DNA of 64,000 nt from contig NZ_CP108054.1 of assembly GCF_036173125.1 (NCBI RefSeq), positions 3,348,001 through 3,412,000 of the forward strand. Direction: 5' to 3'. The stretch is from Streptomyces sp. NBC_00286. GTDB lineage: Bacteria > Actinomycetota > Actinomycetes > Streptomycetales > Streptomycetaceae. How positions within the stretch are numbered: position 1 is the stretch's first letter; each line of letters starts with the position of its first letter. The notes beneath the pieces were generated by a model, which had not been told where the DNA came from, made no database searches, and was given only the letters and a program-made list of their open reading frames with translations. Position numbers and translations under genes: made by a program. Positions 1-64,000 of the stretch are shown piece by piece.

Positions 1-1005
1 GGTGCCCATGAGGAACTCGTTCTTCGGGATCAGCTTGGCGCCGGGGATCGAGACGATCTCGTACTCGTTGATCTCGCGGACGTCGATGATCTCGATCTTC
101 TCGTCGTTGTCGATCCACTCCTTGAGCTGCTTGGGAGTGATCGTCGAGCCGGCGGCCGCCTCCTGGGCCTCCTCGGAGACGACGCCGCAGAAGGCCTCGT
201 AGTCGATGAGCTCGGTGACGGTGGGGTTCTCGCCGCAGACCGCACAATTGGGGTCCTTGCGGACCTTGACCTGGCGGTACTGCATCTCCAGGGCGTCGTA
301 GATCATCAGGCGGCCGACCAGCGGTTCGCCGGTGCCGGTGAGGACCTTGATCGCCTCAGTGACCTGAATGGAGCCGATGGACGCGCACAGCACACCGAGG
401 ACGCCGCCCTCGGCGCAGGAGGGGACCATGCCCGGCGGCGGGGGCTCCGGGTAGAGGCAGCGGTAGCAGGGGCCGTGCTCGGACCAGAAGACGGAGGCCT
501 GGCCGTCGAAGCGGTAGATCGAGCCCCAGACGTACGGCTTGTTGAGGAGCACGCACGCGTCGTTGACCAGGTAGCGGGTCGCGAAGTTGTCGGTGCCGTC
601 GACGATCAGGTCGTACTGGCTGAAGATGTCCATCACGTTCTCGGCCTCGAGCCGCTCTTCGTGAAGGATCACGTTCACGTACGGGTTGATGCCGAGCACG
701 CTGTCGCGGGCCGACTCGGCCTTGGAGCGGCCGATGTCCGCCTGGCTGTGGATGATCTGACGCTGCAGGTTGGACTCGTCGACCTCGTCGAACTCCACGA
801 TGCCGAGCGTGCCGACGCCCGCCGCGGCCAGGTACATGAGGGCCGGCGAGCCCAGGCCGCCGGCGCCAACGGCGAGCACCTTGGCGTTCTTCAGCCGCTT
901 CTGCCCGTCCATCCCCACGTCGGGAATGATCAGGTGGCGGGAGTACCTGCGGACCTCGTCTACGGTGAGCTCAGAAGCGGGCTCGACCAGGGGTGGCAGC
1001 GACAC
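1..1005 (-). CDS. moeZ: MoeZ/MoeB-type adenylyltransferase-sulfurtransferase (3' end cut by window)
   Basis: Activates the C-terminal glycine of small sulfur carriers (MoaD/ThiS type) by adenylation and then transfers sulfur through a rhodanese domain; family knowledge places it in molybdopterin, thiamine and thiocarboxylate biosynthesis in the cytoplasm. The 335 visible codons show the ATP-binding GAGGLGSP motif near residue 48, an LQRQ-IIH stretch, and two CxxC zinc pairs (CYRC, CAVC). A rhodanese domain begins near residue 295 (KQLKEWIDNDEKIEIIDVRE) and is cut off at the left edge, so the active-site cysteine is not seen. The GTG start at 1005 has a GGAG site about 6 nt upstream. It lies 63 bp after the spherulin-like gene on the same strand. 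Confidence 0.93.
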   Translation of the reverse strand, partial: MSLPPLVEPASELTVDEVRRYSRHLIIPDVGMDGQKRLKNAKVLAVGAGGLGSPALMYLAAAGVGTLGIVEFDEVDESNLQRQIIHSQADIGRSKAESARDSVLGINPYVNVILHEERLEAENVMDIFSQYDLIVDGTDNFATRYLVNDACVLLNKPYVWGSIYRFDGQASVFWSEHGPCYRCLYPEPPPPGMVPSCAEGGVLGVLCASIGSIQVTEAIKVLTGTGEPLVGRLMIYDALEMQYRQVKVRKDPNCAVCGENPTVTELIDYEAFCGVVSEEAQEAAAGSTITPKQLKEWIDNDEKIEIIDVREINEYEIVSIPGAKLIPKNEFLMGT

Positions 1006-1068
1006 GGGGACTCCGTTGGTCGGTCAATCACTACGGTTGTTCTTCGCGTAACACTGCCACGCCCCTCT

Positions 1069-1818
1069 TCATTCCGAGACACCCGTTCCGACCCGCGAGA
1101 CGATTTCGTCCCAGTAGCCGGGCATGGTCGCCCAGGGGTCGACCCGGCCGCCGCGATCCGTGCGGTCGGTGAAGTAGATCGTCGAGGCGCCCTGCCAGCG
1201 AGCTATGCGCAGCGCCTCGTCGAGATGCCCGCGGGGCACGCTGTGCACGAAGTGGCAGAAACGCTGGGGCGGGTGGTCGGCGGTCCACTCCGCCACCTGC
1301 GACCAGCGGTATTCGCTCCAGGGCCCGCAGAAGGTCACCAACTGGTCGGCGAACTCGGCATATCCGGGATGCGGGTGGGAGCCGTGCCCGAGGACGATAT
1401 GGCCTTCGCCGAGGAAGGCGCGCAGGGTCGTGGCCGTACGGCTCATCTCGGGGAGCGTTGTCCGGTCCGTGGGACAGCGGTCCAGATAGAAGCCGTCCAC
1501 GCGGTACCAGTCGAGATACCGGTGCGCCTCCGATATCAGCTCACCGAAGGTGCGTGCGCCGTATCTCACATCGAGGTGTCCCAGGACCCGGACGCCCGCG
1601 TTGCGCAGTCGCCCCGCCGCGGCGAGGCAGTGCGGGTCGGGCCGGATGCCGGGACCGTCGGCGACGTTGAGGACGACCCAGTGCAAGGGAGTGCCGGGGC
1701 GGGTGAGTTGGCCCCATTCGAGAGGGGCGACGAGGGGGTGCGCATAGCCGGGGACGCCGAAGCCGAAGCGTATGTCGGTGCTCGCGGTGCCTACCGCGGT
1801 GCGGGTCAGATGCGGCAT
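1069..1818 (-). CDS. Spherulation-specific family 4 (spherulin-4/GH114-like) protein
   Basis: A 249-residue protein matching the spherulin-4 family, a TIM-barrel fold related to GH114 polygalactosaminidases. Family-like features are PLHWVVLNVADGPG early on, RVLGHLDVRYGAR with a YLDWYRVDGFYLDRCP block in the middle (acidic residues in the VDGFYLD strand are likely active-site residues), and QGASTIYFTDR near the end. No signal peptide is visible, unusual for a secreted glycosidase. Its ATG overlaps the end of the epimerase gene by 13 bp, so translation is probably coupled. With the PelF-like gene upstream, a role in trimming or editing an amino-sugar polymer is an inference; enzymatic activity is not shown by the sequence. 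Confidence 0.75.
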   Translation of the reverse strand: MPHLTRTAVGTASTDIRFGFGVPGYAHPLVAPLEWGQLTRPGTPLHWVVLNVADGPGIRPDPHCLAAAGRLRNAGVRVLGHLDVRYGARTFGELISEAHRYLDWYRVDGFYLDRCPTDRTTLPEMSRTATTLRAFLGEGHIVLGHGSHPHPGYAEFADQLVTFCGPWSEYRWSQVAEWTADHPPQRFCHFVHSVPRGHLDEALRIARWQGASTIYFTDRTDRGGRVDPWATMPGYWDEIVSRVGTGVSE

Positions 1819-2765
1819 GCCGCCTCCATCCAGATATCGGCGAGGGACTCTTCGAGGTGGATCCGGGGCCGCCAGCCGAGCCGGTCGCGTGCGGTGCGCA
1901 CATCGGCCTGCTGCCAGCTGCCGCAGCCGTCGGGATAGGGGTAAGCGGCCGGGGCCGTGTGCTCGGATTCGGAGCGGGGGTGGCCGATGGATGGCCTGAC
2001 GATTCCGGGCGGGGCGTCGAGTTCGTGCAGCGCCCCGCCGTAGCCGGCCACGCGCGCGAGGACGGCGGCTGCGTCCCGGAGGCGTACGGCACGTCCGGAG
2101 CCGATGTTGATGACGCCCTGTGCGGCGGAGAGGGAGGCGGCATGGACGGCGCGCGCGACATCGCGTACGTCGATGAAGTCGCGCTGGATGCCGAGTCCGC
2201 CCACCTTCAGTTCGCCGTCGCCGGACTGCATGGCGCGACGCATGGCCTCGGCGAGGCGGCCGAGGGGCGAGCCGGCGGGTGTGCCGGGTCCGGCGGGCGA
2301 GAAGACCCGCAGGACGACGGCGTCCAGGCCGGAGCCCAGGACGAGTTCGGTGCCGGCGAGCTTGCTGACGCCGTACGGGCCGCCGGGGCGCGGCGTCGCG
2401 TCCTCGGCCGTGCAGGAGCCGGGCTGGCTGGGGCCGTACTCCGCGCCGCAGCCGATCTGCACGAGGCGCGCGCCGCAGCCGCTGCGGCGCAGGGCCTCGC
2501 AGACGGTGGCGACGGCGACGGTGTTGTGCCGGGTCAGTTCGCGGGCGCCGCCTCGGGTGGCGCCGGCGCAGTTGATGACGACGCCGGGGTGCACCGCGTC
2601 CAGGAAGCGGGTCAGTGCGCCCGGGCTGCCGCTGGAGAGGTCGAACCGTACATCCGCGTCGTCGCCCCGGCCGAGCGCGGTGAGCTGCACGGCCGGGTCG
2701 GCGAGGAGTCGGTCGGCGACGTACCGGCCCAGAAATCCGTTGGCTCCGATCAGCAGCACCCTCAT
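1806..2765 (-). CDS. NAD-dependent sugar-nucleotide epimerase/dehydratase (extended SDR)
   Basis: A 319-residue extended short-chain dehydrogenase/reductase acting on nucleotide sugars. The N-terminal Rossmann motif is GANGFLG at residues 7-13, an AD-type acidic strand follows (DADVRFDLSS), and the catalytic YGVSK (YxxxK) lies near residue 150. A longer frame reaches 2825, but the ATG at 2765 is preferred: GGGAG lies about 8 nt upstream and the Rossmann strand follows immediately. It is downstream of the membrane protein and PelF-like glycosyltransferase and overlaps the spherulin-like gene. Substrate is not determinable from sequence; a UDP-GlcNAc/GalNAc 4-epimerase role similar to PelX is one hypothesis. 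Confidence 0.85.
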   Translation of the reverse strand: MRVLLIGANGFLGRYVADRLLADPAVQLTALGRGDDADVRFDLSSGSPGALTRFLDAVHPGVVINCAGATRGGARELTRHNTVAVATVCEALRRSGCGARLVQIGCGAEYGPSQPGSCTAEDATPRPGGPYGVSKLAGTELVLGSGLDAVVLRVFSPAGPGTPAGSPLGRLAEAMRRAMQSGDGELKVGGLGIQRDFIDVRDVARAVHAASLSAAQGVINIGSGRAVRLRDAAAVLARVAGYGGALHELDAPPGIVRPSIGHPRSESEHTAPAAYPYPDGCGSWQQADVRTARDRLGWRPRIHLEESLADIWMEAACRI

Positions 2766-2921
2766 CGGGCGGCTCCCGGGGTGGATTCTCCGATACGGAG
2801 GGTGATCATCTTGTGTCTCCTTCAAGGGTGTTGCGATGGTTCGTCAGGGAGGGCCGCGGTGTCGGCCCCGCCGGAGGGCCGGGCTCGGCACGGCGGCCGG
2901 GTGGCGGGCCCGGGGTGTGGT

Positions 2922-4184
2922 TCACGGCGCCCCACCGTCATACGCGTGGGCCGAGGCCCGGGTGAGGGTCCTGGTCGCGTGGACCAGGAGTACGAGCGCC
3001 GCGGCCCCACATACGAGGGCCGGCACGACACCGGGCCCCCATGCGGCGGTCACGGTCTCGATGGGAACGGCGAGGAACGAGCAGCCGGGCAGGCGGCCCG
3101 CGAAGACGCTCGCCACAGCCGTCACCTCGGCCGCACCGGCGGCGGCCAGTACGACGGCCGGGGCGTGCCGGAAGCCGCGCACGGTGAGCAGCCGGGCGAG
3201 CAGCAGGAGCGCGCCGAGGGCGCCGATTCCGGCGTACGCGGCGGGATCGGCGGGCTCGTCCAGCAGGGTCTCGCACAGCACGAGCAGGCCGCCCAGGGCG
3301 CAGAGGAACAGCCCGAACACGCCCAGGAGCAGAGGGCGTACGGAGGCGGCGAACTCCTTGAGAGTTCGGCCGGCGGCCAGTCTGCGCCGGGCGCGCACGG
3401 CGAAGAGGTGGGCGCACCAAGCGGCCGGGGCGCAGGCCAGGGAGAGGGCCGTCACCGACGCGACGGGCAGGGGCCAGGGGCTGTCAGCGTCACCGTTCGG
3501 CCAGCTGTACGGGCCACCCGCGAGGGCGGCGCCGAGCAGACCGTCGCCGAGGAGGGCGTATGCGAGCAGCCAGCACATCCACGCGCACGTGCCCTTTGTC
3601 GTGCGCCCCGCGCGCGGGGCGTGCAGGGGGCCGCGGCCAAGGGCCAGGCGCAGGCACAGGGCGATGGCGAGTACGCCCAGGACGGCGACCGTGACGGCGA
3701 GGTGCAGCCGGGCCTCGGTGAGGCGCAGCCCAGTCACCGCCGCCGCGCATACGGCGCCCGGCAGCAGGGTGAGCACGGCCCAACTGACTTGCGCCTTGGG
3801 GAGGTTGACGGCAGGCGCGCTGGGACTGGTCTCGCCGTCGCGGGGCACGCGCGCGTAGATCTCCTCGGCCAGCGAGAACACGTCACGGTGCCGGAACCGG
3901 GCCACGGTTCGGTCGGTCACCCCGTGCGCCTCCAAACCGGCCGCGATCTCCAGCGGATCCACGGCCCGTTCGCACAGCTCCCGGTGACGGTGCATCAGCG
4001 CCTTCACGGGGTCCACGGCGACCTGGCTGCTGGACTCGTCCGACGAGGCCCGCGCCCCCGGGATATCCGGGGCGCTCAGCGCTCCAGCCGTCACCAGCCA
4101 CTCCTCATCGGAAGCGACCGCATCCCGCACCGCGGCACCGCCCGGCGCCCCCGGCAGGTCCACGTCGCGCTGCCGCCCGCTCAT
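2922..4184 (-). CDS. Polytopic membrane protein coupled to the PelF-like glycosyltransferase
   Basis: A 420-residue protein not assigned to a named family. The first ~130 residues are soluble and probably cytosolic (HRELCERAVDPLEIAAGLEAHG suggests a small helical domain). They are followed by about eight hydrophobic helices, for example VSWAVLTLLPGAVCAAAV, LLAYALLGDGLLGAALAG, LLLGVFGLFLCALGGLLVL and VVPALVCGAAALVLLVHA. The ATG at 4184 overlaps the stop of the upstream glycosyltransferase in an ATGA, so the two are probably co-translated and functionally linked. By position it could be the export or assembly partner of the glycosyltransferase, as PelG is for PelF, but it is shorter than PelG and has no visible PelG similarity. 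Confidence 0.8.
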   Translation of the reverse strand: MSGRQRDVDLPGAPGGAAVRDAVASDEEWLVTAGALSAPDIPGARASSDESSSQVAVDPVKALMHRHRELCERAVDPLEIAAGLEAHGVTDRTVARFRHRDVFSLAEEIYARVPRDGETSPSAPAVNLPKAQVSWAVLTLLPGAVCAAAVTGLRLTEARLHLAVTVAVLGVLAIALCLRLALGRGPLHAPRAGRTTKGTCAWMCWLLAYALLGDGLLGAALAGGPYSWPNGDADSPWPLPVASVTALSLACAPAAWCAHLFAVRARRRLAAGRTLKEFAASVRPLLLGVFGLFLCALGGLLVLCETLLDEPADPAAYAGIGALGALLLLARLLTVRGFRHAPAVVLAAAGAAEVTAVASVFAGRLPGCSFLAVPIETVTAAWGPGVVPALVCGAAALVLLVHATRTLTRASAHAYDGGAP

Positions 4185-6073
4185 CGCGTCCCCTTCCCGG
4201 CGGGAACCGGCTCCTGCGCCGCGCCGGAACCGGCACTCGCCGCCCCGGACCCAGGGCAAGCGCCCGCCGACCCGGATGCCGGCAGAGCGCCCGCCGCCCC
4301 GGACCTCGCCGCAACCCCCGCCGCCCCAGAACCCAGCCGAGCACCCGCAGCCCCGGATCCCGGCAGAGCGCCCGCCGCCCCCGCAACCCCCACGGCCCAC
4401 CGCGGACCGCTCACCGACGCAGGCCGGGTTCCGGACTCGGCCCAGCGAGCCCGCACATGGGCCTCGGCCGGTACCGCGAAGGGCAGCGGTTCATCGGTGG
4501 CGGCTCGGCGGACCGGGCTGTGCGAGACGATCTCCAGGTAAATGCCATGAAACGCCGCGATGTTCTGCTCGACGGTGAACAGTTCGAGGGCACGCGCGCG
4601 TGCCGCCGCGCCGAGGAGTGCACGGCGCTCGGGGTCGCGCAGCAGGGCGACGCACGCCTCGGCGAGCGCCCGCGGATTGCGCGGCGGCACCACCAGACCC
4701 GTACCGCCGATGACCTCCACGACCGCGCCGACGTCCGTGGACACCGTGGCGCGCCCGCAGAACATCGCCTCGACAAGGCCGTTCGGGAAGCCCTCGACGA
4801 CGCTCGACAGCACGACCACGGCCCCGGCCGCGTACGCCTCCGCGAGACTCGGCACCTCCGGCCCGCCGATCTCCTCGAACGACACAGGCGGCACCCGCGA
4901 CCCCGGACGGCCACCGATCTCGCGTACGCCTCCCACCTCATCGGGGAAGAGCCGCGCGGCCAGCATCTTGCAGTCCGCCCGATACGCGGCCCCAGCCGGC
5001 CCCTCGACAGGCGCGCCGATGATCCGCAGCCGCGCCCTCGGCCGTTCCTTGCGGACCGCCGCGAAGGCGTGCAGCAGCGAGACGAGGTCCTTGTCGGGCT
5101 CCATCCGCCCGACCCAGACCAGCGTGTCCGGATCGGCACAGTCCGCTCGTTCGCCCACCTCCCAGAAGGGGGAGGCCTCCATGCCCGGATAGACCGTACG
5201 GAGCTTGGCGCGGTCGGCGCCGCAGCGCTCCTGCCAGCGGCGGGCGTGCGTATTGCCGGGCGTGATGAGGGCGGCCTGCCGGTACATCTCGGCCGCGAGC
5301 CGGCCGTGGAAGGCCGCGAGCAGCGCCCGCACCGGCCCTGACTCCTCGCGCGAGTCCAAGTAGTGCGCCCGCAACCGCACGCCGTACTCCGTGACCAACA
5401 GCGGCACGCCCCAGAAGTGCCGGGCCAGCAGCCCGGGCAGGGCCGCGGCTCCCCCGGACGTGGCGTGGCACAGGTCGACGGAGCCGAGTCCGTCCTGCTC
5501 GCCGTACCAGTCGAGCGACAGGGGGCGCAGGGTGCGCTCGATCCGGTCGGCGACGGTGAGCAGATCCGGGACGCGCGCCCCGCGCGCGGTGCGCAATGCG
5601 CCGGGCGCGCGGCAGGCGCTCTCGAGGGCACGCACAGCGGTTTCGGAACGCAGGGCACTGGTCAGGCCGCCGCCCGCATCCCGGACGAGTTCGGCAAGCC
5701 CGTACAACGCACTGCCGAAACGGTCCGCCACATCCAATGAGCCATCCCCTGAGGCCGATGCAGCGCCCTCCATAACGGCATCCCCCGCACAGACCGCCGC
5801 CGCCAACTCCCCGTAGCACTCGGCGAACCGCCGCCGCGCCCGGCGGCCGTACGCCACGCCGTCATCGCCCGCGGTCCATAACGGCGCCGTGCGCACGCGG
5901 CCCACCTGGGGCGGCAGCTCGACGAAGCCCTCGCCCTGCTGTCGCTCGCTCCTGCTGAGCGCGTAGACGTCGAAGTCGTGCTGCCCGAGCCCGCGTACAA
6001 GCCGGTCGCACCAGAGCCTGGCGTCACCGCTCAGATATGGATAGCCACCCTCCGTAAGCAGTCCGATGCGCAC
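4181..6073 (-). CDS. pelF: PelF-type GT4 glycosyltransferase (DUF3492) with Gly/Ala-rich tail
   Basis: A 630-residue cytosolic glycosyltransferase. The N-terminal region (1-270) matches the DUF3492 part of PelF, starting MRIGLLTEGGYPYLSGD. The GT4 catalytic half (about 300-520) carries LVWVGRMEPDKDLVSLLHAF and the EGFPNGLVEAM nucleotide-sugar signature. PelF polymerises UDP-linked amino sugars in Pel exopolysaccharide synthesis in other bacteria. The GTG start at 6073 gives the expected N-terminus. Residues about 545-630 are an odd low-complexity tail made of GSGAAGALP-like repeats of about 10 residues, absent from typical PelF. It is first in a run of four same-strand genes and overlaps the next by 4 bp. 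Confidence 0.85.
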   Translation of the reverse strand: MRIGLLTEGGYPYLSGDARLWCDRLVRGLGQHDFDVYALSRSERQQGEGFVELPPQVGRVRTAPLWTAGDDGVAYGRRARRRFAECYGELAAAVCAGDAVMEGAASASGDGSLDVADRFGSALYGLAELVRDAGGGLTSALRSETAVRALESACRAPGALRTARGARVPDLLTVADRIERTLRPLSLDWYGEQDGLGSVDLCHATSGGAAALPGLLARHFWGVPLLVTEYGVRLRAHYLDSREESGPVRALLAAFHGRLAAEMYRQAALITPGNTHARRWQERCGADRAKLRTVYPGMEASPFWEVGERADCADPDTLVWVGRMEPDKDLVSLLHAFAAVRKERPRARLRIIGAPVEGPAGAAYRADCKMLAARLFPDEVGGVREIGGRPGSRVPPVSFEEIGGPEVPSLAEAYAAGAVVVLSSVVEGFPNGLVEAMFCGRATVSTDVGAVVEVIGGTGLVVPPRNPRALAEACVALLRDPERRALLGAAARARALELFTVEQNIAAFHGIYLEIVSHSPVRRAATDEPLPFAVPAEAHVRARWAESGTRPASVSGPRWAVGVAGAAGALPGSGAAGARLGSGAAGVAARSGAAGALPASGSAGACPGSGAASAGSGAAQEPVPAGKGTR

Positions 6074-6153
6074 GAGTGCACCCCTGATCTTCCGTATGGG
6101 GAGCCGCCGTTGCCCGGCGACTCACAGCGGGACGAACGTACGCGGACATGACC

Positions 6154-6185
6154 GTGGCGCGATGGACGGTTGTCCATCGCGCCAC
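6154..6185. terminator. 14-bp perfect stem-loop between DUF3152 gene and pelF
   Basis: A perfect 14-bp stem (6154-6167 with 6172-6185) closed by a GGTT tetraloop. It sits 85 bp after the stop of the DUF3152 gene and about 80 bp before the pelF start. It fits a terminator for the DUF3152 gene on the minus strand; there is no clear U tract. A regulatory hairpin in the pelF leader is also possible. Confidence 0.55.
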
Positions 6186-6270
6186 CAAAAGGGGTGAACG
6201 GTCGTAACTTTCCCGTGCGAATCGCGTTTCGTCGCGCTAAGAGATCAATCGCGTACGTGCCGCAAGCGTC

Positions 6271-7992
6271 TCAAGCCCCGGGAAACGGCCAGGGGTTGGC
6301 CCGGCAACGGATTCCGTCGTGCTCGAGGAACTTGCTCTGCTGTTGCATGACGGGCGCGAGTTCGCCGTCCTTGTCGCAGGTCACATGGCCGTAGCCGAGC
6401 CGGTGGCCGATCTCGTGGTTGATCAGCATCTGCCGGTACGCGTACATCTTGTCGCCGTAAGTCTGGGCGCCCTGAGCCCAGCGATACGCGTTGATCATCA
6501 CGCGGTCGGTGGCCGCGGAGTCGCAGGAGACGTTGTCCACGGTGGTGTCCAGGCCCGATTTGGCGCACCAGACCGCCGTGGTGCCGGGGCTGGCCAGCGT
6601 GATGACGAAGTCGGGCTGCCCGGTGGAGACCCGCTCGAAGGTACGGGCCCCGTCGTGGGCCCAACTCCGCTCGTCGTTCAGAGTCTTGTGCACGGCCTGC
6701 GCGAAGAGGGTGCCGTCGAGGCCGAGGCCCTTCTCGACGTCGACGCGGTAGGTGATCTTCTGTCCCGTGCCGGGCGCCTGGTCGACACCGCGGATCGCCT
6801 CGAATTCCCCGCCGCCCTTGAGGTTCGCGGCCAGCGGGTACTTCTTCGCCACCAATTGCGCGTACGACGGCGGAGTCGCGCCCTCCACCTCGGACGGAGG
6901 CGTCGGCCTGGTGTCGCCGCGCGCCGCGGCGTCCTTGGCTTCCCGGTCCGCGCCGCCCACGGTCGGCGGGCGCGCGGAGGTGTCCTCGCGCCCGTCGGTG
7001 ACCACCTGCCCGGCCACGACGACGGCGAGCACGGTGGTGACGGCGGCGGCCGCGACCCCGGTGAAGGTCCAGCCCTTGCCGCCCTTGGCCTTCTCCGGCA
7101 GATACGGCTCCGAGGGCGCATCCGGAAGATAGGGCTCCGAGGGCGCCTTGTGCTCGGTTTCCGCGGGGTCGAGGTACCGGTCGGTGGAGTCGACGGCGGA
7201 GTAGTACGGGTCCGAGCGGAGGGCCTGGTCGCCGGTACGCGACGCGAAGACGTTGTCGTCCCGCTCGAAGGCGTCGACGTAGTCCTGGCGGGGACCCTGC
7301 GCGGGATGCGGCGCCTGCCGCTGCTGCGGTATGGCGGGCCCGGGCCCCTCGGCCTGCGATGCGCCCGGTCTCCCCGGGTACGCCCCCTGAGGCGCGCCGT
7401 ATCCGGGCGCCCCGCTGAACACCCCCCAGCCACCGCCGGATTCCCGCTGCTCGGGATGCGCACCGCGGACTTGGGGGACACCGTGAGCAGGCGTGCCATC
7501 GGGGTACCTCGGAACGCCATGAGCGGGCGTCCCGTCAGGAAGCCGCGGGACGCCATGAGCCGACGTACCGTCAGAGAACCGAGGTACGCCGTGAGCTGGC
7601 GATCCGTCAGGCAACCGCGGAACCCCCTGCGCGGGCGTACCGTCCGGCAGCCGGTGAACCCCATGCGCCGGAGTGCCGTCCGCGTACTGCGGAACGCCAC
7701 GAGCCGGTGTGCCATCCGCATACCGCGGAACTCCGCCCGCAGGCGTCCCGTCAGGGAAGCGCGGAACCCCCTGCGCGTCCGGCCGCGGCACCCACCCATC
7801 AGGCAGCCGAGGTACCCCACCCGCCGGAGTGCCGGGACCGCCGCCCCTCGTCGGTGGCGGCTGCGGCTGGGGTTGCGGCCCAGAGGGAGCCCGGCGGCGT
7901 CCGGTGGCCGGTTCCGGGCGGCTTCCCGCGACCACCGGGGTGTCGGTGGTGTCGCCCTTGCGGGCCGACCCACGTCGGCTGTGACGTCCCAC
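6271..7992 (-). CDS. DUF3152 membrane-anchored protein, metalloprotease-like, with 13-residue repeats
   Basis: A 573-residue protein with three parts. Residues about 55-180 are roughly ten copies of a 13-residue repeat of the type GVPRLPDGTPAHG. One membrane helix follows near residue 310 (FTGVAAAAVTTVLAVVVAGQVV), orienting the C-terminus outside. The C-terminal ~220 residues match DUF3152 and contain INHEIGHRLGYGH, an HExGHxxGxxH motif like that of metzincin zinc proteases, plus cysteines suited to disulfides. Proteolytic activity is inferred from the motif only. The start is GTG 7992. The gene lies 8 bp after the upstream alpha/beta hydrolase on the same strand and may be co-transcribed with it. 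Confidence 0.88.
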   Translation of the reverse strand: MGRHSRRGSARKGDTTDTPVVAGSRPEPATGRRRAPSGPQPQPQPPPTRGGGPGTPAGGVPRLPDGWVPRPDAQGVPRFPDGTPAGGVPRYADGTPARGVPQYADGTPAHGVHRLPDGTPAQGVPRLPDGSPAHGVPRFSDGTSAHGVPRLPDGTPAHGVPRYPDGTPAHGVPQVRGAHPEQRESGGGWGVFSGAPGYGAPQGAYPGRPGASQAEGPGPAIPQQRQAPHPAQGPRQDYVDAFERDDNVFASRTGDQALRSDPYYSAVDSTDRYLDPAETEHKAPSEPYLPDAPSEPYLPEKAKGGKGWTFTGVAAAAVTTVLAVVVAGQVVTDGREDTSARPPTVGGADREAKDAAARGDTRPTPPSEVEGATPPSYAQLVAKKYPLAANLKGGGEFEAIRGVDQAPGTGQKITYRVDVEKGLGLDGTLFAQAVHKTLNDERSWAHDGARTFERVSTGQPDFVITLASPGTTAVWCAKSGLDTTVDNVSCDSAATDRVMINAYRWAQGAQTYGDKMYAYRQMLINHEIGHRLGYGHVTCDKDGELAPVMQQQSKFLEHDGIRCRANPWPFPGA

Positions 7993-8000
7993 GCGCCGCC

Positions 8001-9023
8001 TCAGCTCCCCGCACTCTTCGTTGTTCCGGTCTTCATGGTGCCGGTCGTCGCGCTGTCGGCGTCGGCCAACTCGCCGGTGTCTGCGAGAAGTTCCCGGATG
8101 GCGGTGGCCACGGTCTCGGGGTACTCCATCATCGCCACGTGCCCCGCGTCCGGCAGCGTGAGCAGCCGGGAATCGCGGAAAGCCCGGGCCGCGCGCTGGG
8201 TCATGCGGAACGAGACGAGCTGGTCACGGCCGCCGTATATGAGCAGCGTCGGGGCGAGCACCCGCTCGGCCTGACGCCACAGCCGGTGCTGGCCGCCCAG
8301 CGTGTACGCGTTCACGATGCCGCGGGCCGAGCGCGCCATGGCGTCCCAGAAGTACGGGAGGGCGAGCCGCCGCTCCATCTCCTCGACCGCGTTGCGGAAC
8401 GCTTCGGGGGTCACGATGGTCGGATCGCCGTAACAGAGCGCCATGACGCCCCGTACGCGCTGCTCGGCGGACCAATCCTTGGTGAAGCGGGTGAAGGCGC
8501 TCGCCACCCCGGGCAGCGCCAGCAGGGCTGTCGGCACCGCCGAGCGCTGCACCAGGACCTCGGGCAGCGCGGGCGACACCAGTGTGAGCGTCCGGACGAG
8601 ATCGGGGCGTACGGCCGCGACGCGCGTCGTGACCGCGCCGCCCATCGAGTTCCCGATGAGGTGCACGGGGCCGCGGTCGGCCGAGTCGAGATAGCGGATG
8701 ACCGCGCGCGCGTGCCCGGTCACCGAGTAGTCGCCGTCGTCCGGCGGCGGCGAGTCGCCGAAGCCCGGCAGATCAACGGCCTCGCTGTCCACGAGGCCGT
8801 CCAGGAGGGGCATCAGCGCCGACCAGTTCTGCGAGGAACCGCCCAGCCCATGCACATACAGCGCGGGCGGCAGCCCCTCACGGGCCGGCGGTCTCGACCG
8901 GATCGTCAGCGTGATCCCGGGCAACCCGACCGAGCGCAGCCGCTCCCCCGCCGCCACCCTGACGGCACCGACTTTCGGCGCGACAGAGGTGGCGAGGACG
9001 GACGGCAGTTCGGTCGAAGACAT
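8001..9023 (-). CDS. Alpha/beta hydrolase
   Basis: A 340-residue alpha/beta-hydrolase fold enzyme without signal peptide. The oxyanion motif LYVHGLGGSSQNW lies near residue 55, the nucleophile elbow is GNSMGG, the acid is probably the Asp in YGGRDQL, and the catalytic His lies in DAGHVAM. All three triad members are therefore visible. The substrate is unknown; esterase or lyase roles in this family cannot be separated by sequence. The ATG at 9023 has no Shine-Dalgarno site but a TAACAT -10 box 6 nt upstream, consistent with a leaderless mRNA. Confidence 0.9.
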   Translation of the reverse strand: MSSTELPSVLATSVAPKVGAVRVAAGERLRSVGLPGITLTIRSRPPAREGLPPALYVHGLGGSSQNWSALMPLLDGLVDSEAVDLPGFGDSPPPDDGDYSVTGHARAVIRYLDSADRGPVHLIGNSMGGAVTTRVAAVRPDLVRTLTLVSPALPEVLVQRSAVPTALLALPGVASAFTRFTKDWSAEQRVRGVMALCYGDPTIVTPEAFRNAVEEMERRLALPYFWDAMARSARGIVNAYTLGGQHRLWRQAERVLAPTLLIYGGRDQLVSFRMTQRAARAFRDSRLLTLPDAGHVAMMEYPETVATAIRELLADTGELADADSATTGTMKTGTTKSAGS

Positions 9024-9029
9024 GGAGCA

Positions 9030-9035
9030 ATGTTA
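9030..9035 (-). promoter_or_regulatory. -10 box, leaderless promoter of the alpha/beta hydrolase gene
   Basis: TAACAT on the minus strand, 6 nt before the ATG at 9023. With no ribosome site present, transcription would start at or next to the start codon. The -35 element is not clear. Confidence 0.5.
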
Positions 9036-9224
9036 CGAGACGATCACGTGGTGGATCGTGTGTTCGCCATCACAAGTCCCCATCGAATTCCGTGAACCCG
9101 GCTGTATCGCGACGGACCGCCCTGGGATCGCGTAGCGACTCGATCCGCGCTCTCATACGCTTCCTGAACGAGGGCACACGTACTTGTGCAAGCAGGCACT
9201 CGCACCGCTCGGGAAGAGGACTCC

Positions 9225-9464
9225 ATGACCGTCGACCCCAACGACCCCGAGACTCTCGACGAAGCCGATTCCACGACCACCGAATCCACCGAATTCGACG
9301 TGGAGGCCCCCGAGGCCGACGCCGCCGAACAGCACGCGGAGCTCGCACCCCACCGTGACGAGCCGCTGACCGGCGCAAACGCGGGCAACCTGGCCGACGC
9401 GAACGAGGCGGACCGCGCGGAGCAGGCAAGGATCGTCGAACTCGACGAGGACGACTACCGGTGA
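9225..9464 (+). CDS. Small acidic conserved hypothetical protein
   Basis: A 79-residue, strongly acidic protein rich in Glu, Asp, Ala and Thr, with no membrane segment or cysteine, ending VELDEDDYR. It is divergent from the alpha/beta hydrolase. A GAAGAGGA ribosome site lies about 6 nt before ATG 9225; the longer frame from 9186 lacks one. It resembles small acidic Streptomyces proteins of unknown role. Function unknown; probably disordered or nucleic-acid mimic-like in charge, which is only an inference from composition. Confidence 0.65.
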   Translation: MTVDPNDPETLDEADSTTTESTEFDVEAPEADAAEQHAELAPHRDEPLTGANAGNLADANEADRAEQARIVELDEDDYR

Positions 9465-9702
9465 AGACGCCGAAGACGCGGACGACCACCGGTGAGGCGG
9501 AAACGGCACGATGACCGGTGACCGCTCGGAGGCGGTCACCGGGGGCTGGACTGCCAGGAATGCCCGTATTTGATGTGCTCTGCCCTGTTTTCAGCGGCGT
9601 CCGGTCCGTGAAATTCTGCCTTCGCACCGCGCACAGCACGGTTACTGAAAAGTACGATGGCCGCGCGGCGCACACCGCACGTGGACGATTTTGGGAGGCG
9701 GC

Positions 9703-10344
9703 GTGACAGCCATCGAGCAGACAGAGGCGGCGCGCCCGCGGGGCACACGCCTGCCGCGCCGTGCCCGACGTAACCAGCTCCTCGGCGCAGCCCAGGAAGT
9801 GTTCGTCGCGCAGGGATATCACGCGGCCGCGATGGACGACATCGCCGAGCGCGCGGGAGTCAGCAAGCCGGTGCTCTACCAGCACTTTCCGGGAAAGCTC
9901 GACCTCTACCTGGCCCTGCTGGACCAGCACTGCGAGTCCCTGCTCCAGGCGGTGCGGGGCGCCCTGGCCTCGACGACCGACAACAAGCAGCGCGTACGGG
10001 CCACGATGGACGCGTACTTCGCGTACGTCGAGGACGACGGCGGCGCGTTCCGGCTGGTCTTCGAGTCGGATCTGACGAACGAGCCCGCGGTGCGGGAGCG
10101 CGTGGACAAGGTCACATTCGAGTGCGCGGAGGCGATCTGCGACGTCATCGCGGAGGACACCGGCCTCTCGAGGGCGGAGTCGATGCTCCTCGCCTCGGGG
10201 CTGGGCGGACTCGCACAGGTGGTGGCGCGCTCCTGGCTGCACAGCGACCGCAGCGTGCCGCGCGACCAGGCGGTGCAGTTGCTGACCTCGCTGGCCTGGC
10301 GCGGCATCGCAGGCTTCCCGCTGCACGGCAGCGAGCACCACTGA
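9703..10344 (+). CDS. TetR-family transcriptional regulator
   Basis: A 213-residue regulator with a typical TetR N-terminal helix-turn-helix (RRNQLLGAAQEVFVAQGYHAAAMDD..., then AGVSKPVLYQHFPGK as the recognition helix, residues about 22-68) and a helical ligand-binding C-terminus. The GTG at 9703 has GGGAGG 7 nt upstream and is preferred over TTG 9691. It is followed by the DUF3107 gene 155 bp downstream. Ligand and targets are unknown; self-regulation through the 240-bp upstream gap is likely for the family but no operator palindrome was identified. Confidence 0.92.
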   Translation: MTAIEQTEAARPRGTRLPRRARRNQLLGAAQEVFVAQGYHAAAMDDIAERAGVSKPVLYQHFPGKLDLYLALLDQHCESLLQAVRGALASTTDNKQRVRATMDAYFAYVEDDGGAFRLVFESDLTNEPAVRERVDKVTFECAEAICDVIAEDTGLSRAESMLLASGLGGLAQVVARSWLHSDRSVPRDQAVQLLTSLAWRGIAGFPLHGSEHH

Positions 10345-10499
10345 CGGCTCGCGAGCGGCGGGGGCCATCCCTTTGTTCCCGTCCGCTGTTCGCTCCTGGC
10401 GTTCTTGGACGCAGCGTGTGTGTCCCCTCACCGGGCTAATGTGTGCTGCGTACGGCGCGGACGAACGCGCACATCAGTGACCGTCGGAGGGACATAGCC

Positions 10500-10727
10500 G
10501 TGGAGGTCAAGATCGGCGTGCAGCACGCGCCTCGCGAGATCGTTCTGGAGAGCGGTCAGACCGCCGAGGAGGTCGAGCGGGCGGTGTCCGAAGCGCTGGC
10601 CGGCAAGTCGCAGCTGCTGAGCCTCGTGGACGACCACGGCCGCAAGGTCCTGGTCCCGGCCGACCGTCTGGCGTACGTCGAGATCGGCGAGCCGGCCCCG
10701 CGCAAGGTGGGCTTCGGCGCGCTGTAG
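10500..10727 (+). CDS. DUF3107 family protein
   Basis: A 75-residue conserved actinobacterial protein. The sequence starts VEVKIGVQHAPREIVLES and contains the conserved region from SQLLSLVDDHG to LAYVEIGEP typical of DUF3107. The GTG start has GGAGGG about 8 nt upstream. The function is unknown; in other actinomycetes this gene commonly sits beside the same TetR gene and DEAD-box helicase. A strong terminator follows 13 bp after the stop. Confidence 0.88.
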   Translation: MEVKIGVQHAPREIVLESGQTAEEVERAVSEALAGKSQLLSLVDDHGRKVLVPADRLAYVEIGEPAPRKVGFGAL

Positions 10728-10740
10728 TTACGTCGCGACA

Positions 10741-10769
10741 GGGCCCCGTGGCTTCAGGCCACGGGGCCC
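10741..10769 (+). terminator. Intrinsic terminator after the DUF3107 gene
   Basis: An 11-bp perfect GC-rich stem (10741-10751 with 10759-10769), 7-nt loop, then TTGTT. It lies 13 bp after the DUF3107 stop. Confidence 0.85.
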
Positions 10770-10937
10770 TTGTTCATGTCGGCCCTTGCGCGGAACCGCA
10801 CTTTCAGGCTCATGCGCTCTCACGCGATCCCCTCAGACGGAGCACAGATCACCCACAGGGAAGGATTGCCTTCCGGGGGCCACGGGTAAGACGGGCTACG
10901 ACCGAAATGCACACGGCCGTGCGGGAGGGACCCCACC

Positions 10938-11204
10938 ATGTTCTTGGAAGCGCTCGGCTCCGTGATCCTCGGTCTGGCAGTGGCCTGGCTGGCCATGCAC
11001 CGCCTGTCGCACCGCCTGCCGGCCGGCCGCCTCGTCCTGTCAACGGGCGCAGCCGGCGGCCTCTTCGGCGCGTTCCTCACCAACAGCGCGCTGAGCGGAA
11101 CCCTACTGCTGACGCTCATCGGCGCGGCGACCGTAGCCACGGCGTCCGTCTCCCTGCTCCTCCGCCCGGCGGGAAGACTCCGCCGCCACTCGGCGACGGT
11201 GTAG
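10938..11204 (+). CDS. Small membrane protein
   Basis: An 88-residue protein with about three hydrophobic segments (VILGLAVAWLAMHRL, GAAGGLFGAFLTNSAL, LLTLIGAATVATASVSLLL) and a basic C-terminal tail. GGGAGGGACC sits 8-10 nt before the ATG. No family recognised with certainty; length and topology resemble small Streptomyces integral membrane proteins of unknown function. It stands alone between a terminator and a repeat-rich gap. Confidence 0.7.
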   Translation: MFLEALGSVILGLAVAWLAMHRLSHRLPAGRLVLSTGAAGGLFGAFLTNSALSGTLLLTLIGAATVATASVSLLLRPAGRLRRHSATV

Positions 11205-11296
11205 ACAGGGATTCCTGACGGCTCCGAACCAACGGACGCCCACTGAAGCGCGCCCCGTCAGGGTCGCGGGGCTGTTACATATGCGGCTCCGCCGCG

Positions 11297-11350
11297 ATGG
11301 GGGTCCCCCCGCTCATGGGGGTCCCCCCGCTCATGGGGGTCCCCCCGCTC
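11297..11350. repeat. Three perfect 18-bp tandem repeats
   Basis: The unit ATGGGGGTCCCCCCGCTC is present three times in a row (11297-11314, 11315-11332, 11333-11350). Each unit holds the near-palindrome GGGGGTCCCCCC. It is followed by a degenerate duplicated stretch (GCCGAGAGTGGGGGAGC twice). It lies between convergent genes, typical of Streptomyces intergenic GC-rich repeats. Confidence 0.85.
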
Positions 11351-11428
11351 GAGCGAAGCCGAGAGTGGGGGAGCAGCCGAGAGTGGGGGAGCGACCAGCC
11401 CCCACACACCCGCAGTCGAACCCGGTGC

Positions 11429-12178
11429 TCAGGCGGCCAGCCCCAACGCAGCCATCCGCTTCGTGTGCGCCTCCGTGATCCGCGAGAACATCCGCCCCAC
11501 CTCCGCGAGATCGAACCCGTCCGCGACCCCGCCGACGAGCATCGTCGACAGCGCATCCCGGTCGGCGACCACCCGCTGGGACTGGGACAACGCCTCGCCC
11601 ATCAGCCTTCGCGCCCACAGCGCAAGCCGTCCGCCCACGCGCGGGTCCGCATCGATTGCGGCGCGTACCTTCTCGACGGCGAAGCTCGCGTGCCCCGTGT
11701 CGTCGAGTACGGAGAGGACCAGCGCCCGCGTATCGGAGTCGAGCCGTGCCGCGACCTCGCGGTAGAAGTCGCTGGCGATCGAGTCGCCGACGTACGCCTT
11801 GACCAGGCCCTCCAGCCAGTCCGACGGCGCCGTCTGCCGGTGGAAGCCGTCGAGTGCCGCGACGAACGGCTCCATCGCCTCCGTCGGCTCCGCCCCGATC
11901 GCGGCGAGCCGGTCCCGCAACTGCTCGAAGTGGTGGAACTCCGCCGAGGCCATCTTCGCGAGCTCCGCCTTGTCGGCGAGCGTCGGCGCCAGCTTGGCGT
12001 CCTCCGCGAGCCGCTCGAACGCCGCCAACTCCCCGTACGCGAGCGCTCCGAGCAGGTCGACGACCGCGGCGCGGTACTGGGGATCGACGGAGGCCTTCGT
12101 CCAGTCCTGGGCGGCGACTCCGGTGTGTTCGGCGGAGCTGTCGGCGGCAGTGTCGGCGGTGTTGTCGGGCGTCGTCAT
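11429..12178 (-). CDS. Ferritin-like fold protein (MiaE-like)
   Basis: A 249-residue mostly helical protein of the ferritin-like, tRNA hydroxylase MiaE-like group common in Streptomyces. Candidate metal ligands are in ELAAFERLAED and KMASAEFHHFEQL (ExxH type) and in VGDSIASDFYREVA and DDTGHASFAVEKV near residues 130-180. Enzymatic role is unproven. The ATG at 12178 has no ribosome site, but TATTGT lies 7 nt upstream, which suggests a leaderless message; the longer frame to 12241 would remove that spacing. Convergent with the small membrane gene and divergent from the DEAD-box helicase. Confidence 0.82.
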   Translation of the reverse strand: MTTPDNTADTAADSSAEHTGVAAQDWTKASVDPQYRAAVVDLLGALAYGELAAFERLAEDAKLAPTLADKAELAKMASAEFHHFEQLRDRLAAIGAEPTEAMEPFVAALDGFHRQTAPSDWLEGLVKAYVGDSIASDFYREVAARLDSDTRALVLSVLDDTGHASFAVEKVRAAIDADPRVGGRLALWARRLMGEALSQSQRVVADRDALSTMLVGGVADGFDLAEVGRMFSRITEAHTKRMAALGLAA

Positions 12179-12185
12179 AAAGCGC

Positions 12186-12191
12186 ACAATA
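12186..12191 (-). promoter_or_regulatory. -10 box, leaderless promoter of the ferritin-like gene
   Basis: TATTGT on the minus strand, 7 nt before the ATG at 12178; no Shine-Dalgarno site is present. Confidence 0.5.
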
Positions 12192-12332
12192 GCCCGCTCA
12201 CAGCGAGGCGTAAGTCCCTGGTCAGCCAGTGTGACGACCACTACGTGACCAAATCGACCATCGCATATGCGCGATTCCGGGGTATGGTGGTAATGAGCCC
12301 GCTGAGCTGATCTACGTATCTCAACGGGCCAT

Positions 12333-12566
12333 ATGAATGAGGATGCCCGGTCGGTGGCCCGATCGGCTCCGACCCGACAGCTCTCCTCGTCCGTACGGCA
12401 CAGTGCGCACGGCGTCCGGAGAGACCCTCAGCGGCAAGAGCGCTCGAGCGTCGGCAGTGGTCCCGTGCCACCAAGGCCCGCCTTTCAAGCGGCCGACGTC
12501 CCCGGCACGGTTCAACGACCCCCGCGCTCGCCTCGTGTCGCGTACACAGAAGAGGCAGCACCCTGA
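12333..12566 (+). CDS. Possible upstream ORF overlapping the helicase start
   Basis: A 77-codon frame starting ATG 12333 and ending in a TGA that overlaps the proposed CTG start of the helicase (CTGA, 12563-12566). Codon use is only weakly Streptomyces-like and no family is recognised. It may be a translated leader that delivers ribosomes to the weak CTG start, or simply untranslated leader. Low confidence. Confidence 0.25.
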   Translation: MNEDARSVARSAPTRQLSSSVRHSAHGVRRDPQRQERSSVGSGPVPPRPAFQAADVPGTVQRPPRSPRVAYTEEAAP

Positions 12567-15019
12567 CTACTACTTTCCGAGAGCTCGGAATCCTTTCCGA
12601 GACAGCCGAGGCGCTCGAAGCCGTCGGCATCATCAACCCCTTTCCCATCCAAGAGATGACGCTCCCGGTCGCCCTTTCGGGCACCGACGTCATCGGCCAG
12701 GCCAAGACCGGCACCGGCAAGACGCTGGGCTTCGGCCTCCCGCTCCTCGAGCGCGTCACCGTCCCCGCGGACGTCGAGGCGGGCCGGGCCCAGCCCGAGC
12801 AGCTCACCGACGCCCCGCAGGCACTCGTAGTGGTCCCCACCCGCGAGCTGTGCACCCAGGTCACAAATGACCTGCTCACCGCGGGCAAGGTCCGCAACGT
12901 ACGCGTTCTCGCCATCTACGGCGGCCGGGCGTACGAGCCGCAGGTCGAGGCCCTCAAGAAGGGCATCGACGTCGTCGTCGGCACCCCGGGCCGTCTCCTC
13001 GACCTCGCGGGCCAGAAGAAGCTCAACCTCAAGCATGTGCGCGCGCTCGTCCTCGACGAGGCCGACGAGATGCTCGACCTGGGCTTCCTGCCCGACGTCG
13101 AGAAGATCATCAACATGCTGCCGGCCCGCCGTCAGACGATGCTGTTCTCGGCGACCATGCCGGGCGCGGTCATCGGTCTCGCGCGCCGCTATATGTCGCA
13201 GCCCACGCACATCCGCGCCACGGCGCCGGACGACGAGGGCCAGACGGTCCGGAACACCGCGCAGTTCGTCTACCGCGCGCACAACATGGACAAGCCCGAG
13301 CTGGTCTCGCGCATACTCCAGGCCGACGGCCGCGGGCTCGCGATGGTCTTCTGCCGTACGAAGCGGACGGCGGCGGACCTCGCCGACCAGCTGCAGCAGC
13401 GCGGTTTCGCCTCCGGCGCGGTCCACGGCGACCTCGGCCAGGGCGCGCGTGAGCAGGCGCTGCGGGCGTTCCGCAACGGCAAGGTGGATGTGCTCGTCTG
13501 CACCGACGTGGCCGCGCGCGGCATCGACGTCGAGGGCGTTACGCACGTCATCAACTACCAGTCGCCCGAGGACGAGAAAACGTACCTGCACCGCATCGGC
13601 CGTACGGGGCGGGCGGGCGCCAAGGGCATCGCGATCACGCTCGTCGACTGGGACGACATCCCGCGCTGGCAGCTCATCAACAAGGCGCTGGCGCTTGGCT
13701 TCAACGATCCGCCGGAGACGTACTCCACGTCCCCGCACCTCTTCGAGGAGCTGGGCATTCCGGCGGGCACGAAGGGCGTCCTGCCGCGCGCCGAGCGCAC
13801 CCGAGCAGGGCTCGCGGCCGAAGAGGTCGAGGACCTCGGCGAGACCGGCGGGCGTGGCGCGCGCGGTCGCGGTGGCCGTTCCGCGGCTCCCGAGCGCGAG
13901 CGCGAGCGTGAGCGCCCGGCGCGTACGCCGCGTCGACGCCGCCGTATGCGCAACGGTGCGCCGGTCGACGGCACGGACTCGGCGGCCACCGCTGAGGCTC
14001 CGGCCGCCGAGGCGCGCAGCCCGCGGCGCCGTCGCCGGACCCGTGCCGGGGAGTCGGCCGAGACGGCCGTCGCCACGGTGGAGGGCACCGCGCCGGAGGC
14101 CACCGAGCCGGCAGCCGAGCTTGTGGAGTCGGCCGAGCCGAAGACACGTCGGCGTCGTACGCGCAAGACGGCGGAGACGGCGCAGGCCGTGGAAACCGTC
14201 GAGTCGGCGGCCACCGTCGTCGAGGAGGCCACGCAGGCCGCTGAGGCGATTGTGACCAAGCCCCGCAGCCGCACACGCAAGGCCGCGGAAACGGCCGAAG
14301 GCGCGACCGTGGCGACCGAGGTGGCCGAGACGATCGAGGCGCAGCCCCGCCGTCGCACCCGTAAGGCCGTGGAAATCGCCGAAGGCACGACCACGGCAAC
14401 CGAGGTGACCGAGCCGACCCAGGCCCAGCCCCGCCGTCGCACCCGTAAGGCCGCCGAAACCGCCGTGGACACAGCGGACGGCACGGTCGTCGAGGTGGCG
14501 GAGACCAAGCCGCGCCGGACCCGCAAGGCGACGGCCGAGGCAGTGGTGGACACCGCCGAGGCGACCGAGGCAAAGCAGCCCCGGCGCCGTACGCGAAAGG
14601 TCGCCGAAGCCGCCGAGGCAGGCATCCCGGCCCAGGCGACCGCGACGGAGGAGCCGGCGGCCACGCCGCGCCGCCGTACGCGCAAGGCGGCACAGGCCGC
14701 GCTGGACACGGCCGAGGGCACAGCGGTCGAGGCGACGGAGACGAAGCCGCGTCGCACCCGCAAGACCGCGGCCGCTGCTGAGGCAGCCGTGGACACCGTC
14801 GAGGCGACCGAGGCGAAGCCCCGCCGCCGTACGCGTAAGGCTGCGGAGGCCGGTATCCCGGCTCAGGCGGCCGAGTCGGTCACGGACGAGGCCCCGGCCA
14901 AGCCCCGGCGCACCCGTAAGGCGGCGGCCACGCCCGTCGAGGCCGATGCGCCGGAGGCGGCGCCCCGCCGCCGCACCCGCAAGAAGGCGGCAGCAGCCAC
15001 CGAGGCGACCGAGAGCTGA
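12563..15019 (+). CDS. DEAD-box RNA helicase with apparent CTG start and basic repeat tail
   Basis: An ATP-dependent RNA helicase of about 818 residues. The Q motif (PFPIQ) lies near 26-30, Walker A AKTGTGKT at 47-54, DEAD near 165, SAT, and HRIGRTGRAG near 340. The C-terminal ~370 residues are an unusual tail: about 14 repeats of PRRRTRKAAE type separated by Ala/Glu/Thr-rich linkers, giving alternating basic and acidic patches likely to bind RNA. The first ATG, 12656, would delete the Q motif. No ATG, GTG or TTG exists in frame between the stop at 12335 and 12656. CTG 12563 has AAGAGG about 7 nt upstream and gives LTTTFRELGIL, the expected N-terminus. Confidence 0.9.
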   Translation: MTTTFRELGILSETAEALEAVGIINPFPIQEMTLPVALSGTDVIGQAKTGTGKTLGFGLPLLERVTVPADVEAGRAQPEQLTDAPQALVVVPTRELCTQVTNDLLTAGKVRNVRVLAIYGGRAYEPQVEALKKGIDVVVGTPGRLLDLAGQKKLNLKHVRALVLDEADEMLDLGFLPDVEKIINMLPARRQTMLFSATMPGAVIGLARRYMSQPTHIRATAPDDEGQTVRNTAQFVYRAHNMDKPELVSRILQADGRGLAMVFCRTKRTAADLADQLQQRGFASGAVHGDLGQGAREQALRAFRNGKVDVLVCTDVAARGIDVEGVTHVINYQSPEDEKTYLHRIGRTGRAGAKGIAITLVDWDDIPRWQLINKALALGFNDPPETYSTSPHLFEELGIPAGTKGVLPRAERTRAGLAAEEVEDLGETGGRGARGRGGRSAAPERERERERPARTPRRRRRMRNGAPVDGTDSAATAEAPAAEARSPRRRRRTRAGESAETAVATVEGTAPEATEPAAELVESAEPKTRRRRTRKTAETAQAVETVESAATVVEEATQAAEAIVTKPRSRTRKAAETAEGATVATEVAETIEAQPRRRTRKAVEIAEGTTTATEVTEPTQAQPRRRTRKAAETAVDTADGTVVEVAETKPRRTRKATAEAVVDTAEATEAKQPRRRTRKVAEAAEAGIPAQATATEEPAATPRRRTRKAAQAALDTAEGTAVEATETKPRRTRKTAAAAEAAVDTVEATEAKPRRRTRKAAEAGIPAQAAESVTDEAPAKPRRTRKAAATPVEADAPEAAPRRRTRKKAAAATEATES

Positions 15020-15220
15020 GCCTCACTCCGACGGCCCGGCCCCAGCACTTGGGGCCGGGCCGTCACCATTCCGGAAGCGCGAAAAGTCACGCCACCCCGC
15101 AACCCGGCCGAGGCAGCAGCCACCGAGAGCGAGCCTCTCTCCCACGGCCCGGCCCCAGCACTTGAGGTCGGGCCGTCGCCATTCCGGAAGCGCTAAAAGT
15201 CACGCCGCCCTGCAACCCGC
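14989..15220 (+). repeat. Imperfect ~115-bp tandem duplication of the helicase gene end and terminator
   Basis: Copy 1 is about 14989-15107 and copy 2 about 15112-15220. Shared blocks include GGCAGCAGCCACCGAG, ACGGCCCGGCCCCAGCACTT and ATTCCGGAAGCGC followed by AAAAGTCACGCC. The offset is 123 bp at the start and 113 bp further on, so copy 2 has lost about 10 bp. Copy 1 contains the helicase stop codon and terminator; copy 2 is non-coding. Confidence 0.85.
15031..15063 (+). terminator. Terminator after the DEAD-box helicase
   Basis: A perfect 14-bp GC stem (15031-15044 with 15050-15063) and a GCACT loop, 12 bp after the stop. A second, mismatched copy lies at 15144-15176 in the duplicated block. 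Confidence 0.85.
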
Positions 15221-15237
15221 TCGACAGCTTCCTTGGC

Positions 15238-15243
15238 TAGCCT
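15238..15243 (+). promoter_or_regulatory. -10 box, leaderless promoter of the second alpha/beta hydrolase
   Basis: TAGCCT ends 7 nt before ATG 15251; no ribosome site precedes this ATG. Confidence 0.45.
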
Positions 15244-15250
15244 CCTCCTC

Positions 15251-16147
15251 ATGAGCAGGCCCGCCACCTTTGTCCCCCCGCCCGGCGCCCGTGCGTATCG
15301 GCTCGGCACCGCGCGCGGTGAGTTCGCCGTGATCGACGCCCCCGTGGCGCCCGGCGTCGAAGCGAAGGGAACCGCGCTGCTGCTGCCAGGGTTCACCGGC
15401 AGCAAGGAGGACTTCATCTCCCTGCACGAACCCCTGGCCGCGGCCGGATACCGGACCGTCGCCGTGGACGGACGCGGCCAGTACAAGACGCCGGGCCCAA
15501 GAGACGACGAAGCCCCGTATGCGCAAGGTGAGTTGGCGCGGGACGTACTCGCCCAGGTCGAGGCGGTCACCGAGACGCCGCAGGAACGCGTGCACCTCGT
15601 CGGCCACTCGTTCGGCGGACAGGTCGCCCGGGCCGCCGTACTGCTGGACTCCGCCCGCTTCCGCTCGCTCACGCTCATCGCCTCGGGGCCGGCCGAGATC
15701 TCCGCTTCGCAGCAGCTACGGGTCAAGCTGTTGCGGGACGCTCTCGCCGTGATGGACATGGCGCAGGTGTGGGACGCGATCCAGGCACTGGAGCCTCCGG
15801 AGGACGCGGCCGACCAGCAGGACCTGGACGCCGGACTCGATGACCTCGAAGTGCTCAGGCAACGCTGGCTCGGCAACAGCCCCGCTCAACTCATCGCCGC
15901 GGGGCGCCAGTTGTGCTCGGAACCGGACCGCGTCGCCGAGCTGGCCGCCGTACCGATCCCCTTTCACGTCCTGTCGGGCGAAGAGGACGGCACCTGGCCG
16001 GTGCCGCTCCTGGACGACATGGCCGTACGCCTCAAGGCCCACCGCACGGTCGTACGCGGAGCCGAGCACTCCCCCAACACGGACCGCCCCCTGGAAACGG
16101 CCGAAGCCCTGGCCGCCTTCTGGAAGCAGACCGACCAAACCACGTAA
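15251..16147 (+). CDS. Alpha/beta hydrolase
   Basis: A 298-residue soluble alpha/beta hydrolase. LLLPGFTGSKEDFISL is the oxyanion region, VGHSFGGQVAR the nucleophile elbow (Ser near residue 122), GEEDGTWP holds a probable acid and EHSPNTDRP the likely catalytic His. Substrate unknown. ATG 15251 is chosen because the family alignment starts there and a -10 box lies 7 nt upstream; a TTG six codons earlier is less likely. Its stop lies 4 bp from the stop of the convergent NYN gene. Confidence 0.88.
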   Translation: MSRPATFVPPPGARAYRLGTARGEFAVIDAPVAPGVEAKGTALLLPGFTGSKEDFISLHEPLAAAGYRTVAVDGRGQYKTPGPRDDEAPYAQGELARDVLAQVEAVTETPQERVHLVGHSFGGQVARAAVLLDSARFRSLTLIASGPAEISASQQLRVKLLRDALAVMDMAQVWDAIQALEPPEDAADQQDLDAGLDDLEVLRQRWLGNSPAQLIAAGRQLCSEPDRVAELAAVPIPFHVLSGEEDGTWPVPLLDDMAVRLKAHRTVVRGAEHSPNTDRPLETAEALAAFWKQTDQTT

Positions 16148-16151
16148 AGGC

Positions 16152-17066
16152 TCAGTACTGCGCCTGCAAGTGCCCCCAGAACCCGTCCCGCAAGGCCCGT
16201 CGCAGATCCGCCTGGCCGCGTAGCGAGTACTGCAGCAGGCCCTCCGCCTCAACCAGGAGGTCCTGGTCGACGGGCCCGGGCAGATACGGATGTCCGGGCA
16301 GCAGATCCGCCAGTGCCTCCCGCCCCCGCGCGCCCAGCCACTGCGCGGCGACCTGCGCCCCCACGAACCGCACGTCCTCCCGGGTGGGCCGCGCCCCCGC
16401 CGAGGCTTCGTAGGAGGCGGCGGTCCGGCGGGAGACGTACGGCTTGAAGAATTCCAGGTCGAAGGTCCGCTGGCTGTCGACCTCCCAGAGCAGCGGCTCC
16501 GCCTGGTTGCGTCCCTCGGGTGCCTCGATGCCCCAGAGGTGGACCCGCGCGCCGTACCCCTGCGCCGCCTCGACCGCGGAGACCAGGTCCTCGTCGCCTC
16601 CGATGAGGGCGGCGTCACTGATGGCGCGATGCCTGGCCAGTGACTCCAGGTCGCTGCGGATCAGGGAGTCGACGCCCTTCTGCTGGTTGTTGGCGTTGAG
16701 GTTGCCCAGCCGGACCTTGACGTCGGGCAGCTCGGCGATGGACTGCTGTTCCGCCGTGTGGATGCGGCGACGCGCGCCGTCGTACCAGTAGACGCGCAGC
16801 AGCCTGCTGTCCGCGAAGATCGTGCGCGCCCTGTCGATGAGCGCCTCGATGAGGCCTTCGGCATCCAGATCGAAGGCCCGGCGGTCCTCCGTACCGGCGA
16901 CGAGCCGCCCGGCGGCCGCGTACAGATAACCGGCGTCGACGAAGATCGCATGGGTCGACGGCGTCTTGGCCACCTCGGCGAGCACGCGCTGGAGCAGCTC
17001 GTTCGTGCGGTCCAGGCGCGCACCGAGGGCGGCCAGAGCGTCGGTTCCCGCGAAGTCGTCATTCAT
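16152..17066 (-). CDS. NYN-domain (PIN-like) protein, putative RNase
   Basis: A 304-residue protein with an N-terminal coiled segment (LGARLDRTNELLQRVLAEVAK) and a NYN/PIN-like nuclease domain. Acidic residues expected for metal binding are at IFVDAGYLY (first Asp), KGVDSLIRSDL and ALIGGDEDLVSAVEAAQGYG. This pattern is that of NYN RNases acting in RNA processing; the substrate is unknown. ATG 17066 has GAGG 5 nt upstream. A C-terminal helical region (from about 210) follows, of unknown role. Confidence 0.85.
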   Translation of the reverse strand: MNDDFAGTDALAALGARLDRTNELLQRVLAEVAKTPSTHAIFVDAGYLYAAAGRLVAGTEDRRAFDLDAEGLIEALIDRARTIFADSRLLRVYWYDGARRRIHTAEQQSIAELPDVKVRLGNLNANNQQKGVDSLIRSDLESLARHRAISDAALIGGDEDLVSAVEAAQGYGARVHLWGIEAPEGRNQAEPLLWEVDSQRTFDLEFFKPYVSRRTAASYEASAGARPTREDVRFVGAQVAAQWLGARGREALADLLPGHPYLPGPVDQDLLVEAEGLLQYSLRGQADLRRALRDGFWGHLQAQY

Positions 17067-17276
17067 ATGCGCCTCATTGTCGCAGGACGTCACTGTGTGA
17101 ACACAAGCGGTCCAGTATCACCAAGTAATTAGGCGTGCGAAAAATTTATTTAGCGTAGGGAATGTTTGTCATCAGCATCCCGTTGACTCGTTGTGGAACC
17201 CGTGGCACAGACGCCCCATGTTCCACCTACCAGTAGTTCTCCTTCAGGAGGATGACCAGACGAAGGGAGAAGCCGT

Positions 17277-17429
17277 ATGCGCTTCGAAATCATGCGCCTC
17301 GACGACGTCGACGGCACCGCCGTGGACACGACCGTCGTGGACGCCGCCTCCGTCAACCGGATCGTGCAGCAGGCCGCCGCCATCGGCCAGCGCATTCTGA
17401 TCCGCCCGGCCGAAGCCCCCGCCTCGTAA
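17277..17429 (+). CDS. Conserved small protein (50 residues)
   Basis: Starts MRFEIMRLDDVDGTAVD and ends in a stop at 17427-17429. AAGGGAGA lies 7 nt before the ATG. Codon use is strongly Streptomyces-like, and a strong terminator follows 25 bp after the stop, so this is a real gene. It resembles short conserved Streptomyces proteins of unknown function; no domain is assigned. Confidence 0.72.
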   Translation: MRFEIMRLDDVDGTAVDTTVVDAASVNRIVQQAAAIGQRILIRPAEAPAS

Positions 17430-17454
17430 CGCGCGGACGCCCGACAGCACACTT

Positions 17455-17494
17455 CAGAACCCCCGTACGGCATCGATGCCGTACGGGGGTTCTG
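17455..17494. terminator. 40-bp perfect palindrome between convergent genes
   Basis: Twenty bases on each side are perfectly complementary, centred on ATCGAT. It lies 25 bp after the small gene and 15 bp from the marC stop, so it probably terminates both. Confidence 0.9.
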
Positions 17495-17509
17495 CGTGTT
17501 CGGCTCTGT

Positions 17510-18115
17510 TCAGCTGGACTTGATCACCTGAGTGACCCCGTTGATGATCTGCTGCACGGCGATCGCGGAGAGCATCATGCCCGCGAGCCGGGTCACCAGG
17601 ACGACGCCGCCGTCCTTGATGACGCGGATGATCAGCAGCGAGTAGCGCATCACCAGCCACAGCACGACATGGATGGCGAGGATCGCCGTCCACACCGCCG
17701 TCTGCGCCGCGACGCCGTCGGCCTTCTGCACCGCGAGGATGACGGACACGATCGCGCCCGGTCCCGCGAGCAGCGGTATGCCCAGGGGTACGAGGGCGGC
17801 GTTGACGTCCTTGGTCTGCTTGGGCTCGTCCGTCTTGCCGGTGAGCAGATCGAGGGCGATCAGCAGGAGCAGCAGACCGCCCGCGATCATCAGCGCGGGC
17901 ACGGACACATGGAGGTAGTTCAGGATCTGGTGCCCGAGCAGCCCGAACACGGTGATCACACCGCCGGCCACGCAGACGGCCTGGAACGCCATCCGCTTCT
18001 GCACCCGCGCCGGCCGTCCGGACGTCAGCGCGAGAAAGATCGGGGTGATCCCAGGGGGATCCATGATGACGAAGAGCGTGAGGAAGAGTGAGCCGAAGAC
18101 GGCGAGGTCGAACAC
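17510..18115 (-). CDS. MarC family membrane protein
   Basis: A 201-residue integral membrane protein with about six helices. MarC-type features are FVIMDPPGITPIFLALT near the start and IPLLAGPGAIVSVILA in the middle. The family (UPF0056) has no settled function; the old link with multiple antibiotic resistance is not supported. GTG start at 18115. It follows the PHP gene by 63 bp on the same strand. Confidence 0.92.
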   Translation of the reverse strand: MFDLAVFGSLFLTLFVIMDPPGITPIFLALTSGRPARVQKRMAFQAVCVAGGVITVFGLLGHQILNYLHVSVPALMIAGGLLLLLIALDLLTGKTDEPKQTKDVNAALVPLGIPLLAGPGAIVSVILAVQKADGVAAQTAVWTAILAIHVVLWLVMRYSLLIIRVIKDGGVVLVTRLAGMMLSAIAVQQIINGVTQVIKSS

Positions 18116-18178
18116 GGGGAACCTTGGTGTGGGAAGGGGTGCGACAGGCAGGGGCAGAGCCCCCGGGACAGGAGAGGG

Positions 18179-19045
18179 TCAGACTCCCGCGGCCCCGCCC
18201 GCACCCGGCACCGGGAACGCCCCGGTGGCCCGCCGCGTGATCTCCCCGTAGATCTCGGGGTCCGTGGTGAACTCCCCGAGTACACACGTCTTGCGGCTGC
18301 CGTGATAGTCGCTGGAGCCCGTCGTCAGCAGCCCCAAGTCGGCCGCCAGGCCGCGGAGTCGGGACCGGGTCGCCGGGTCGTGGTCCATGTGGTCGACCTC
18401 GATGCCGTCGAGTCCGGCCGCCGTGAGCTCGGCGATCGCGGATTCCGGCACGGTCTGGCCCCGCTTCGAAGCGGCGGGATGCGCGAAGACGGTCACGCCG
18501 CCCGCCGCCTTGACCAGCCGGATCGCCTCGAAGGGGTCCGTCTCGTGCTTCTCGACGTAGGCCCGGCCGCCGTCGGCGAGCCAGTCGGGTGTGAAGGCGT
18601 CGGAGACGCTGGGCACGACGCCCAGCTCGACCAGCGCGGTCGCGATGTGCGGCCGCCCCACGGACCCGTCGCCCGCGATCCGCGCCACCTGCTCCCAGGT
18701 CACCGGCACGCCCAGCTCCTGGAGCTTACGGATCATGCCGTGGGCCCGCGGCACCCGGTCGTCGCGTACGAGCTCACGCTCACGCAGCAGATCGGGCTCC
18801 TCGGGATCGAAGAGGTACGCCAGCATGTGCAGGCTCACGCCGTCGAGGCGGCAGGAGAGTTCGGCTCCGGTGACGAGGGTGAGGCCTTCCGGGACCGCTG
18901 CGATGGCCTCCGCGTGTCCGCGGGTGGTGTCGTGGTCGGTCAGCGCGACGACGTCCAGACCGGCCGCGGCGGCATTGCGCACCAGCTCGGCGGGCGTGTC
19001 CGTACCGTCGGAAGCGGTGGAGTGGGTGTGCAGATCGATGCGCAC
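18179..19045 (-). CDS. PHP-domain metal-dependent phosphoesterase
   Basis: A 288-residue PHP-domain enzyme. Metal ligands visible are DLHTHS (residues 4-9), ALTDHDT near 36, GAELSC, HPAAS and SSDYHG near the C-terminus. These fit the family hydrolysing phosphoesters such as nucleoside 3',5'-bisphosphates. GTG 19045 has GGAG 9 nt upstream; upstream codons in the same frame belong to the leader. Alone of its kind here; it precedes marC on the same strand. Confidence 0.92.
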   Translation of the reverse strand: MRIDLHTHSTASDGTDTPAELVRNAAAAGLDVVALTDHDTTRGHAEAIAAVPEGLTLVTGAELSCRLDGVSLHMLAYLFDPEEPDLLRERELVRDDRVPRAHGMIRKLQELGVPVTWEQVARIAGDGSVGRPHIATALVELGVVPSVSDAFTPDWLADGGRAYVEKHETDPFEAIRLVKAAGGVTVFAHPAASKRGQTVPESAIAELTAAGLDGIEVDHMDHDPATRSRLRGLAADLGLLTTGSSDYHGSRKTCVLGEFTTDPEIYGEITRRATGAFPVPGAGGAAGV

Positions 19046-19125
19046 GTACGAGGACTCCAGGCTCTGACCGGGCGGAAGGGACACTCCAGGGTAACGGGGG
19101 CCGCACCCGTCCCGGCCCGAGTCCT

Positions 19126-19364
19126 CTAGGTCCTGGCTCCCCGATCTTCGCGGATCAGCGCGCGGCGTCTGGTGCTGGGGGCACCTCCCACGCCCTTCAG
19201 GCAGTGGGGGAGCATCGGCGTGCGGCCGCATCGCCCTCGTACTGGACGTACTTGGGTGATGCGGCCGTGCGGCGGTGGGGGCACCGCCCGCGCGAGCGAA
19301 GCCGAGCGTGGGGGAGCCGTGCCAGGCGTCGTGCGCCCGCGAAGATCGGGGAGACAGGGCCTAG
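19126..19364. repeat. 239-bp near-palindromic intergenic element
   Basis: The two halves are complementary almost throughout. Outer arms pair CTAGG...CTCCCCGATCTTCGCGG (19126-19153) with the reverse at 19338-19364; inner arms pair GTGCGGCCGCATC near 19219 with GATGCGGCCGTGC near 19258, around a loop at CGTACTGGACGTAC (19238-19251). The ends are CTAGG/CCTAG. It ends one base before the stop codon of the zinc-ribbon gene. Internal GGGGGCACC...GGTGCCCCC blocks are like REP units. It may be a MITE-like insertion or a very large terminator. Confidence 0.8.
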
Positions 19365-20006
19365 CTAGGGCTCCAGGATGCGCGGCGACAGCGCCCCGCA
19401 CGGCAGCAGGTCCACCTCCGCGCCCGCGTCCCGCAGGTCGGTCAGTACGAGCTCGTCGTACATCAGCAGGCCCGACTGCTCGGGCCAGACGACCGCCCAC
19501 AGCCACAGTCCGCGGGCCTCTCCGGCGAAGACGGCGCGGTCGTCGGGGGTGCCGGAGACCAGCCAGAGGGGGGTCGGGCGGCCCGCCGCGAGGACCTTCG
19601 CCTGGGCCGGCTTCTCGACGTTCATGTACGGGCCGGGGTCCGGGCCGTCGATTCCCGCGTAGCGCGCGCCGAGGCCCACGCCGAGCTCCTCGGCAACGAG
19701 CACCAGCTCTCCTACGCCGCCGAGCGGGCCCGGGCCCGAGCAGGCCACGGCGGTGGCACGGCCGCCGCTGCGGTCGTCGCCCGCGAAAGCCGCACCCGTG
19801 AAGAGCCAGCCGACGGGCAGGGGCCATGGCATCCACACCGGTACGCGCGCACGGTGCACCACGACGCTGAGGGCCTCGACGCTGGGCGGGATCACGGGCT
19901 GCAGTGGGTGCACGGGTCCGTGCACATCACACTGCCAGGAGTCGGCAAAGAGTCCGGGAGCCCTGACCCGGCCACCACACTTCGGGCAACTGGGTTCGCC
20001 CCTCAT
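19365..20006 (-). CDS. Conserved zinc-ribbon protein (DUF6758-like)
   Basis: A 213-residue protein starting MRGEPSCPKCGGRVRAPG. The CPKC and CDVHG motifs form a likely zinc ribbon in the first 35 residues. The rest is a conserved Streptomyces domain with VWMPWPLPVGWLFTG and SGLLMYDELVLTDL. It resembles the family labelled DUF6758, whose function is unknown. ATG 20006 is chosen because the zinc motif starts right after it. The next gene on the strand is separated by the 239-bp palindrome. Confidence 0.75.
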   Translation of the reverse strand: MRGEPSCPKCGGRVRAPGLFADSWQCDVHGPVHPLQPVIPPSVEALSVVVHRARVPVWMPWPLPVGWLFTGAAFAGDDRSGGRATAVACSGPGPLGGVGELVLVAEELGVGLGARYAGIDGPDPGPYMNVEKPAQAKVLAAGRPTPLWLVSGTPDDRAVFAGEARGLWLWAVVWPEQSGLLMYDELVLTDLRDAGAEVDLLPCGALSPRILEP

Positions 20007-20130
20007 AGGCCCCAACGGTCCTCCCCGGCTGTCGCCGCGTCAAGGACGATCACCCGTCCGGCGAGCCCCGTCGCCGCCGATTGAACGAGTGTGACATTCC
20101 CAACTGGACGATTCCAGCGGAAGGTTGGGT

Positions 20131-20727
20131 TCAGTCGAGAGACACAGACTTGCGTGACGGATCGCGCAGGTCGGTTCCGCCCGTGAGCCAGCGTTCCTGG
20201 AGGGCCGCCGCGCCGTGCACCCGCTTCCACGCCGCCTCGTTCGGCGTCATCGGAAGCAGCGGCAGGAAACGTACGGGATCGAGGGGCTCGTCCAGCTCCA
20301 GGTCCTCGACGAGGCCGCCCGGCTCGGCGACCAGTACGGAGGTGAACGGGGCGCCCGGCCACAGGGGTTCACCGACGTCGAGCGAGGCTCCGGGGGCCAC
20401 GACCAGGCCCTCCACCTGCGGAGACGCGGCCAGTACGGCAAGCGGGCGGAGCACCTTGTCGGTGTCGGCGACGCCGGCGCGTACGGAGAGGACGAGTTCG
20501 GCGCGCGGGCCCTTGACCGGGTCGGCGAGGGCTGCCGTGGGGTCCGTCATCGGCTGGGCGGACATGCCGAGCGTGGCGTAGCGCACGATCTCTTCCCCGG
20601 CGGCTCCGCCGCTGAAGCGGAGCACCTCGATGCGGTCCGTGCCGAGGAAGGTGACCGCTGCGCGCGCGTCCGGTTCGCCCAGTGCGGTACGCAACCGGGC
20701 CTCCACCAAAGGAAGAACATCAGCCAT
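20131..20727 (-). CDS. Suppressor of fused (SUFU) domain protein
   Basis: A 198-residue soluble protein starting MADVLPLVEARL, with IEVLRFSGG, YATLGMSAQPM, RAELVLSVRAG and FLPLLPMTPNEAAW, which are SUFU-like domain features in bacteria, where the family is linked to immunity or housekeeping functions that are not resolved. ATG 20727 is preceded by TATGCT at 6 nt and no ribosome site, so it is probably leaderless. The longer frame to 20880 is rejected. Divergent from corA. Confidence 0.85.
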   Translation of the reverse strand: MADVLPLVEARLRTALGEPDARAAVTFLGTDRIEVLRFSGGAAGEEIVRYATLGMSAQPMTDPTAALADPVKGPRAELVLSVRAGVADTDKVLRPLAVLAASPQVEGLVVAPGASLDVGEPLWPGAPFTSVLVAEPGGLVEDLELDEPLDPVRFLPLLPMTPNEAAWKRVHGAAALQERWLTGGTDLRDPSRKSVSLD

Positions 20728-20733
20728 ACGGTG

Positions 20734-20739
20734 AGCATA
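20734..20739 (-). promoter_or_regulatory. -10 box, leaderless promoter of the SUFU-domain gene
   Basis: TATGCT on the minus strand, 6 nt before ATG 20727. Confidence 0.5.
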
Positions 20740-20801
20740 GGCTGCGCCTTTTTGGGGACTTCTGCCCTGGTTTCCGGGAGCGACAAAGGCGAAGCGGCGG
20801 C

Positions 20802-21254
20802 TTGACAGGCCGGTGGGCTGATAGTCTTGGCCGCTGGTCGGGGCAGCACGCAGAAGCGTCGCTCTCGAGTCTCGACGCACGGAAACTCCCCCACGGGGGA
20901 TGGATCTCCCCTACGGGGGACCGGCCGGAGGAGGTGGGGCTCCATGGATCGAAGTCGACCGTGTAGTACTACCCGCTCTTCCGGCTGCTGAGTTCTCATA
21001 ATCCGAGCTCTATTGGCTGCCGCCTCCCGTACTCGCGTCATGCGTGTCGGTGCACGACGGAAGAGCACTTCGTTTTTGTCTGATCTGTCTGATCTGTATC
21101 AGTAGCGAAGCTGCCACCGCGACGGTGCGGTGCTCCCCGCTTTGCGGACGTGCCAAACATCCCGGCTTTCAAAGGCCGGAGACCCCAGTCAGGACGTCCC
21201 CATTCCGGGCAGTTCCAACCGTTGCCGGGCGGCTTCTACGCGAAGGAGCCTGCC
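20802..21254 (+). promoter_or_regulatory. Long untranslated corA leader with possible Mg-responsive structure
   Basis: About 450 nt of non-coding DNA before corA. A consensus-like TTGACA is at 20802-20807, with TAGTCT 14 nt later, a short spacing. Downstream are two hairpin-forming ACTCCCCCACGGGGGA / TCTCCCCTACGGGGGA motifs (20883-20917) and GGAGGTGGGGCTCC (20931-20944), which resembles the GGTGAGGCTCC start of M-box magnesium riboswitches. The rest of the M-box consensus could not be matched by eye, so the riboswitch call is tentative. Confidence 0.3.
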
Positions 21255-22364
21255 ATGTCGATGATCCGAGACCTGCGCGCCGCGGTCCGCCCCTCGCTGC
21301 GCAAGGACGGCGGCCCGTACGACAGCACTCGCGAGGCCGGGACGAACTCGGCTGTCGTGGACTGCGCCATCTACCGCGACGGCGCCCGCGTCCCCTTCCC
21401 CGTCACCCTCACGCCGCACGAGGCGATGCTCCAGGTGCGCCGTGACGGCGGCTTCGCCTGGATCGGTCTTCACGAGCCCACGGAGGACGAATTCGCCGTC
21501 ATCGCCAGCGAGTTCGGGCTGCACCCGCTCGCCGTCGAGGACGCGGTGCACGCCCACCAGCGGCCCAAGCTGGAGCGCTACGACGAGACGCTGTTCACCG
21601 TCTTCAAGACCATCCACTACGTCGAGCACGACGAACTCACCGACACCAGCGAGATCGTGGAGACCGGCGAGGTGATGTGTTTCACCGGCCGGGACTTCTT
21701 CATCACGGTGCGGCACGGCGGGCAGGGCTCGCTGCGGGCACTGCGGCACCGGCTGCAGGACGACCCCGAGCTGCTCGCCAAGGGGCCGTCGGCCGTGCTG
21801 CACGCGATCGCCGACCATGTCGTCGACGGGTACATCGCGGTCGCGGACGCCGTGCAGGACGACATCGACGAGGTCGAGACGGCGGTGTTCTCGCCGGGGC
21901 GCAAGGGCGGGACCGCGCGCGGTGTCGACTCGGCGCGGATCTACCAGCTCAAGCGTGAGGTACTGGAGTTCAAGCGGGCGGTGTCCCCGCTGATGCGGCC
22001 CATGCAGCTGCTGAGCGAGCGGCCGATGCGGCTGGTGGACCCCGACATCCAGAAGTACTTCCGTGATGTCGCCGATCACCTCGCCCGGGTCCAGGAGCAG
22101 GTCGTCGGGTTCGACGAGTTGCTCAACTCGATCCTCCAGGCCAATCTCGCGCAGGCCTCGGTCGCGCAGAACGAGGACATGCGCAAGATCACGTCGTGGG
22201 CGGCGATCATCGCCGTACCGACGATGGTGTGTGGCGTCTACGGCATGAACTTCGACTACATGCCGGAGCTGCGCTGGAAGTTCGGGTACCCGCTGGTGCT
22301 GGGCATCACGGTGGGGATCTGTTTCACGATCCACCGCACGCTGAAGCGCAACGGGTGGCTGTGA
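21255..22364 (+). CDS. corA: CorA-type magnesium/divalent cation transporter
   Basis: A 370-residue homopentameric membrane channel family member. A large cytosolic N-terminal domain (1-300) is followed by two C-terminal helices with the selectivity motif GMN (VYGMNFDYMPEL) between them and a basic end (TLKRNGWL). Length is normal for CorA. ATG 21255 has GAAGGAG 7 nt upstream, so the longer frame from 21150 is rejected. The MgtE-N/CBS gene 1.8 kb downstream suggests a local magnesium theme. A long structured leader precedes it. Confidence 0.95.
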   Translation: MSMIRDLRAAVRPSLRKDGGPYDSTREAGTNSAVVDCAIYRDGARVPFPVTLTPHEAMLQVRRDGGFAWIGLHEPTEDEFAVIASEFGLHPLAVEDAVHAHQRPKLERYDETLFTVFKTIHYVEHDELTDTSEIVETGEVMCFTGRDFFITVRHGGQGSLRALRHRLQDDPELLAKGPSAVLHAIADHVVDGYIAVADAVQDDIDEVETAVFSPGRKGGTARGVDSARIYQLKREVLEFKRAVSPLMRPMQLLSERPMRLVDPDIQKYFRDVADHLARVQEQVVGFDELLNSILQANLAQASVAQNEDMRKITSWAAIIAVPTMVCGVYGMNFDYMPELRWKFGYPLVLGITVGICFTIHRTLKRNGWL

Positions 22365-22413
22365 GCGGGCCCGGACTGCGGTGAGCGGTCCGGACTGGTG
22401 TGAGTGGGCTGGA

Positions 22414-22419
22414 TACCCT
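22414..22419 (+). promoter_or_regulatory. -10 box, leaderless promoter
   Basis: TACCCT, 7 nt before ATG 22427; no ribosome site. Confidence 0.45.
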
Positions 22420-22426
22420 TGCTGCC

Positions 22427-22945
22427 ATGACGGATGAGCTGCTCGGCCAGGCCCTCGTCGAGGAGGCCTCCAAGAAGTCCGCGCTCGTGTGGGTGCGGGG
22501 TGATGGGGCACCGGTGCCGGAACGGGCGCTGTGGCATGTGTGGTTCGACGGGGCGGTGTGCCTGGTCGGCGACGGGGGCGGGGAGCAGCCGCTGCCGGGG
22601 CTCGTCGATGGGGGCGAGGCGGTGGTGACCGTGCGCAGCAAGGACAAGGGCGGGCGGTTGGTTTCGTGGGTGGCGAGGGTCGTGGAGCTCGCTCCCGGGT
22701 CGCCTGAGTGGGACGCCGTGGTCGGCGAGCTCAAGGGCAAGCGGTTGAATGCGCCGGATGGTGAGGCCATGACTGAGCGGTGGGCTCGGGAGTGCCGGGT
22801 GCTCCGCTTGGAGCCGACGGGGGGTACGGCGCCGTTGCCGGACGGGTCGCTTGCGGCTGTGCCGGCGCCTTCGCCGGCGACTACGCGGCAGCCGATCCCT
22901 GCGGGGCTGCAACGGTTGCTGTTCCGTGGGCGCAAGCGCCGTTAG
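22427..22945 (+). CDS. Hypothetical protein, PNPOx-like split-barrel fold likely
   Basis: A 172-residue soluble protein. ALVWVRGDGAPVPERALWHVWFDG and EAVVTVRSKDKGGRLVSWVARVVEL look like strands of the pyridoxamine 5'-phosphate oxidase-like split barrel; a flavin or F420 cofactor cannot be assigned. The C-terminal 45 residues are Pro/Ala/Arg-rich. It starts at ATG 22427 with a -10 box at 7 nt. It lies after corA on the same strand but likely has its own promoter. Confidence 0.65.
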   Translation: MTDELLGQALVEEASKKSALVWVRGDGAPVPERALWHVWFDGAVCLVGDGGGEQPLPGLVDGGEAVVTVRSKDKGGRLVSWVARVVELAPGSPEWDAVVGELKGKRLNAPDGEAMTERWARECRVLRLEPTGGTAPLPDGSLAAVPAPSPATTRQPIPAGLQRLLFRGRKRR

Positions 22946-22984
22946 CTGCGTCGGCAGACCGGTTCCAAGCTGCGGGTGCGTCGT

Positions 22985-23152
22985 GGCGATCGCGCAGTTC
23001 CCCGCGCCCCTAACGGGGCGCTGGTCGCTCCCGCGCGGCGGAGCCGCACATTGATACAGCCCCGCGCCCCTGAGGCGGCGGGGCGTGTGTGCACGCTGCG
23101 GGCGGATTGTGGTTGCGCGCGCAGTTCCCCGCGCCCCTTCGGGGCCCTGCCC
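22985..23152. repeat. REP-like GC-rich repeats
   Basis: Two copies of GCGCAGTTCCCCGCGCCCC followed by a self-complementary GGGGCGC or GGGGCCC arm (near 22995-23021 and 23119-23150), with a degenerate GCCCCGCGCCCCTGAGGCGGCGGGGCG copy near 23053-23079 between them. The same unit recurs inverted near 37576. They fill the gap between convergent genes. Confidence 0.7.
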
Positions 23153-23938
23153 CTACGACTCCGGTAGCTGTTGCCCGTAATCCACCATCTCGTTCTTCTC
23201 CGGTTCCTCCAGGGGGAAGTCCTTGCCCCAGTCCGTCAGGCGGATCGTTCCCGCGTTGCCTGCTCGGGCCAGGAGTAGGGGGTAGGGCTTGCCCTCAAGG
23301 GAGACGTCCAGGGTGCCGCCTGAGCCCTTGTCTCCGGTGATGCGGATGGTGCGGATGCCGAAGCGTTCGTGGTGGCCGTCCGTGGCCAGGGTGCCGTGGA
23401 GGGTGAGGAGGCCGTCGAGGAGGACGTCCTTGTCGGTGAAGCCGGTGAAGCGCTGGTAGGCGGGGTCGCCCTGCGGGACCTTCACGTACTTGCCGTCGAG
23501 CTTTTCGGCGGCCTCCGCGTCCGCGTCGCTGTCCTTGCCTCCGCTGCCCTCAGCGCCCTCACCGCCCTTGTCCTCCTCGTCCGCCCAGAAGTCCGTGTCA
23601 GCCTTCAGGAACAGGTGCTCGCCGACGCGCAGCAGCCGGAAGGTCGTGTCCTGGGTGGTGACGGAACCGGTGCCGCCGTCGGCCTTGAGGCGCATGTCGA
23701 GCTTGTACGTACGGCCGTTGCTGACGACCGAGCCGGAGAGGTGGACGGCGTTCGCGCCCCGGGCCGCCTTGTTCGTCCTGGCCTGGATCTCGTCGGCGGG
23801 GAGCTTGCCGACCCCGTTGGTGCCCGCGTTCGGGTCCTCGGCGCCGCACCCCGTCAGTCCTGTCCCCGTCACGACCAGTGCGCACATGGCGCTGATGAGT
23901 GCGGCCCGGTGGCTACGGCCCTGGGGAAATACGGTCAC
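23153..23938 (-). CDS. Secreted lipoprotein, LppX/LprG-like
   Basis: A 261-residue lipoprotein. The signal region has Arg/His, then a hydrophobic core and the lipobox LTGC with the lipidated Cys at about residue 31. The mature part has KLDMRLKADGGTGSV, GEHLFLKADTDFW, YVKVPQGDPAYQ and a terminal FPLEEPEKNEMVDYG, reminiscent of the LppX/LprAFG fold that binds lipids. An acidic Gly-rich insert (DKGGEGAEGSGGKDSDADAE) is unusual. GTG 23938 is preferred over GTG 23950 because AGAGGT spacing fits only the former. Function is inferred from the fold. Confidence 0.75.
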   Translation of the reverse strand: MTVFPQGRSHRAALISAMCALVVTGTGLTGCGAEDPNAGTNGVGKLPADEIQARTNKAARGANAVHLSGSVVSNGRTYKLDMRLKADGGTGSVTTQDTTFRLLRVGEHLFLKADTDFWADEEDKGGEGAEGSGGKDSDADAEAAEKLDGKYVKVPQGDPAYQRFTGFTDKDVLLDGLLTLHGTLATDGHHERFGIRTIRITGDKGSGGTLDVSLEGKPYPLLLARAGNAGTIRLTDWGKDFPLEEPEKNEMVDYGQQLPES

Positions 23939-24126
23939 GGGTGGGGGCACCTCTCGTTCGGGAGTCCTGGGCGGCGTACGGCAGCGTACCTGTGCCGTCC
24001 ACGCACTCCGGAGGCAGTCCGTACAGGTCCGCCGCCGGGGCGGGTCCAGTCGGTACGGGCTAGCCTGAAGCCCGCAAATACGGATATATCGATAAGAGAT
24101 CGGTGAGCAGGGAGGAGGTGTGCGGC

Positions 24127-25413
24127 ATGGCCGCTGGCGCTCCCCGGATCTTCGTCTCGCACCTCTCCGGTGTCGCCGTCTTCGACCCGAACGGCGACCA
24201 GGTGGGCCGGGTGCGCGATCTCGTCGCCATGCTGCGGGTCGGGCAGCGCCCGCCCCGACTGCTCGGCCTCGTCGTCGAGCTGTCGACGCGCCGCCGTATC
24301 TTCCTGCCGATGACGCGGGTGACCGGCATCGAGTCGGGCCAGGTCATCACCACCGGCGTCCTGAACGTACGGCGCTTCGAGCAGCGGCCCACCGAACGGC
24401 TCGTCATCGGGGAACTGCTCGACCGACGCGTACATCTCGTCGAGTCCGGTGAGGAGGTGACGGTTCTGGATGTGTCGGTCCAGCAGTTGCCGGCCCGCCG
24501 CGACTGGGAGATCGACCGGGTCTTCGTACGCAAGGGGAAGGGCGGCACCTTCCGGCGGTCCAAGGGGGAGACGCTGACCGTCGAGTGGTCCGCGGTGACC
24601 GGGTTCTCGCTCGAGGAGCAGGGGCAGGGCGCCGAGAGTCTCCTCGCCACCTTCGAGCAGTTGCGTCCGGCCGACCTCGCGAACGTACTGCACCATCTGT
24701 CGGCCAAGCGGCGCGCGGAGGTGGCCGCGGCCCTGGACGACGACCGGCTCGCCGACGTTCTCGAAGAGCTGCCGGAGGACGACCAGATCGAGATCCTCGG
24801 CAAGCTCAAGGAGGAGCGCGCCGCCGATGTCCTGGAGGCGATGGACCCCGACGACGCGGCCGACCTGCTGGCCGAGCTACCGGAGGAGGACAAGGAGCGG
24901 CTGCTCACGCTGATGCGCCCGGACGAGGCGGCGGACGTACGGCGGCTGATGGCGTACGAGGAGCGGACGGCCGGCGGTCTGATGACCACCGAGCCGATCG
25001 TGCTGCAGCCGGACGCGACGGTCGCCGACGCGCTGGCCCGGGTCCGCAACCCCGACCTCTCCCCCGCGCTGGCCGCCCAGGTGTACGTGTGCCGCCCGCC
25101 CGACGAGACGCCGACCGGCAAGTACCTCGGCACGGTGCACTTCCAGCGGCTGCTGCGCGACCCCCCGTACACGCTGGTCAGCGCGCTTCTCGACGATGAT
25201 CTCCAGGCGCTCCGACCGGAGGACGCGCTGCCGGTGGTGGCCGGCTTCTTCGCGACGTACGACATGGTCGCGGCGCCCGTGGTCGACGAGAGCGGCTCGC
25301 TGCTCGGCGCGGTGACCGTGGACGACGTACTCGACCACATGCTGCCGGAGGACTGGCGCGAGACGGAGTTCCATCTGGACGTGGAGGCTCAGGGGGTCTC
25401 GCATGGCTCCTGA
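24127..25413 (+). CDS. MgtE N-terminal and CBS domain protein
   Basis: A 428-residue cytosolic protein with a PRC-barrel-like N-terminus (IFVSHLSGVAVFDPNGDQVGRVRDLV), the MgtE intracellular superhelix of acidic repeats (LADVLEELPEDDQIEILGKL, AADLLAELPEEDKERLL), and a CBS pair from about residue 285 (RTAGGLMTTEPIVLQPDATV ... VVDESGSLLGAVTVDDVL). The MgtE membrane domain is absent, so it cannot itself be a channel; it may sense magnesium or regulate another transporter. ATG 24127 has GGAGG at the correct distance. It overlaps the DUF1003 gene by 11 bp. Confidence 0.9.
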   Translation: MAAGAPRIFVSHLSGVAVFDPNGDQVGRVRDLVAMLRVGQRPPRLLGLVVELSTRRRIFLPMTRVTGIESGQVITTGVLNVRRFEQRPTERLVIGELLDRRVHLVESGEEVTVLDVSVQQLPARRDWEIDRVFVRKGKGGTFRRSKGETLTVEWSAVTGFSLEEQGQGAESLLATFEQLRPADLANVLHHLSAKRRAEVAAALDDDRLADVLEELPEDDQIEILGKLKEERAADVLEAMDPDDAADLLAELPEEDKERLLTLMRPDEAADVRRLMAYEERTAGGLMTTEPIVLQPDATVADALARVRNPDLSPALAAQVYVCRPPDETPTGKYLGTVHFQRLLRDPPYTLVSALLDDDLQALRPEDALPVVAGFFATYDMVAAPVVDESGSLLGAVTVDDVLDHMLPEDWRETEFHLDVEAQGVSHGS

Positions 25414-25981
25414 GCGCGACCCCCGCGAGCGGGTCCCCATGGGCGTCACCGCACGCCCGCGCATCCGGCTCGACCAGCCGCTGCCGCCGCGCCGCAGGCT
25501 GGTGCCCGAGTGGGACCCGGAGGCCTTCGGCAAGCTGTCGGAGCGGATCGCGCGGTTCATCGGCACCGGACGGTTCCTCGTCTGGATGACCGTCGTCGTC
25601 ATCATGTGGGTGCTGTGGAACGTCGCGGCGCCCAACGGCCTGCGTTTCGACGAGTTCCCGTTCATCTTCCTGACCCTGATGCTCTCGCTCCAGGCCTCGT
25701 ACGCCGCCCCGCTGATCCTGCTCGCCCAGAACCGGCAGGCCGACCGCGACCGGGTCAATCTCGAACAGGACCGCAAGCAGAACGAGCGGTCGATCGCGGA
25801 CACCGAGTATCTGACCCGCGAGATCGCCGCGCTGCGCACCGGCCTCGGTGAGGTCGCCACCCGCGACTGGATCCGCTCCGAACTCGAGGACCTGGTCAGG
25901 GAACTGGAGGACCGGCTGCCGAACGGACGGGGCGCATTCCCGGCGGAACACCCGCGCGGACGTGACGTAAGCGACCGCTGA
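25403..25981 (+). CDS. DUF1003 membrane protein
   Basis: A 192-residue protein with two membrane helices (FLVWMTVVVIMWVLWNVAAP and FIFLTLMLSLQASYAAPLILL) after a DUF1003-type F-E-R-ARFIGTGRF segment, then a coiled-coil, charged C-terminus (ADRDRVNLEQDRKQNERSI...). It starts inside the end of the MgtE-N/CBS gene, so the pair is co-translated. DUF1003 proteins are of unknown function; pairing with the MgtE-N protein suggests a joint role in ion homeostasis (inference). Confidence 0.9.
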   Translation: MAPERDPRERVPMGVTARPRIRLDQPLPPRRRLVPEWDPEAFGKLSERIARFIGTGRFLVWMTVVVIMWVLWNVAAPNGLRFDEFPFIFLTLMLSLQASYAAPLILLAQNRQADRDRVNLEQDRKQNERSIADTEYLTREIAALRTGLGEVATRDWIRSELEDLVRELEDRLPNGRGAFPAEHPRGRDVSDR

Positions 25982-26011
25982 CAGGCTTTCCGAGGGTGGG
26001 TGGAAGCGCCG

Positions 26012-26017
26012 TACCAT
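26012..26017 (+). promoter_or_regulatory. -10 box, leaderless promoter of mrp
   Basis: TACCAT, 7 nt before ATG 26025; no ribosome site is visible. Confidence 0.45.
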
Positions 26018-26024
26018 CGGTCGT

Positions 26025-27158
26025 ATGGCTACGGAAGACGCGGTGCGCGCAGCGCTGGCGACGGTGAACGACCCCGAGATCCAGCGACCCATCACCGAAC
26101 TGGGGATGGTCAAATCGGTGGAGATCGGGGCGGATGGCGCGGTCGCGGTCACCGTGTACCTGACCGTCTCCGGCTGTCCCATGCGCCAGACGATCACGGA
26201 CAACGTGACGAGGGCGGTCGAGGCGGTCGACGGTGTCACGCGCGTCGACGTCACGCTGGACGTGATGAGCGACGAGCAGCGCCGCGAGCTGGCCTCCGCG
26301 CTGCGCGGCGGGCAGGCCGAGCGCGAGGTCCCCTTCGCCAAGCCCGGCTCGCTCACGCGCGTGTACGCGGTCGCCTCCGGCAAGGGCGGCGTCGGCAAGT
26401 CGTCCGTGACCGTGAACCTGGCGGCGGCGATGGCGGCGGACGGACTGAAGGTCGGTGTCGTGGACGCCGACATCTACGGCCACTCCGTGCCCCGCATGCT
26501 GGGCGCCGACGGGCATCCCACCCAGGTCGAGAACATGATCATGCCGCCGTCCGCGAACGGCGTGAAGGTCATCTCGATCGGCATGTTCACCCCGGGCAAC
26601 GCACCGGTCGTCTGGCGCGGCCCGATGCTCCACCGCGCACTTCAGCAGTTCCTGGCGGACGTGTACTGGGGCGACCTGGACGTCCTCCTCATGGACCTCC
26701 CGCCGGGCACGGGCGACATCGCGATCTCGGTCGCGCAGCTGGTGCCGAACGCCGAGATCCTGATCGTGACGACGCCCCAGCAGGCCGCCGCGGAGGTCGC
26801 CGAGCGGGCCGGTTCCATCGCCGTCCAGACCCACCAGAAGATCGTGGGCGTGGTGGAGAACATGTCCGGTCTGCCCTGCCCGCACTGCGGCGAGATGGTC
26901 GACGTCTTCGGCACGGGCGGCGGTCAGGCCGTCGCCGACGGCCTGACCCGGACGACCGGCGCGACGGTTCCCGTGCTGGGCAGCATCCCGATCGACGTCC
27001 GCCTCCGCGAAGGCGGCGACGAGGGCAAGCCGGTCGTCCTCACCGACCCCGACTCCCCGGCGGGCACGGCCCTGCGCTCGATCGCGGGCAAGCTGGGGGG
27101 ACGCCAGCGCGGGCTGTCGGGCATGTCGCTGGGGATCACCCCGCGCAACAAGTTCTGA
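26025..27158 (+). CDS. mrp: Mrp/NBP35-family iron-sulfur cluster carrier ATPase
   Basis: A 377-residue P-loop ATPase that assembles and transfers [4Fe-4S] clusters. An N-terminal DUF59/MIP18-like domain (EIQRPITELGMVKSVEIG, with CPMR) fills residues 1-95; the deviant Walker A SGKGGVGKSSVTVNLA lies near 119; CPHCGE near 286 is the cluster-binding CxxC. ATG 26025 matches the family start. From memory the Mycobacterium homologue sits at a similar position relative to the sigE block. A strong palindromic terminator follows 7 bp after the stop. Confidence 0.95.
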   Translation: MATEDAVRAALATVNDPEIQRPITELGMVKSVEIGADGAVAVTVYLTVSGCPMRQTITDNVTRAVEAVDGVTRVDVTLDVMSDEQRRELASALRGGQAEREVPFAKPGSLTRVYAVASGKGGVGKSSVTVNLAAAMAADGLKVGVVDADIYGHSVPRMLGADGHPTQVENMIMPPSANGVKVISIGMFTPGNAPVVWRGPMLHRALQQFLADVYWGDLDVLLMDLPPGTGDIAISVAQLVPNAEILIVTTPQQAAAEVAERAGSIAVQTHQKIVGVVENMSGLPCPHCGEMVDVFGTGGGQAVADGLTRTTGATVPVLGSIPIDVRLREGGDEGKPVVLTDPDSPAGTALRSIAGKLGGRQRGLSGMSLGITPRNKF

Positions 27159-27164
27159 CGTCGT

Positions 27165-27212
27165 TACGTGGGTGGGGGCGCCGTCTCGCGAGACGGCGCC
27201 CCCACCCACGTA
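27165..27212. terminator. 48-bp perfect palindrome between convergent genes
   Basis: Bases 27165-27188 and 27189-27212 are perfectly complementary, centred on CTCGCGAG. It lies 7 bp after mrp and ends 5 bp before the stop of the convergent gene: a bidirectional terminator with very little spacing. Confidence 0.9.
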
Positions 27213-27216
27213 CTGG

Positions 27217-27879
27217 CTAGACGTACGCGGTGATGTCCTTGACCACCGAGAAGCCCAGACCGTACGCGCTCATCCCGCGCCCGTACGCGCCCAGGTGGAC
27301 GCCCTGCTGCGTGGAGCCCGCGAGAACCCAGCCGAACTCGGACTCGCGGTAGTGGAAGGACGCCGGAACGCCGTCCACGGGGAGCGAGAGGCTGGACCAG
27401 TCCGGACCGGTCAGGTCGTCCGCGAGGACCCACGCCGTCTCGGTCTGTTGGTCCAGCCAGTCGTCGCGCAGGGTGTGGTCCATCTGACCGGGCCAGGTGC
27501 AGTTCAGCAGTCCCACGCCCGCGAGCCAGGCCGCGGAGGACACCGAGGTGGCCTCCAGGAGCCCGGTGCCGTCGGCGCTGCGCCGCACGGGGCTGGACGC
27601 GACGGTGACCACCACCGCGAAGCGCTCCTTGTCGTCCGTCGTGGACTCACTGCGTACGGACGGCTCGTCGCCGTGCCCGATCGAGCCGTGCTCCACGGCG
27701 CCATCGGCCGAGGTGCCGACCTTCATCAGCCAGCGCGGTCCCGTGAAGGCCTCGTCGAGGCCGTACCACGGGAAGGGCGCCAGCAGGTAGCCGTCGACCG
27801 TGCCCCGGGCGGAGGGCACGGGTCGTTGTCCGCCCTCCGCGTCCGACGCCTGCGCGCCTACCCGACTTGTCGTCTCCAT
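27217..27879 (-). CDS. Conserved hypothetical protein
   Basis: A 220-residue soluble protein with no recognised domain. It contains FPWYGLDEAFTGPRWLMKVG, DDKERFAVVVTVASSPVRRS and SFHYRESEFGWVLAGSTQQG, a pattern of alternating strands and many aromatic residues. ATG 27879 has GAGGAGG 10 nt upstream; the longer frame to 28086 is Arg/Pro-rich leader. No signal peptide or membrane segment. Alone between mrp and tatB. Confidence 0.72.
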   Translation of the reverse strand: METTSRVGAQASDAEGGQRPVPSARGTVDGYLLAPFPWYGLDEAFTGPRWLMKVGTSADGAVEHGSIGHGDEPSVRSESTTDDKERFAVVVTVASSPVRRSADGTGLLEATSVSSAAWLAGVGLLNCTWPGQMDHTLRDDWLDQQTETAWVLADDLTGPDWSSLSLPVDGVPASFHYRESEFGWVLAGSTQQGVHLGAYGRGMSAYGLGFSVVKDITAYV

Positions 27880-28100
27880 TGCCCGGACGCCTCCTCGCTC
27901 TCGTCGGACCGAAACGGCCCGCCCCCCATCGGGCGTCCCTCCGGTCCGCACAACAACTAGGCAGGATAGCCACAGGTCGACAGCGAGCTGTGAAACCGGT
28001 CGGCGGGTGGGGCGGGTACGCGTCCGCTCGCGCCGCTGTGAGCAGGGAGAACTCGGTGGTACGGGGTTCTTGTAGCTCGGGAGCAAACGGCTGAGGGGGC

Positions 28101-28237
28101 GTGCGCCTCGGGCCCGTACACGTCAGATACGTACGCGTGCGCCTTGAGGCCCGTACGCCTCAGATACGTACGCGTGCGCCTTGAAGCCCGTATGCCTCAG
28201 ATACGTACGCGTGCGCCTTGAGGCCCGTACGCCTCAG
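28101..28237. repeat. 37-bp tandem repeat, about 3.7 copies, at the end of tatB
   Basis: Units start at 28101, 28137, 28174 and 28211 (36, 37, 37 bp, and a partial fourth). Each has GTGCGCCTTGAGGCCCGTAC then GCCTCAGATACGTACGC. The last partial copy runs into the tatB stop codon, so the array extends from the gene end. There are no spacers, so it is not a CRISPR. Confidence 0.85.
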
Positions 28238-28677
28238 GTCGCGTCCGCGTCGAATGGCGGGCGCTCGGCCGGTTCGAGCTGCTCGCGCTTCTTCGTCATG
28301 TCGACGGTGCCGCCGGAGGACGGCGAGGTGGAGGAAGACACGGCGGACTCTGAGTCGCGGCCGTGGACAGCGTCCGTGACCTCGGCCATCTCCTTCTTCA
28401 GGTCGAAGCCGTTACGGATCTCCTTGAGCCCCAGGTCATCGTTGTCCAGCTGCTTGCGGATGAACGTCTTGGGGTTGAGGTCCTCGAACTCGAAGTCCTT
28501 GAACTCGGGGCCCAGTTCCTCACGGATGTCCGCCTTGGCGCTCTCCGAGAACTCGCGGATCTTGCGAATGGTGCGCGTGACGTCCTGGATCATCTTCGGG
28601 AGCTTCTCCGGGCCGAAGACGAGCACAGCAAGGACAACGAGCGCCACCAGCTCGAGGGCTCCTATGTCATTGAACAC
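28234..28677 (-). CDS. tatB: Twin-arginine translocase subunit TatB
   Basis: A 147-residue TatB. One N-terminal helix is followed by the conserved FGPEKLP hinge (VVLAVLVFGPEKLPKMI, residues 13-29) and an amphipathic helix; the C-terminus is long and charged. Binds Tat signal peptides with TatC. GTG start at 28677 gives MFNDIGALELV. It is the last gene of the sigE - anti-sigma - htrA - tatB series. TatA and TatC are not in this window. Confidence 0.92.
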   Translation of the reverse strand: MFNDIGALELVALVVLAVLVFGPEKLPKMIQDVTRTIRKIREFSESAKADIREELGPEFKDFEFEDLNPKTFIRKQLDNDDLGLKEIRNGFDLKKEMAEVTDAVHGRDSESAVSSSTSPSSGGTVDMTKKREQLEPAERPPFDADAT

Positions 28678-28878
28678 CTTGCAGCTCCTTGGGATGTCCT
28701 CGGCCTCGGCGGGATTCTTCCGTGGTCCGGGCCGGATCCACGGTACCCGCCGTTCCTGTCTGTCCGGTACTGTCCCGGCGTCTTACTCCTGCCGTTCCTG
28801 TCAGTTTGTGATGGGTTCCTGTTGGTTCCCGTCTGTTGTTGTCCCCTCTGGGGCCCCGTCCGCCCCGTCCACTGCCGG

Positions 28879-31236
28879 TCAGTCGCCGTCGGCGGAGCCG
28901 AGGACGAGGCTGATCTTCCGCTCCTTGCCGTCGCGCTCGACGGTCAGTTCCAGGCGGTCGCCGGGGCGGTGGGCGCGGGTCTTGACGATGAGCTCCTCGC
29001 CGGAGCGGACGGGCCGGCCATCGACCTCGGTGATCACGTCGCCCGCCTTGATGCCGGCCCGGTCGCCGGGGCCGCCCTTGGTGACCGGCGAGCCGCCTTC
29101 GCCACCCTTGGTGCCGACGCGGGCGCCGTCGCCCGCGTAGTCCATGTCGAGCGTGACACCGATCACCGGGTGCGTGGCCTTGCCGGTGTTGATCAGTTCC
29201 TCGGCAACCCGCTTGCCCTGGTTGATGGGGATGGCGAAGCCCAGGCCGATCGATCCTGCCTGGCCGCTCTCCAGGTCGGAGCCGCTGTCGGCGGAACGGA
29301 TGGCGCTGTTGATGCCGATGACGCGGGCCTTGGAGTCGACGAGGGGGCCGCCCGAGTTGCCGGGATTGATCGGGGCGTCGGTCTGCAGGGCGTCGACGTA
29401 CGAGACGTCGCTGCGGTCGCCCGACTGGCCGCCGGCGGTGATCGGCCGTTCCTTGGCGCTGATGATTCCGGAGGTCACGGTGTTCTCGAGGTCGAAGGGT
29501 GCGCCTATGGCCACCACCGGGTCGCCGACCTGGACGTTGTCGGAGTTGCCGAGGGGCAGGGGCTTGAGGCCGCTGACGCCGCTCACCTTCACCACGGCGA
29601 GGTCGTAACCGGTGTCGCCTCCGACCAGCTTCGCCTTGGCGCTCTGGCCCCCGCTGAACGTCACGGAGATGTCGCCGCTCGCTCCGGCGGCATCCACGAC
29701 ATGGTGGTTGGTGAGGATGTGCCCGCGCTCGTCGAGCACGAAGCCGGTGCCCGTGCCCTGCGCATCCGCCCCGCTCACATGCAGGGTCACCACGCTGGGC
29801 AACGCACTGGCCGCGATCCCGGCCACACTGTCCGGCGCCCGCCCCTTGGCCTCCGTCCCGGCCTGCGGCAACTCGACGTTCTCGATCCCCCCATTCCGCT
29901 CGAGATACGCCCCTACCGCGCCGCCGAGGCCTCCGGCCAGCAGCGCGATGAGTACGGCTCCGAGAACCAGCAACCGCCGGACGCGCTTACGCCGCCGGCT
30001 CTCGCTGTCGACGCCGGCACCGTTCTGCTGGAGGGGGGCGGCGGCCCAGGGGTCGTAGTGCTGCCAGGGGGTTGGGGGTTGGGGGGCTTGAGTGGGTGGG
30101 GGGACTTGGGCTGGGGCTTGGAGGGATTGCGGGGATTGGGCTTGGGGGCCCGAGGCCGAGCTCGGGCTCGGGTGGTGGGCAGGGGCCTGGGCTGGGCGAG
30201 GTACGGGCGCTGCGGGGGCAGGTGCGGGTGCGGGTATGTGGGCGCCGTGGGCTGGGCTTGCTCCGGGCGCACTGGTGCCCTGGACCGCGGGAGCCGCTCC
30301 GGGCGCGCCGGTGCCATGGACCGCGGGAGCCGCTCCGGGAGTGCCGGTGCCATGGACGGCAGGGCCCGCGCCAGGCACGCCGGTGCCGGGGACGGCAGGA
30401 GCCGCTCCAGACGTGCCAGTTCCGTGGGCAGTGGCGCCCGCTCCGGAAGTGCCGGTGCCGTGGACGTTAGGGCCCGCGCCAGGCGCGCCGACGCCGTGCG
30501 TGGAAGCCGCCGGGCCGACGGAACCGTTCTGCGGCGGAGTCGCCGCCTGTCCCGGCACACCATGGCCGGTGGTCGTGCCGGGTGTGCCGGCGCCATGGGC
30601 TGGGCCCGCTCCAGGCACACCGCCCCCATGGACGGCAGGAGCCGCTCCGGGAGTGCCGGTGCCATGGACGGCAGGGCCCGCGCCAGGCACGCCGGTGCCG
30701 GTGGTCGGCCCAGGCGTGCCGGTGCCGTGCCCAGGTGTCGGCGCCGGAACGGCCGTGCCCCGCGCGGGAGTCGTCCCCGGATGCTGGACCGGCGGCGCGG
30801 GCGCGTAGGGCCCGGGCTCTCCATACGGAGGCGTGCTGTACGGATCCGGATCATGCAGGGGCTTGGCCCGCTCACCGGACGCGGAGCCACCGGAGCCCCG
30901 GCCGCTCTCCGGCGCGCCGCCCACCCCGTACGCCACCCCGGACGAATCCGCGCCGCGCAGAGGCTCGGCCCGCTCACCAGACGCGGAGCCACCAGACACC
31001 GGACCACCCTCCGGCGCACCGCCCACCCCGTACGCCACCACGGACGGCTCACCGTCGCCCGCGCCACGTACAGGCGCGGCGCCCGCAGGCCGTTCCAGTT
31101 CGAAGTCGCCCTCGGTGTTCTCCCGGCGGAGTCCGCTCGTGGCGTTCTCCGGGTGCCCGAGCGGGGTCGGGGCGCCGTCAGGCGTGGCTGGATTCGTCCC
31201 GTCCCCCGCGGAAGCGGAGTGCTTCCCCTCGTCCAT
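28879..31236 (-). CDS. htrA: HtrA/DegP-like serine protease with very long Pro/Gly repeat N-terminus
   Basis: A 785-residue membrane-anchored protease. Residues 1-440 are cytosolic and low complexity: two GSASGERA-type blocks, then many units of the type HGTGTPGAAPAV. One membrane helix near 445 (VRRLLVLGAVLIALLAGGLGG) precedes the extracytoplasmic trypsin-like domain with His (TNHHVVD), Asp (GYDLAVVK) and Ser (NPGNSGGPL), then a PDZ domain (GDRAGIKAGDVITEVDGRPV). It degrades or refolds damaged envelope proteins in this family. ATG 31236 has GGGAGA upstream. It lies directly after the anti-sigma gene. Confidence 0.93.
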   Translation of the reverse strand: MDEGKHSASAGDGTNPATPDGAPTPLGHPENATSGLRRENTEGDFELERPAGAAPVRGAGDGEPSVVAYGVGGAPEGGPVSGGSASGERAEPLRGADSSGVAYGVGGAPESGRGSGGSASGERAKPLHDPDPYSTPPYGEPGPYAPAPPVQHPGTTPARGTAVPAPTPGHGTGTPGPTTGTGVPGAGPAVHGTGTPGAAPAVHGGGVPGAGPAHGAGTPGTTTGHGVPGQAATPPQNGSVGPAASTHGVGAPGAGPNVHGTGTSGAGATAHGTGTSGAAPAVPGTGVPGAGPAVHGTGTPGAAPAVHGTGAPGAAPAVQGTSAPGASPAHGAHIPAPAPAPAAPVPRPAQAPAHHPSPSSASGPQAQSPQSLQAPAQVPPPTQAPQPPTPWQHYDPWAAAPLQQNGAGVDSESRRRKRVRRLLVLGAVLIALLAGGLGGAVGAYLERNGGIENVELPQAGTEAKGRAPDSVAGIAASALPSVVTLHVSGADAQGTGTGFVLDERGHILTNHHVVDAAGASGDISVTFSGGQSAKAKLVGGDTGYDLAVVKVSGVSGLKPLPLGNSDNVQVGDPVVAIGAPFDLENTVTSGIISAKERPITAGGQSGDRSDVSYVDALQTDAPINPGNSGGPLVDSKARVIGINSAIRSADSGSDLESGQAGSIGLGFAIPINQGKRVAEELINTGKATHPVIGVTLDMDYAGDGARVGTKGGEGGSPVTKGGPGDRAGIKAGDVITEVDGRPVRSGEELIVKTRAHRPGDRLELTVERDGKERKISLVLGSADGD

Positions 31237-31374
31237 GCTCTCCCCACACCTGGCCCGCAGCACGGCGCGTCGGCGGCGCCGCGGATTGTCGACTCCGCGC
31301 CCCGGGTCCCTCCGGTGGGCGCGGCCCATCCCTGGATTCAACCAGGTTCGCCGGCCGCCGCGCAGAGGGCGGGT

Positions 31375-32325
31375 TCAGCGGGCGGTGGGAGGCGAGGGGG
31401 AGGCGGACGACTCGGGCAGCGGCACGATGGCCGAAAGCCCGGGCGTCGCGAACTGAGAGGTCGTCGCCCACGAGGTCAGCGTGACCGGCGGGTGCGTCTC
31501 GAGGGGACGTATGAGCGGGGACATCGCGGCTGCACCGCCCACCACCGGCGCGGTCAGCGCGTGCGGCGGACGCGCGACCTGCTGACCGGCAGGCGGGGGC
31601 ATTCCCGGCAGCAGCGGCGCGGACACCGCGGTCGGCGCGACCTGCTCCGCCGTGAAGGAACGCTGCCCCTGGGCGAGCAGCGGCGCGAAGCCGCGGCGGC
31701 GCTGCTCGGGAGTGGTCGCCGCGCCCGTGCCCGGCGTACGCGCCGGGGTCACATTGCTGCCCGAGCCGGACCCGGCCCGTGCTTCCGTGCTGTCGGGCAC
31801 ACCGGTCGACACCCCGCCGAGCGCGACCGCAGCCAGCGATACGGCCCCGGCCGCCACGAACGCGAAGCGCAGCCCGCGTGAGGCCGAACGATCGGCCTCG
31901 CGTCTGCTGATGTCATGGATACGGAACCCGCGCTGCTCCGAGGGCAGCACGGCGGCATGCGGACCGCTCGGCACATACTCGAAGGGGTCGTGCCGCACAC
32001 CGAAACCCGAATCGTGCCGCACACCAAAAGCGCCGGACGACCCGAAGGATCCTCCGCCCAGCCGGGAGCCGCCCCCGTCCCCGTCACTTCCCCCGGGCAG
32101 CCCCTGGAGGCGGGCCAGGAAGCTCTCGGAGGGCGGTGGTGGAGCCGCTTCCGCGAATACGTTCTTCAGTCGTCGCTGTTCATCTGCCTCGGCCTTGCAC
32201 TTCGCGCACGTCGCGAGGTGGGCCAGGACGCGCTCACGCGCCTCATGACCGAGCTCTCCGTCCACCAGGGCGGAGAGTCGGTCTCCCAGGTGCTGCTCTG
32301 CCGGCGTAGGACGTGATCCACTCAC
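31375..32325 (-). CDS. Zinc-finger anti-sigma factor (RseA-like)
   Basis: A 316-residue membrane anti-sigma factor. The N-terminal anti-sigma domain has the HxxxCxxC zinc motif (HLATCAKC, about residues 35-42) after [17 protein letters not shown] Gly-rich linker, one membrane helix near 155 ([20 protein letters not shown]) and a Pro/Ala-rich outer part follow. Its GTG overlaps the sigma gene stop in GTGA, so it is coupled and is the likely cognate partner of that sigma factor. In the homologous mycobacterial block this gene is rseA. Confidence 0.9.
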
Positions 32326-33191
32326 GCGGTCGCGCCCCCTCCTCCCAGAGCGGGCACCCCGGTGACGACGAGGCCACGGCGCTCGGCGCGGGCCTCGGGC
32401 GACCGGTGGGCGAGGGCCTTGCGGAGCTGGGATCGGCCGCGGTGGATCCGGCTGCGGACCGTGCCGAGCTTGACGCCCAGGGTCGCGGCGATCTCCTCGT
32501 ACGAAAGCCCCTCGATGTCACACAGGACGACCGCGGCACGGAATTCGGGTGCGAGGGTGTCGAGCGCCTGCTGGACGTCCGCGTCGAAGTGCGTGTCGTT
32601 GAAGACCTGCTGGGGGGATGGCTCACGGCTGGGCAGCCGCTCGGCCGCGTCGTCGCCGAGCGCGTCGAACCGGATGCGCTGCTTGCGGCGCACCATGTCC
32701 AGGAAGAGGTTGGTGGTGATGCGGTGCAGCCAGCCCTCGAAGGTGCCGGGCGTGTAGGTCGACAGGGAGCGGAAGACCCGGACGAAGACTTCCTGGGTCA
32801 GGTCCTCGGCATCGTGCTGATTGCCCGTCAGGCGGTAGGCGAGCCGGTACACCCGGCCACTGTGCATGCTGACGATCTCCTCCCAGGTGGGCGGAGTCCA
32901 CGCCTGCGAGTCCGCGTCGGACGTGAAGGTCGCGGTCTGAGCGGAATCGGCAGCACGGTACTTGTCAGCGGTGTCGGTCACGGATTTCGGCTCACCCGCG
33001 GATCTGAGCAGGCGCCTCAGCACCCCTCCTCGATCCCCAGGCGCAGCCGCACCTCCCCTGTCGGCTCTGGTGGTGTCCAGTGGAGCCCCTACCATAGCCA
33101 CCTCGCCCGTTAGCTCCGGATAAGCGGTTTTACGAGAAATTGATACGCGCTTCCGCGATTGCGTCAGCACTTGCTCGGTGTCCTTGTCCAT
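32322..33191 (-). CDS. sigE: ECF RNA polymerase sigma factor, SigE group
   Basis: A 289-residue ECF sigma factor. Region 2 is near 105-145 ([32 protein letters not shown]) and region 4 near 235-265 ([31 protein letters not shown]). It probably drives envelope-stress genes including htrA. Two starts are plausible: ATG 33191 with GGGGGG upstream and ATG 33095 with GAGGTGG upstream, differing by 32 residues. The longer form is listed. It overlaps its anti-sigma gene by 4 bp and is divergent from the O-methyltransferase. Confidence 0.93.
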
Positions 33192-33303
33192 CGGCTACCC
33201 CCCGCGTCGTTCCGCACCCCTTTAAACGCCCGGTCCCATCTGCGGGTTCCCGACGGCAACGGATACAGTCACGCCCAGGCAACCACGGGGACGGGAGAGG
33301 GTC

Positions 33304-33936
33304 ATTAGCGGCAACCGGCAGACGAGCTGGGCGTTCGCCGACGCCTTTGTCGCCGAGGACGACGCGCTGCGCTGGGCCCGGGACCGGGCCCAGGAGGCAG
33401 GGCTGCGCTCGGTGTCGCCCGGCACCGGCGCCGCGCTGCGGTTGCTCGCCGCCACCGTGGGCGCAAAATCGGTGGCGGAGATCGGAACCGGAACCGGAGT
33501 CTCCGGAATTCATCTGCTGCACGGCATGCGGCCGGACGGTGTACTGACCACCGTCGACACGGAGCCGGAGCGCCAGCAGTTCGCCCGGCAGGCGTTCCGC
33601 GCCGCCGGCTTCGCCAGTAATCGCGCGCGCATCATTCCGGGCCGCGCCCTGGATGTCCTGCCCCGGCTCGCGGACTCCGGATACGACCTCGTCTTCTGCG
33701 ACGGGGACCGCCTGGAATATCTCGACTATCTCGCTGAATCGTTGCGCCTGCTGCGCCCCGGCGGCCTTGTCTGTTTCGAGGGCGTCTTCTCAAACGGCCG
33801 GACAGTGGACTCGGGCCCACAGCCGACAGAGGTACTGCGCCAGCGCGAGCTACTGCGCACGGTCCGCGAGAACCAGGACCTCGTACCCTCGCTCCTGCCG
33901 GTCGGCGACGGCCTGCTGTGCGCCGTCAAGCGCTGA
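33304..33936 (+). CDS. O-methyltransferase (Rv1220c-like) with apparent ATT start
   Basis: A 210-residue SAM-dependent O-methyltransferase. The SAM motif is AEIGTGTGVSGIHLL near residue 60, with VDTEPE as motif II and YDLVFCDGD as motif III. The conserved N-terminal QTSWAFADAFVAEDDALRWARDRA lies upstream of the first GTG (33412) in this frame. Between the stop at 33223 and that region there is no ATG, GTG, TTG or CTG; ATT 33304 follows GGGAGAGG at proper spacing. Hence an ATT start is proposed. Divergent from sigE, as in mycobacteria. Confidence 0.85.
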   Translation: MSGNRQTSWAFADAFVAEDDALRWARDRAQEAGLRSVSPGTGAALRLLAATVGAKSVAEIGTGTGVSGIHLLHGMRPDGVLTTVDTEPERQQFARQAFRAAGFASNRARIIPGRALDVLPRLADSGYDLVFCDGDRLEYLDYLAESLRLLRPGGLVCFEGVFSNGRTVDSGPQPTEVLRQRELLRTVRENQDLVPSLLPVGDGLLCAVKR

Positions 33937-33940
33937 GCCG

Positions 33941-33978
33941 TTACGTGCCGTAGGCCTGGTTACGGGTCGTAGACCTGG
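33941..33978. repeat. 19-bp direct repeat after the O-methyltransferase
   Basis: Two adjacent 19-bp copies, TTACGTGCCGTAGGCCTGG and TTACGGGTCGTAGACCTGG (3 mismatches), immediately after the stop codon. Confidence 0.7.
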
Positions 33979-33986
33979 AACGACAG

Positions 33987-34017
33987 CGCCCCGGCACCAA
34001 TTCGCGGCGCCGGGGCG
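33987..34017. terminator. Bidirectional terminator between O-methyltransferase and DUF3117 genes
   Basis: CGCCCCGGC (33987-33995) pairs with GCCGGGGCG (34009-34017), 13-nt loop. It lies between convergent genes. Confidence 0.7.
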
Positions 34018-34043
34018 GCTCAAAACGTTCTGTCGCTCCCGCG

Positions 34044-34211
34044 TCAGCCGACGACCTTCTTAAGGGCGTCGCCGAGCGCGTCGGCCTCGTCAGGGGTCAG
34101 CTCGACGACGAGCCGACCGCCGCCTTCGAGCGGAACGCGCATGACGATGCCCCGCCCCTCCTTGGTCACCTCGAGCGGGCCATCACCCGTCCGCGGCTTC
34201 ATGGCCGCCAT
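34044..34211 (-). CDS. DUF3117 family small protein
   Basis: A 55-residue conserved actinobacterial protein, MAAMKPRTGDGPLEVTKEG to the end PDEADALGDALKKVVG, nearly identical to what is known of the DUF3117 family across actinomycetes. Function unknown; strong conservation suggests an essential or interaction role. GGAAGGGG lies 8 nt before ATG 34211. The longer frame to 34307 is leader. Confidence 0.92.
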   Translation of the reverse strand: MAAMKPRTGDGPLEVTKEGRGIVMRVPLEGGGRLVVELTPDEADALGDALKKVVG

Positions 34212-34577
34212 GCTCGTTCCCCTTCCTGAAACCAGCTCATCGTCGCCGACGGCCCCTTCGAGGGCACACGTCCTTCTTCCAGGACACGCGTCACCGGCAT
34301 CGAACACATTGCTTCCAGGCCATTATCCCGCATCTCAGGACCCGATGACCAACATCAGTCGGCATCGCTTGCGCAACGCGCTTGAGCAAAACCACTCAAT
34401 TCGGCGATGTGACTGCGATACTGCGCCACCGCATCGACTTTCGGGCGCCGGAATTCTTTGACGCAGGTCACATCTCTGAACGCAGACCCTGCTCATGATC
34501 TACGCCATGCTGTCCTCGGACGACTACGAGACGCTACGAAGACGACGAAAAAGCCGCGACACCGGAGGGGACCCACC
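34212..34577. other. Divergent intergenic region, no gene seen
   Basis: A 366-bp gap between the DUF3117 gene and the enoyl-CoA hydratase gene. Slightly AT-richer stretches occur near 34380-34480. No operator, hairpin or small gene was supported. It must carry the promoters of both genes. Confidence 0.5.
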
Positions 34578-35381
34578 ATGGCTGACACCGTGCTCTACGA
34601 GGTGAGCGACGGACTCGCGACGATCACGCTGAACCGCCCCGAGGCGATGAACGCGCTGAACATCGAGACCAAGGTCGCCCTCCGGGACGCGGTCCAGTCA
34701 GCGGCATCCGACGACGCCGTACGGGCCGTGCTGCTGACCGCCGCCGGTGACCGGGCGTTCTGCGTCGGGCAGGACCTGAAGGAGCACATCGGGCTGCTGG
34801 CCGCCGACCGGGAGGCCGGCTCGGGGCAGACCATGAGCACCGTACGGGAGCACTACAACCCGATTGTGCGGGCCCTTACCGGAGCGCCGAAGCCCGTGGT
34901 CGCCGCGGTGAACGGGGTGGCGGCCGGGGCGGGCTTCGGGTTCGCGCTCGCGGCGGACTACCGGATCGTGGCGGACACGGCGGCCTTCAACTCGTCGTTC
35001 GCGGGGGTGGCCCTGACGGCGGACTCCGGCATCTCGTGGACCCTGCCGCGGGTCGTGGGCCCCGGGCGCGCCGCCGACCTGCTGCTCTTCCCGCGGAGCA
35101 TCAAGGCCCAGGAGGCGTACGAACTGGGCATCGCGAACCGGCTCGTGCCGCCCGCCGAGCTGCGCGCCGAGGCCGAGAAGGTGGCGCGGGCGCTGGCCGA
35201 GGGGCCGACGGTGGCCTACGCGGCGCTGAAGGAGTCGGTGGCTTACGGGCTGACGCACTCCTTGGCGGAGACCTTGGACAAGGAGGACGAGTTGCAGACG
35301 CGGGCGGGCTCCTCGGAGGACCACGCGATCGCGGTGCAGGCCTTCGTCAACAAGGAGAAGCCGACGTACGTGGGGCGGTGA
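34578..35381 (+). CDS. Enoyl-CoA hydratase/isomerase (crotonase) family
   Basis: A 267-residue crotonase-fold enzyme. Start MADTVLYEVSDGLATITLNRPEAMNALN, oxyanion-hole regions DRAFCVGQDLKEH and AAVNGVAAGAGFGFALAADYRI; the first candidate acid (GISWTLPRVVGPGRA) has no clear Glu pair typical of hydratases, so PaaG-like isomerase activity is as likely. GGAGGGGACC precedes ATG 34578. It acts on CoA thioesters in fatty or phenylacetyl-CoA degradation in this family. Convergent with tag, 16 bp apart. Confidence 0.9.
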   Translation: MADTVLYEVSDGLATITLNRPEAMNALNIETKVALRDAVQSAASDDAVRAVLLTAAGDRAFCVGQDLKEHIGLLAADREAGSGQTMSTVREHYNPIVRALTGAPKPVVAAVNGVAAGAGFGFALAADYRIVADTAAFNSSFAGVALTADSGISWTLPRVVGPGRAADLLLFPRSIKAQEAYELGIANRLVPPAELRAEAEKVARALAEGPTVAYAALKESVAYGLTHSLAETLDKEDELQTRAGSSEDHAIAVQAFVNKEKPTYVGR

Positions 35382-35397
35382 CCTGCGCCGACACCGC

Positions 35398-35976
35398 CTA
35401 CTGGAGGCGTGCGACGCACGCCTCCAGGTGATCGTCGACCAGTCCGCACGCCTGCATCAGGGCGTACGCGGTCGTCGGGCCCACGAAGCGTATGCCTCGC
35501 TTTTTGAGGGCCTTGGAGAGGGCGGTCGACTCGTCGGTGACCGCCGGGACGTCGGCGAGGGTCTTCGGAGCGGGACGTGCGGCGCGGTCCGGTGCGTACG
35601 ACCAGATCAGCTTGTCCAGCTCCCCGGAGGGCCAGTCGGCGAGCACGCGCGCGTTGGCGAGTGTCGCCTCGATCTTGGCTCTGTTGCGGATGATCCCGGG
35701 GTCGGCGAGGAGCCGCTCCTTGTCGGCGTCCGTGAAGGCGGCGACCTCGGCGATCTTGAAGCCGGAGAAAGCCGCGCGGAAACCCTCGCGGCGGCGCAGG
35801 ATCGTGATCCAGGACAGGCCCGACTGGAAGGCCTCCAGGCACAACCGCTCGTACAGCGCGTCGTCGCCGTGGACCGGGCGGCCCCATTCCTCGTCGTGGT
35901 ACGTCACGTAGTCCTCGGTCGACAGGGCCCAGGGGCAGCGCAGCGCTCCGTCGGGTCCTTTCAGTGCCTCGCTCAC
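35398..35976 (-). CDS. tag: DNA-3-methyladenine glycosylase I
   Basis: A 192-residue base-excision repair enzyme removing 3-methyladenine. Visible: RCPWALSTEDYVTYHDEEWGRPVHGDDALYERL (a Cys and the conserved Tyr/His/Glu), FQSGLSWITILRRR, and a C-terminal helix with FVGPTTAYALMQACGLVDDHLEAC carrying the zinc-snap His/Cys. Length is normal. GTG 35976 overlaps the stop of the DivIVA-like gene in GTGA, so coupled. Confidence 0.94.
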   Translation of the reverse strand: MSEALKGPDGALRCPWALSTEDYVTYHDEEWGRPVHGDDALYERLCLEAFQSGLSWITILRRREGFRAAFSGFKIAEVAAFTDADKERLLADPGIIRNRAKIEATLANARVLADWPSGELDKLIWSYAPDRAARPAPKTLADVPAVTDESTALSKALKKRGIRFVGPTTAYALMQACGLVDDHLEACVARLQ

Positions 35977-36323
35977 CGGTGGTCATCCTCCGGGTGCTGC
36001 TCCAGGGAGGTGTCCCGGTCCGCTCTCGCTCCGGCCAGCGCGGCCTCCAGGTCGGCGATCCGGGCGTCGCGCTCGGCGAGCTCGGCGGCGAGGCGGCCGA
36101 GGGCGTCGTCGACGTCCGCCATGCGATAGCCACGGACGGACACCGGGAAGCGCAGCAGCTCCACGTCGCCGCGATGCAGCGGGCGGTCCAGGGGCAGGGG
36201 GTCCACGAGGCGCTCGGGCGGGGCCTCGGGCAGGGCGGTGCTGTCGCCGCCGCCCACCACGGAGAGGGTCACCGCGGCGACGACCACGACGAGGGCGACG
36301 ACCAGGAACAAGAACATGAACAT
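35973..36323 (-). CDS. DivIVA-domain-like small membrane protein
   Basis: A 116-residue protein. A membrane helix (MFMFLFLVVALVVVVAAVTLSVVG, residues 1-24) is followed by LRFPVSVRGYRMADVDDALGRLAAEL, which matches the N-terminal DivIVA motif (F..a.rGYr..DVD..L), and a short coiled coil. DivIVA domains bind curved membranes and organise tip growth and division; this one is a short membrane-anchored version. ATG 36323 preferred over GTG 36359. It overlaps tag by 4 bp. Confidence 0.82.
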   Translation of the reverse strand: MFMFLFLVVALVVVVAAVTLSVVGGGDSTALPEAPPERLVDPLPLDRPLHRGDVELLRFPVSVRGYRMADVDDALGRLAAELAERDARIADLEAALAGARADRDTSLEQHPEDDHR

Positions 36324-36503
36324 CGCTGCGGTCCCCCACGCTCTGTCACCGGCTGCCACCGGCTGTTGCCGACGCGGTACGCGTCGACACGGAAACTGTC
36401 AGGCTCCGATCGTGCCATGCGACTCTGACAGTTAGGGTCGCAGGCGGCCGATCCAGGTGGCGGAACGGCGACCACTGCGAACGACTGGGAGAGGTCACAG
36501 GGG

Positions 36504-37364
36504 ATGCTCAGGCTGGGCGGGCGCGAATTCGACGCGCATGAGCCGGTGATCATGGCGATCGTGAACCGGACCCCCGACTCCTTCTACGACCAAGGGGCCA
36601 CCTTTCGCGACGAGCCGGCGCTCGCGCGCGTGGAAGAGGCGATGTCAGAGGGTGCTGCCATCATCGACATCGGTGGGGTCAAGGCCGGTCCCGGGGAGGA
36701 GGTGACGGCCGAGGAGGAGGCGCGACGCACGGTGGGTTTCGTCGCCGAGGTGCGGCGTCGGTTCCCCGACGTGATCATCAGCGTCGACACCTGGCGGCAC
36801 GAGGTCGCCGAGGCGGTCTGCGAGGCGGGCGCGGATCTGCTCAACGACGCGTGGGGCGGGGTCGATCCGCGGCTCGCGGAGGTCGCCGGGCGGTTCGGGG
36901 TAGGGCTGGTGTGTACGCACGCGGGGGGTGCGCGGCCTCGTACGCGGCCGCATCGGGTGGCGTACGACGATGTCATGGCCGACATCTTGCGGGTCACCCT
37001 TGGGCTGGCCGAGCGGGCGGTTTCGCTCGGGGTGCCGCGGGAGTCTGTGCTCATCGACCCTGGGCATGACTTCGGGAAGAACACTCGGCACAGTCTGGAG
37101 GCCACGCGGCGGCTGGGCGAGATGGTTTCCACGGGGTGGCCCGTGCTGGTCTCGCTCTCCAACAAGGACTTTGTCGGCGAGACCTTGAACAAGCCGGTCA
37201 AGGAACGGGTCCTTGGGACCCTTGCCACGACGGCCGTTTCGGCGTGGCTGGGGGCGCGGGTGTACCGCGTCCATGAGGTCGCGGAGACCCGCCAGATCCT
37301 CGACATGGTCGCGGCGATCGCCGGCCACCGGCCACCGGCGGTTGCCCGGCGAGGGCTGGCGTAG
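36504..37364 (+). CDS. folP: Dihydropteroate synthase family protein (FolP2-like)
   Basis: A 286-residue TIM-barrel of the dihydropteroate synthase family: MAIVNRTPDSFYD and DIGGVKAGPG are pterin-site loops, SVDTWRHEVAEA and LIDPGHDFGK further conserved blocks. It lies in the same neighbourhood as M. tuberculosis folP2, whose product is reported not to complement DHPS loss, so its role in folate synthesis is uncertain. GGGAGAGG lies before ATG 36504. No other folate genes are adjacent. Confidence 0.88.
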   Translation: MLRLGGREFDAHEPVIMAIVNRTPDSFYDQGATFRDEPALARVEEAMSEGAAIIDIGGVKAGPGEEVTAEEEARRTVGFVAEVRRRFPDVIISVDTWRHEVAEAVCEAGADLLNDAWGGVDPRLAEVAGRFGVGLVCTHAGGARPRTRPHRVAYDDVMADILRVTLGLAERAVSLGVPRESVLIDPGHDFGKNTRHSLEATRRLGEMVSTGWPVLVSLSNKDFVGETLNKPVKERVLGTLATTAVSAWLGARVYRVHEVAETRQILDMVAAIAGHRPPAVARRGLA

Positions 37365-37856
37365 CCCTGGCGGGGTGACGCCGGGGAGGGTTTTTCGCCC
37401 CCGCCGCCCCTACCCGTCCCATCCTCGGGGCGTTGCCCCGAACCCCACCAAGGGCTCCGCCCCTGGACCCCGCTGGGGCTGCCGCCCCAGACCCGCATCG
37501 GCCTGAACGGCCTCGTCCTCAAACGCCGGACGGGCTGAAGTGTGCCGGCCCGCCTGAGTAGCTGAGCTGCGCAGAAGCGCCCCTTGAGGGGCGCGGGGAA
37601 CTGCGCGACAAGCCACAACGAACCCGCAGCCGCGACACGCAGTGTCACTCCCACCCCGTGGCGGGGGGTCTGGGGCACAGCCCCGATCGGCGTCGCAGGG
37701 GCGGAGCCCCGAGGGGGCTGGGGGCGCAGCCCCAGCGGGGTCCAGGGGCGGAGCCCCCCAGGGTCCCAGGGGCGGAGCCCCCCAGCAGGGTCCCAGGGGC
37801 AGCGCCCCTTGGTATGGGACGGGTAAGGGCGGCCGGGGCGAGAAACCCCCCTCGCC
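37365..37856. repeat. 490-bp intergenic region filled with GC-rich REP-like repeats
   Basis: No gene. Contains an inverted copy of the REP-like unit (CGCCCCTTGAGGGGCGCGGG with AACTGCGCGACAAGCC, near 37576-37615) and several GGGGCGGAGCCCC- or GGGGCGCAGCCCC-type palindromic units (near 37440-37490, 37695-37810). The repeated phrase GTCCCAGGGGCGGAGCCCCC occurs twice. They can form many hairpins between folP (+) and the LOG gene (-). Confidence 0.75.
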
Positions 37857-38615
37857 CTACCTGCCCGCCTCCTTGGACACCAACGCCACCGCCTCATCCA
37901 CGTCGTCCGTCAGATGGAACAACAGCAGATCCTGCTCCGACGCCTTCCCCTGCGCGATCAGCGTGTTCTTGAGCCAGTCCACCAACCCGCCCCAGTACTC
38001 CGTACCGAAGAGCACGATGGGAAAGCGCGTGACCTTCTGGGTCTGAACCAGAGTCAGCGCCTCGAAGAGCTCGTCCAGCGTGCCGAGGCCACCGGGCAGC
38101 ACCACGAACCCCTGCGCGTACTTGACGAACATCATCTTGCGCACGAAGAAGTAGCGGAAGTTGAGGCCGATGTCGACGTACGGGTTCAGCCCCTGCTCGA
38201 AGGGCAGCTCGATGCCGAGTCCGACCGAGATGCCCTTCGCCTCACACGCCCCCTTGTTGGCGGCCTCCATGGCACCCGGCCCACCACCCGTGATGACCGC
38301 GAACCCGGCCTCCACCAGGCCCCGGCCGAGCGCGACCCCGGCCTCGTACTCCGGCGACCCGGCCGGCGTACGAGCCGAGCCGAACACGCTGATCGCGGGC
38401 GGGAGTTCGGCCAGCGTGCCGAAGCCCTCGATGAACTCCGACTGGATGCGCAGCACTCGCCAGGGGTCGGTGTGCACCCAGTCCGAGGGCCCGCCCGCGT
38501 CCAGCAGCCGCTGGTCCGTCGTGCTCGCCTGCACCTGGCCGCGCCTGCGCAGCACGGGGCCGAGCTGCTGTTCCTCCGGTGGCTGCTTCTTGCCCTCCGG
38601 GTCGCCAGTGGCCAT
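37857..38615 (-). CDS. LOG family protein (TIGR00730, cytokinin-riboside phosphoribohydrolase type)
   Basis: A 252-residue Rossmann-like protein with both signature motifs, GGGPGAMEAANKGA (the PGGGxGxxE equivalent) and PGGLGTLDELFE. In this family the activity is release of the base from nucleoside 5'-monophosphates, or a pyrimidine nucleotide nucleosidase in the PpnN relatives. ATG 38615 has GGAGGGAGC upstream; the longer frame is rejected. Same relative position as Rv1205. Confidence 0.9.
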   Translation of the reverse strand: MATGDPEGKKQPPEEQQLGPVLRRRGQVQASTTDQRLLDAGGPSDWVHTDPWRVLRIQSEFIEGFGTLAELPPAISVFGSARTPAGSPEYEAGVALGRGLVEAGFAVITGGGPGAMEAANKGACEAKGISVGLGIELPFEQGLNPYVDIGLNFRYFFVRKMMFVKYAQGFVVLPGGLGTLDELFEALTLVQTQKVTRFPIVLFGTEYWGGLVDWLKNTLIAQGKASEQDLLLFHLTDDVDEAVALVSKEAGR

Positions 38616-38825
38616 GTCCGCTCCCTCCGGGATTGGGGTCTCCCCGGCTCGAGCGGAGCCGAGAGCTGGGGAAGGGTGGTTCCACCCCAGCGTAGGTCTA
38701 CGCGGGTTACGGAGGGGGTACGTCGGCATGTCCGCCGTGAACCGCCCTCAGGTACGGGGCAGGACCTGAGATACGGGACCTGAGATACAAGACCTCAAGC
38801 ACAGGACCTTGGATTTGGATACGGG

Positions 38826-39905
38826 TCAGGACGTCAGCCAGGCCCGCAGCCGCTCCTCCCCCGCCAGAATCTTCCCCGTTTCGACCCGTTCATCCCGCTT
38901 GTGCGCCAAGTGCGGGTTCCCAGGGCCGTAGTTGACGGCAGGGATCCCGAGGGCACTGAAGCGGGAGACATCCGTCCAGCCGTACTTGGGCTGCGGGGTG
39001 CCGCCGACCGCCTCCATGAACGCGGCGGCCGCCGGGTGGGACAGGCCGGGCAGCGCCGCCCCGCTGTGGTCGTCGATGACGAACTCCTCGACCCCGCAGT
39101 CCGCGAACACCTCGTGTACGTGGGCCAGCGCCTCCTCCTCGCTACGGTCGGGCGCGTAGCGGAAGTTGACGGTCACCACGCACTCGTCGGGGATGACATT
39201 GCCTGCCACTCCGCCCTCGATCCGGACGGCGTTGAGGCCCTCGCGGTATTCCAGCCCGTCGATGACCGGATAGCGCGGCTCGTACGAGGCCAGGCGGGCG
39301 AGGATCGGGGCGGCCGCATGGATCGCGTTGGAGCCCATCCAGCTGCGCGCCGAGTGGGCGCGCTCGCCGCGCGTCTTCAGCAGCACCCGGAGCGTCCCCT
39401 GGCAACCGCCCTCCACCTGCCCGTCCGAGGGCTCCAGCAGCACCGCGAAGTCGCCCTCGAGCCAGTCCGGGTGGGCTTCGGCGACATGCTTCAGACCGTT
39501 CAGGTGAGCGGCGACCTCTTCGTTGTCGTAGAAGACGAATGTGAGGTCTCGATTGGGTTCGGGCACGGTGGCCGCGATCCGCAGCTGCACGGCGACACCC
39601 GCCTTCATGTCGCAGGTGCCGCAGCCCCATAGCACGCCGTCGTCGTCGAGGCGCGAGGGCACGTTGCCGGCGATCGGCACCGTGTCGATGTGCCCGGCGA
39701 GGATCACGCGCTCGGCCCGCCCCAGATTCGTACGGGCGACGACGTTGTTGCCGTACCGGTCGACCGTCAGATGCGGCAGGGCACGCAGCGCGGTCTCGAC
39801 GGCGTCCGCCAAGGGCTTCTCGCTGCCGCTCTCCGAGGGGAAATCGACGAGCCGCGCGGTGAGCCGGGCGGCGTCAACACTGAGGTCAAGCGGGGTGTCA
39901 GCCAT
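38826..39905 (-). CDS. dapE: Succinyl-diaminopimelate desuccinylase
   Basis: A 359-residue M20 metallopeptidase-fold enzyme of the lysine and peptidoglycan diaminopimelate pathway. Metal and active-site motifs are GHIDTVP and CGTCDMKAG (Asp), EE near FYDNEEVAAHL, SDGQVEGGCQGT and the His in the end region LAHKRDERVE. Length typical. ATG 39905 has a TAGGGT box 7 nt upstream and no ribosome site. The longer frame to 39983 is leader. dapC lies 2 kb downstream (not the same operon). Confidence 0.95.
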   Translation of the reverse strand: MADTPLDLSVDAARLTARLVDFPSESGSEKPLADAVETALRALPHLTVDRYGNNVVARTNLGRAERVILAGHIDTVPIAGNVPSRLDDDGVLWGCGTCDMKAGVAVQLRIAATVPEPNRDLTFVFYDNEEVAAHLNGLKHVAEAHPDWLEGDFAVLLEPSDGQVEGGCQGTLRVLLKTRGERAHSARSWMGSNAIHAAAPILARLASYEPRYPVIDGLEYREGLNAVRIEGGVAGNVIPDECVVTVNFRYAPDRSEEEALAHVHEVFADCGVEEFVIDDHSGAALPGLSHPAAAAFMEAVGGTPQPKYGWTDVSRFSALGIPAVNYGPGNPHLAHKRDERVETGKILAGEERLRAWLTS

Positions 39906-39912
39906 ACGGTCG

Positions 39913-39918
39913 ACCCTA
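39913..39918 (-). promoter_or_regulatory. -10 box, leaderless promoter of dapE
   Basis: TAGGGT on the minus strand, 7 nt before ATG 39905. Confidence 0.6.
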
Positions 39919-40021
39919 GCGCGACGGCACGGACCGCCCCCACGTCGACTGCTTTGAGACATCCCCCACAGCCTGTTGACCAAATGTCCATAGTCCGGTC
40001 ATCCGACCCCGCGCCCTTCGC

Positions 40022-40027
40022 TACCTT
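40022..40027 (+). promoter_or_regulatory. -10 box, leaderless promoter of the lysozyme-like gene
   Basis: TACCTT, 7 nt before GTG 40035. Confidence 0.45.
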
Positions 40028-40034
40028 GATAAGC

Positions 40035-41024
40035 GTGCGCGAACCCACCAGTAACGTCCGTCGCCGCCGCCTCCCCCGCTTCGGAACGGCCCTCGCGATG
40101 CTGCTCGCCCTCGCGGCGTACCTCACCTTCCAGTACGTCTCCGGGGGCACGGGCGCTCCCCGGTGCACGGTCGTCTCGGACAGAGGCGACGGCGCGTCGT
40201 ACGAGTACGAGTTCACTGCGGAGCAGGCGGTGAACGCGGCGACGATCTCGGTGGTCGGCACCAACCGCGGCATGCCCGAGCGGGCCGTCACGATCGCCCT
40301 CGCGACGGCGCTCCAGGAGTCCGGCCTGCGCAACATCGACCACGGCGACCGGGACTCGCTGGGCCTGTTCCAGCAGCGGCCCTCGCAGGGCTGGGGCACG
40401 GAAACGCAGGTCATGGACCCGGCGTACGCGGCGAGCGAGTTCTACGAGCACCTGGCCAAGGTGCCGGACTACGCGGAGCTGCCGCTCACGGTCGCCGCCC
40501 AGCGCGTACAGCGCAGCGGCTTCCCGGACGCGTACGCGAAGCATGAAACGGACGCCGGCCTGCTGGCCGCGGCACTGACGGGGCGCGCGGCGGGCACGCT
40601 CACCTGCGAAGGGCGCCCGGACATGCGGCCCGAGCAACGCCGGCAGGTCGGTCCGGATGCGGTGCGCGCCGCGCTGGTACGGGACTTCGGGCAGGACATG
40701 TTCCAAGCGGCGGGCGCGGAGCGGAAGTTGGGGCCGGAGACGGGCGCCACTCCGTCGGATGCGTCGTCCGGCGCGGGCGGTCCCGCGAACCCCCGCACCG
40801 TGACCATCCCGGTCCCCGACGCCCCGGCCACCAAGGGCGGGCAGCGACAGCGCGGCTGGGGGCTGGCGCACTGGGCGGTGGCCAACGCCTCCGCGCTGCA
40901 CATCAAGCGGGTCTCGTACGCGGGTCGGGTCTGGATCGCCGGGCACACCCGCAGCGAGTGGCGCGCAGAGGCCTCGAAGTCCCGTAACTCCACGGACGAA
41001 GTCCGCGTCGTCACGGGGCGGTAG
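40035..41024 (+). CDS. Membrane-anchored lysozyme/SLT-like fold protein
   Basis: A 329-residue protein with an N-terminal signal-anchor (LPRFGTALAMLLALAAYLTFQYV, about residues 14-36) and an extracytoplasmic domain. NAATISVVGTNRGMPERAVTIALATALQESGLRNID...DSLGLFQQRPSQGWGT has the catalytic-Glu (QESG) and SLGLFQQR pattern of lysozyme-like transglycosylases. Related proteins are sometimes mislabelled heavy-metal transporters. Cell-wall cleavage is inferred from the fold. A basic C-terminal part ends with IAGHTRSEWR. Divergent from dapE. Confidence 0.75.
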   Translation: MREPTSNVRRRRLPRFGTALAMLLALAAYLTFQYVSGGTGAPRCTVVSDRGDGASYEYEFTAEQAVNAATISVVGTNRGMPERAVTIALATALQESGLRNIDHGDRDSLGLFQQRPSQGWGTETQVMDPAYAASEFYEHLAKVPDYAELPLTVAAQRVQRSGFPDAYAKHETDAGLLAAALTGRAAGTLTCEGRPDMRPEQRRQVGPDAVRAALVRDFGQDMFQAAGAERKLGPETGATPSDASSGAGGPANPRTVTIPVPDAPATKGGQRQRGWGLAHWAVANASALHIKRVSYAGRVWIAGHTRSEWRAEASKSRNSTDEVRVVTGR

Positions 41025-41053
41025 TACGCGTCCTCACCCGTTCGGAGGACACC

Positions 41054-41137
41054 GTGCGCGCCATGTCCACGGCGCGCACGGGACTTCGTACGCCCACGCG
41101 CGAATCGACCGAATCCCTTGGGAGTCAAGGGCGGTAA
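41054..41137 (+). CDS. Possible 27-residue peptide gene
   Basis: GTG 41054 with GGAGGAC 4-7 nt upstream, followed by MSTARTGLRTPTRESTESLG... and a TAA at 41135-41137. It lies 29 bp after the lysozyme-like gene. The good ribosome site supports translation, but there is no family; it may be leader noise. Confidence 0.3.
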   Translation: MRAMSTARTGLRTPTRESTESLGSQGR

Positions 41138-41377
41138 GGATTCAGCAGACTTTCGCACCGGGTGTTCTTTGCCCGGATTTCTCCGCAGCCGATAATGCGA
41201 CGCATTGCCAACTCTTTACGGCGGGCCACCGCAACCTTCGCGGACTTCGAGCGGTAGTCACTGCGTCCGAGCCCGGAACGATCAGCTGCAGCCAGTCGGC
41301 CGACATCCAGTCGGCCACCGCCAACTCCCGGGCCCGGTCGCACACTTCACCTGTTTTCTCCCCGTCTAAGGAGCATC
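41138..41377. other. Intergenic region, nothing recognised
   Basis: About 240 bp between the possible peptide gene and the secreted protein gene. Base composition is slightly lower in GC near 41140-41200. No hairpin, repeat or promoter stood out. Confidence 0.4.
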
Positions 41378-41716
41378 ATGTCCCTCCCCCTGACCCGCCG
41401 GATCGCCCGTACCGCGCTGCTCGTCGCAGCGGGAGCGGCTGCCGGGGTCGGTGCGGCCGGCTCCGCCAGCGCGGCGCCCCAACTGCCCGCCGCCCCCGAC
41501 CTCGGCGGGGTGTCCTCGCTGGACAACGCGGGCACCACCGTCGACGGTGCCACGCAGTCCGCCACCGACCTCGCGGGCGACGCCGGCAACCAGGCCGTGC
41601 CGGGCGCGGACAAGACGACCGGCAAGGCCGTCAAGACCACGGGCAAGGCCGTCAAGCAGGCCGACGGCCTCACCAAGGGCGGCCTCCCCGGCGCGAAGAC
41701 GCTGCCGCTCGGCTGA
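41378..41716 (+). CDS. Small secreted protein
   Basis: A 112-residue exported protein. The signal peptide has RRIARTALLVAAGAAAGVGAAG with likely cleavage after SASA (near residue 32). The mature part is Gly/Ala/Thr/Lys-rich with two TTGKAVK repeats (KTTGKAVKTTGKAVKQ). It resembles small Streptomyces secreted proteins of unknown role. The ATG follows CTAAGGAGCATC (AAGGAG). A strong terminator follows 18 bp after the stop, so it is a single-gene unit. Confidence 0.8.
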   Translation: MSLPLTRRIARTALLVAAGAAAGVGAAGSASAAPQLPAAPDLGGVSSLDNAGTTVDGATQSATDLAGDAGNQAVPGADKTTGKAVKTTGKAVKQADGLTKGGLPGAKTLPLG

Positions 41717-41734
41717 CAGCACGCTCGTACGGCA

Positions 41735-41765
41735 GAGGGGTCCAGGGAAGTTCCCTGGACCCCTC
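41735..41765 (+). terminator. Terminator after the secreted protein gene
   Basis: A perfect 15-bp stem (41735-41749 with 41751-41765) around a single-base loop as drawn; in practice the inner AAGTT forms the loop. Confidence 0.85.
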
Positions 41766-41863
41766 CGCCTGTGCCAGGCGCCTACCGGCAGTGGGTACGC
41801 GCGGGTGGTTCTGGGCTGGTCGCGCCCACGCGGCGGAGCCGCATATTGACACCGCCCGCGCCC

Positions 41864-42973
41864 CTACCGGGGCGCACCCCGAGCCAAACGTTCCGCTGCC
41901 GCCGATACCCGCTCATCCGTCGCCGTCAGCGCCACCCGGACGAACCTCTCGCCCGCCGGCCCGTAGAAGTCGCCCGGCGCGACCAAGATGCCCAGCTCCG
42001 CCAGGTGGGCCACCGTGTCCCAGCAGGACTCGTCCCGCGTCGCCCAGAGGTACAGGCTCGCCTCGCTGTGCTCGATGCGGAAACCGTGCCGCAGCAGGGC
42101 CTCGCGCAGGGCCGTACGGCGGGCCGCGTAACGCTCGCACTGTTCCCGTACGTGCGTGTCGTCGCCGAGAGCTGCGACCGCCGCGGCCTGGGTCGGCGCG
42201 GGCGTCATCATGCCGCCGTGCTTGCGGATCTGGAGGAGGTCGCCGAGGACCGCCTCGTCGCCGGCCAGGAACGCGGCCCGGTAGCCCGCGAGATTCGACC
42301 GCTTCGAGAGCGAGTGGACGGACACGAGCCCCTCGTACGAGCCGCCGCACACATCCGGGTGCAGGACCGAGACCGGGTCGGCCTCCCAGCCCAGCTCGAG
42401 GTAGCACTCGTCGGAGAAGACGAGGATGCCGTGTTCGCGCGCCCAGGCGACGATCCGGGTCAGCTCGTCCTTGGACAGGACGCGGCCGGTGGGGTTCGAG
42501 GGAGAGTTGAGCCAGAGGAGCTTCAGGCCCTCCGGGTTCAGCTCAGTCGGGTCCTCGTACGAGACGTGGTCCGCGCGGGCCAGCCTGGCCCCGACCTCGT
42601 ACGTCGGGTAGGCGAGGCGCGGATACGCCACCCTGTCCCCCGGGCCGAGGCCCAGCTGGGTCGGCAGCCAGGCCACCAGTTCCTTCGAGCCGACGACCGG
42701 CAGGACGCCTCGGTGGGTGAGGCCACGCGCGCCCAGTCGCCGTTCGCACCAGCCCGTGATCGCGTCCCGCAGTTCCGGTGTGCCCCAGACCGTGGGATAG
42801 CCGGGCGAGTCGGCCGCCGCCACCAGAGCTTTCTGAATCAGCTCGGGCACCGGGTCGACCGGGGTGCCGACGGACAGGTCGACGATGCCGTCCGGGTGGG
42901 CGGCGGCCGTCGCCTTGAAGGGCTCCAGCTTGTCCCAGGGAAAGGTGGGAAGCCGGTCGGAGACTGCGGACAC
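41864..42973 (-). CDS. dapC: PLP-dependent aminotransferase, DapC-like (N-succinyl-DAP aminotransferase)
   Basis: A 369-residue class I/II aminotransferase. Conserved parts are VDLSVGTPVDPVP, LNSPSNPTGRVLSK, the PLP lysine in SLSKRSNLAGYRAA and the Asp in LVFSDECYLELGW. It is the usual actinobacterial succinyl-DAP transaminase in the lysine and peptidoglycan pathway, next to ferredoxin as in mycobacteria (Rv1178/Rv1177). GTG 42973 is chosen; the longer TTG 43042 frame falls inside the ferredoxin terminator region. Confidence 0.88.
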   Translation of the reverse strand: MSAVSDRLPTFPWDKLEPFKATAAAHPDGIVDLSVGTPVDPVPELIQKALVAAADSPGYPTVWGTPELRDAITGWCERRLGARGLTHRGVLPVVGSKELVAWLPTQLGLGPGDRVAYPRLAYPTYEVGARLARADHVSYEDPTELNPEGLKLLWLNSPSNPTGRVLSKDELTRIVAWAREHGILVFSDECYLELGWEADPVSVLHPDVCGGSYEGLVSVHSLSKRSNLAGYRAAFLAGDEAVLGDLLQIRKHGGMMTPAPTQAAAVAALGDDTHVREQCERYAARRTALREALLRHGFRIEHSEASLYLWATRDESCWDTVAHLAELGILVAPGDFYGPAGERFVRVALTATDERVSAAAERLARGAPR

Positions 42974-43043
42974 GGGTTTCACTTTCTGCTCGGGCTGCGC
43001 CTGGGCGCTCGGCCGCTCTTTTCGCTCTTGCCGCTTGGGCAAA

Positions 43044-43096
43044 CGCCTCGGTCCCGTACGACGATCAAGGTGATCAGGGCGTACGGGACCGAGGCG
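43044..43096 (-). terminator. Terminator between ferredoxin and dapC
   Basis: A 17-bp perfect stem (43044-43060 with 43080-43096) and a 19-nt loop, 20 bp after the ferredoxin stop. It argues against a dapC start at 43042. Confidence 0.8.
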
Positions 43097-43115
43097 GCGC
43101 GGATGCGGGCGCCGC

Positions 43116-43436
43116 TTACTGGTTCTGCGGCGGCAGCGCTGCGATGAAGGGGTGGTCGCGCTCGATCAGGCCGAGCTTGCTGGCGCCGCCGGGCGAGCCG
43201 AGCTCGTCGAAGAACTCGACGTTCGCCTTGTAGTAGTCCTTCCACTCTTCGGGAGTGTCGTCCTCATAGAAGATCGCCTCGACCGGGCAGACCGGTTCGC
43301 AGGCTCCGCAGTCGACGCATTCGTCCGGGTGGATGTACAAGGACCTGGAGCCCTCGTAGATGCAGTCGACCGGGCACTCCTCGATGCACGCCTTGTCCTT
43401 GACGTCGACACAAGGCTGCGCGATGACGTAGGTCAC
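43116..43436 (-). CDS. fdxA: 7Fe ferredoxin
   Basis: A 106-residue [3Fe-4S][4Fe-4S] ferredoxin. Two cluster motifs are visible, CVDVKDKACIEECPVDCIYEG (CxxxxxxCxxxCP) and CVDCGACEPVCPVEAI (CxxCxxCxxxCP), and the C-terminal DELGSPGGASKLG region is usual for the actinobacterial type. It carries electrons to redox partners such as cytochromes P450. GTG 43436 follows AGGAGG at 9 nt. Confidence 0.96.
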   Translation of the reverse strand: MTYVIAQPCVDVKDKACIEECPVDCIYEGSRSLYIHPDECVDCGACEPVCPVEAIFYEDDTPEEWKDYYKANVEFFDELGSPGGASKLGLIERDHPFIAALPPQNQ

Positions 43437-43576
43437 GCTGTCGTTCCTCCTCGGTAGGGCGCTGGCGGGCCTCCTCAGGCTCCGCCGCCTGGCGCGCGGG
43501 AGCGCGGCGTCGTCGATGCCCGCACCTAGTATCTCCGTTCCCGGGCATGATCCGAACAGGAGGGTTGTACTGAGCT

Positions 43577-44572
43577 GTGGATTTCTCCTCGCATATACGG
43601 CTCGAAGTTCGTGTCACCCCTGCTGACGTGGGCAAACGTGTCTCGGTACGGCAGCTGAACGAAGACGCCCCCAAGGGTGAGAGGTTCACCGACACGGTTG
43701 GCGTTCTCACATCATGGGACGCCGGCGTGTTGCTGATCACACGACGGTCCGGGGAACGGGTCCGTATCGCGGAGGCGTCGCTGGTCGCGGGCAAGGTGGT
43801 CCCCTCGGCACCTGCCCGGCGCCGGGGCCCTTCAGCGTCGTACGAGGAGCTGGCGCGGATCGCCTCACGAGGCTGGCAGCCGGTGGAGCGGGAACGTCTC
43901 GGTGACTGGGAGCTGCGGGCCGCCGCCGGATTTACCCGGCGGGCGAACTCGGTGCTGCCGCTCGGCGACCCGGGCGTACCGCTCGACGAGGCGCTGTCGC
44001 TCGTACGGGACTGGTACGCGGCCCGTGGTCTGCCCGCGTACGTCCAGACCGCGACCGGTGCCGAGGGCACGCAGGAGTTGCTGTGTGCGCAGTTGGAGGA
44101 GCGGGGGTGGACGCGTGAGGTGAGCGCCGAGCTGTGGACGGGCGCGCTGGCACCGCTCGGTGATCTTCCGGACCCTGGGCGTCCGGTGCTGCTCTCCCGT
44201 ACGGCGGACGAGGCGTGGCTCTGCCGCTACCAGCGCAAGGGCATGAGCGAGGTGGCCCTCAAGGTGCTGGGCAGCGGGCCTTCGGTGTGGTTCGCGACGG
44301 TGCCCGGCGACGATCCGGGGTCCCCGGCGGCGATCGGCCGCTGTGTGATCGACGGTCGCTGGGCCGGGTTCGCCGCGGTCGAGGTGGATCCGTCCCTCCG
44401 CCGCCAGGGACTGGCCACCATGGTGATGGGCGCCCTGGCACGGCAGGCACTGACCGAGGGCGCTTCGGCGGCTTGGCTGCAGGTGGAGACGGAGAACGCG
44501 GGGGCGCGGGCGCTGTACGGGGGGATGGGGCTCGCGGCGCATCACACGTACCACCACTACCGGCAGCCGTAG
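43577..44572 (+). CDS. GNAT-family acetyltransferase, two-part
   Basis: A 331-residue protein. Residues 1-85 form a beta-rich N-terminal domain (VRVTPADVGKRVSVRQL..., SH3-like). The C-terminal part is GNAT: VEVDPSLRRQGLATMVMGAL is the acetyl-CoA loop (RRQGLA), and WLQVETENAGARALYGGMGL motif B. The middle part looks like a second, degenerate GNAT. Substrate unknown. The GTG start has a weak ribosome site (AGGAGG 13 nt upstream). Divergent from fdxA. Confidence 0.88.
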   Translation: MDFSSHIRLEVRVTPADVGKRVSVRQLNEDAPKGERFTDTVGVLTSWDAGVLLITRRSGERVRIAEASLVAGKVVPSAPARRRGPSASYEELARIASRGWQPVERERLGDWELRAAAGFTRRANSVLPLGDPGVPLDEALSLVRDWYAARGLPAYVQTATGAEGTQELLCAQLEERGWTREVSAELWTGALAPLGDLPDPGRPVLLSRTADEAWLCRYQRKGMSEVALKVLGSGPSVWFATVPGDDPGSPAAIGRCVIDGRWAGFAAVEVDPSLRRQGLATMVMGALARQALTEGASAAWLQVETENAGARALYGGMGLAAHHTYHHYRQP

Positions 44573-44656
44573 CGCGACGGAGGTCGGTGGTGCGGTGAGA
44601 CTGGTGGTTGGAGCCGCGCGGCGGTAGCGATCGGTGTGAAAGGGCACGAGGCATTT

Positions 44657-45532
44657 ATGGGTCGACCTCATCCTCCCGGGCCGGAGCGGAGCGCCGCGTG
44701 GCGGCGGTGGTTCGCCGATGAGGCGCGGGCCGAGCGGCCCGATCTCGCGACGCTGTGCCTGCTCATCGGGGCCGAGGCGGACGGAACGCTCGACGAGGCG
44801 GGGATGGACGCCGCGCAGATCGAACTGGACCGGCTGGCCGGGGAGTTGCCGTTCCGGCCGGGCGGGCCTCAGGCCTGGGCCACGGCGCTGGCCGATCATC
44901 TCGGCGGGCACTGCGGGTTCCGCGGCACGGCCGGCGACTACCAGCGGCTGGAGTCCTCGCTCCTGCACGAGGTGCTGCGGCGGCGCCGCGGGCTGCCCAT
45001 CCTGCTCTCGGTCGTGTGGATGGAGGTCGCACGCAGGGCGGGCGCGCATGTGTACGGGGTCGCCCTCCCCGGCCACTTCGTGGTGGGCTTCGGTCGTCAA
45101 GGAGCCTCGCCCGGTACTGACTTCGAGGAGCAGGTGCTGGCCGACCCCTTCGACGGCGGGCGCGTACTGACCGGCTCGGACGCGGAGTTGCTCGTCGCGG
45201 GCGCCACCGGTGCGCCCCTCGACCCGTCGATGCTCACCCCCGCCGACCCGCTCGACGTCGTCCTGCGCATCCTCAACAACATTCGCGCCTGGGCCGCCGC
45301 CCGCCCCGAACGCGGCGACGTCGCCCTGTGGGCCGTGGACCTCTCGCTACTGCTCCCGTCCCACCCCGCGCGCCTCCGCTACGACCGCGCTCAACTGCTC
45401 GTCCAACACGGCGACTTCCTTGCGGGCGCCACCGAACTCGACGCGTACGCCGACATCGTGGCCCCGGTCGACGAACCCGCAGCGGACCGCGTGCGCCAAC
45501 AGGCGCGCGCGGCCCGCGCGATGCTCAACTGA
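44657..45532 (+). CDS. SirB1/transglutaminase-like family protein
   Basis: A 291-residue soluble protein of the SirB1-N/transglutaminase-like type: RRRRGLPILLSVVWMEVARRAGAHVYGVALPGHFVVGF with a late TPR-like region. The family often lacks a full Cys-His-Asp set, and no clear catalytic Cys is seen, so it may be non-enzymatic. ATG 44657 follows GAGG at 6 nt; GTG 44636 is less likely. Convergent with the collagen-like protein gene, 15 bp apart. Confidence 0.82.
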   Translation: MGRPHPPGPERSAAWRRWFADEARAERPDLATLCLLIGAEADGTLDEAGMDAAQIELDRLAGELPFRPGGPQAWATALADHLGGHCGFRGTAGDYQRLESSLLHEVLRRRRGLPILLSVVWMEVARRAGAHVYGVALPGHFVVGFGRQGASPGTDFEEQVLADPFDGGRVLTGSDAELLVAGATGAPLDPSMLTPADPLDVVLRILNNIRAWAAARPERGDVALWAVDLSLLLPSHPARLRYDRAQLLVQHGDFLAGATELDAYADIVAPVDEPAADRVRQQARAARAMLN

Positions 45533-45547
45533 ACTCCGCCGAAGCGG

Positions 45548-48466
45548 TCAGCTCGGGTTGGTGTCGATGACTCCGATGCGCTCCTCGGGCGTCTTTCCGC
45601 GCAGAGCCTTGCCCAGCGCGCTGGCGACGTCCTGCGGGATGACCTCACGCTTCCCGCTCGCGCCCTCGATCTGCACGCCGTCGAAGGTCGTGCCGTACGC
45701 CTCCTCGAGCGCCTCGAGGTCGTACGTCTCCACGAGCTTGCCCTTGACGGCCTTGAAACCGAGGATCTTCGGCAGTGAAACGGGTCCGAACTGGATGCTG
45801 TTCGCCGCGTCGGTCTGAACGGTGACGAGCTCGGACATCGCCGGCTCCGCGAACTCCTTCATCATCCGGTCGACTTCGGCCTTCGTGACCGTGGGCTCCT
45901 TCGTCGTGGTCGGAACCTGAACGGCGCCCGGATCGCCGGTCGCCACCTGCCTGCGGTACGCCTCCTCGACGGCCTTCGTCGACTGGGCGACGGCGATGCC
46001 CTTGCCCGCCTTGCCGTACACGGGGACGGCCTTGCCCCCCTCGAACTTGATCGTGCCCTCTGTCGCCGTTCCGGCGCCGCCGGCGGCGCGCTCCAGTGCG
46101 GCCCGCAGCTTCTCCTCGTCGACGGGCATCGCGGGTTCGACGACGCGCTCGCCGCCGAACAGCGAACCGATCACCGACACGGGGTTGTAGTCCGCGCCCG
46201 CGGCGGACCGCACCGTGGCCTGGGTGTCGAACTGGAGGCCTGCCTGGTCCGGCTGCAGCGACACCGTCTCGCCGTCGACGGACAGCTTCAACGGCTGGTC
46301 CATCTTCTTCCCGAAGGCGTCGTCGAGCTTCTTGACGGCCTCGTCGCGGGTGCCGCCGCCGATGTCGACACCGAGCACGGTGGTGTTCTTGGGCACATCG
46401 GAGTGGTTCATGAGCAGCCCGGCGCCGTACGCGATACCGGCGACGCCCACCACGCCGACCCCCAGGAGCACCAGCTTGCTGCGCCCCTTCTTCTTCGGCT
46501 TCGAGGCCGCGGGCACGGTCGGCGAGACCGGCTCGGGCAGCTTCGGGGGCTGGTGCGGCATCGGTCCGTCGGAGGGCGCACCGGGCCCGAACGGGTTCTG
46601 GTGCGCCGGTACGACGGGAATGCCGCTGGTCAGCGTGTGCCCGGAGACGTTCTCGCCGGGGCCGCCGCCGTAGCCGGGGGGTTCGGGGGCGGGCTTTTGG
46701 GGGGTGAGGATGGCGGTGTCGTCGCTCATGCCGGCGCCGGGGGCGGCGGGGGTGCCGGTTGGGGTGCCGGATGCGCCGGGGCCGCTGCCAGGGCTGGCCG
46801 GGGCGCCCGGGCCGCCGGGGCTGTTCGGGCCGCCGGGGCCACTCGGGGAACCGGGAGCACCCGGGCCCCCGGGGCCACCGGCCGGGGCACCGGATCCGCC
46901 GGGGCTGCCAGGCCCGTTCGAACCACCACGACCGTTGGGGTCACCAGGACCATTCGGCCCACTCAGGGAACCAGGGCCACCGGCGCCCGCGGACCGCCCG
47001 GGACCGCTGGAGCCACCGGGACCGTTCGGGCCACCAGAACCGTTGGGATCACCAGGACCATTCGGCCCGCTCAAGGAACCAGGGCCACCGGCGCCCGCGG
47101 ACCGCCCCGGACCGCCGGAACCGCCAGGACCGTTCGGGCCACCAGGCCCGCTCATACCACTCAGGGAACTGGGACCACCCGAACCCCCAGGGCCACCGGC
47201 CGGAGCACCGTATCCGCCAGGCCCGTTCGGGCCACCAGGACCGCTCGGTCCACTCAGGGAACGGGGACCCCCAGGCCGCCCCGGACTGCCGGGTCCACCG
47301 GGACCGCCCGGACCATTCGGACCATTCGGACCACTCAGGGAACCAGGGCCACCCGGACCCCCGCGACGACCAGGGTCACCGGCCGGAGAACCCGATTCGC
47401 CCGGTCCGCCAGTAGCGTTCGGTCCACCGAAAGCCCTATGGCTCCCGGAACCTCCCTGGCCCCCGATCCCTCCAGGCCCACCGAAACTGTCAGGTCCTCC
47501 CTGGCCGCCCGGCCGCCCGGCACCACCAGGCGCCGCCATCGGGCCGTCCCCGGTGACCGGTCCACCGGTCGGCCCGGAGGGACCGCCCGGTCCGCCCGGT
47601 CCGCCCGGTCCGCCAGGACCACCCTGGCCGCTCCGGCCGCCTTCGGAGAAGTACGGCAGATCATCGCGCCGCGAGGCGTCGTCACCGGCCCCGTTCGCAC
47701 CCTTCGCGTTCCCGGAACCACTCCCGCTACCGGTGGCCCCCAGCGGTCCCGCCGCCAGCACACCGGACACGTCGAAGGACCCGGTACCGCCACCATGCCC
47801 CGGCGCCACAGCACTGGTGCCGCCCGCGCCGGGCAGCCCCGCACCGTTCGTACCGTTCGCGCCACCGGGCCGAGGCGCTCCACTGGGACGCGTACCCGCA
47901 TTCCCGGGACGAGGGCCAGTAGCGCCCGGGGCACCCGAGCCCGTACCCGCCGAACCGCCGGAGGCGCCCGCCCCGTTGGTCGAGCCACCGCCCTGACCGC
48001 CCTTGGGCGCACCGGACTTACGAGGAGCGAACCAGTCGCTCGTCTTCTCCTCGGCGGCAGCGCCGGAGCCGGAAGACGGCGCGGGTTCCGGGGACTTGGG
48101 CGCACCCGAGGAAGCACTCGGCCCCGGATCGGCCGCAACCGAAGCCGGTCTGGCCGAACCCGCCGAGCCGGCCGACCCGTTCGCACCGTTCGTGCTCTTC
48201 GAGCCGTTGTCGGACTTCTCGGCGTCCGCGACGGGCGTCCGCACGACGACCGGCGGAATGGGCCTGGATCCAGGGATGTTGATCCGGATCCGCGTCGTCA
48301 GCGTGGTCTCGGTTTTGACCTCCTCCGGCCGTTCACCGGCGGAACGCCCCGCGTCGGCACCGTCTTCGGAACCCGTAGGGGTCCCGTACGGCGGCGTACC
48401 CGACGGGTAGGCGGTTCCGCCGCGCCCGTTGGGCCCGGAGGACGAACTGTCAGTTTCACGACTCAA
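45548..48466 (-). CDS. Very large VanW/YoaR-type membrane protein with collagen-like domain
   Basis: A 972-residue protein. Residues 1-280 are disordered; 285-620 are collagen-like GPG/GPN/GPP tripeptide stretches, for example [17 protein letters not shown], interrupted in places, with a ~36-residue block ([19 protein letters not shown]...) duplicated in tandem. One membrane helix lies near 660-683. The extracytoplasmic end carries two YoaR-type peptidoglycan-binding repeats ([20 protein letters not shown]), with a terminal [15 protein letters not shown] start with GGGAG 9 nt upstream; GTG is absent. A cell-envelope structural role is inferred. Repeats at DNA level are strong. Confidence 0.8.
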
Positions 48467-48632
48467 GGCAGGTTCTCCCGATTGGCTCCGCCGCCCGTGT
48501 ACTCGACCTCAACCTCGTTTCGGGCGGCTCGGCGGCGCGCACCACCATACTGGCCACCTCTGGCGCTTATCCGGCGACCGCTGAGGAAACCCACACCGGA
48601 CCCCCACGCGCTTTCTGCGGCGAAGTAGTACG

Positions 48633-49091
48633 TCACTTGCCAAGTCGGGCGGCAGAGCCAGGTGGTTGCCGCCCCACACCAAGGGTGGCGCACATCACAG
48701 CAACAGCCATCCCGCCGAGCAGGAACAGGTAGGACCCGGCTCCCGCGGCGAAGAGGAAGTCGCCCTCCGGGCGGCTGGCGGTGAGCAGGATGACGGCGAC
48801 CATCCACCCGGCCGCGGGCGCCACCGCCCCGGCCCGGCTGCCGAGCGCCCGCGCCCCGCCCAGGAAGAGCCCGGCCGCCCCGGCGAGCGCGAGCAGCAAC
48901 CCGCCCGGGAACCAGCCGGATTGGACCAGCCCCCCGGCCGCCCCGACCACCGCACCCAGCGCAAACAGCCCCAGGTAGGCGGCAATTCGGGCCCCCGAGG
49001 GCGGCGCCAACGGCTGCGCGAGCATGCTCCCCGCACCACCGGAGCCGGAGCTGCGCGCACTCGATCTGTTCGCCCTGTTCGCCGTACTCAT
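48633..49091 (-). CDS. Integral membrane protein next to mshB (DUF6113-like)
   Basis: A 152-residue protein with about four helices ([75 protein letters not shown]). It overlaps mshB by 4 bp (ATGA), a linkage common in Streptomyces for a family called DUF6113. The function is unknown; co-translation with mshB suggests a mycothiol or membrane role, unproven. Confidence 0.72.
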
Positions 49092-50005
49092 CGCGCACTC
49101 ACCTCAGAAGTCCCCGAAATCCCCGAAATCCCCGCAAACAGGTCTGTCTCCGACGCCCCAGAAGCCGCCCCACCCCGCTCCCCCCGCACCAACTCGTAGT
49201 ACTCCACGAGGAAAATCGGCTGCGCGAGCTGATTCGACAGCGCGAACCACGGCTCGACGACCTCGATCTGCGTGGCGTGCGCGCGCATCGCGGCGGCCTT
49301 GGCGGCGGCGTACGCCGTGCCGTCGATCTCCGTCGTGATCAGGGTGTCGTCCACCACACCCGGCACATCCTCGACGGCGGCGGAGGCGGGGAAGGGCAGT
49401 TCGTCCAGTACGTCCTTCAGACGCGCGAAGGCCTCTTCGGCGACGGAGCGCGGTACGCGGTTCCAGTAGATCTTCGTGATCGCCCACGGTGTGCCGAGAT
49501 CCGGGCGGAAGTCCGGCTCGGCGGCCAGATCCGCGGCGCGCATCGCGACGCGGTGGGCCTGGATGTGATCGGGGTGGCCGTAACCGCCGTTGGGGTCGTA
49601 GGTGACCAGCACCTGCGGCCGCACTTCGCGGATCACGCCGACGAGTTCCGAGGCGGCCTCGTCGAGGTCCGCCTGCCAGAAGCAGCGCGGGTCGTCGTTG
49701 TCGGGCAGGCCCATCATCCCGGAGTCCTGGTGGCGGCCGGGGCCGCCGAGGGAGCGGAAGTCGCGCACACCGAGGGCATCCATAGCGGCCGCGAGCTCCG
49801 TGCGGCGATGGCTGCCGAGAGCCTCGCCGGTCAGATGGGCGAGCTCGGGCGGAATGACCTCGCCGCGCTCGCCCAGCGTGCAGGTCACCAGGGTGACGTG
49901 GGCGCCCTCGGCCGCGTACCGGGCCATGGTCGCGCCGTTGTTGATCGACTCGTCGTCCGGGTGCGCGTGCACCAGGAGCAATCGGCGGCCGGGCAGTTCC
50001 GTCAT
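49088..50005 (-). CDS. mshB: Mycothiol biosynthesis deacetylase MshB
   Basis: A 305-residue zinc deacetylase converting GlcNAc-Ins to GlcN-Ins in mycothiol synthesis. The metal-binding AHPDDE motif is at residues 14-19 and [12 protein letters not shown] provides the second His near 147. The C-terminus is a short repetitive [10 protein letters not shown] end. ATG 50005 has TAGGGT at 6 nt and no ribosome site. Other mycothiol genes (mshA, C, D) are not in the window. It is followed by the DUF6113-like gene. Confidence 0.95.
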
Positions 50006-50011
50006 GGGCCC

Positions 50012-50017
50012 ACCCTA
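50012..50017 (-). promoter_or_regulatory. -10 box, leaderless promoter of mshB
   Basis: TAGGGT on the minus strand, 6 nt before ATG 50005. Confidence 0.6.
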
Positions 50018-50292
50018 TGAGCCACAGCGGTACGCGGCTCCCTGGGCCCCGTTCGTACGAGGCTTCCAGGCTGCCCGTCACCGACATTGCCCCGTCGCAC
50101 CGTGACCCCCGGCAACTCATCGTCACGATCTCTACGACGATCACCGTTCCCGAGCCGCACGGGGGTCAGTCAAGCCGGTCGAGCCAGCTCGGACGAAGGT
50201 GGCTGATTCCGACCCTCTCCGTTTCCGGATCACGTCCATCCGGATGCGGGAGCCGTCAAACCCGGTGAGTTCCGGGCTTGGGCGCGCGAGGA

Positions 50293-50646
50293 TCAGACGT
50301 CTTCTTCGATGAAGATCTCTTCGGCGGACGACGCGGTGACGGCTCGGGTGAGCCACCGGCGGAGGAGGTCCGGGTCGTCGCAGCCGACGATGCGTTCGCG
50401 GATCTCGTCGGGGACGTCGAGGCCGCGTGCCGCCAGGACGAGCAGGATGTCCTCCGCACGCCCCTGGACACGCCCTTGGACACGCCCTTGGGCACGCCCC
50501 TCGTCGCGGATCTCTTCGGAGATGTACGACTTGTAGAAGGAGAGGTCCACGGCCACCAGGTTCCTCCAGAGTTCTCCGGCCCGGCGGTTGCCGCTCAGGC
50601 CTTGTGCGGTGAATTCGATGATGGGGTCTGCGACTGCTTCGGACAC
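50293..50646 (-). pseudogene. C-terminal fragment of Rpn/PD-(D/E)XK-type recombination-promoting nuclease
   Basis: About 117 codons from GTG 50646. RDEGRAQGRVQGRVQGRAEDILLVLAARGLDVPDEIRERI is the characteristic C-terminal charged repeat of Rpn-like nuclease families (transposase-related), with DDPDLLRRWLTRAVTA. The nuclease core, normally the N-terminal ~180 residues, is missing; in-frame codons upstream (KNPLKALSTALQDV) continue only to the tnpB element boundary near 50690. A remnant, not a functional nuclease. Confidence 0.65.
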
Positions 50647-50775
50647 GTCCTGCAGAGCAGTGGACAGGGCCTTCAGCGGATTCTTGCGAGGAACCCCGGG
50701 CGTTCACGCCCGGGAGGAATCGCATCCTCGCACGAGCGGTGCGGAGCACCGAGGCGGCGTCTGGCGCGGAGAGCC

Positions 50776-50815
50776 GGGCAGGCGGGCAGGCGGGCAGGCG
50801 GGCAGGCGGGCAGGC
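50776..50815 (+). repeat. Five perfect copies of an 8-bp repeat
   Basis: GGGCAGGC is repeated five times in a row before the tnpB start. The repeat is not a multiple of three in length, and lies inside the element upstream of the coding start. Confidence 0.85.
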
Positions 50816-50870
50816 GAGAGTTTCCCGTGTTCGAATGCAAGGCCCAGGGTGGCCGGGTAGCGTCCCGGTT

Positions 50871-52109
50871 GTGAAGCTGGTGGTGCAGGTGAAGCTGCTG
50901 CCGACGCCCGTACAGGCGGCAGCACTTGAGGCGACCCTGCACGCCTGCAACGAGGCCGCCACCTGGGCCAGCCGCCTCGCCTTCGAAAAGGATGTGAAGA
51001 ACAACTTCGCGCTGCGTAAGCTCGCCTACAGCGAGGTGAAGACCCGGTGGCAGCTGGGCGCGCAGGCCGCCCAGCACGTCATCAAGAAGACGTGCGACGC
51101 GTACACCACGCTCAAAGCGAACCTGAAGGCCGGAAACCTGGGCCGGCCCGGCTCGAAACGCTACCGGCGGGCGACCGAGAAGCCGATCGCCTTCCGCCCC
51201 CACGGCGCACAGCCCTACGACGACCGGATGCTGTCCTGGCAGATCCCGGACCGGACGGTGTCGATCTGGACGGTCTCCGGGCGGGTCAAGAATGTGGCGT
51301 TCACCGCCTCGCCCGAGCAGCTGGCCACCCTGGCGCTGTACCGCCAGGGCGAATCCGACCTGCTGGAGCGGGACGGCATGTGGTTCCTGAACGCCACCTG
51401 CGAGGTCCCCGCGGCCGAGCCGAACACCGACCCGGTGGACTTCCTCGGCATCGACCTGGGCATCGTGAACATCGCCACCACCTCGGACGGCGAGATGCTG
51501 GCCGGACGCGAACTCAACCGCATCCGGGCCCGGGAACGGAAACTCCGCACCAAGCTGCAGAAGAAGAACACCCCGTCCGCGAAACGCCGGCTGAAGAAGC
51601 GGCGGCGCAAGGAGGCGCGGCGGGCGAAGGACATCAACCACAAGATCGCGAAACATGTGGTGGCCGAGGCAGAACGCACCGGTCGCGGGATCGCCCTGGA
51701 AGACCTCACAGGGATCCGCGAGCGGGTACGGCTTCGAAAGCCCCAACGGGCCACCCTGCACAGCTGGGGCTTCGCCCAGCTGGGACAGTTCATCGCGTAC
51801 AAGGCCCGCCGTGCGGGGGTACCGGTGGTGCGCGTCGATCCGGCGTACACCTCCCGCACCTGCGCCGAATGCGGCCACATCGACAGAGCGAACCGGGTCT
51901 CCCAGGCCTGGTTCGCGTGCCGGAACTGCGGATTCGTTGATCACGCGGACCGGAACGGCTCCCGCAACATCCGCGCACGCGCGTGGGAGTTGTGGCGACG
52001 CGGGGCCCAGTCAACGGCCCCTGCCCCACCCCGGACACCTCGGAGTGGGACTGGACGCAAACGACGCATCACCGCCAGTGATGCCCGTTGTGCAAGCCCG
52101 CCGCTTTAG
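50871..52109 (+). CDS. tnpB: TnpB RNA-guided endonuclease (IS605 OrfB)
   Basis: A 412-residue TnpB, ancestral relative of Cas12. The RuvC triad is intact: D195 (GIDLG), E277 (IALEDL), D360 (HADRNGSRN); zinc cysteines are C331, C334, C350 and C353. The N-terminal OrfB helix-turn-helix region is present. A basic stretch at 215-255 can bind the guide RNA. It starts at GTG 50871 with a weak ribosome site. In this family the protein cuts DNA guided by the omega RNA from the element's right end, promoting element retention. Confidence 0.93.
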   Translation: MKLVVQVKLLPTPVQAAALEATLHACNEAATWASRLAFEKDVKNNFALRKLAYSEVKTRWQLGAQAAQHVIKKTCDAYTTLKANLKAGNLGRPGSKRYRRATEKPIAFRPHGAQPYDDRMLSWQIPDRTVSIWTVSGRVKNVAFTASPEQLATLALYRQGESDLLERDGMWFLNATCEVPAAEPNTDPVDFLGIDLGIVNIATTSDGEMLAGRELNRIRARERKLRTKLQKKNTPSAKRRLKKRRRKEARRAKDINHKIAKHVVAEAERTGRGIALEDLTGIRERVRLRKPQRATLHSWGFAQLGQFIAYKARRAGVPVVRVDPAYTSRTCAECGHIDRANRVSQAWFACRNCGFVDHADRNGSRNIRARAWELWRRGAQSTAPAPPRTPRSGTGRKRRITASDARCASPPL

Positions 52110-52124
52110 CGTCGGGTAGTTGAC
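52090..52124 (+). ncRNA. Putative omega RNA 3' end and right-end hairpin
   Basis: The sequence from the tnpB 3' end across the hairpin (CCCGCCGC/GCGTCGGG, 52097-52116) to TAGTTGAC matches the general design of omega RNA, which overlaps the tnpB 3' end and reads guide sequence from the flank. If so, the guide would start about 52125. The 5' boundary of the RNA is not visible. Confidence 0.4.
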
Positions 52125-52155
52125 TATCCCACCGACGTCCGGATCCTTCGCGTGA

Positions 52156-52863
52156 GTGATGGTCGGACAGCGTGGCCAGCGCCAGGTCGGCGCGGGCCTC
52201 ATCCGGGTCCGGCAGGAGTACCTGATCAAAGCCGACGAGGTGCTGGAGGCCGGCGGGCTCATTGCCGCGACGTGGGAGGACGTGAAGAAGGTCCGGTACC
52301 CGAAGCGGGTTCGGGAGCTGGGGAACCTGGAGGCCAAGGCGGTCGAGATCGGCGTGTACGAGTGCAGCAACATCGCCGGTCTGCTGCAGACGTCCGAGTA
52401 TGCGCGAGCCCTGCTGGAATCGTGGCAGCCGGCCTATTCACCGGAGGACTTGGAACGACGAGTAGCCGCCCGTATGGCCCGGCAGTCCGTCTTCGAGCGG
52501 TCGCCCGCACCCGCCCTCGGTTTCGTCCTGGAAGAAGCAACTCTGCGTCGCAACGTTGGAGGCACAATGGTGCGGCGACAGCAGTTCGAACGCCTGCTGG
52601 AGGTGGGACGGTTGAGTAACGTCACACTGCAGGTGATGCCGATGGACAGTGCGGCGCACCCCGGCATGAGCGGCAGGATCGAGTTGCTGAAGTTCGAGGA
52701 CGGTACGGCTGTTGGGCGTTCCGATGGTGCCTTCAACAGCCGTCCGGTCTCCGACCTCAGGCAGCTACGCATCCTTGAACTGCGCTATGGCACCATCCGG
52801 GCGCAGGCTCTTCCACCTGGGGAGTCGCTGGCCCTCATTGAGCAACTGCTGGGAGAAACATGA
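52156..52863 (+). pseudogene. XRE/DUF5753 regulator lacking its helix-turn-helix
   Basis: 235 codons matching the C-terminal DUF5753 region of Streptomyces XRE regulators (ECSNIAGLLQTSEYARALL, EEATLRRNVGGTMVRRQQFERLL, VTLQVMPMDSAAHPGMSGRIELL). The N-terminal ~60-residue DNA-binding HTH expected before this point is missing; the frame starts at GTG 52156/ATG 52159, 30 bp after the tnpB element. It may have lost its regulatory function, or have become a ligand-binding remnant. It still overlaps the DUF397 gene in ATGA. Confidence 0.65.
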
Positions 52864-53069
52864 TCCGCAACACCTCCGCCAGGGACGCCTCCGACCTGGC
52901 ATGGTTCAAGAGCAGCTACAGCAGCGGCCCCGACGGCGACACCTGCGTCGAACTCGCCACCACCCCCGGCACCGTCCACGTCCGCGACTCCAAGAACACC
53001 AACGGCCCTCAGCTCGCGCTGTCGCCGAAGGCGTGGGCCGACTTCGTGCCGTACGCGTCCGAAGGCTGA
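52860..53069 (+). CDS. DUF397 family protein
   Basis: A 69-residue small protein, WFKSSYSSGPDGDTCVELATTPGTVHVRDSKN. DUF397 proteins occur in pairs with XRE regulators in Streptomyces, probably as modulators of a shared process. The ATG overlaps the DUF5753 stop. Length and motif are typical. Confidence 0.9.
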   Translation: MIRNTSARDASDLAWFKSSYSSGPDGDTCVELATTPGTVHVRDSKNTNGPQLALSPKAWADFVPYASEG

Positions 53070-53082
53070 CTCGCCGCCCCGA

Positions 53083-53241
53083 CTACTCGACCTCGGCCTC
53101 CGGTACGTCGACCTCGCCGCCCAGGACGCGGGCGATGGCCGTGAACTCGTTCAGGGCGGACTGGAGGTCGCGGACGATCTCCTCGGCCAGGACCTCGCCG
53201 AACTGCCCGGCACTGGCATAGGCGGCGTTCGGGTCGGCCAG
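53083..53241 (-). pseudogene. Gene remnant, 52 codons
   Basis: A Streptomyces-like coding frame ending in TAG 53083-53085: ADPNAAYASAGQFGEVL, then EEIVRDLQSALNEFTAIA. No ATG, GTG or TTG start is found and only CTG 53241 would serve; upstream is GC-rich with a hairpin. It is probably the 3' end of a lost gene. Confidence 0.35.
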
Positions 53242-53304
53242 AGGCGGGGCCCCGCCCCCACAGGGCCCCGGCGCATGCCTATGAGGCGCGGCTCATGAGG
53301 CCGC

Positions 53305-53499
53305 TCAGAACTTGATGTCCCCGATCATGCCCGCGATGTTGTTCGTCACCTCGCTGATCGTGGGCGCGATCGTCGAGCTGGCCAGATAGAAGCCGAACAG
53401 GACGCAGACGACCGCGTGACCGGCCTTCAGTCCCGATTTCTTGACCAGCAGGAAGACGATGATCGCCAGCAGCACCACCGCCGAAATCGAGAGTGCCAC
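53305..53499 (-). CDS. Small membrane protein, 64 residues
   Basis: MALSISAVVLLAIIVFLLV then KSGLKAGHAVVCVLFGFYLASSTIA and a terminal MIGDIKF: two helices. A very strong ribosome site (GGAGGTG, 9 nt) precedes GTG 53499. Related short proteins occur near plasmid or accessory regions in Streptomyces, function unknown. It lies in the eroded region upstream of the S9 peptidase. Confidence 0.72.
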   Translation of the reverse strand: MALSISAVVLLAIIVFLLVKKSGLKAGHAVVCVLFGFYLASSTIAPTISEVTNNIAGMIGDIKF

Positions 53500-53652
53500 G
53501 GCGGTTCACCTCCAAGGTTCCCAGGGACGCGTCGGGTCAGTACGGGTCAGTACGGCAGCCAGCGGGTTCATACCCAGGCAGCGCCATTGATCATAACTAT
53601 CCATCCGTGCGCATCGATCGGCGCACGGCCGCACAAGGGGGCGCATGGCCAA

Positions 53653-53658
53653 TATGGT
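53653..53658 (+). promoter_or_regulatory. -10 box, leaderless promoter of the S9 peptidase
   Basis: TATGGT, 6 nt before ATG 53665; no ribosome site is visible. Confidence 0.5.
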
Positions 53659-53664
53659 CGGGGC

Positions 53665-55782
53665 ATGACCACCGAGCCTCTCTCCTTTCCACGCCGGCAG
53701 GCGCGCACCCTGCGCTTCACGCTCGGCGCGCCCCGCGCCTTCACCGTGGCGCCCGACGGTTCCCGGGTCGTGTTCCTGCGGTCCCGCTCGGGTACGGACC
53801 GGGCGAATGTGCTGTGGGTCCTCGATGTGGCGGACGGCGAGGAACGTATGGCCGCCGACCCACAGGCGCTGCTCGGCGGCGCCACCGAGCGGCTGTCGGC
53901 CGAGGAGAGAGCGCGCCGGGAGCGCAGCCGGGAGGGCGGCGCGGGCATCGTCGGCTATGCCACGGACACGGCGGTGGAGTTGGCGTCCTTCGCGTTGTCC
54001 GGGCGGCTTTTCACGGCCGAACTGCGCGCCGGTACGGCACGTGAACTGCCCGTTCCCGGTCCGGTACTTGACCCGCGCCCGTCCCCCGACGGACGGCTCG
54101 TGGCGTACGTCACCGGGGGCGCCCTGCGCGTCGTAGGCGCCGAAGGTGAAAGCGACCGGGCGCTCGCCGAACCCGAGTCGGAGACGGTGACGTACGGCCT
54201 CGCCGAGTTCATCGCGGCGGAGGAGATGGGCCGTTCGCGCGGCTTCTGGTGGTCGCCCGACTCGGACCGGCTGCTGGTCGCGCGGGCCGACGACGCGCCC
54301 GTACGCCGCTGGTGGATCGCCGACCCCGCGCGGCCGGAACAGGCGCCGCAGCAGGTCGCGTACCCGGCGGCCGGAACCGACAACGCGGACGTACGCCTCT
54401 TCGTGTTCGCCCTCGACGGGGCGCGTACGGAGGTCGTGTGGGACCGGGCACGCTACCCCTATCTGGCACGAGTGCACTGGTCAGCGGCCGGGGCCCCGCT
54501 CCTCCTCGTACAGGCGCGGGACCAGCGGAGCCAGCTCTATCTGGCCGTGGATCCCGACACCGGGGCGACCCGGATGGTGCACGCGGACGAAGATCCACAA
54601 TGGCTGGATCTTTTCCCCGGCGTGCCGTGCTGGAGCCCCGGCGGACACCTCGTGCGGATCGCCGACGAGGGCGGGGCGCGGGTGCTCGCGGTGGGGGAAC
54701 GTCCGCTGACGGGGCCGCAGTTGCACGTACGGGCGGTGCTCGACGTCTCGGACGACGATGTGCTGGTGTCCGCGTCGGCGGGCGAGGCGGCGGCCACGCC
54801 CGAGATCGGTGAGGTTCACGTCTACCGGGTCAACGACCTTGGCGTGGAACGCCTTTCGCAGGAGCCCGGGGTGCACTCGGCGGTCCGTTCCGGCCCCGTG
54901 ACGGTGCTCGTCTCGGCCGTTCCCGACCGCCCCGGCGCCCAGGTGCGGGTGCTGCACGAGGGCAAGGCGGCGGCGACTGTGGCCTCGTACGCCGAAGACC
55001 CCGGACTGAGCCCGCGCGTGAGCCTCACGGAGGCGGGCGAGCGCCGGGTGCCGTGCGCCGTCCTGCTCCCCAAGGACCACACCGGCGGTCCGCTGCCGGT
55101 CCTGATGGACCCGTACGGCGGCCCGCACGGTCAGCGGGTGCTGGCGGCGCACAACCCGTACCTCACCTCCCAGTGGTTCGCCGACCAGGGCTTCGCGGTG
55201 ATCGTCGCGGACGGGCGCGGGATGCCCGGCCGGTCGCCCGCCTGGGAGAAGGCGATCAAGGACGACATGGCCGCGATCGTCCTGGACGACCAGATCCACG
55301 CGCTCCAGGCACTCGCCGAACGCTTCCCGCTGGACCTGAACCGGGTCGCCATCCGCGGCTGGTCCTTCGGCGGCTACCTCGCCGGCCTCGCGGTGCTGCG
55401 CCGCCCGGACGTCTTCCACACGGCCGTCGTGGGCGCCCCGGTCACCGACCAACGCCTGTACGACACCCACTACACGGAGCGCTACCTCGGCGACCCGAAC
55501 CGCCAGCCCGAGGTCTACGCCGCGAACTCCCTGATCGACGACAACGGGCTGGTAGGCGCAGCCGAACCCGCCCGCCCGATGATGATCATCCACGGCCTGG
55601 CCGACGACAACGTAGTGGTGGCCCACAGCCTGCGCCTGTCGTCGGCGCTTTTGGCCGCCGGCCGCCCCCACGAGGTGCTGCCACTCTCCGGAGTCACGCA
55701 CATGACCCCACAGGAACAGGTGGCGGAGAACCTGCTGCTGCTACAGGTGGACTTCCTACGCCGGGCTTTGAAGCTGGGCTGA
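53665..55782 (+). CDS. Dipeptidyl-peptidase IV-like S9B serine peptidase
   Basis: A 705-residue cytosolic prolyl-oligopeptidase-family enzyme. The N-terminal beta-propeller includes LAEFIAAEEMGRSRGFWWSPDSDR, whose EE pair is like the substrate-binding double Glu of DPP-IV. The hydrolase domain has nucleophile RGWSFGGYLAG, acid HGLADDNVVV and His SGVTHM. No signal peptide is seen, so it acts inside the cell. It cleaves X-Pro from peptide N-termini by family. ATG 53665 is preferred to the long frame from 53416. Confidence 0.92.
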   Translation: MTTEPLSFPRRQARTLRFTLGAPRAFTVAPDGSRVVFLRSRSGTDRANVLWVLDVADGEERMAADPQALLGGATERLSAEERARRERSREGGAGIVGYATDTAVELASFALSGRLFTAELRAGTARELPVPGPVLDPRPSPDGRLVAYVTGGALRVVGAEGESDRALAEPESETVTYGLAEFIAAEEMGRSRGFWWSPDSDRLLVARADDAPVRRWWIADPARPEQAPQQVAYPAAGTDNADVRLFVFALDGARTEVVWDRARYPYLARVHWSAAGAPLLLVQARDQRSQLYLAVDPDTGATRMVHADEDPQWLDLFPGVPCWSPGGHLVRIADEGGARVLAVGERPLTGPQLHVRAVLDVSDDDVLVSASAGEAAATPEIGEVHVYRVNDLGVERLSQEPGVHSAVRSGPVTVLVSAVPDRPGAQVRVLHEGKAAATVASYAEDPGLSPRVSLTEAGERRVPCAVLLPKDHTGGPLPVLMDPYGGPHGQRVLAAHNPYLTSQWFADQGFAVIVADGRGMPGRSPAWEKAIKDDMAAIVLDDQIHALQALAERFPLDLNRVAIRGWSFGGYLAGLAVLRRPDVFHTAVVGAPVTDQRLYDTHYTERYLGDPNRQPEVYAANSLIDDNGLVGAAEPARPMMIIHGLADDNVVVAHSLRLSSALLAAGRPHEVLPLSGVTHMTPQEQVAENLLLLQVDFLRRALKLG

Positions 55783-56209
55783 GCTGCAAGAATCCGCCGA
55801 GCACCGCAACCATCAATTGAGGAACCACGACGAAGCACCAACCAGGTCCGCGAGAGCGGCGCCGGTTTAGGCGCAAAAAGGGGCGACCGGCCGGGGAGAC
55901 ATGGCGCGCCCCGGCCGGTCTACGGCACCCGCACGGCCGTACGTTGTTCAGACTGACGCGTCCGTATATCGGTATCGGGTCAGTGAAGTTGCTTATGTGT
56001 TAACGAAGTTGATGCCCATTTGTGCCGCTATGCCGACTGTACGGGACCCGAAGATGCGGAGGATGCGTTGCAACGATTTCTTTGCAAGACATCCTTTGCA
56101 GGCAGCTGCGCCTCCCAGCACCCGCTGAAAGTGACGTCACATCCAACCGACAGAGGGGCACACGCCCACCGGTCGGCAGCGAACCATTCGGTCACAGCAC
56201 CAGCCACGT
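55783..56209. other. Intergenic region with TTGCAA repeats and low GC
   Basis: No supported gene. The part 55960-56105 is clearly poorer in GC. It holds GTTGCAAC (56069-56076), TTTGCAAG (56083-56090) and TTTGCAGG (56096-56103), direct repeats like Streptomyces maltose/amylase (MalR-type) operators. No sugar gene is nearby. A small frame on the minus strand ends ...RILRIFGSRTVGIAAQ near 56000 but lacks a start. Confidence 0.4.
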
Positions 56210-56584
56210 CTAACCCAATTCGCCCCGCTCCACACAGAATTCGTTGCCCTCAGGGTCGGCCAGTGTGACCCAGCCCCGGCCGTCCGGCCGGGTGTGGTCC
56301 GCGACCAGCCGGGCCCCGAGCCTGATCGCCCGCTCGACCTCCTCCGCACGGGTGCGCCCCTGCGGACGCAGGTCGAAATGCACCCGGTTCTTGACGGTCT
56401 TCGGCTCCGGCACGCGGACGAACAGCAGGCCCGGACCACCGGAGGGGTCCGCGATGAGCGCCTCAGGGTCGCCGGGCTTGTCGTCGTCGGCCAGCGGCCG
56501 CCCGAGCAACTGGCTCCAGAACAGCCCGAGATCGTACGGATCTCCGGTGCAGTCGAAAGTGATGTGGCGGATGACGGGGTTCAA
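56210..56584 (-). CDS. VOC-family (glyoxalase-like) protein
   Basis: A 124-residue vicinal-oxygen-chelate fold protein: IRHITFDCTGDPYDLGLFWSQLLGRPL and GWVTLADPEGNEFCVERG. The His near the start and Glu in GNEFC are the usual metal or structural positions. Substrate unknown. TTG start at 56584 with GAAGGAG 7 nt upstream. Confidence 0.9.
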   Translation of the reverse strand: MNPVIRHITFDCTGDPYDLGLFWSQLLGRPLADDDKPGDPEALIADPSGGPGLLFVRVPEPKTVKNRVHFDLRPQGRTRAEEVERAIRLGARLVADHTRPDGRGWVTLADPEGNEFCVERGELG

Positions 56585-56754
56585 CTGGCTCCTTCAGACG
56601 GCTTGTTGTTGCCGAGGCGAGCATTCCCCGGTCGCCGTCTCCCTGTCGAACGATTAACCGGTCCGGTTCGGCCCGCTCCTCTCCGGACGTGTACGTGAGG
56701 ACGCGTGCGACCGCCGAACAGACGCCGTTCGCGAGAGCGCCCTACGGTGGAAGC

Positions 56755-57095
56755 ATGGCGAAACACCGCATCACCCCGTCGGCCCTGGTGAGGACACCGC
56801 GATCCGCGAGGCCGCGGCCGACTACGGTCTCGGTCTCTCCGCATTCCTACGCACGGCGGCACTCGCCGAGGTGGCGCGGTGCCAGCGCATCCGGGACCGG
56901 TTCGCGGAGGTGGACGCGGTCAGCCGCGCTGCCGAGGAGAGCGCGCCCGACGACATCTCGCTCGCCGCCACCCCCGAGGACGATGCCGCCATGGACGCCT
57001 ACCTGGATGCCATCGACGGCGGCTTCGACACCCGAGGCAGCTCCGCCGGTCGACTCCCTACGGGACTTCCGGACGGCAAGCCCACGCTGCTGTGA
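56755..57095 (+). pseudogene. Frameshifted ribbon-helix-helix antitoxin-like gene
   Basis: MAKHRITPSAL begins in one frame and GEDTAIREAAADYGLGLSAFLRTAALAEVARC... continues in another. Adding one C in GGCCCTGG (about 56785) restores a single frame, TPSAPGEDTAIREAAADYG, ending at 57095. A ~113-residue protein results, with a RHH-like N-terminus. No toxin gene follows. It could be a real mutation or a sequencing error. Confidence 0.6.
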
Positions 57096-57220
57096 CGCTA
57101 CGGCGGACTGGTCGGCGACGGTTCGAGCGGTTGATCGCAGGGATCAACTCCGCCGAATCACACCGGACTTGACTCCGACAAGAAGCGCCACGAGGGCGGA
57201 CGGAGCAGCAGTGGCTCGGC

Positions 57221-57514
57221 TCACTCCCGGCTGCCTTTCTTGATCTCGGCGATGAGGTCGAGCCCCTCCTGCAGCGCATCGTCGAACTCGGGGTCGCTGA
57301 AGGCGCGGATGCTGCCGGCATAGGTCTTGATGACGTCGGCGACCTGGTGGAGGTCGGTGGCCGTGGAAGTGTCGAGGGCGCGAGCGAGGTCGGCCTCAAA
57401 ACTCTCGGCGTCGCCTGGGAAACCCCGCCCGTCCCGGAGCGCGGCGCGGATGTCGGCCACGGTCCTGAGGTGCGGCAGCGGTGCATGCGGTGTCTCGGCG
57501 TGCCGTGCACTCAT
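57221..57514 (-). CDS. Hypothetical protein
   Basis: A 97-residue acidic, helical protein, PLPHLRTVADIRAALRDGRGFPGDAESFEADL ending LDLIAEIKKGSRE. GAGGAGG lies 5 nt before ATG 57514. It resembles small antitoxin-type proteins by length and helical content, but no family is recognised and no toxin gene adjoins it. Confidence 0.6.
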   Translation of the reverse strand: MSARHAETPHAPLPHLRTVADIRAALRDGRGFPGDAESFEADLARALDTSTATDLHQVADVIKTYAGSIRAFSDPEFDDALQEGLDLIAEIKKGSRE

Positions 57515-57719
57515 AGATCCTCCTCGGGCCAGGTACGCGCTTACGGCCGTCGTCGCGCTCACGGCGCGCTCACGAGCTGGATGGCCGCACTCATGACGTC
57601 CTCACGCTGCCGCACGACAAAGCGGCTCAGCTGGTTACGACCGGGGACCTTCCACGGTCAGGAGTGGCCAGCATCTGCCAATTCCGCGACGGGGTTATGC
57701 CTTGACCCCGAGCGGCCAG

Positions 57720-57947
57720 TTACGGCGCACGGTGGCTGGGCCGCCTTTGAAGGGACGGCAGCATCCCACCTTTGATCCCGTCGAGCAGCGCCGCGACGGC
57801 AGACGGAGCGGCGTTGGCGACGGCACCGGGAGCTTCGCTCTCACGGAGGTGCACGGTGCCGGTGGGGGCGAGGGCGAGTTCGACACAGGTGTCGGAGCCG
57901 GGCTCGCTGAACGTTGATTTCCGCCACACGAGTTGCGCCACCACCAT
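57720..57947 (-). CDS. DUF397 family protein
   Basis: A 75-residue DUF397 protein, VWRKSTFSEPGSDTCVELALAPTGTVHLRESEAPG. ATG 57947 has GGAG at 9 nt. Its normal XRE partner is not adjacent: an orphan DUF397. The second copy of the family in the window is at 52860. Confidence 0.85.
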   Translation of the reverse strand: MVVAQLVWRKSTFSEPGSDTCVELALAPTGTVHLRESEAPGAVANAAPSAVAALLDGIKGGMLPSLQRRPSHRAP

Positions 57948-58089
57948 TGAGGTGCACTCCGACCCGTGCAAGGACCGCTACCAGCACAAGGACCCGTACA
58001 TCTTCGGAGACGCCGTGCCCTTCGGCCCCTGGACGGTGGAGACCTCCGCCTTTCGCCGCTACGGCAAGACCGGATCAGTTCTGCGGTGA
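57946..58089 (+). pseudogene. C-terminal gene fragment
   Basis: A plus-strand coding frame without start: CKDRYQHKDPYIFGDAVPFGPWTVETSAFRRYGKTG, stop at 58087-58089. The pattern is like the end of Uma2-type restriction endonuclease-fold proteins, but the match is not sure. The 5' part has been lost at the divergent DUF397 gene. Confidence 0.35.
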
Positions 58090-58752
58090 CGGGTCGATTC
58101 CAAGGACTGGCAGGCAGTCGGCGACGGCGACGAGTTCGATGTCGTCGCGTCGACGCTCGATCCACTGGTCGCGCGTCAGCCTCCAGCATTTGATTTCGCC
58201 TGGCTCGCCGCGCCGGGTGTCCCAGCTGACGCCGTTCGGGACGTAGCCGAGAGCTTGGGAGACATGGTTCGAGGCGTGGTTGTCGACGAACGCGTCGCTG
58301 GTCGCCTCGCGGGCCCCGAGCCCCTCGAAGGCCAGATGCAGCACCGCCTGGCGCATCTCCTTGCCGAAGCCGCCGCCGCGCACGTCGGGGCTGAGCCAGG
58401 AGAACGTGGAGACCGTTCCGAACGTGCCGAAGTCGGTGCCGATCAGGTCCTGCATCCCCACCGGCTCGCCGTCGATGACCACGACGAAGTAGAGGCGCCA
58501 GAAGCCGGCACTGACCCGGCCTCGGCCCGACCACACGCTCCGGAGCCAGCGCCACTCGCGTTCGGGGCTGTCCTCATAGAGGGACATCGGGTCGTCGAAG
58601 GGCCAGGGCGGCCCCGTGGCTACTCCCTTGCGGACCGTCGGGACCAGGCGCTCCAGGAGCTCATCTGTCGCTCCCAGCAAGGACAGTCGGGGGGTGTGCA
58701 CCTGCACGTTCAAGGGGGGATACGCGGACAGCGGCGAGGCAGTCGTCGGCAT
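58075..58752 (-). CDS. GNAT-family acetyltransferase (RimJ/RimL-like)
   Basis: A 225-residue GNAT protein. VVVIDGEPVGMQDL and SWLSPDVRGGGFGKEMRQAVLHLAFEGLGAREATSDAF are motifs A/B of the RimJ/RimL type; N-terminal LSLLGATDELLERLVP. It may acetylate N-termini or small molecules. TAGGGT is 7 nt before ATG 58752. Its stop overlaps the remnant on the opposite strand by 15 bp. Confidence 0.88.
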   Translation of the reverse strand: MPTTASPLSAYPPLNVQVHTPRLSLLGATDELLERLVPTVRKGVATGPPWPFDDPMSLYEDSPEREWRWLRSVWSGRGRVSAGFWRLYFVVVIDGEPVGMQDLIGTDFGTFGTVSTFSWLSPDVRGGGFGKEMRQAVLHLAFEGLGAREATSDAFVDNHASNHVSQALGYVPNGVSWDTRRGEPGEIKCWRLTRDQWIERRRDDIELVAVADCLPVLGIDPSPQN

Positions 58753-58759
58753 GGGCGCA

Positions 58760-58765
58760 ACCCTA
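58760..58765 (-). promoter_or_regulatory. -10 box, leaderless promoter of the GNAT gene
   Basis: TAGGGT on the minus strand, 7 nt before ATG 58752. Confidence 0.55.
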
Positions 58766-58851
58766 GAGCCGAGCCGACATGGCGTGCATCACATATTCGG
58801 TCGGGGCTGGGCCACCGGTTTATCCGTTGGCTTGCGTTTCGGCCGGCCCTG

Positions 58852-58857
58852 TAGGTT
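58852..58857 (+). promoter_or_regulatory. -10 box, leaderless promoter of the second GNAT gene
   Basis: TAGGTT, 6 nt before GTG 58864. Confidence 0.5.
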
Positions 58858-58863
58858 CCCGCC

Positions 58864-59343
58864 GTGAGTGATGTCGGCGTGACAGAGATCAGGCTCGCGG
58901 AGGCGGCGGACGCGGCGGTGATTGCTCGTATCCACATGGCCTCTCGGGTGGTGACGATGCCGTACCTGCCGCCGCAGAAGCGCAGTCACGACCAGGTCGC
59001 CCGGTGGATCGAGGATGTCCTGCTCAAGTCGTGCCGGACGTGGGTGGCGGTGCGTGGTGGAGAAATCCTCGGCTATGCCGCTCTCGAGGGGGACATGCTC
59101 GAGCACCTCTATCTGCGACCGGACGTCCGCCGCCAGGGCATCGGCACGCTGCTGCTCGACGAGATCAAACGGCACAGCCCTGACGGGGTGTCCCTGCACG
59201 TCTTCCAGCAGAACACCGATGCCCGCGCGTTCTACGACCTCCACGGCTTCACTGTCGTCGACACGAGCGATGGCCACCGGAACATGGAGAACCTGCCCGA
59301 CATGACCCTGCGCTGGACACCGGCCAGTACCAGTACACGGTGA
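58864..59343 (+). CDS. GNAT-family acetyltransferase
   Basis: A 159-residue GNAT with EHLYLRPDVRRQGIGTLLLDEIK (acetyl-CoA loop RRQGIG) and VSLHVFQQNTDARAFYDLHGF as motif B. Substrate unknown. Divergent from the RimJ-like gene, about 110 bp apart; a terminator follows. Confidence 0.9.
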   Translation: MSDVGVTEIRLAEAADAAVIARIHMASRVVTMPYLPPQKRSHDQVARWIEDVLLKSCRTWVAVRGGEILGYAALEGDMLEHLYLRPDVRRQGIGTLLLDEIKRHSPDGVSLHVFQQNTDARAFYDLHGFTVVDTSDGHRNMENLPDMTLRWTPASTSTR

Positions 59344-59410
59344 ACCGCGTCCCGACGGGCGCCCTTGCGCGCGAACGGTTCGCCCTCCGGGCGGCAGCGG
59401 TGCGCGCGGG

Positions 59411-59442
59411 AATGTGCCAGTCCCCCCAGGGACTGTCACATT
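59411..59442. terminator. Terminator between the GNAT gene and the ABC operon
   Basis: AATGTG.CAGTCCC pairs with GGGACTG.CACATT (59411-59442, one bulge), followed by TTTTCG on the plus strand. It lies between convergent genes. Confidence 0.75.
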
Positions 59443-59480
59443 TTCGTGCGTACGCCACCGCCTCCCGACGAATGCCTGGG

Positions 59481-60620
59481 TCAGGCCTTCGTGACCTTCG
59501 CGGAGGAGCCCTCGGTGGCGTCCGCCTCGAGTGCCTTCAGGGCCGGGTCCAGAACCACGTCCTCGTCTCGCGCCTCCGTCGTCGGCTCCTCCGGGAAGTG
59601 GCAGGCCGTCAGGTGGCCGCCTCGGTTGCCGGAGAGCTGGATCAGCGGGGGTTCCTCGCTGGCGCACTTGTCCTGGGCCTTCCAGCAACGGGTGCGGAAG
59701 CGGCAGCCGGACGGGGGGTGGATCGGGGAGGGTACGTCGCCGGCGAGGCGGATGCGTTCGCGGTCCTCGGAGTCCTCGGTGGCTACCTCGGGGACCGCCG
59801 AGAGGAGGGCGTGGGTGTAGGGGTGCCGGGGGCGGTTGTAGATCGAGTCGCGGTCGCCGACCTCCACCACCTTGCCGAGGTACATCACGGCGACGCGCTG
59901 CGTGAAGTGACGCACGATGGCGAGGTCGTGGGCGATGAAGAGGAAGGCGATGCCCAGTTCTTTCTGGACCTTCTGCAGCAGGTTCACGACCTGCGCCTGG
60001 ATCGACACGTCCAGCGCCGACACCGGCTCGTCCGCGACGATCAGCTTCGGGTTCAGGGCGAGGGCTCGGGCCACGCCGATGCGCTGCCGCTGACCGCCGG
60101 AGAACTCGTGCGGGAAACGGTTGTAGTGCTCGGGGTTGAGGCCGACGAGCTCCAGGAGTTCGCGTACGCGCTTCTCACGGCCGCCCTCCGGTTCGATGCC
60201 GTTGACCTCCATCGGCGACTTGATGATGGTGCCGACGGTTTGCCGCGGGTTCAGCGAGGAGTACGGGTCCTGGAAGATCATCTGGATCTCGGACCGTACG
60301 GGGGCCAACTGCCTGCGCGAGGCGTGCGTGATGTCCCGGCCCGCGTATGTGATCTTGCCGGCGGTCGGCTCCAGGAGCCGGGTGATGAGCCGGCCGGTGG
60401 TCGACTTGCCGCAGCCGGACTCGCCGACCAGGCCGACGCTCTCGCCGACACCGACGGTCAGGTCGACCCCGTCGACGGCCTGGACCGCGCCGACCTTCCG
60501 TTTGATCGGGAAGCCGCCGTAGATCGGGAAGTGCTTGGTCAGGCCCTCGACCTCGAGCAGCGTTTCGGCCGACGTCCCGGTGGAGCCCTGTGGTGCGGGG
60601 AGGGTGAGGTTGTCGCTCAT
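59481..60620 (-). CDS. Oligopeptide/dipeptide ABC transporter ATPase (OppF type)
   Basis: A 379-residue ATP-binding subunit. Walker A GESGCGKST near residue 66, signature FSGGQRQR near 170, Walker B LIVADEPVSALD. The C-terminal oligopeptide/dipeptide extension with SGCRFRTRCWKAQDKC (four Cys, possible Fe-S site) is typical. Works with the OppD-type gene 13 bp upstream to import peptides. Last gene of the operon. Confidence 0.95.
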   Translation of the reverse strand: MSDNLTLPAPQGSTGTSAETLLEVEGLTKHFPIYGGFPIKRKVGAVQAVDGVDLTVGVGESVGLVGESGCGKSTTGRLITRLLEPTAGKITYAGRDITHASRRQLAPVRSEIQMIFQDPYSSLNPRQTVGTIIKSPMEVNGIEPEGGREKRVRELLELVGLNPEHYNRFPHEFSGGQRQRIGVARALALNPKLIVADEPVSALDVSIQAQVVNLLQKVQKELGIAFLFIAHDLAIVRHFTQRVAVMYLGKVVEVGDRDSIYNRPRHPYTHALLSAVPEVATEDSEDRERIRLAGDVPSPIHPPSGCRFRTRCWKAQDKCASEEPPLIQLSGNRGGHLTACHFPEEPTTEARDEDVVLDPALKALEADATEGSSAKVTKA

Positions 60621-60633
60621 GTCTCGGTTCTCC

Positions 60634-61695
60634 CTAGCGCAGCCGGGGCTGGATCTGGTCGATGAAGATGGTCTGTTTCTGCTCCGCCGTCAGATGGCAG
60701 GCCGCGGCGCGGCCGTCGGCCAGCGGGGGTCGCTCGTCGGTGCAGCGATTGCCCGCGACCTTGTCCGTGAAGGTACAGCGCGGGTGGAAGGGGCAGCCCG
60801 ACGGGGGGTTGAGCAGCGAGGGCGGGGTGCCGGGGATCGGCGTCAGCATCTCGTGGATGTTGCCGTCCAGGCGCGGCATGGAGCTGAGCAGCCCCCAGGT
60901 GTACGGGTGCTTCGGCTCGCGGAGGACCTCCCGGACGGCGCCCCGCTCCACGGCCCGGCCCGCGTACATCACCAGCAGGTCGTCGGCCATGTTGGAGATG
61001 ACGCCCAGGTCGTGCGTGATGAAGATGATCGCTGTGCCGAACTCCTGCTGCAGATCCTTGAGCAGGTCGAGGATCTGCGCCTGTACGGTCACGTCGAGCG
61101 CGGTGGTCGGCTCGTCGGCGATCAGCAGGTCGGGGTCGCACATCAGCGCCATGGCGATCATCGCGCGCTGGCGCATACCGCCGGAGAAATGGTGCGGATA
61201 GTCGGCGAAGCGCTCCTTGGGCTGCGGGATGCCGACCTTCGTCAGCATCTCGATGGCCCGCTCCTTGGCCTCCTTCTTGGAGGCGCCGGTGTGCTTCATG
61301 AACGGCTCGGAGAGCTGCCGGCCCACGGTGTAGTACGGCGACAGGGCCGTCAGCGGGTCCTGGAAGATCATCGCCATCTTGTTGCCGCGGAGCTTCTCCA
61401 GCTCGGCATCGGTGGCGGTGACGAGTTCCTTGCCGTCGAGGACGATCTCGCCGTCGACGGTCGTGGACCGGGGGTTGTGCAGGCCGAGGATCGTCAGGTT
61501 GGTGACGGACTTGCCGGAGCCGGATTCGCCCACGATGCCCAGGGTCTTGCCGCGCTCGACGTCGAAGGAGAGGCCGTCGACCGCCTTGACGATGCCGTCC
61601 TCGGTGGAGAACTGCACCTTCAGATCGCGGACCGAGAGAAAGGTCTCCGGCCCGGTCGGGGCCGGGGCGTCCTCGGTCTTGGTCAGTGTGGTCAC
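60634..61695 (-). CDS. Oligopeptide/dipeptide ABC transporter ATPase (OppD type)
   Basis: A 353-residue ATPase: Walker A GESGSGKS, signature FSGGMRQR, Walker [13 protein letters not shown], and the C-terminal peptide-importer extension [26 protein letters not shown] 61695 start. It lies 15 bp after the permease gene and precedes the OppF type gene, forming the ATPase pair. Confidence 0.95.
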
Positions 61696-61710
61696 GGTGG
61701 TTGGTTCTTC

Positions 61711-62688
61711 CTAGGAGAGCCGGACGCGCGGGTCGATCCAGGCGTACACGATGTCGACGAGGATGTTCAGCATCAGGATGACGCAGGCTCCGACCAGCAT
61801 GACGCCCATCGTCAGCGGGAGGTCCTTGTTGACCGCGCCGTCCACTGCGAGGCGTCCGATGCCCTGGAGGGAGAAGGTCAGTTCGGTGACCACACCACCA
61901 CCGAGCAGCGAGCTGAGGTCGATTCCGAGGACGGTGACGATCGGGATGAGCGAACCGCGCCAGGCATAGCGGAAGAAGACGTAACGCTTCGGCATGCCCT
62001 TGGCCCGGGCGGTGCGCACGTGCTCTTCTGCGAGCTGCTCGATGAGGGAGGCGCGCGCCATACGCGTGTACTGGGCGGTGAAGATGGTGGCCATCACGGC
62101 CATGGGAATCCACAGCCCGGCGAGCCAGCCGAACGGATCGTCCGTGAATGGCACGTACTTGGGGTCCTCCACCCAGCCGGTGCTGTAGACGAAGATCAGC
62201 AGCACGATGGGACCGAGGAAGTAGATCTGGAACGAGCTGAGCACCATGGACGTACCGGTGGCGACCTTGTCGACCACGGATCCGCGCCGGTAGGCGGCGA
62301 GCATTCCCGCGCCGATGCCGACGGTCAGGAATACGCACATGGCGCCGATCGTCAGCGAGATGGTCAGCGGGAAGCGGTCCATGATCGTGTCCCAGACCAG
62401 GTCGCCCGAGTAGAACGACTGGCCCAGGCACGGAGCCGGGCAGTGGCCGTCCGGGAAGTCACGGCCCACCACGATGGCGGACATGAAGTCCCAGAACTGC
62501 TGGCTGACGGGCAGGTTGAGGCCGAGCGCCTCGCGGATGTCCTCCAGTCTCGCTGGGGAGCAGTCCCTGCCACAGGCCAGAGACGCGTAGTCGGATGGCG
62601 CGGCGACGAAGAGGAAGAAGGTGACGGCACCGATGAGGAACAGGGTGACGAAGGCACCGACCAAGCGCCGGAGGATGAACTGAAGCAT
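61711..62688 (-). CDS. Peptide ABC transporter permease (OppB type)
   Basis: A 325-residue permease with six helices and the DppB/OppB N-terminus (FILRRLVGAFVTLFLIGAVTFFLFV) and EAA loop (EHVRTARAKGMPKRYVFFRYAWRG). One of the two membrane subunits of the importer. The second, OppC type, is not in the window. ATG 62688. Confidence 0.94.
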   Translation of the reverse strand: MLQFILRRLVGAFVTLFLIGAVTFFLFVAAPSDYASLACGRDCSPARLEDIREALGLNLPVSQQFWDFMSAIVVGRDFPDGHCPAPCLGQSFYSGDLVWDTIMDRFPLTISLTIGAMCVFLTVGIGAGMLAAYRRGSVVDKVATGTSMVLSSFQIYFLGPIVLLIFVYSTGWVEDPKYVPFTDDPFGWLAGLWIPMAVMATIFTAQYTRMARASLIEQLAEEHVRTARAKGMPKRYVFFRYAWRGSLIPIVTVLGIDLSSLLGGGVVTELTFSLQGIGRLAVDGAVNKDLPLTMGVMLVGACVILMLNILVDIVYAWIDPRVRLS

Positions 62689-62736
62689 GGCGGGGAGGCT
62701 GCTCTCTGCGGAGACGGAAGGGCGGTTTCACGGAAC

Positions 62737-62772
62737 CGCGAGGGTGCGCTCCGCCTGGTGCGCACCCTCGCG
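62737..62772 (-). terminator. 13-bp stem-loop between SBP and permease genes
   Basis: A perfect 13-bp stem (62737-62749 with 62760-62772) and a 10-nt loop, 15 bp after the substrate-binding protein stop. In ABC operons such hairpins attenuate or stabilise mRNA so that the binding protein is made in excess. Confidence 0.7.
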
Positions 62773-62787
62773 ATCAGCCGTAGAGAG

Positions 62788-64000
62788 TTACGACTTCAGG
62801 AACAGTCGGGTGACGTCCATGTAGCTCGACTCGGTGCTGTAGCGGGCACCGCCGACGTTCGAACCGTAGAGCTGGATCTGCTTGGTGTACCACAGCGGAG
62901 CGGCGGGGTTGATCTCCTCCAGGATGCGGTGGTGCGCTTCCTGCCAGGTCTTCTCGGCCTCGGTCGGCTCCTGGGTCACGGCCTTCTTGATGAGCTCCTG
63001 GACCTTCGCGTCGTTGATGTGCGAGTAGTTCGGCGAACCGTCGGCGATCTGGTCACCGTCGTACACCGGCGTGACGACCGTGCCCGGCGACGGCCAGTCC
63101 TGGCCCCAGCCGCTGATGTAGATGTCGTACGGGTTCTTGATCTTGCCGATCTGCTCGTAGTAGCTCGCCTGGTCGATCTCCTTGGCGACGACGTCGATGC
63201 CGATCTTGGTCAGGGCGTCCTCGACGGCGACCTTGCGCTTCTGCCCGGCCTCGGAGTTGGCGTAGGCGAAGACGAGCTTCTTCTCGGCGGCCGGGACGTC
63301 CTTCAGGAGCTCCTCGGCCTTCTCGATGTTGCCGCTCGGGTTCTTCAGACGCTCGAACGGGTCGTAGTTCGGCTCGTAGCCCGGCAGGGTCGGGGCGAAC
63401 AGGTTGGGGGCGACGTCGCCACCGTACGCGCCTCCCTCACCGGCGATGAGCGACTTGGAGTTCACCGCGTAGGTGATGGCGTCGCGGACCTTCTTGTTCT
63501 TGACCCGGTCCAGGTTGAAGTTCAGCACCTGGACGTAGGGCTGGTAGCCCTTGATCGTGCGCTGGTTGACGGACGAGGCGCTGATGACGTCCTGGATCGA
63601 GGTGGCCTCGACGCTGCCGGTGAGCTGGATGGCGCTCTTCGCGTCGCCCTGGTCGGCGATCAGACGCTTGGTCTGCGTCGACTCGGTGACACCGAAGTCG
63701 ATGTTGAAGCCGTCCACGTACTGGTGGCGCACGGAGTCGGTCTTCGGGTCCCACTGGTCGTTCTTGACGAGCTTGAGGGACTTGCCGACCTTGTACTCGG
63801 CGATCTTGTACGGGCCGAGGGAGACCGGCGCCTTGTCGTACTTCTCCTTCGTGTCGGTCTCCTCCGGAACGATGGAGTAGCCCGGCATGGCGAGCGTCTG
63901 CGGCAGGTCCGGACGCGGCACGTCGAAGTGGAAGACGATCGTCTTGTCGTCCGGGGTCTCCAGGACGTCATCCGGCAGGTGCTTGTTGCCGAAGCCACCG
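62788..64000 (-). CDS. Peptide ABC transporter substrate-binding protein (5' end cut by window)
   Basis: 404 visible codons of an SBP family 5 protein (DppA/OppA type): PYKIAEYKVGKSLKLVKND, VRDAITYAVNSKSLIAGEGGAYGGDVAPNLFAPTLPGYEPNYDP, and a C-terminal end LPLWYTK... here PAAPLWYTKQIQLYG. The signal peptide and lipobox are beyond the right edge. It captures peptides or related solutes for the permease and ATPases downstream. Abundance is probably set by the hairpin that follows. Confidence 0.92.
   Translation of the reverse strand, partial: GGFGNKHLPDDVLETPDDKTIVFHFDVPRPDLPQTLAMPGYSIVPEETDTKEKYDKAPVSLGPYKIAEYKVGKSLKLVKNDQWDPKTDSVRHQYVDGFNIDFGVTESTQTKRLIADQGDAKSAIQLTGSVEATSIQDVISASSVNQRTIKGYQPYVQVLNFNLDRVKNKKVRDAITYAVNSKSLIAGEGGAYGGDVAPNLFAPTLPGYEPNYDPFERLKNPSGNIEKAEELLKDVPAAEKKLVFAYANSEAGQKRKVAVEDALTKIGIDVVAKEIDQASYYEQIGKIKNPYDIYISGWGQDWPSPGTVVTPVYDGDQIADGSPNYSHINDAKVQELIKKAVTQEPTEAEKTWQEAHHRILEEINPAAPLWYTKQIQLYGSNVGGARYSTESSYMDVTRLFLKS

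Follow-up and report, generated by a model that had tools for sequence, protein, structure and literature searches.

Do four adjacent genes of Streptomyces sp. NBC_00286 encode a reduced Pel system, or do they belong to another family of polymer-forming operons? The genes lie in a stretch of 64,000 nucleotides (the window), and a preliminary description read them as a minimal Pel-type locus. In Streptomyces, hyphal adhesion and aggregation are shaped by surface glycans. A search of the open-licence literature, which included the presumed S. coelicolor gene numbers SCO5179-5182 and SCO2175-2178, found no paper on the locus. Galactosamine-containing wall polysaccharides are reported in Streptomyces (PMC7229062), and MatAB poly-GlcNAc (PMC5972031) is a surface glycan system of Streptomyces.

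Layout and conservation of the locus

The four same-strand genes described earlier, coding for a glycosyltransferase (GT), a membrane protein (TM), a short-chain dehydrogenase/reductase (SDR) and a spherulin-4 protein (Sph), were confirmed on the minus strand between positions 1069 and 6073 (Table 1), together with the ATGA overlap said to couple the GT and TM genes. Additionally, the start of Sph overlaps the stop of SDR by 13 bases. Because MRVLL is where the alignment of its orthologs begins, SDR probably starts from the ATG at 2765 and not from the TTG at 2825. The four-gene set is flanked by moeZ, DUF3152 and alpha/beta hydrolase genes. An Rfam search of the window and a promoter/terminator scan of positions 900-6400 gave no match.

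Table 1. Features of the four-gene locus, in window coordinates.
Feature	Positions	Strand	Description
GT	4181..6073	-	DUF3492 + GT4 glycosyltransferase, 630 aa, PelF-related, low-complexity C-terminal tail
TM membrane partner	2922..4184	-	420 aa, about 8 hydrophobic segments, matches no known family
TM N-terminal domain (about residues 56-121)	3822..4019	-	common to CE18-linked TM proteins and GT-TM fusions
ATGA, GT stop / TM start overlap	4181..4184	-	read from sequence
SDR	1806..2765	-	short-chain dehydrogenase/reductase, 319 aa from ATG; ORF open to TTG 2825
Sph	1069..1818	-	spherulin-4 family, 249 aa, without hydrophobic signal segment

Conservation was followed in 147 genomes: 132 belong to the same genus as the window, the only genus of its family in the sample, and 15 represent other families of the order. 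The name Streptomyces for the sampled genomes is inferred from named relatives of the window TM protein and from named loci. Among 60 same-genus loci, which we chose out of 130 further genomes with a match to TM, the order GT-TM-SDR-Sph-moeZ on one strand is kept in 54, which makes the arrangement more than chance. The exceptions are five loci without Sph and one cut by a contig end, and two of the 54 ordered loci (L052 and L066) retain Sph as a remnant whose match is weak or short. The GT and TM genes overlap by ATGA in 39/60 loci and by GTGA in 17/60. SDR is the sole gene of the locus found in all 132 same-genus genomes; TM is found in 131/132, and Sph is absent from 9/132 according to the presence table. 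TM and SDR genes occur in 0/15 of the genomes from other families. Several of the BLAST searches were made without composition correction and low-complexity filtering, and short or cut rows were left out before counting (SDR 2/58, Sph 1/54, GT 1/60, TM 4/59).

The glycosyltransferase and its membrane partner

The GT is the PelF/DUF3492-like GT4 enzyme that had been proposed, with DUF3492 (PF11997, E 6.7e-28) and GT4 domains. Its match to the PelF equivalog NF038011 is borderline, at 92.8 bits beneath a cut-off of 100, and the paralog at locus L003 of the same genome reaches 163.4 bits. The window protein carries the motif residues Arg323, Lys328, Glu427 and Glu435, which are present in 51/60, 49/60, 56/60 and 60/60 rows, respectively. 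As Arg is missing from 9/60 rows and Lys from 11/60, the GT may be inactive in certain species. In a tree of 42 of the 147 GT rows (60 window-type, 78 CE18-linked and 9 other), the window GTs form a single clade (support 100/100) on a long stem (1.24), which joins most CE18-linked PelFs (support 98/99); PelG-linked PelFs are distant.

The closest relatives of the locus are not pelDEAFG but CE18/Agd3-type operons with the order Agd3-PelF-TM-Sph4, as judged from named loci that are the best 79 of 472 relatives. In the genome itself two DUF3492 GTs and two spherulin-4 genes were found, paired at the window locus and at a CE18-type locus, L003. The 679-aa Agd3-like protein of L003 has no Pfam match at E 0.001 and no PDB match; it is assigned to CE18 through relatives in L112 and L114, for which Pfam does give a match. 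L112 and L113 represent a Pel-Agd3-Sph4 hybrid. CE18 homologs were found in 65/147 genomes, all of the same genus; with only 65/132 same-genus genomes carrying one, a CE18 deacetylase is no general partner in trans. The window locus has no Agd3-like deacetylase; moreover, Pfam detected no deacetylase domain in its four genes, and none is encoded by the neighbours moeZ, DUF3152 and alpha/beta hydrolase.

The TM protein has no Pfam or NCBIfam match and, in the average of 56 rows, shows eight hydrophobic segments. Its N-terminal domain is the most conserved portion and is shared with the L003 TM family (97.9%, E 3.5e-13 by profile comparison) and with GT-TM fusion proteins (97.7%); beyond this domain the window-type and L003-type families gave no profile alignment. 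Of 18 long matches, 16 are natural fusions of both halves. By these comparisons, the GT and TM proteins have a common origin with the PelF-TM pair found in Agd3-PelF-TM-Sph4 operons, a pair that also exists as single fused proteins, and the locus combines a PelF-type GT with a coupled TM protein of the CE18-operon family. The N-terminal domain may be a docking domain for the GT. Solved structures gave nothing useful for the TM protein (best E 0.15) and no match for the paralog family profile.

The membrane protein had been called not an obvious PelG, and it has no PelG (PF16933) match; for the paralog TM family the profile probability against PelG is 0.2%, from shallow alignments. Across the 147 genomes no full-length PelG was found, only partial matches in 31, and the best PelG score in the own genome (21.8 bits against a cut-off of 29) lies outside the locus. 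The PelD model PF16963 matched neither the own genome nor any of 14 controls. Membership in Pel was rejected on the PelF cut-off, the absence of PelG and the GT tree. The preliminary description is partly supported: the conservation of the four-gene order clearly speaks for it, and the locus is related to systems of the Pel and galactosaminogalactan (GAG) kind. A reduced or minimal Pel finds no support.

Comparison with described systems agrees in part with each of them. The Gram-positive Pel operon has the order pelDEADAFG (Whitfield et al. 2020, PMC7112168); like the window locus it has a DUF3492/PelF-like GT next to a membrane protein, and its accessory genes include an epimerase and a hydrolase, but the window locus lacks PelG and a deacetylase gene, and its GT falls under the PelF cut-off. 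In CE18/Agd3 operons (Bamford et al. 2020, PMC7229062), a cytoplasmic GT is paired with a membrane protein of several spans, and in some Actinobacteria the operons include spherulin-4 genes. The window locus resembles them in the order PelF-TM-Sph, the TM N-terminal domain and SDR relatives; it differs in the missing Agd3, the lost Sph catalytic residues, the SDR cysteine and the long-stemmed GT clade. The fungal GAG cluster comprises uge3, gtb3, sph3, agd3 and ega3 (PMC4817252, PMC8224951). It likewise includes an SDR, spherulin-4 and a GT with an attached membrane part, whereas the window locus has neither a deacetylase nor a GH114 gene.

SDR, Sph and selection

The SDR was described as a sugar-nucleotide epimerase, and it does match Epimerase PF01370 (E 1.1e-36); its best solved-structure scores, on the other hand, are with GDP-4-keto-6-deoxyhexose reductases. 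The Ser/Thr-Tyr-Lys triad of UDP-hexose 4-epimerases of the GalE/PelX type is incomplete, with Cys at the Ser/Thr site in 57/57 rows and Tyr and Lys kept in 57/57. Against the GalE equivalog the protein scores 28.3 bits, where the cut-off is 262.3. The locus contains no partner dehydratase.

Sph belongs to the spherulin-4 fold family (PF12138, E 1.1e-24; structure 5c5g, E 1.7e-5) and, in contrast to its earlier label, not to GH114. Where Sph3-like enzymes carry Glu and Asn, it has Cys164 and Gly144; the Glu and the Asn are each present in 0/53 scorable window-type rows and 82/82 CE18-linked rows. At the acidic positions that we take to be catalytic in Sph3, the window protein keeps Asp and has Arg and Cys for two Glu, and orthologs retain Glu in 0/53 and Asp in 25/53 rows. 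With the residues expected for hydrolysis gone, an active GH135 enzyme was rejected.

Selection was measured in 13 pairs of our own choosing, five of them with broken GT motifs, three of which share members. The dN/dS ratios are 0.15-0.36 for GT, 0.29-0.56 for TM, 0.14-0.46 for Sph and 0.01-0.08 for SDR, which is constrained as tightly as MoeZ; pairs with a broken GT motif still give 0.26-0.36 for GT. Judging from the aligned columns, Sph has lost its expected hydrolysis residues, yet it is under purifying selection.

Competing readings and significance

The preferred reading, held at roughly even confidence, is that the locus is a Streptomyces-wide relative of bacterial GAG-like (CE18/Agd3-type) synthase operons with a pseudo-hydrolase. 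GT and TM would form one membrane synthase: docked via the TM N-terminal domain, the GT would use a nucleotide sugar to lengthen a glycan at the cytosolic face, and the TM part would occupy the place of PelG and pass the glycan across the membrane. SDR would provide or tailor the nucleotide sugar at C4. Sph, which lacks a signal segment, may be an intracellular subunit that binds glycans or has a regulatory role, not a hydrolase. Pel and GAG polymers are cationic; because the locus has no deacetylase, its product is expected to be uncharged. Points counted against a GAG-derived synthase are the GT Arg and Lys losses, the TM non-alignment beyond the N-terminal domain, the Sph absences, the SDR Cys without a dehydratase and the presence of CE18 homologs in only about half of the same-genus genomes that keep the locus.

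A possible but doubtful reading is that the locus was repurposed away from bulk polymer synthesis: GT-TM would act on a lipid or a wall polymer, or partly as a scaffold, and SDR would belong to a separate, broader pathway of sugar nucleotides. It is favoured by the long GT stem, motif loss under continued selection, the general loss of Sph residues and the constraint and universal presence of SDR in the genus, although the full GT motif in most rows, the GT-TM coupling and the conserved gene order argue otherwise. A minimal Pel that combines PelF and a substitute for PelG with a hydrolase and an epimerase like PelX, and whose product is rich in GalNAc, is improbable: DUF3492 with the PelF match, the spherulin-4 and SDR partners and the L112/L113 hybrid speak for it, but the sub-threshold GT, the lack of PelG in the locus and its partial matches elsewhere, the missing Sph residues, the reductase-like SDR and the remote PelG-linked PelFs weigh against it. 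A decaying relic in which SDR alone still matters is very improbable; despite the Sph absences, the broken GT motifs and the one genome without TM, this reading was rejected on selection ratios well under 1, including those of the five motif-broken pairs, and TM is kept almost throughout. A further, rather unlikely proposal is that a GAG-type synthase evolved into a Streptomyces-wide membrane sensor or scaffold, with Sph, in the species examined, as a cytosolic glycan-binding pseudoenzyme, a GT that in several lineages lost donor-binding residues but stayed under purifying selection, and the Cys-variant SDR as the conserved output.

If the sensor or scaffold proposal were true, the locus would serve growth or development by sensing sugar nucleotides or glycans and would not be a polymer factory. 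Nearly every genome of the genus in the sample carries the locus. It draws attention to a family of membrane proteins that take the position of PelG and, in other actinobacteria, are naturally fused to the GT, and it appears to be an example of enzymes that drift together toward pseudoenzymes under selection.

Gene content and conservation of the window locus

The four genes between 1069 and 6073 all lie on the minus strand, and the ATGA coupling of the glycosyltransferase (GT) to the membrane protein (TM), a 4-base overlap, is present as the preliminary description had it. The start of the SDR gene was placed at 2765 rather than at TTG 2825, to which the reading frame stays open, because the ortholog alignment begins MRVLL. 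The window GT bears a long Ala/Gly/Ser-rich C-terminal tail from about residue 520 (4181-4600, minus strand), whose length differs widely among orthologs. According to the domain search, an alpha/beta hydrolase gene also lies upstream of the locus, and the DUF3152 protein weakly matches zinc metalloprotease families as well.

Features of the window locus, its paralogous locus and related loci
Feature	Position	Strand	Content or match
GT	6073-4181	minus	DUF3492 (PF11997, 6.7e-28) + GT4 domains
TM protein	4184-2922	minus	overlaps GT as ATGA
SDR	2765-1806	minus	
Spherulin-4 (Sph)	1818-1069	minus	PF12138, 1.1e-24
moeZ	63 bases downstream of the locus		NF005902, 651.5 bits
DUF3152 protein	6271-7992	minus	upstream of GT; PF11350, 2.7e-60
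L003 (paralogous locus, G000:C1:7645000-7664000)	6279-12119 of L003		679-aa Agd3-like, PelF, TM, spherulin-4
GH114 gene (L207), same genome	G000:C1:9205206-9205841		174.7 bits; the only one, far from both loci
L112	7321-14078		PelF, true PelG (463.6 bits), Agd3-like; spherulin-4 on opposite strand

Of the 147 genomes in the order sample, 132 belong to the window's genus, taken to be Streptomyces from its named relatives, and 15 to other families of the order; the window's own family is represented by that genus alone. The TM protein was detected in 131 of the 132 same-genus genomes, the exception being a 580-contig assembly, and the SDR in all 132 (threshold E 1e-30); neither occurred in the 15 others. 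Sph had some match in 126 same-genus genomes and weak matches in 6 of the 15, and the window type, judged by place and identity, was assigned in 123. The four-gene order, for which conservation in other genomes had been proposed as a check, indeed holds: 54 of 60 fetched loci keep GT-TM-SDR-Sph-moeZ on one strand, five lack Sph and one is cut at a contig end, while two of the 54 (L052 and L066) retain just a remnant of the Sph match, weak or short. The GT stop lies within ATGA (39) or GTGA (17) in 56 of the 60 (raw counts). Of 246 genomes of the phylum, 16 have DUF3492; the 7 with Pfam spherulin-4 all belong to these 16 and carry the two genes within about 6 kb of each other. The hypergeometric value of 1.2e-9 ignores kinship, and 5 of the 7 genomes belong to the window's genus.

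A paralogous locus and its CE18-type relatives

The genome itself holds two DUF3492 GTs and two spherulin-4 genes, paired at two loci, the window locus and L003. The L003 PelF scores 163.4 bits against a cut-off of 100; its 508-aa TM protein starts in a GTGA overlap, as does the spherulin-4 gene, whose product keeps the expected residues. The 679-aa protein has a hydrophobic N-terminal start and gave no Pfam match at 0.001 and no PDB match. It is 26% identical to that of L112 (E 5e-40), can be aligned with the Agd3_CE- and CBM87-positive proteins of L112 and L114 (Agd3_CE and CBM87 scores in L112/L114, 1.6e-26 and 8.5e-12; 2.8e-11 and 3.9e-14) and shares a RWINHT..H stretch with both. Because of this resemblance, L003 is taken as a probable CE18-type, GAG-like operon as in Bamford et al., and it appears to be a bacterial equivalent of the fungal galactosaminogalactan (GAG) cluster. 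According to that study (PMC7229062), all bacterial CE18 operons found encode a multi-spanning membrane protein as well as a cytoplasmic GT, and spherulin-4 is present in some from Actinobacteria.

Among the best 79 of 472 relatives of the L003-type TM family, 67 loci show Agd3L-PelF-TM-Sph and 5 have an additional SDR before Sph (72 L003-like loci in total); no Sph match was obtained for 3, of which two run into a contig edge, and a further 4, located at a contig start, are incomplete. L113 has the gene set of L112, with a PelG 87% identical; in both, which come from a distant actinobacterial family, Pel and GAG genes are combined into a hybrid set. L107, L109 and L110 have a fuller form: besides a nucleotidyltransferase and an SDR sharing 40-43% identity with the window SDR, they carry a LegB-like dehydratase (443.6 bits in L107, short of the cut-off of 475). 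No Agd3-like match turned up in L110. As a group, L107, L109, L110 and L114 supplement PelF-TM-SDR with a nucleotidyltransferase and LegB-like or other dehydratases, L114 also with a UDP-sugar dehydrogenase. These extra genes hint that the polymer contains a 6-deoxy or uronic sugar.

Window and L003 paralogs are 40% identical in GT, 39% in Sph and 47% over 59 residues in the TM N-terminal domain. Profile comparison of the two TM families aligned this domain (97.9%, E 3.5e-13, 66 columns) and not the membrane parts, and a search of the genome with the domain found only these two TM genes matching well (second copy 2.8e-7, next 0.2). In the GT tree (42 rows, with long-branch warnings), a single clade (100/100) with a long stem (1.24) unites the 19 window-type GTs and is joined at 98/99 with 17 PelF rows from CE18-type loci and L110; the L114 GT, though CE18-linked, falls outside. 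Judged by these comparisons, the window locus is the sister of the CE18-type (Agd3L-PelF-TM-Sph) group. An Agd3-like gene was found in just 65 of the 132 same-genus genomes, and therefore the window locus occurs without one in about half.

Proposed synthase unit, altered residues and constraint

The reading as a minimal Pel operon was not supported, since PelFs linked to PelG lie far from the window GT clade in the tree and the L003-type TM family gave no PelG profile match (0.2%, shallow alignments). The PelG search that had been suggested did return hits to PF16933 in 31 of the 147 genomes, 12 above cut-off, all of them partial (profile positions 321-446), and no full PelG. A tandem query of the L003 PelF and TM proteins returned 101 proteins, 18 of them above 850 aa in length. 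Sixteen of these 18 combine PelF and TM matches in one chain, and each is also similar to the window TM protein (E 6e-16 to 3e-5, without composition correction); the other two match only PelF-type GTs. Eight fusions compared by profile with the window TM family aligned at the N-terminal domain (97.7%, 85 columns), which lies between GT and membrane part in the fusions. No other region of the window family is as well conserved (0.80-0.87 versus 0.45-0.69 beyond residue 120). We take the natural fusions as evidence that GT and TM may act as one synthase, with the domain as a putative docking or linker element. For three PelF-type GTs (P0192, P0193, P0197), FHA domains (PF00498) are listed within the GT chain, and a TM part is missing from P0192 and P0193.

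In the Sph alignment to Sph3 (5c5g), none of the 54 window-type rows shows Glu at VFEAT (Ser 30, Ala 9, Arg 8, Cys 4, Gln 2, one gap) or Asn at HNPG, and Asp at FFDET is kept in 25 of 53; these positions include acidic residues taken to be catalytic in Sph3. All 82 CE18-linked Sph rows keep all three. At the second acidic position of FFDET, 80 CE18-linked proteins have Gln and 2 have Arg; Glu is confined there to L112, L113 and Sph3. Window-type SDRs carry Cys in place of Ser/Thr in 57 of 57 and keep Tyr and Lys throughout; in the three cluster relatives this site is Ser, and one of them shows His for Lys. The GT set Arg/Lys/Glu/Glu is complete in 78 CE18-linked and 9 other rows, whereas of the 60 window-type rows 51 have the Arg, 49 the Lys, 56 the first Glu (the other 4 bear Asp) and all 60 the second Glu. 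The segment around Arg/Lys is absent from five GTs (L081, L082, L084, L087, L088), and part of the losses may be alignment slips.

A freely drifting relic was considered, and no gene looks like one by dN/dS. In hand-chosen pairs with broken GT motifs (n = 5, three sharing members), values were 0.26-0.36 for GT, 0.32-0.56 for TM, 0.15-0.34 for Sph, 0.01-0.04 for SDR and 0.01-0.10 for MoeZ; intact pairs (n = 8) gave 0.15-0.33, 0.29-0.51, 0.14-0.46, 0.02-0.08 (7 pairs) and 0.05-0.10, respectively. The constraint on the SDR is as tight as that on MoeZ.

A profile of the window SDR and its three cluster relatives best matched, among solved structures, the GDP-6-deoxy-4-hexulose reductases 2pk3 (2e-33) and 6x3b (1.7e-28), with the best 4-epimerase ranked below (1.1e-23). 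Counting against a reductase, GalE ranks first in NCBIfam for the L110 and L114 relatives, far under cut-off. A 4-ketoreductase step is suggested in L107, L109 and L110, as the SDR relative there adjoins the nucleotidyltransferase and the LegB-like dehydratase. The window locus is without such a dehydratase, and epimerase and reductase are both compatible with it.

No description of the window locus was found within the literature searched. On sequence grounds, it is a Streptomyces-wide relative of GAG-like synthase operons. In the mechanism proposed, to which we give an even chance, GT and TM would form a single synthase unit, the SDR would act as its supplier, and Sph would be its pseudo-hydrolase partner.
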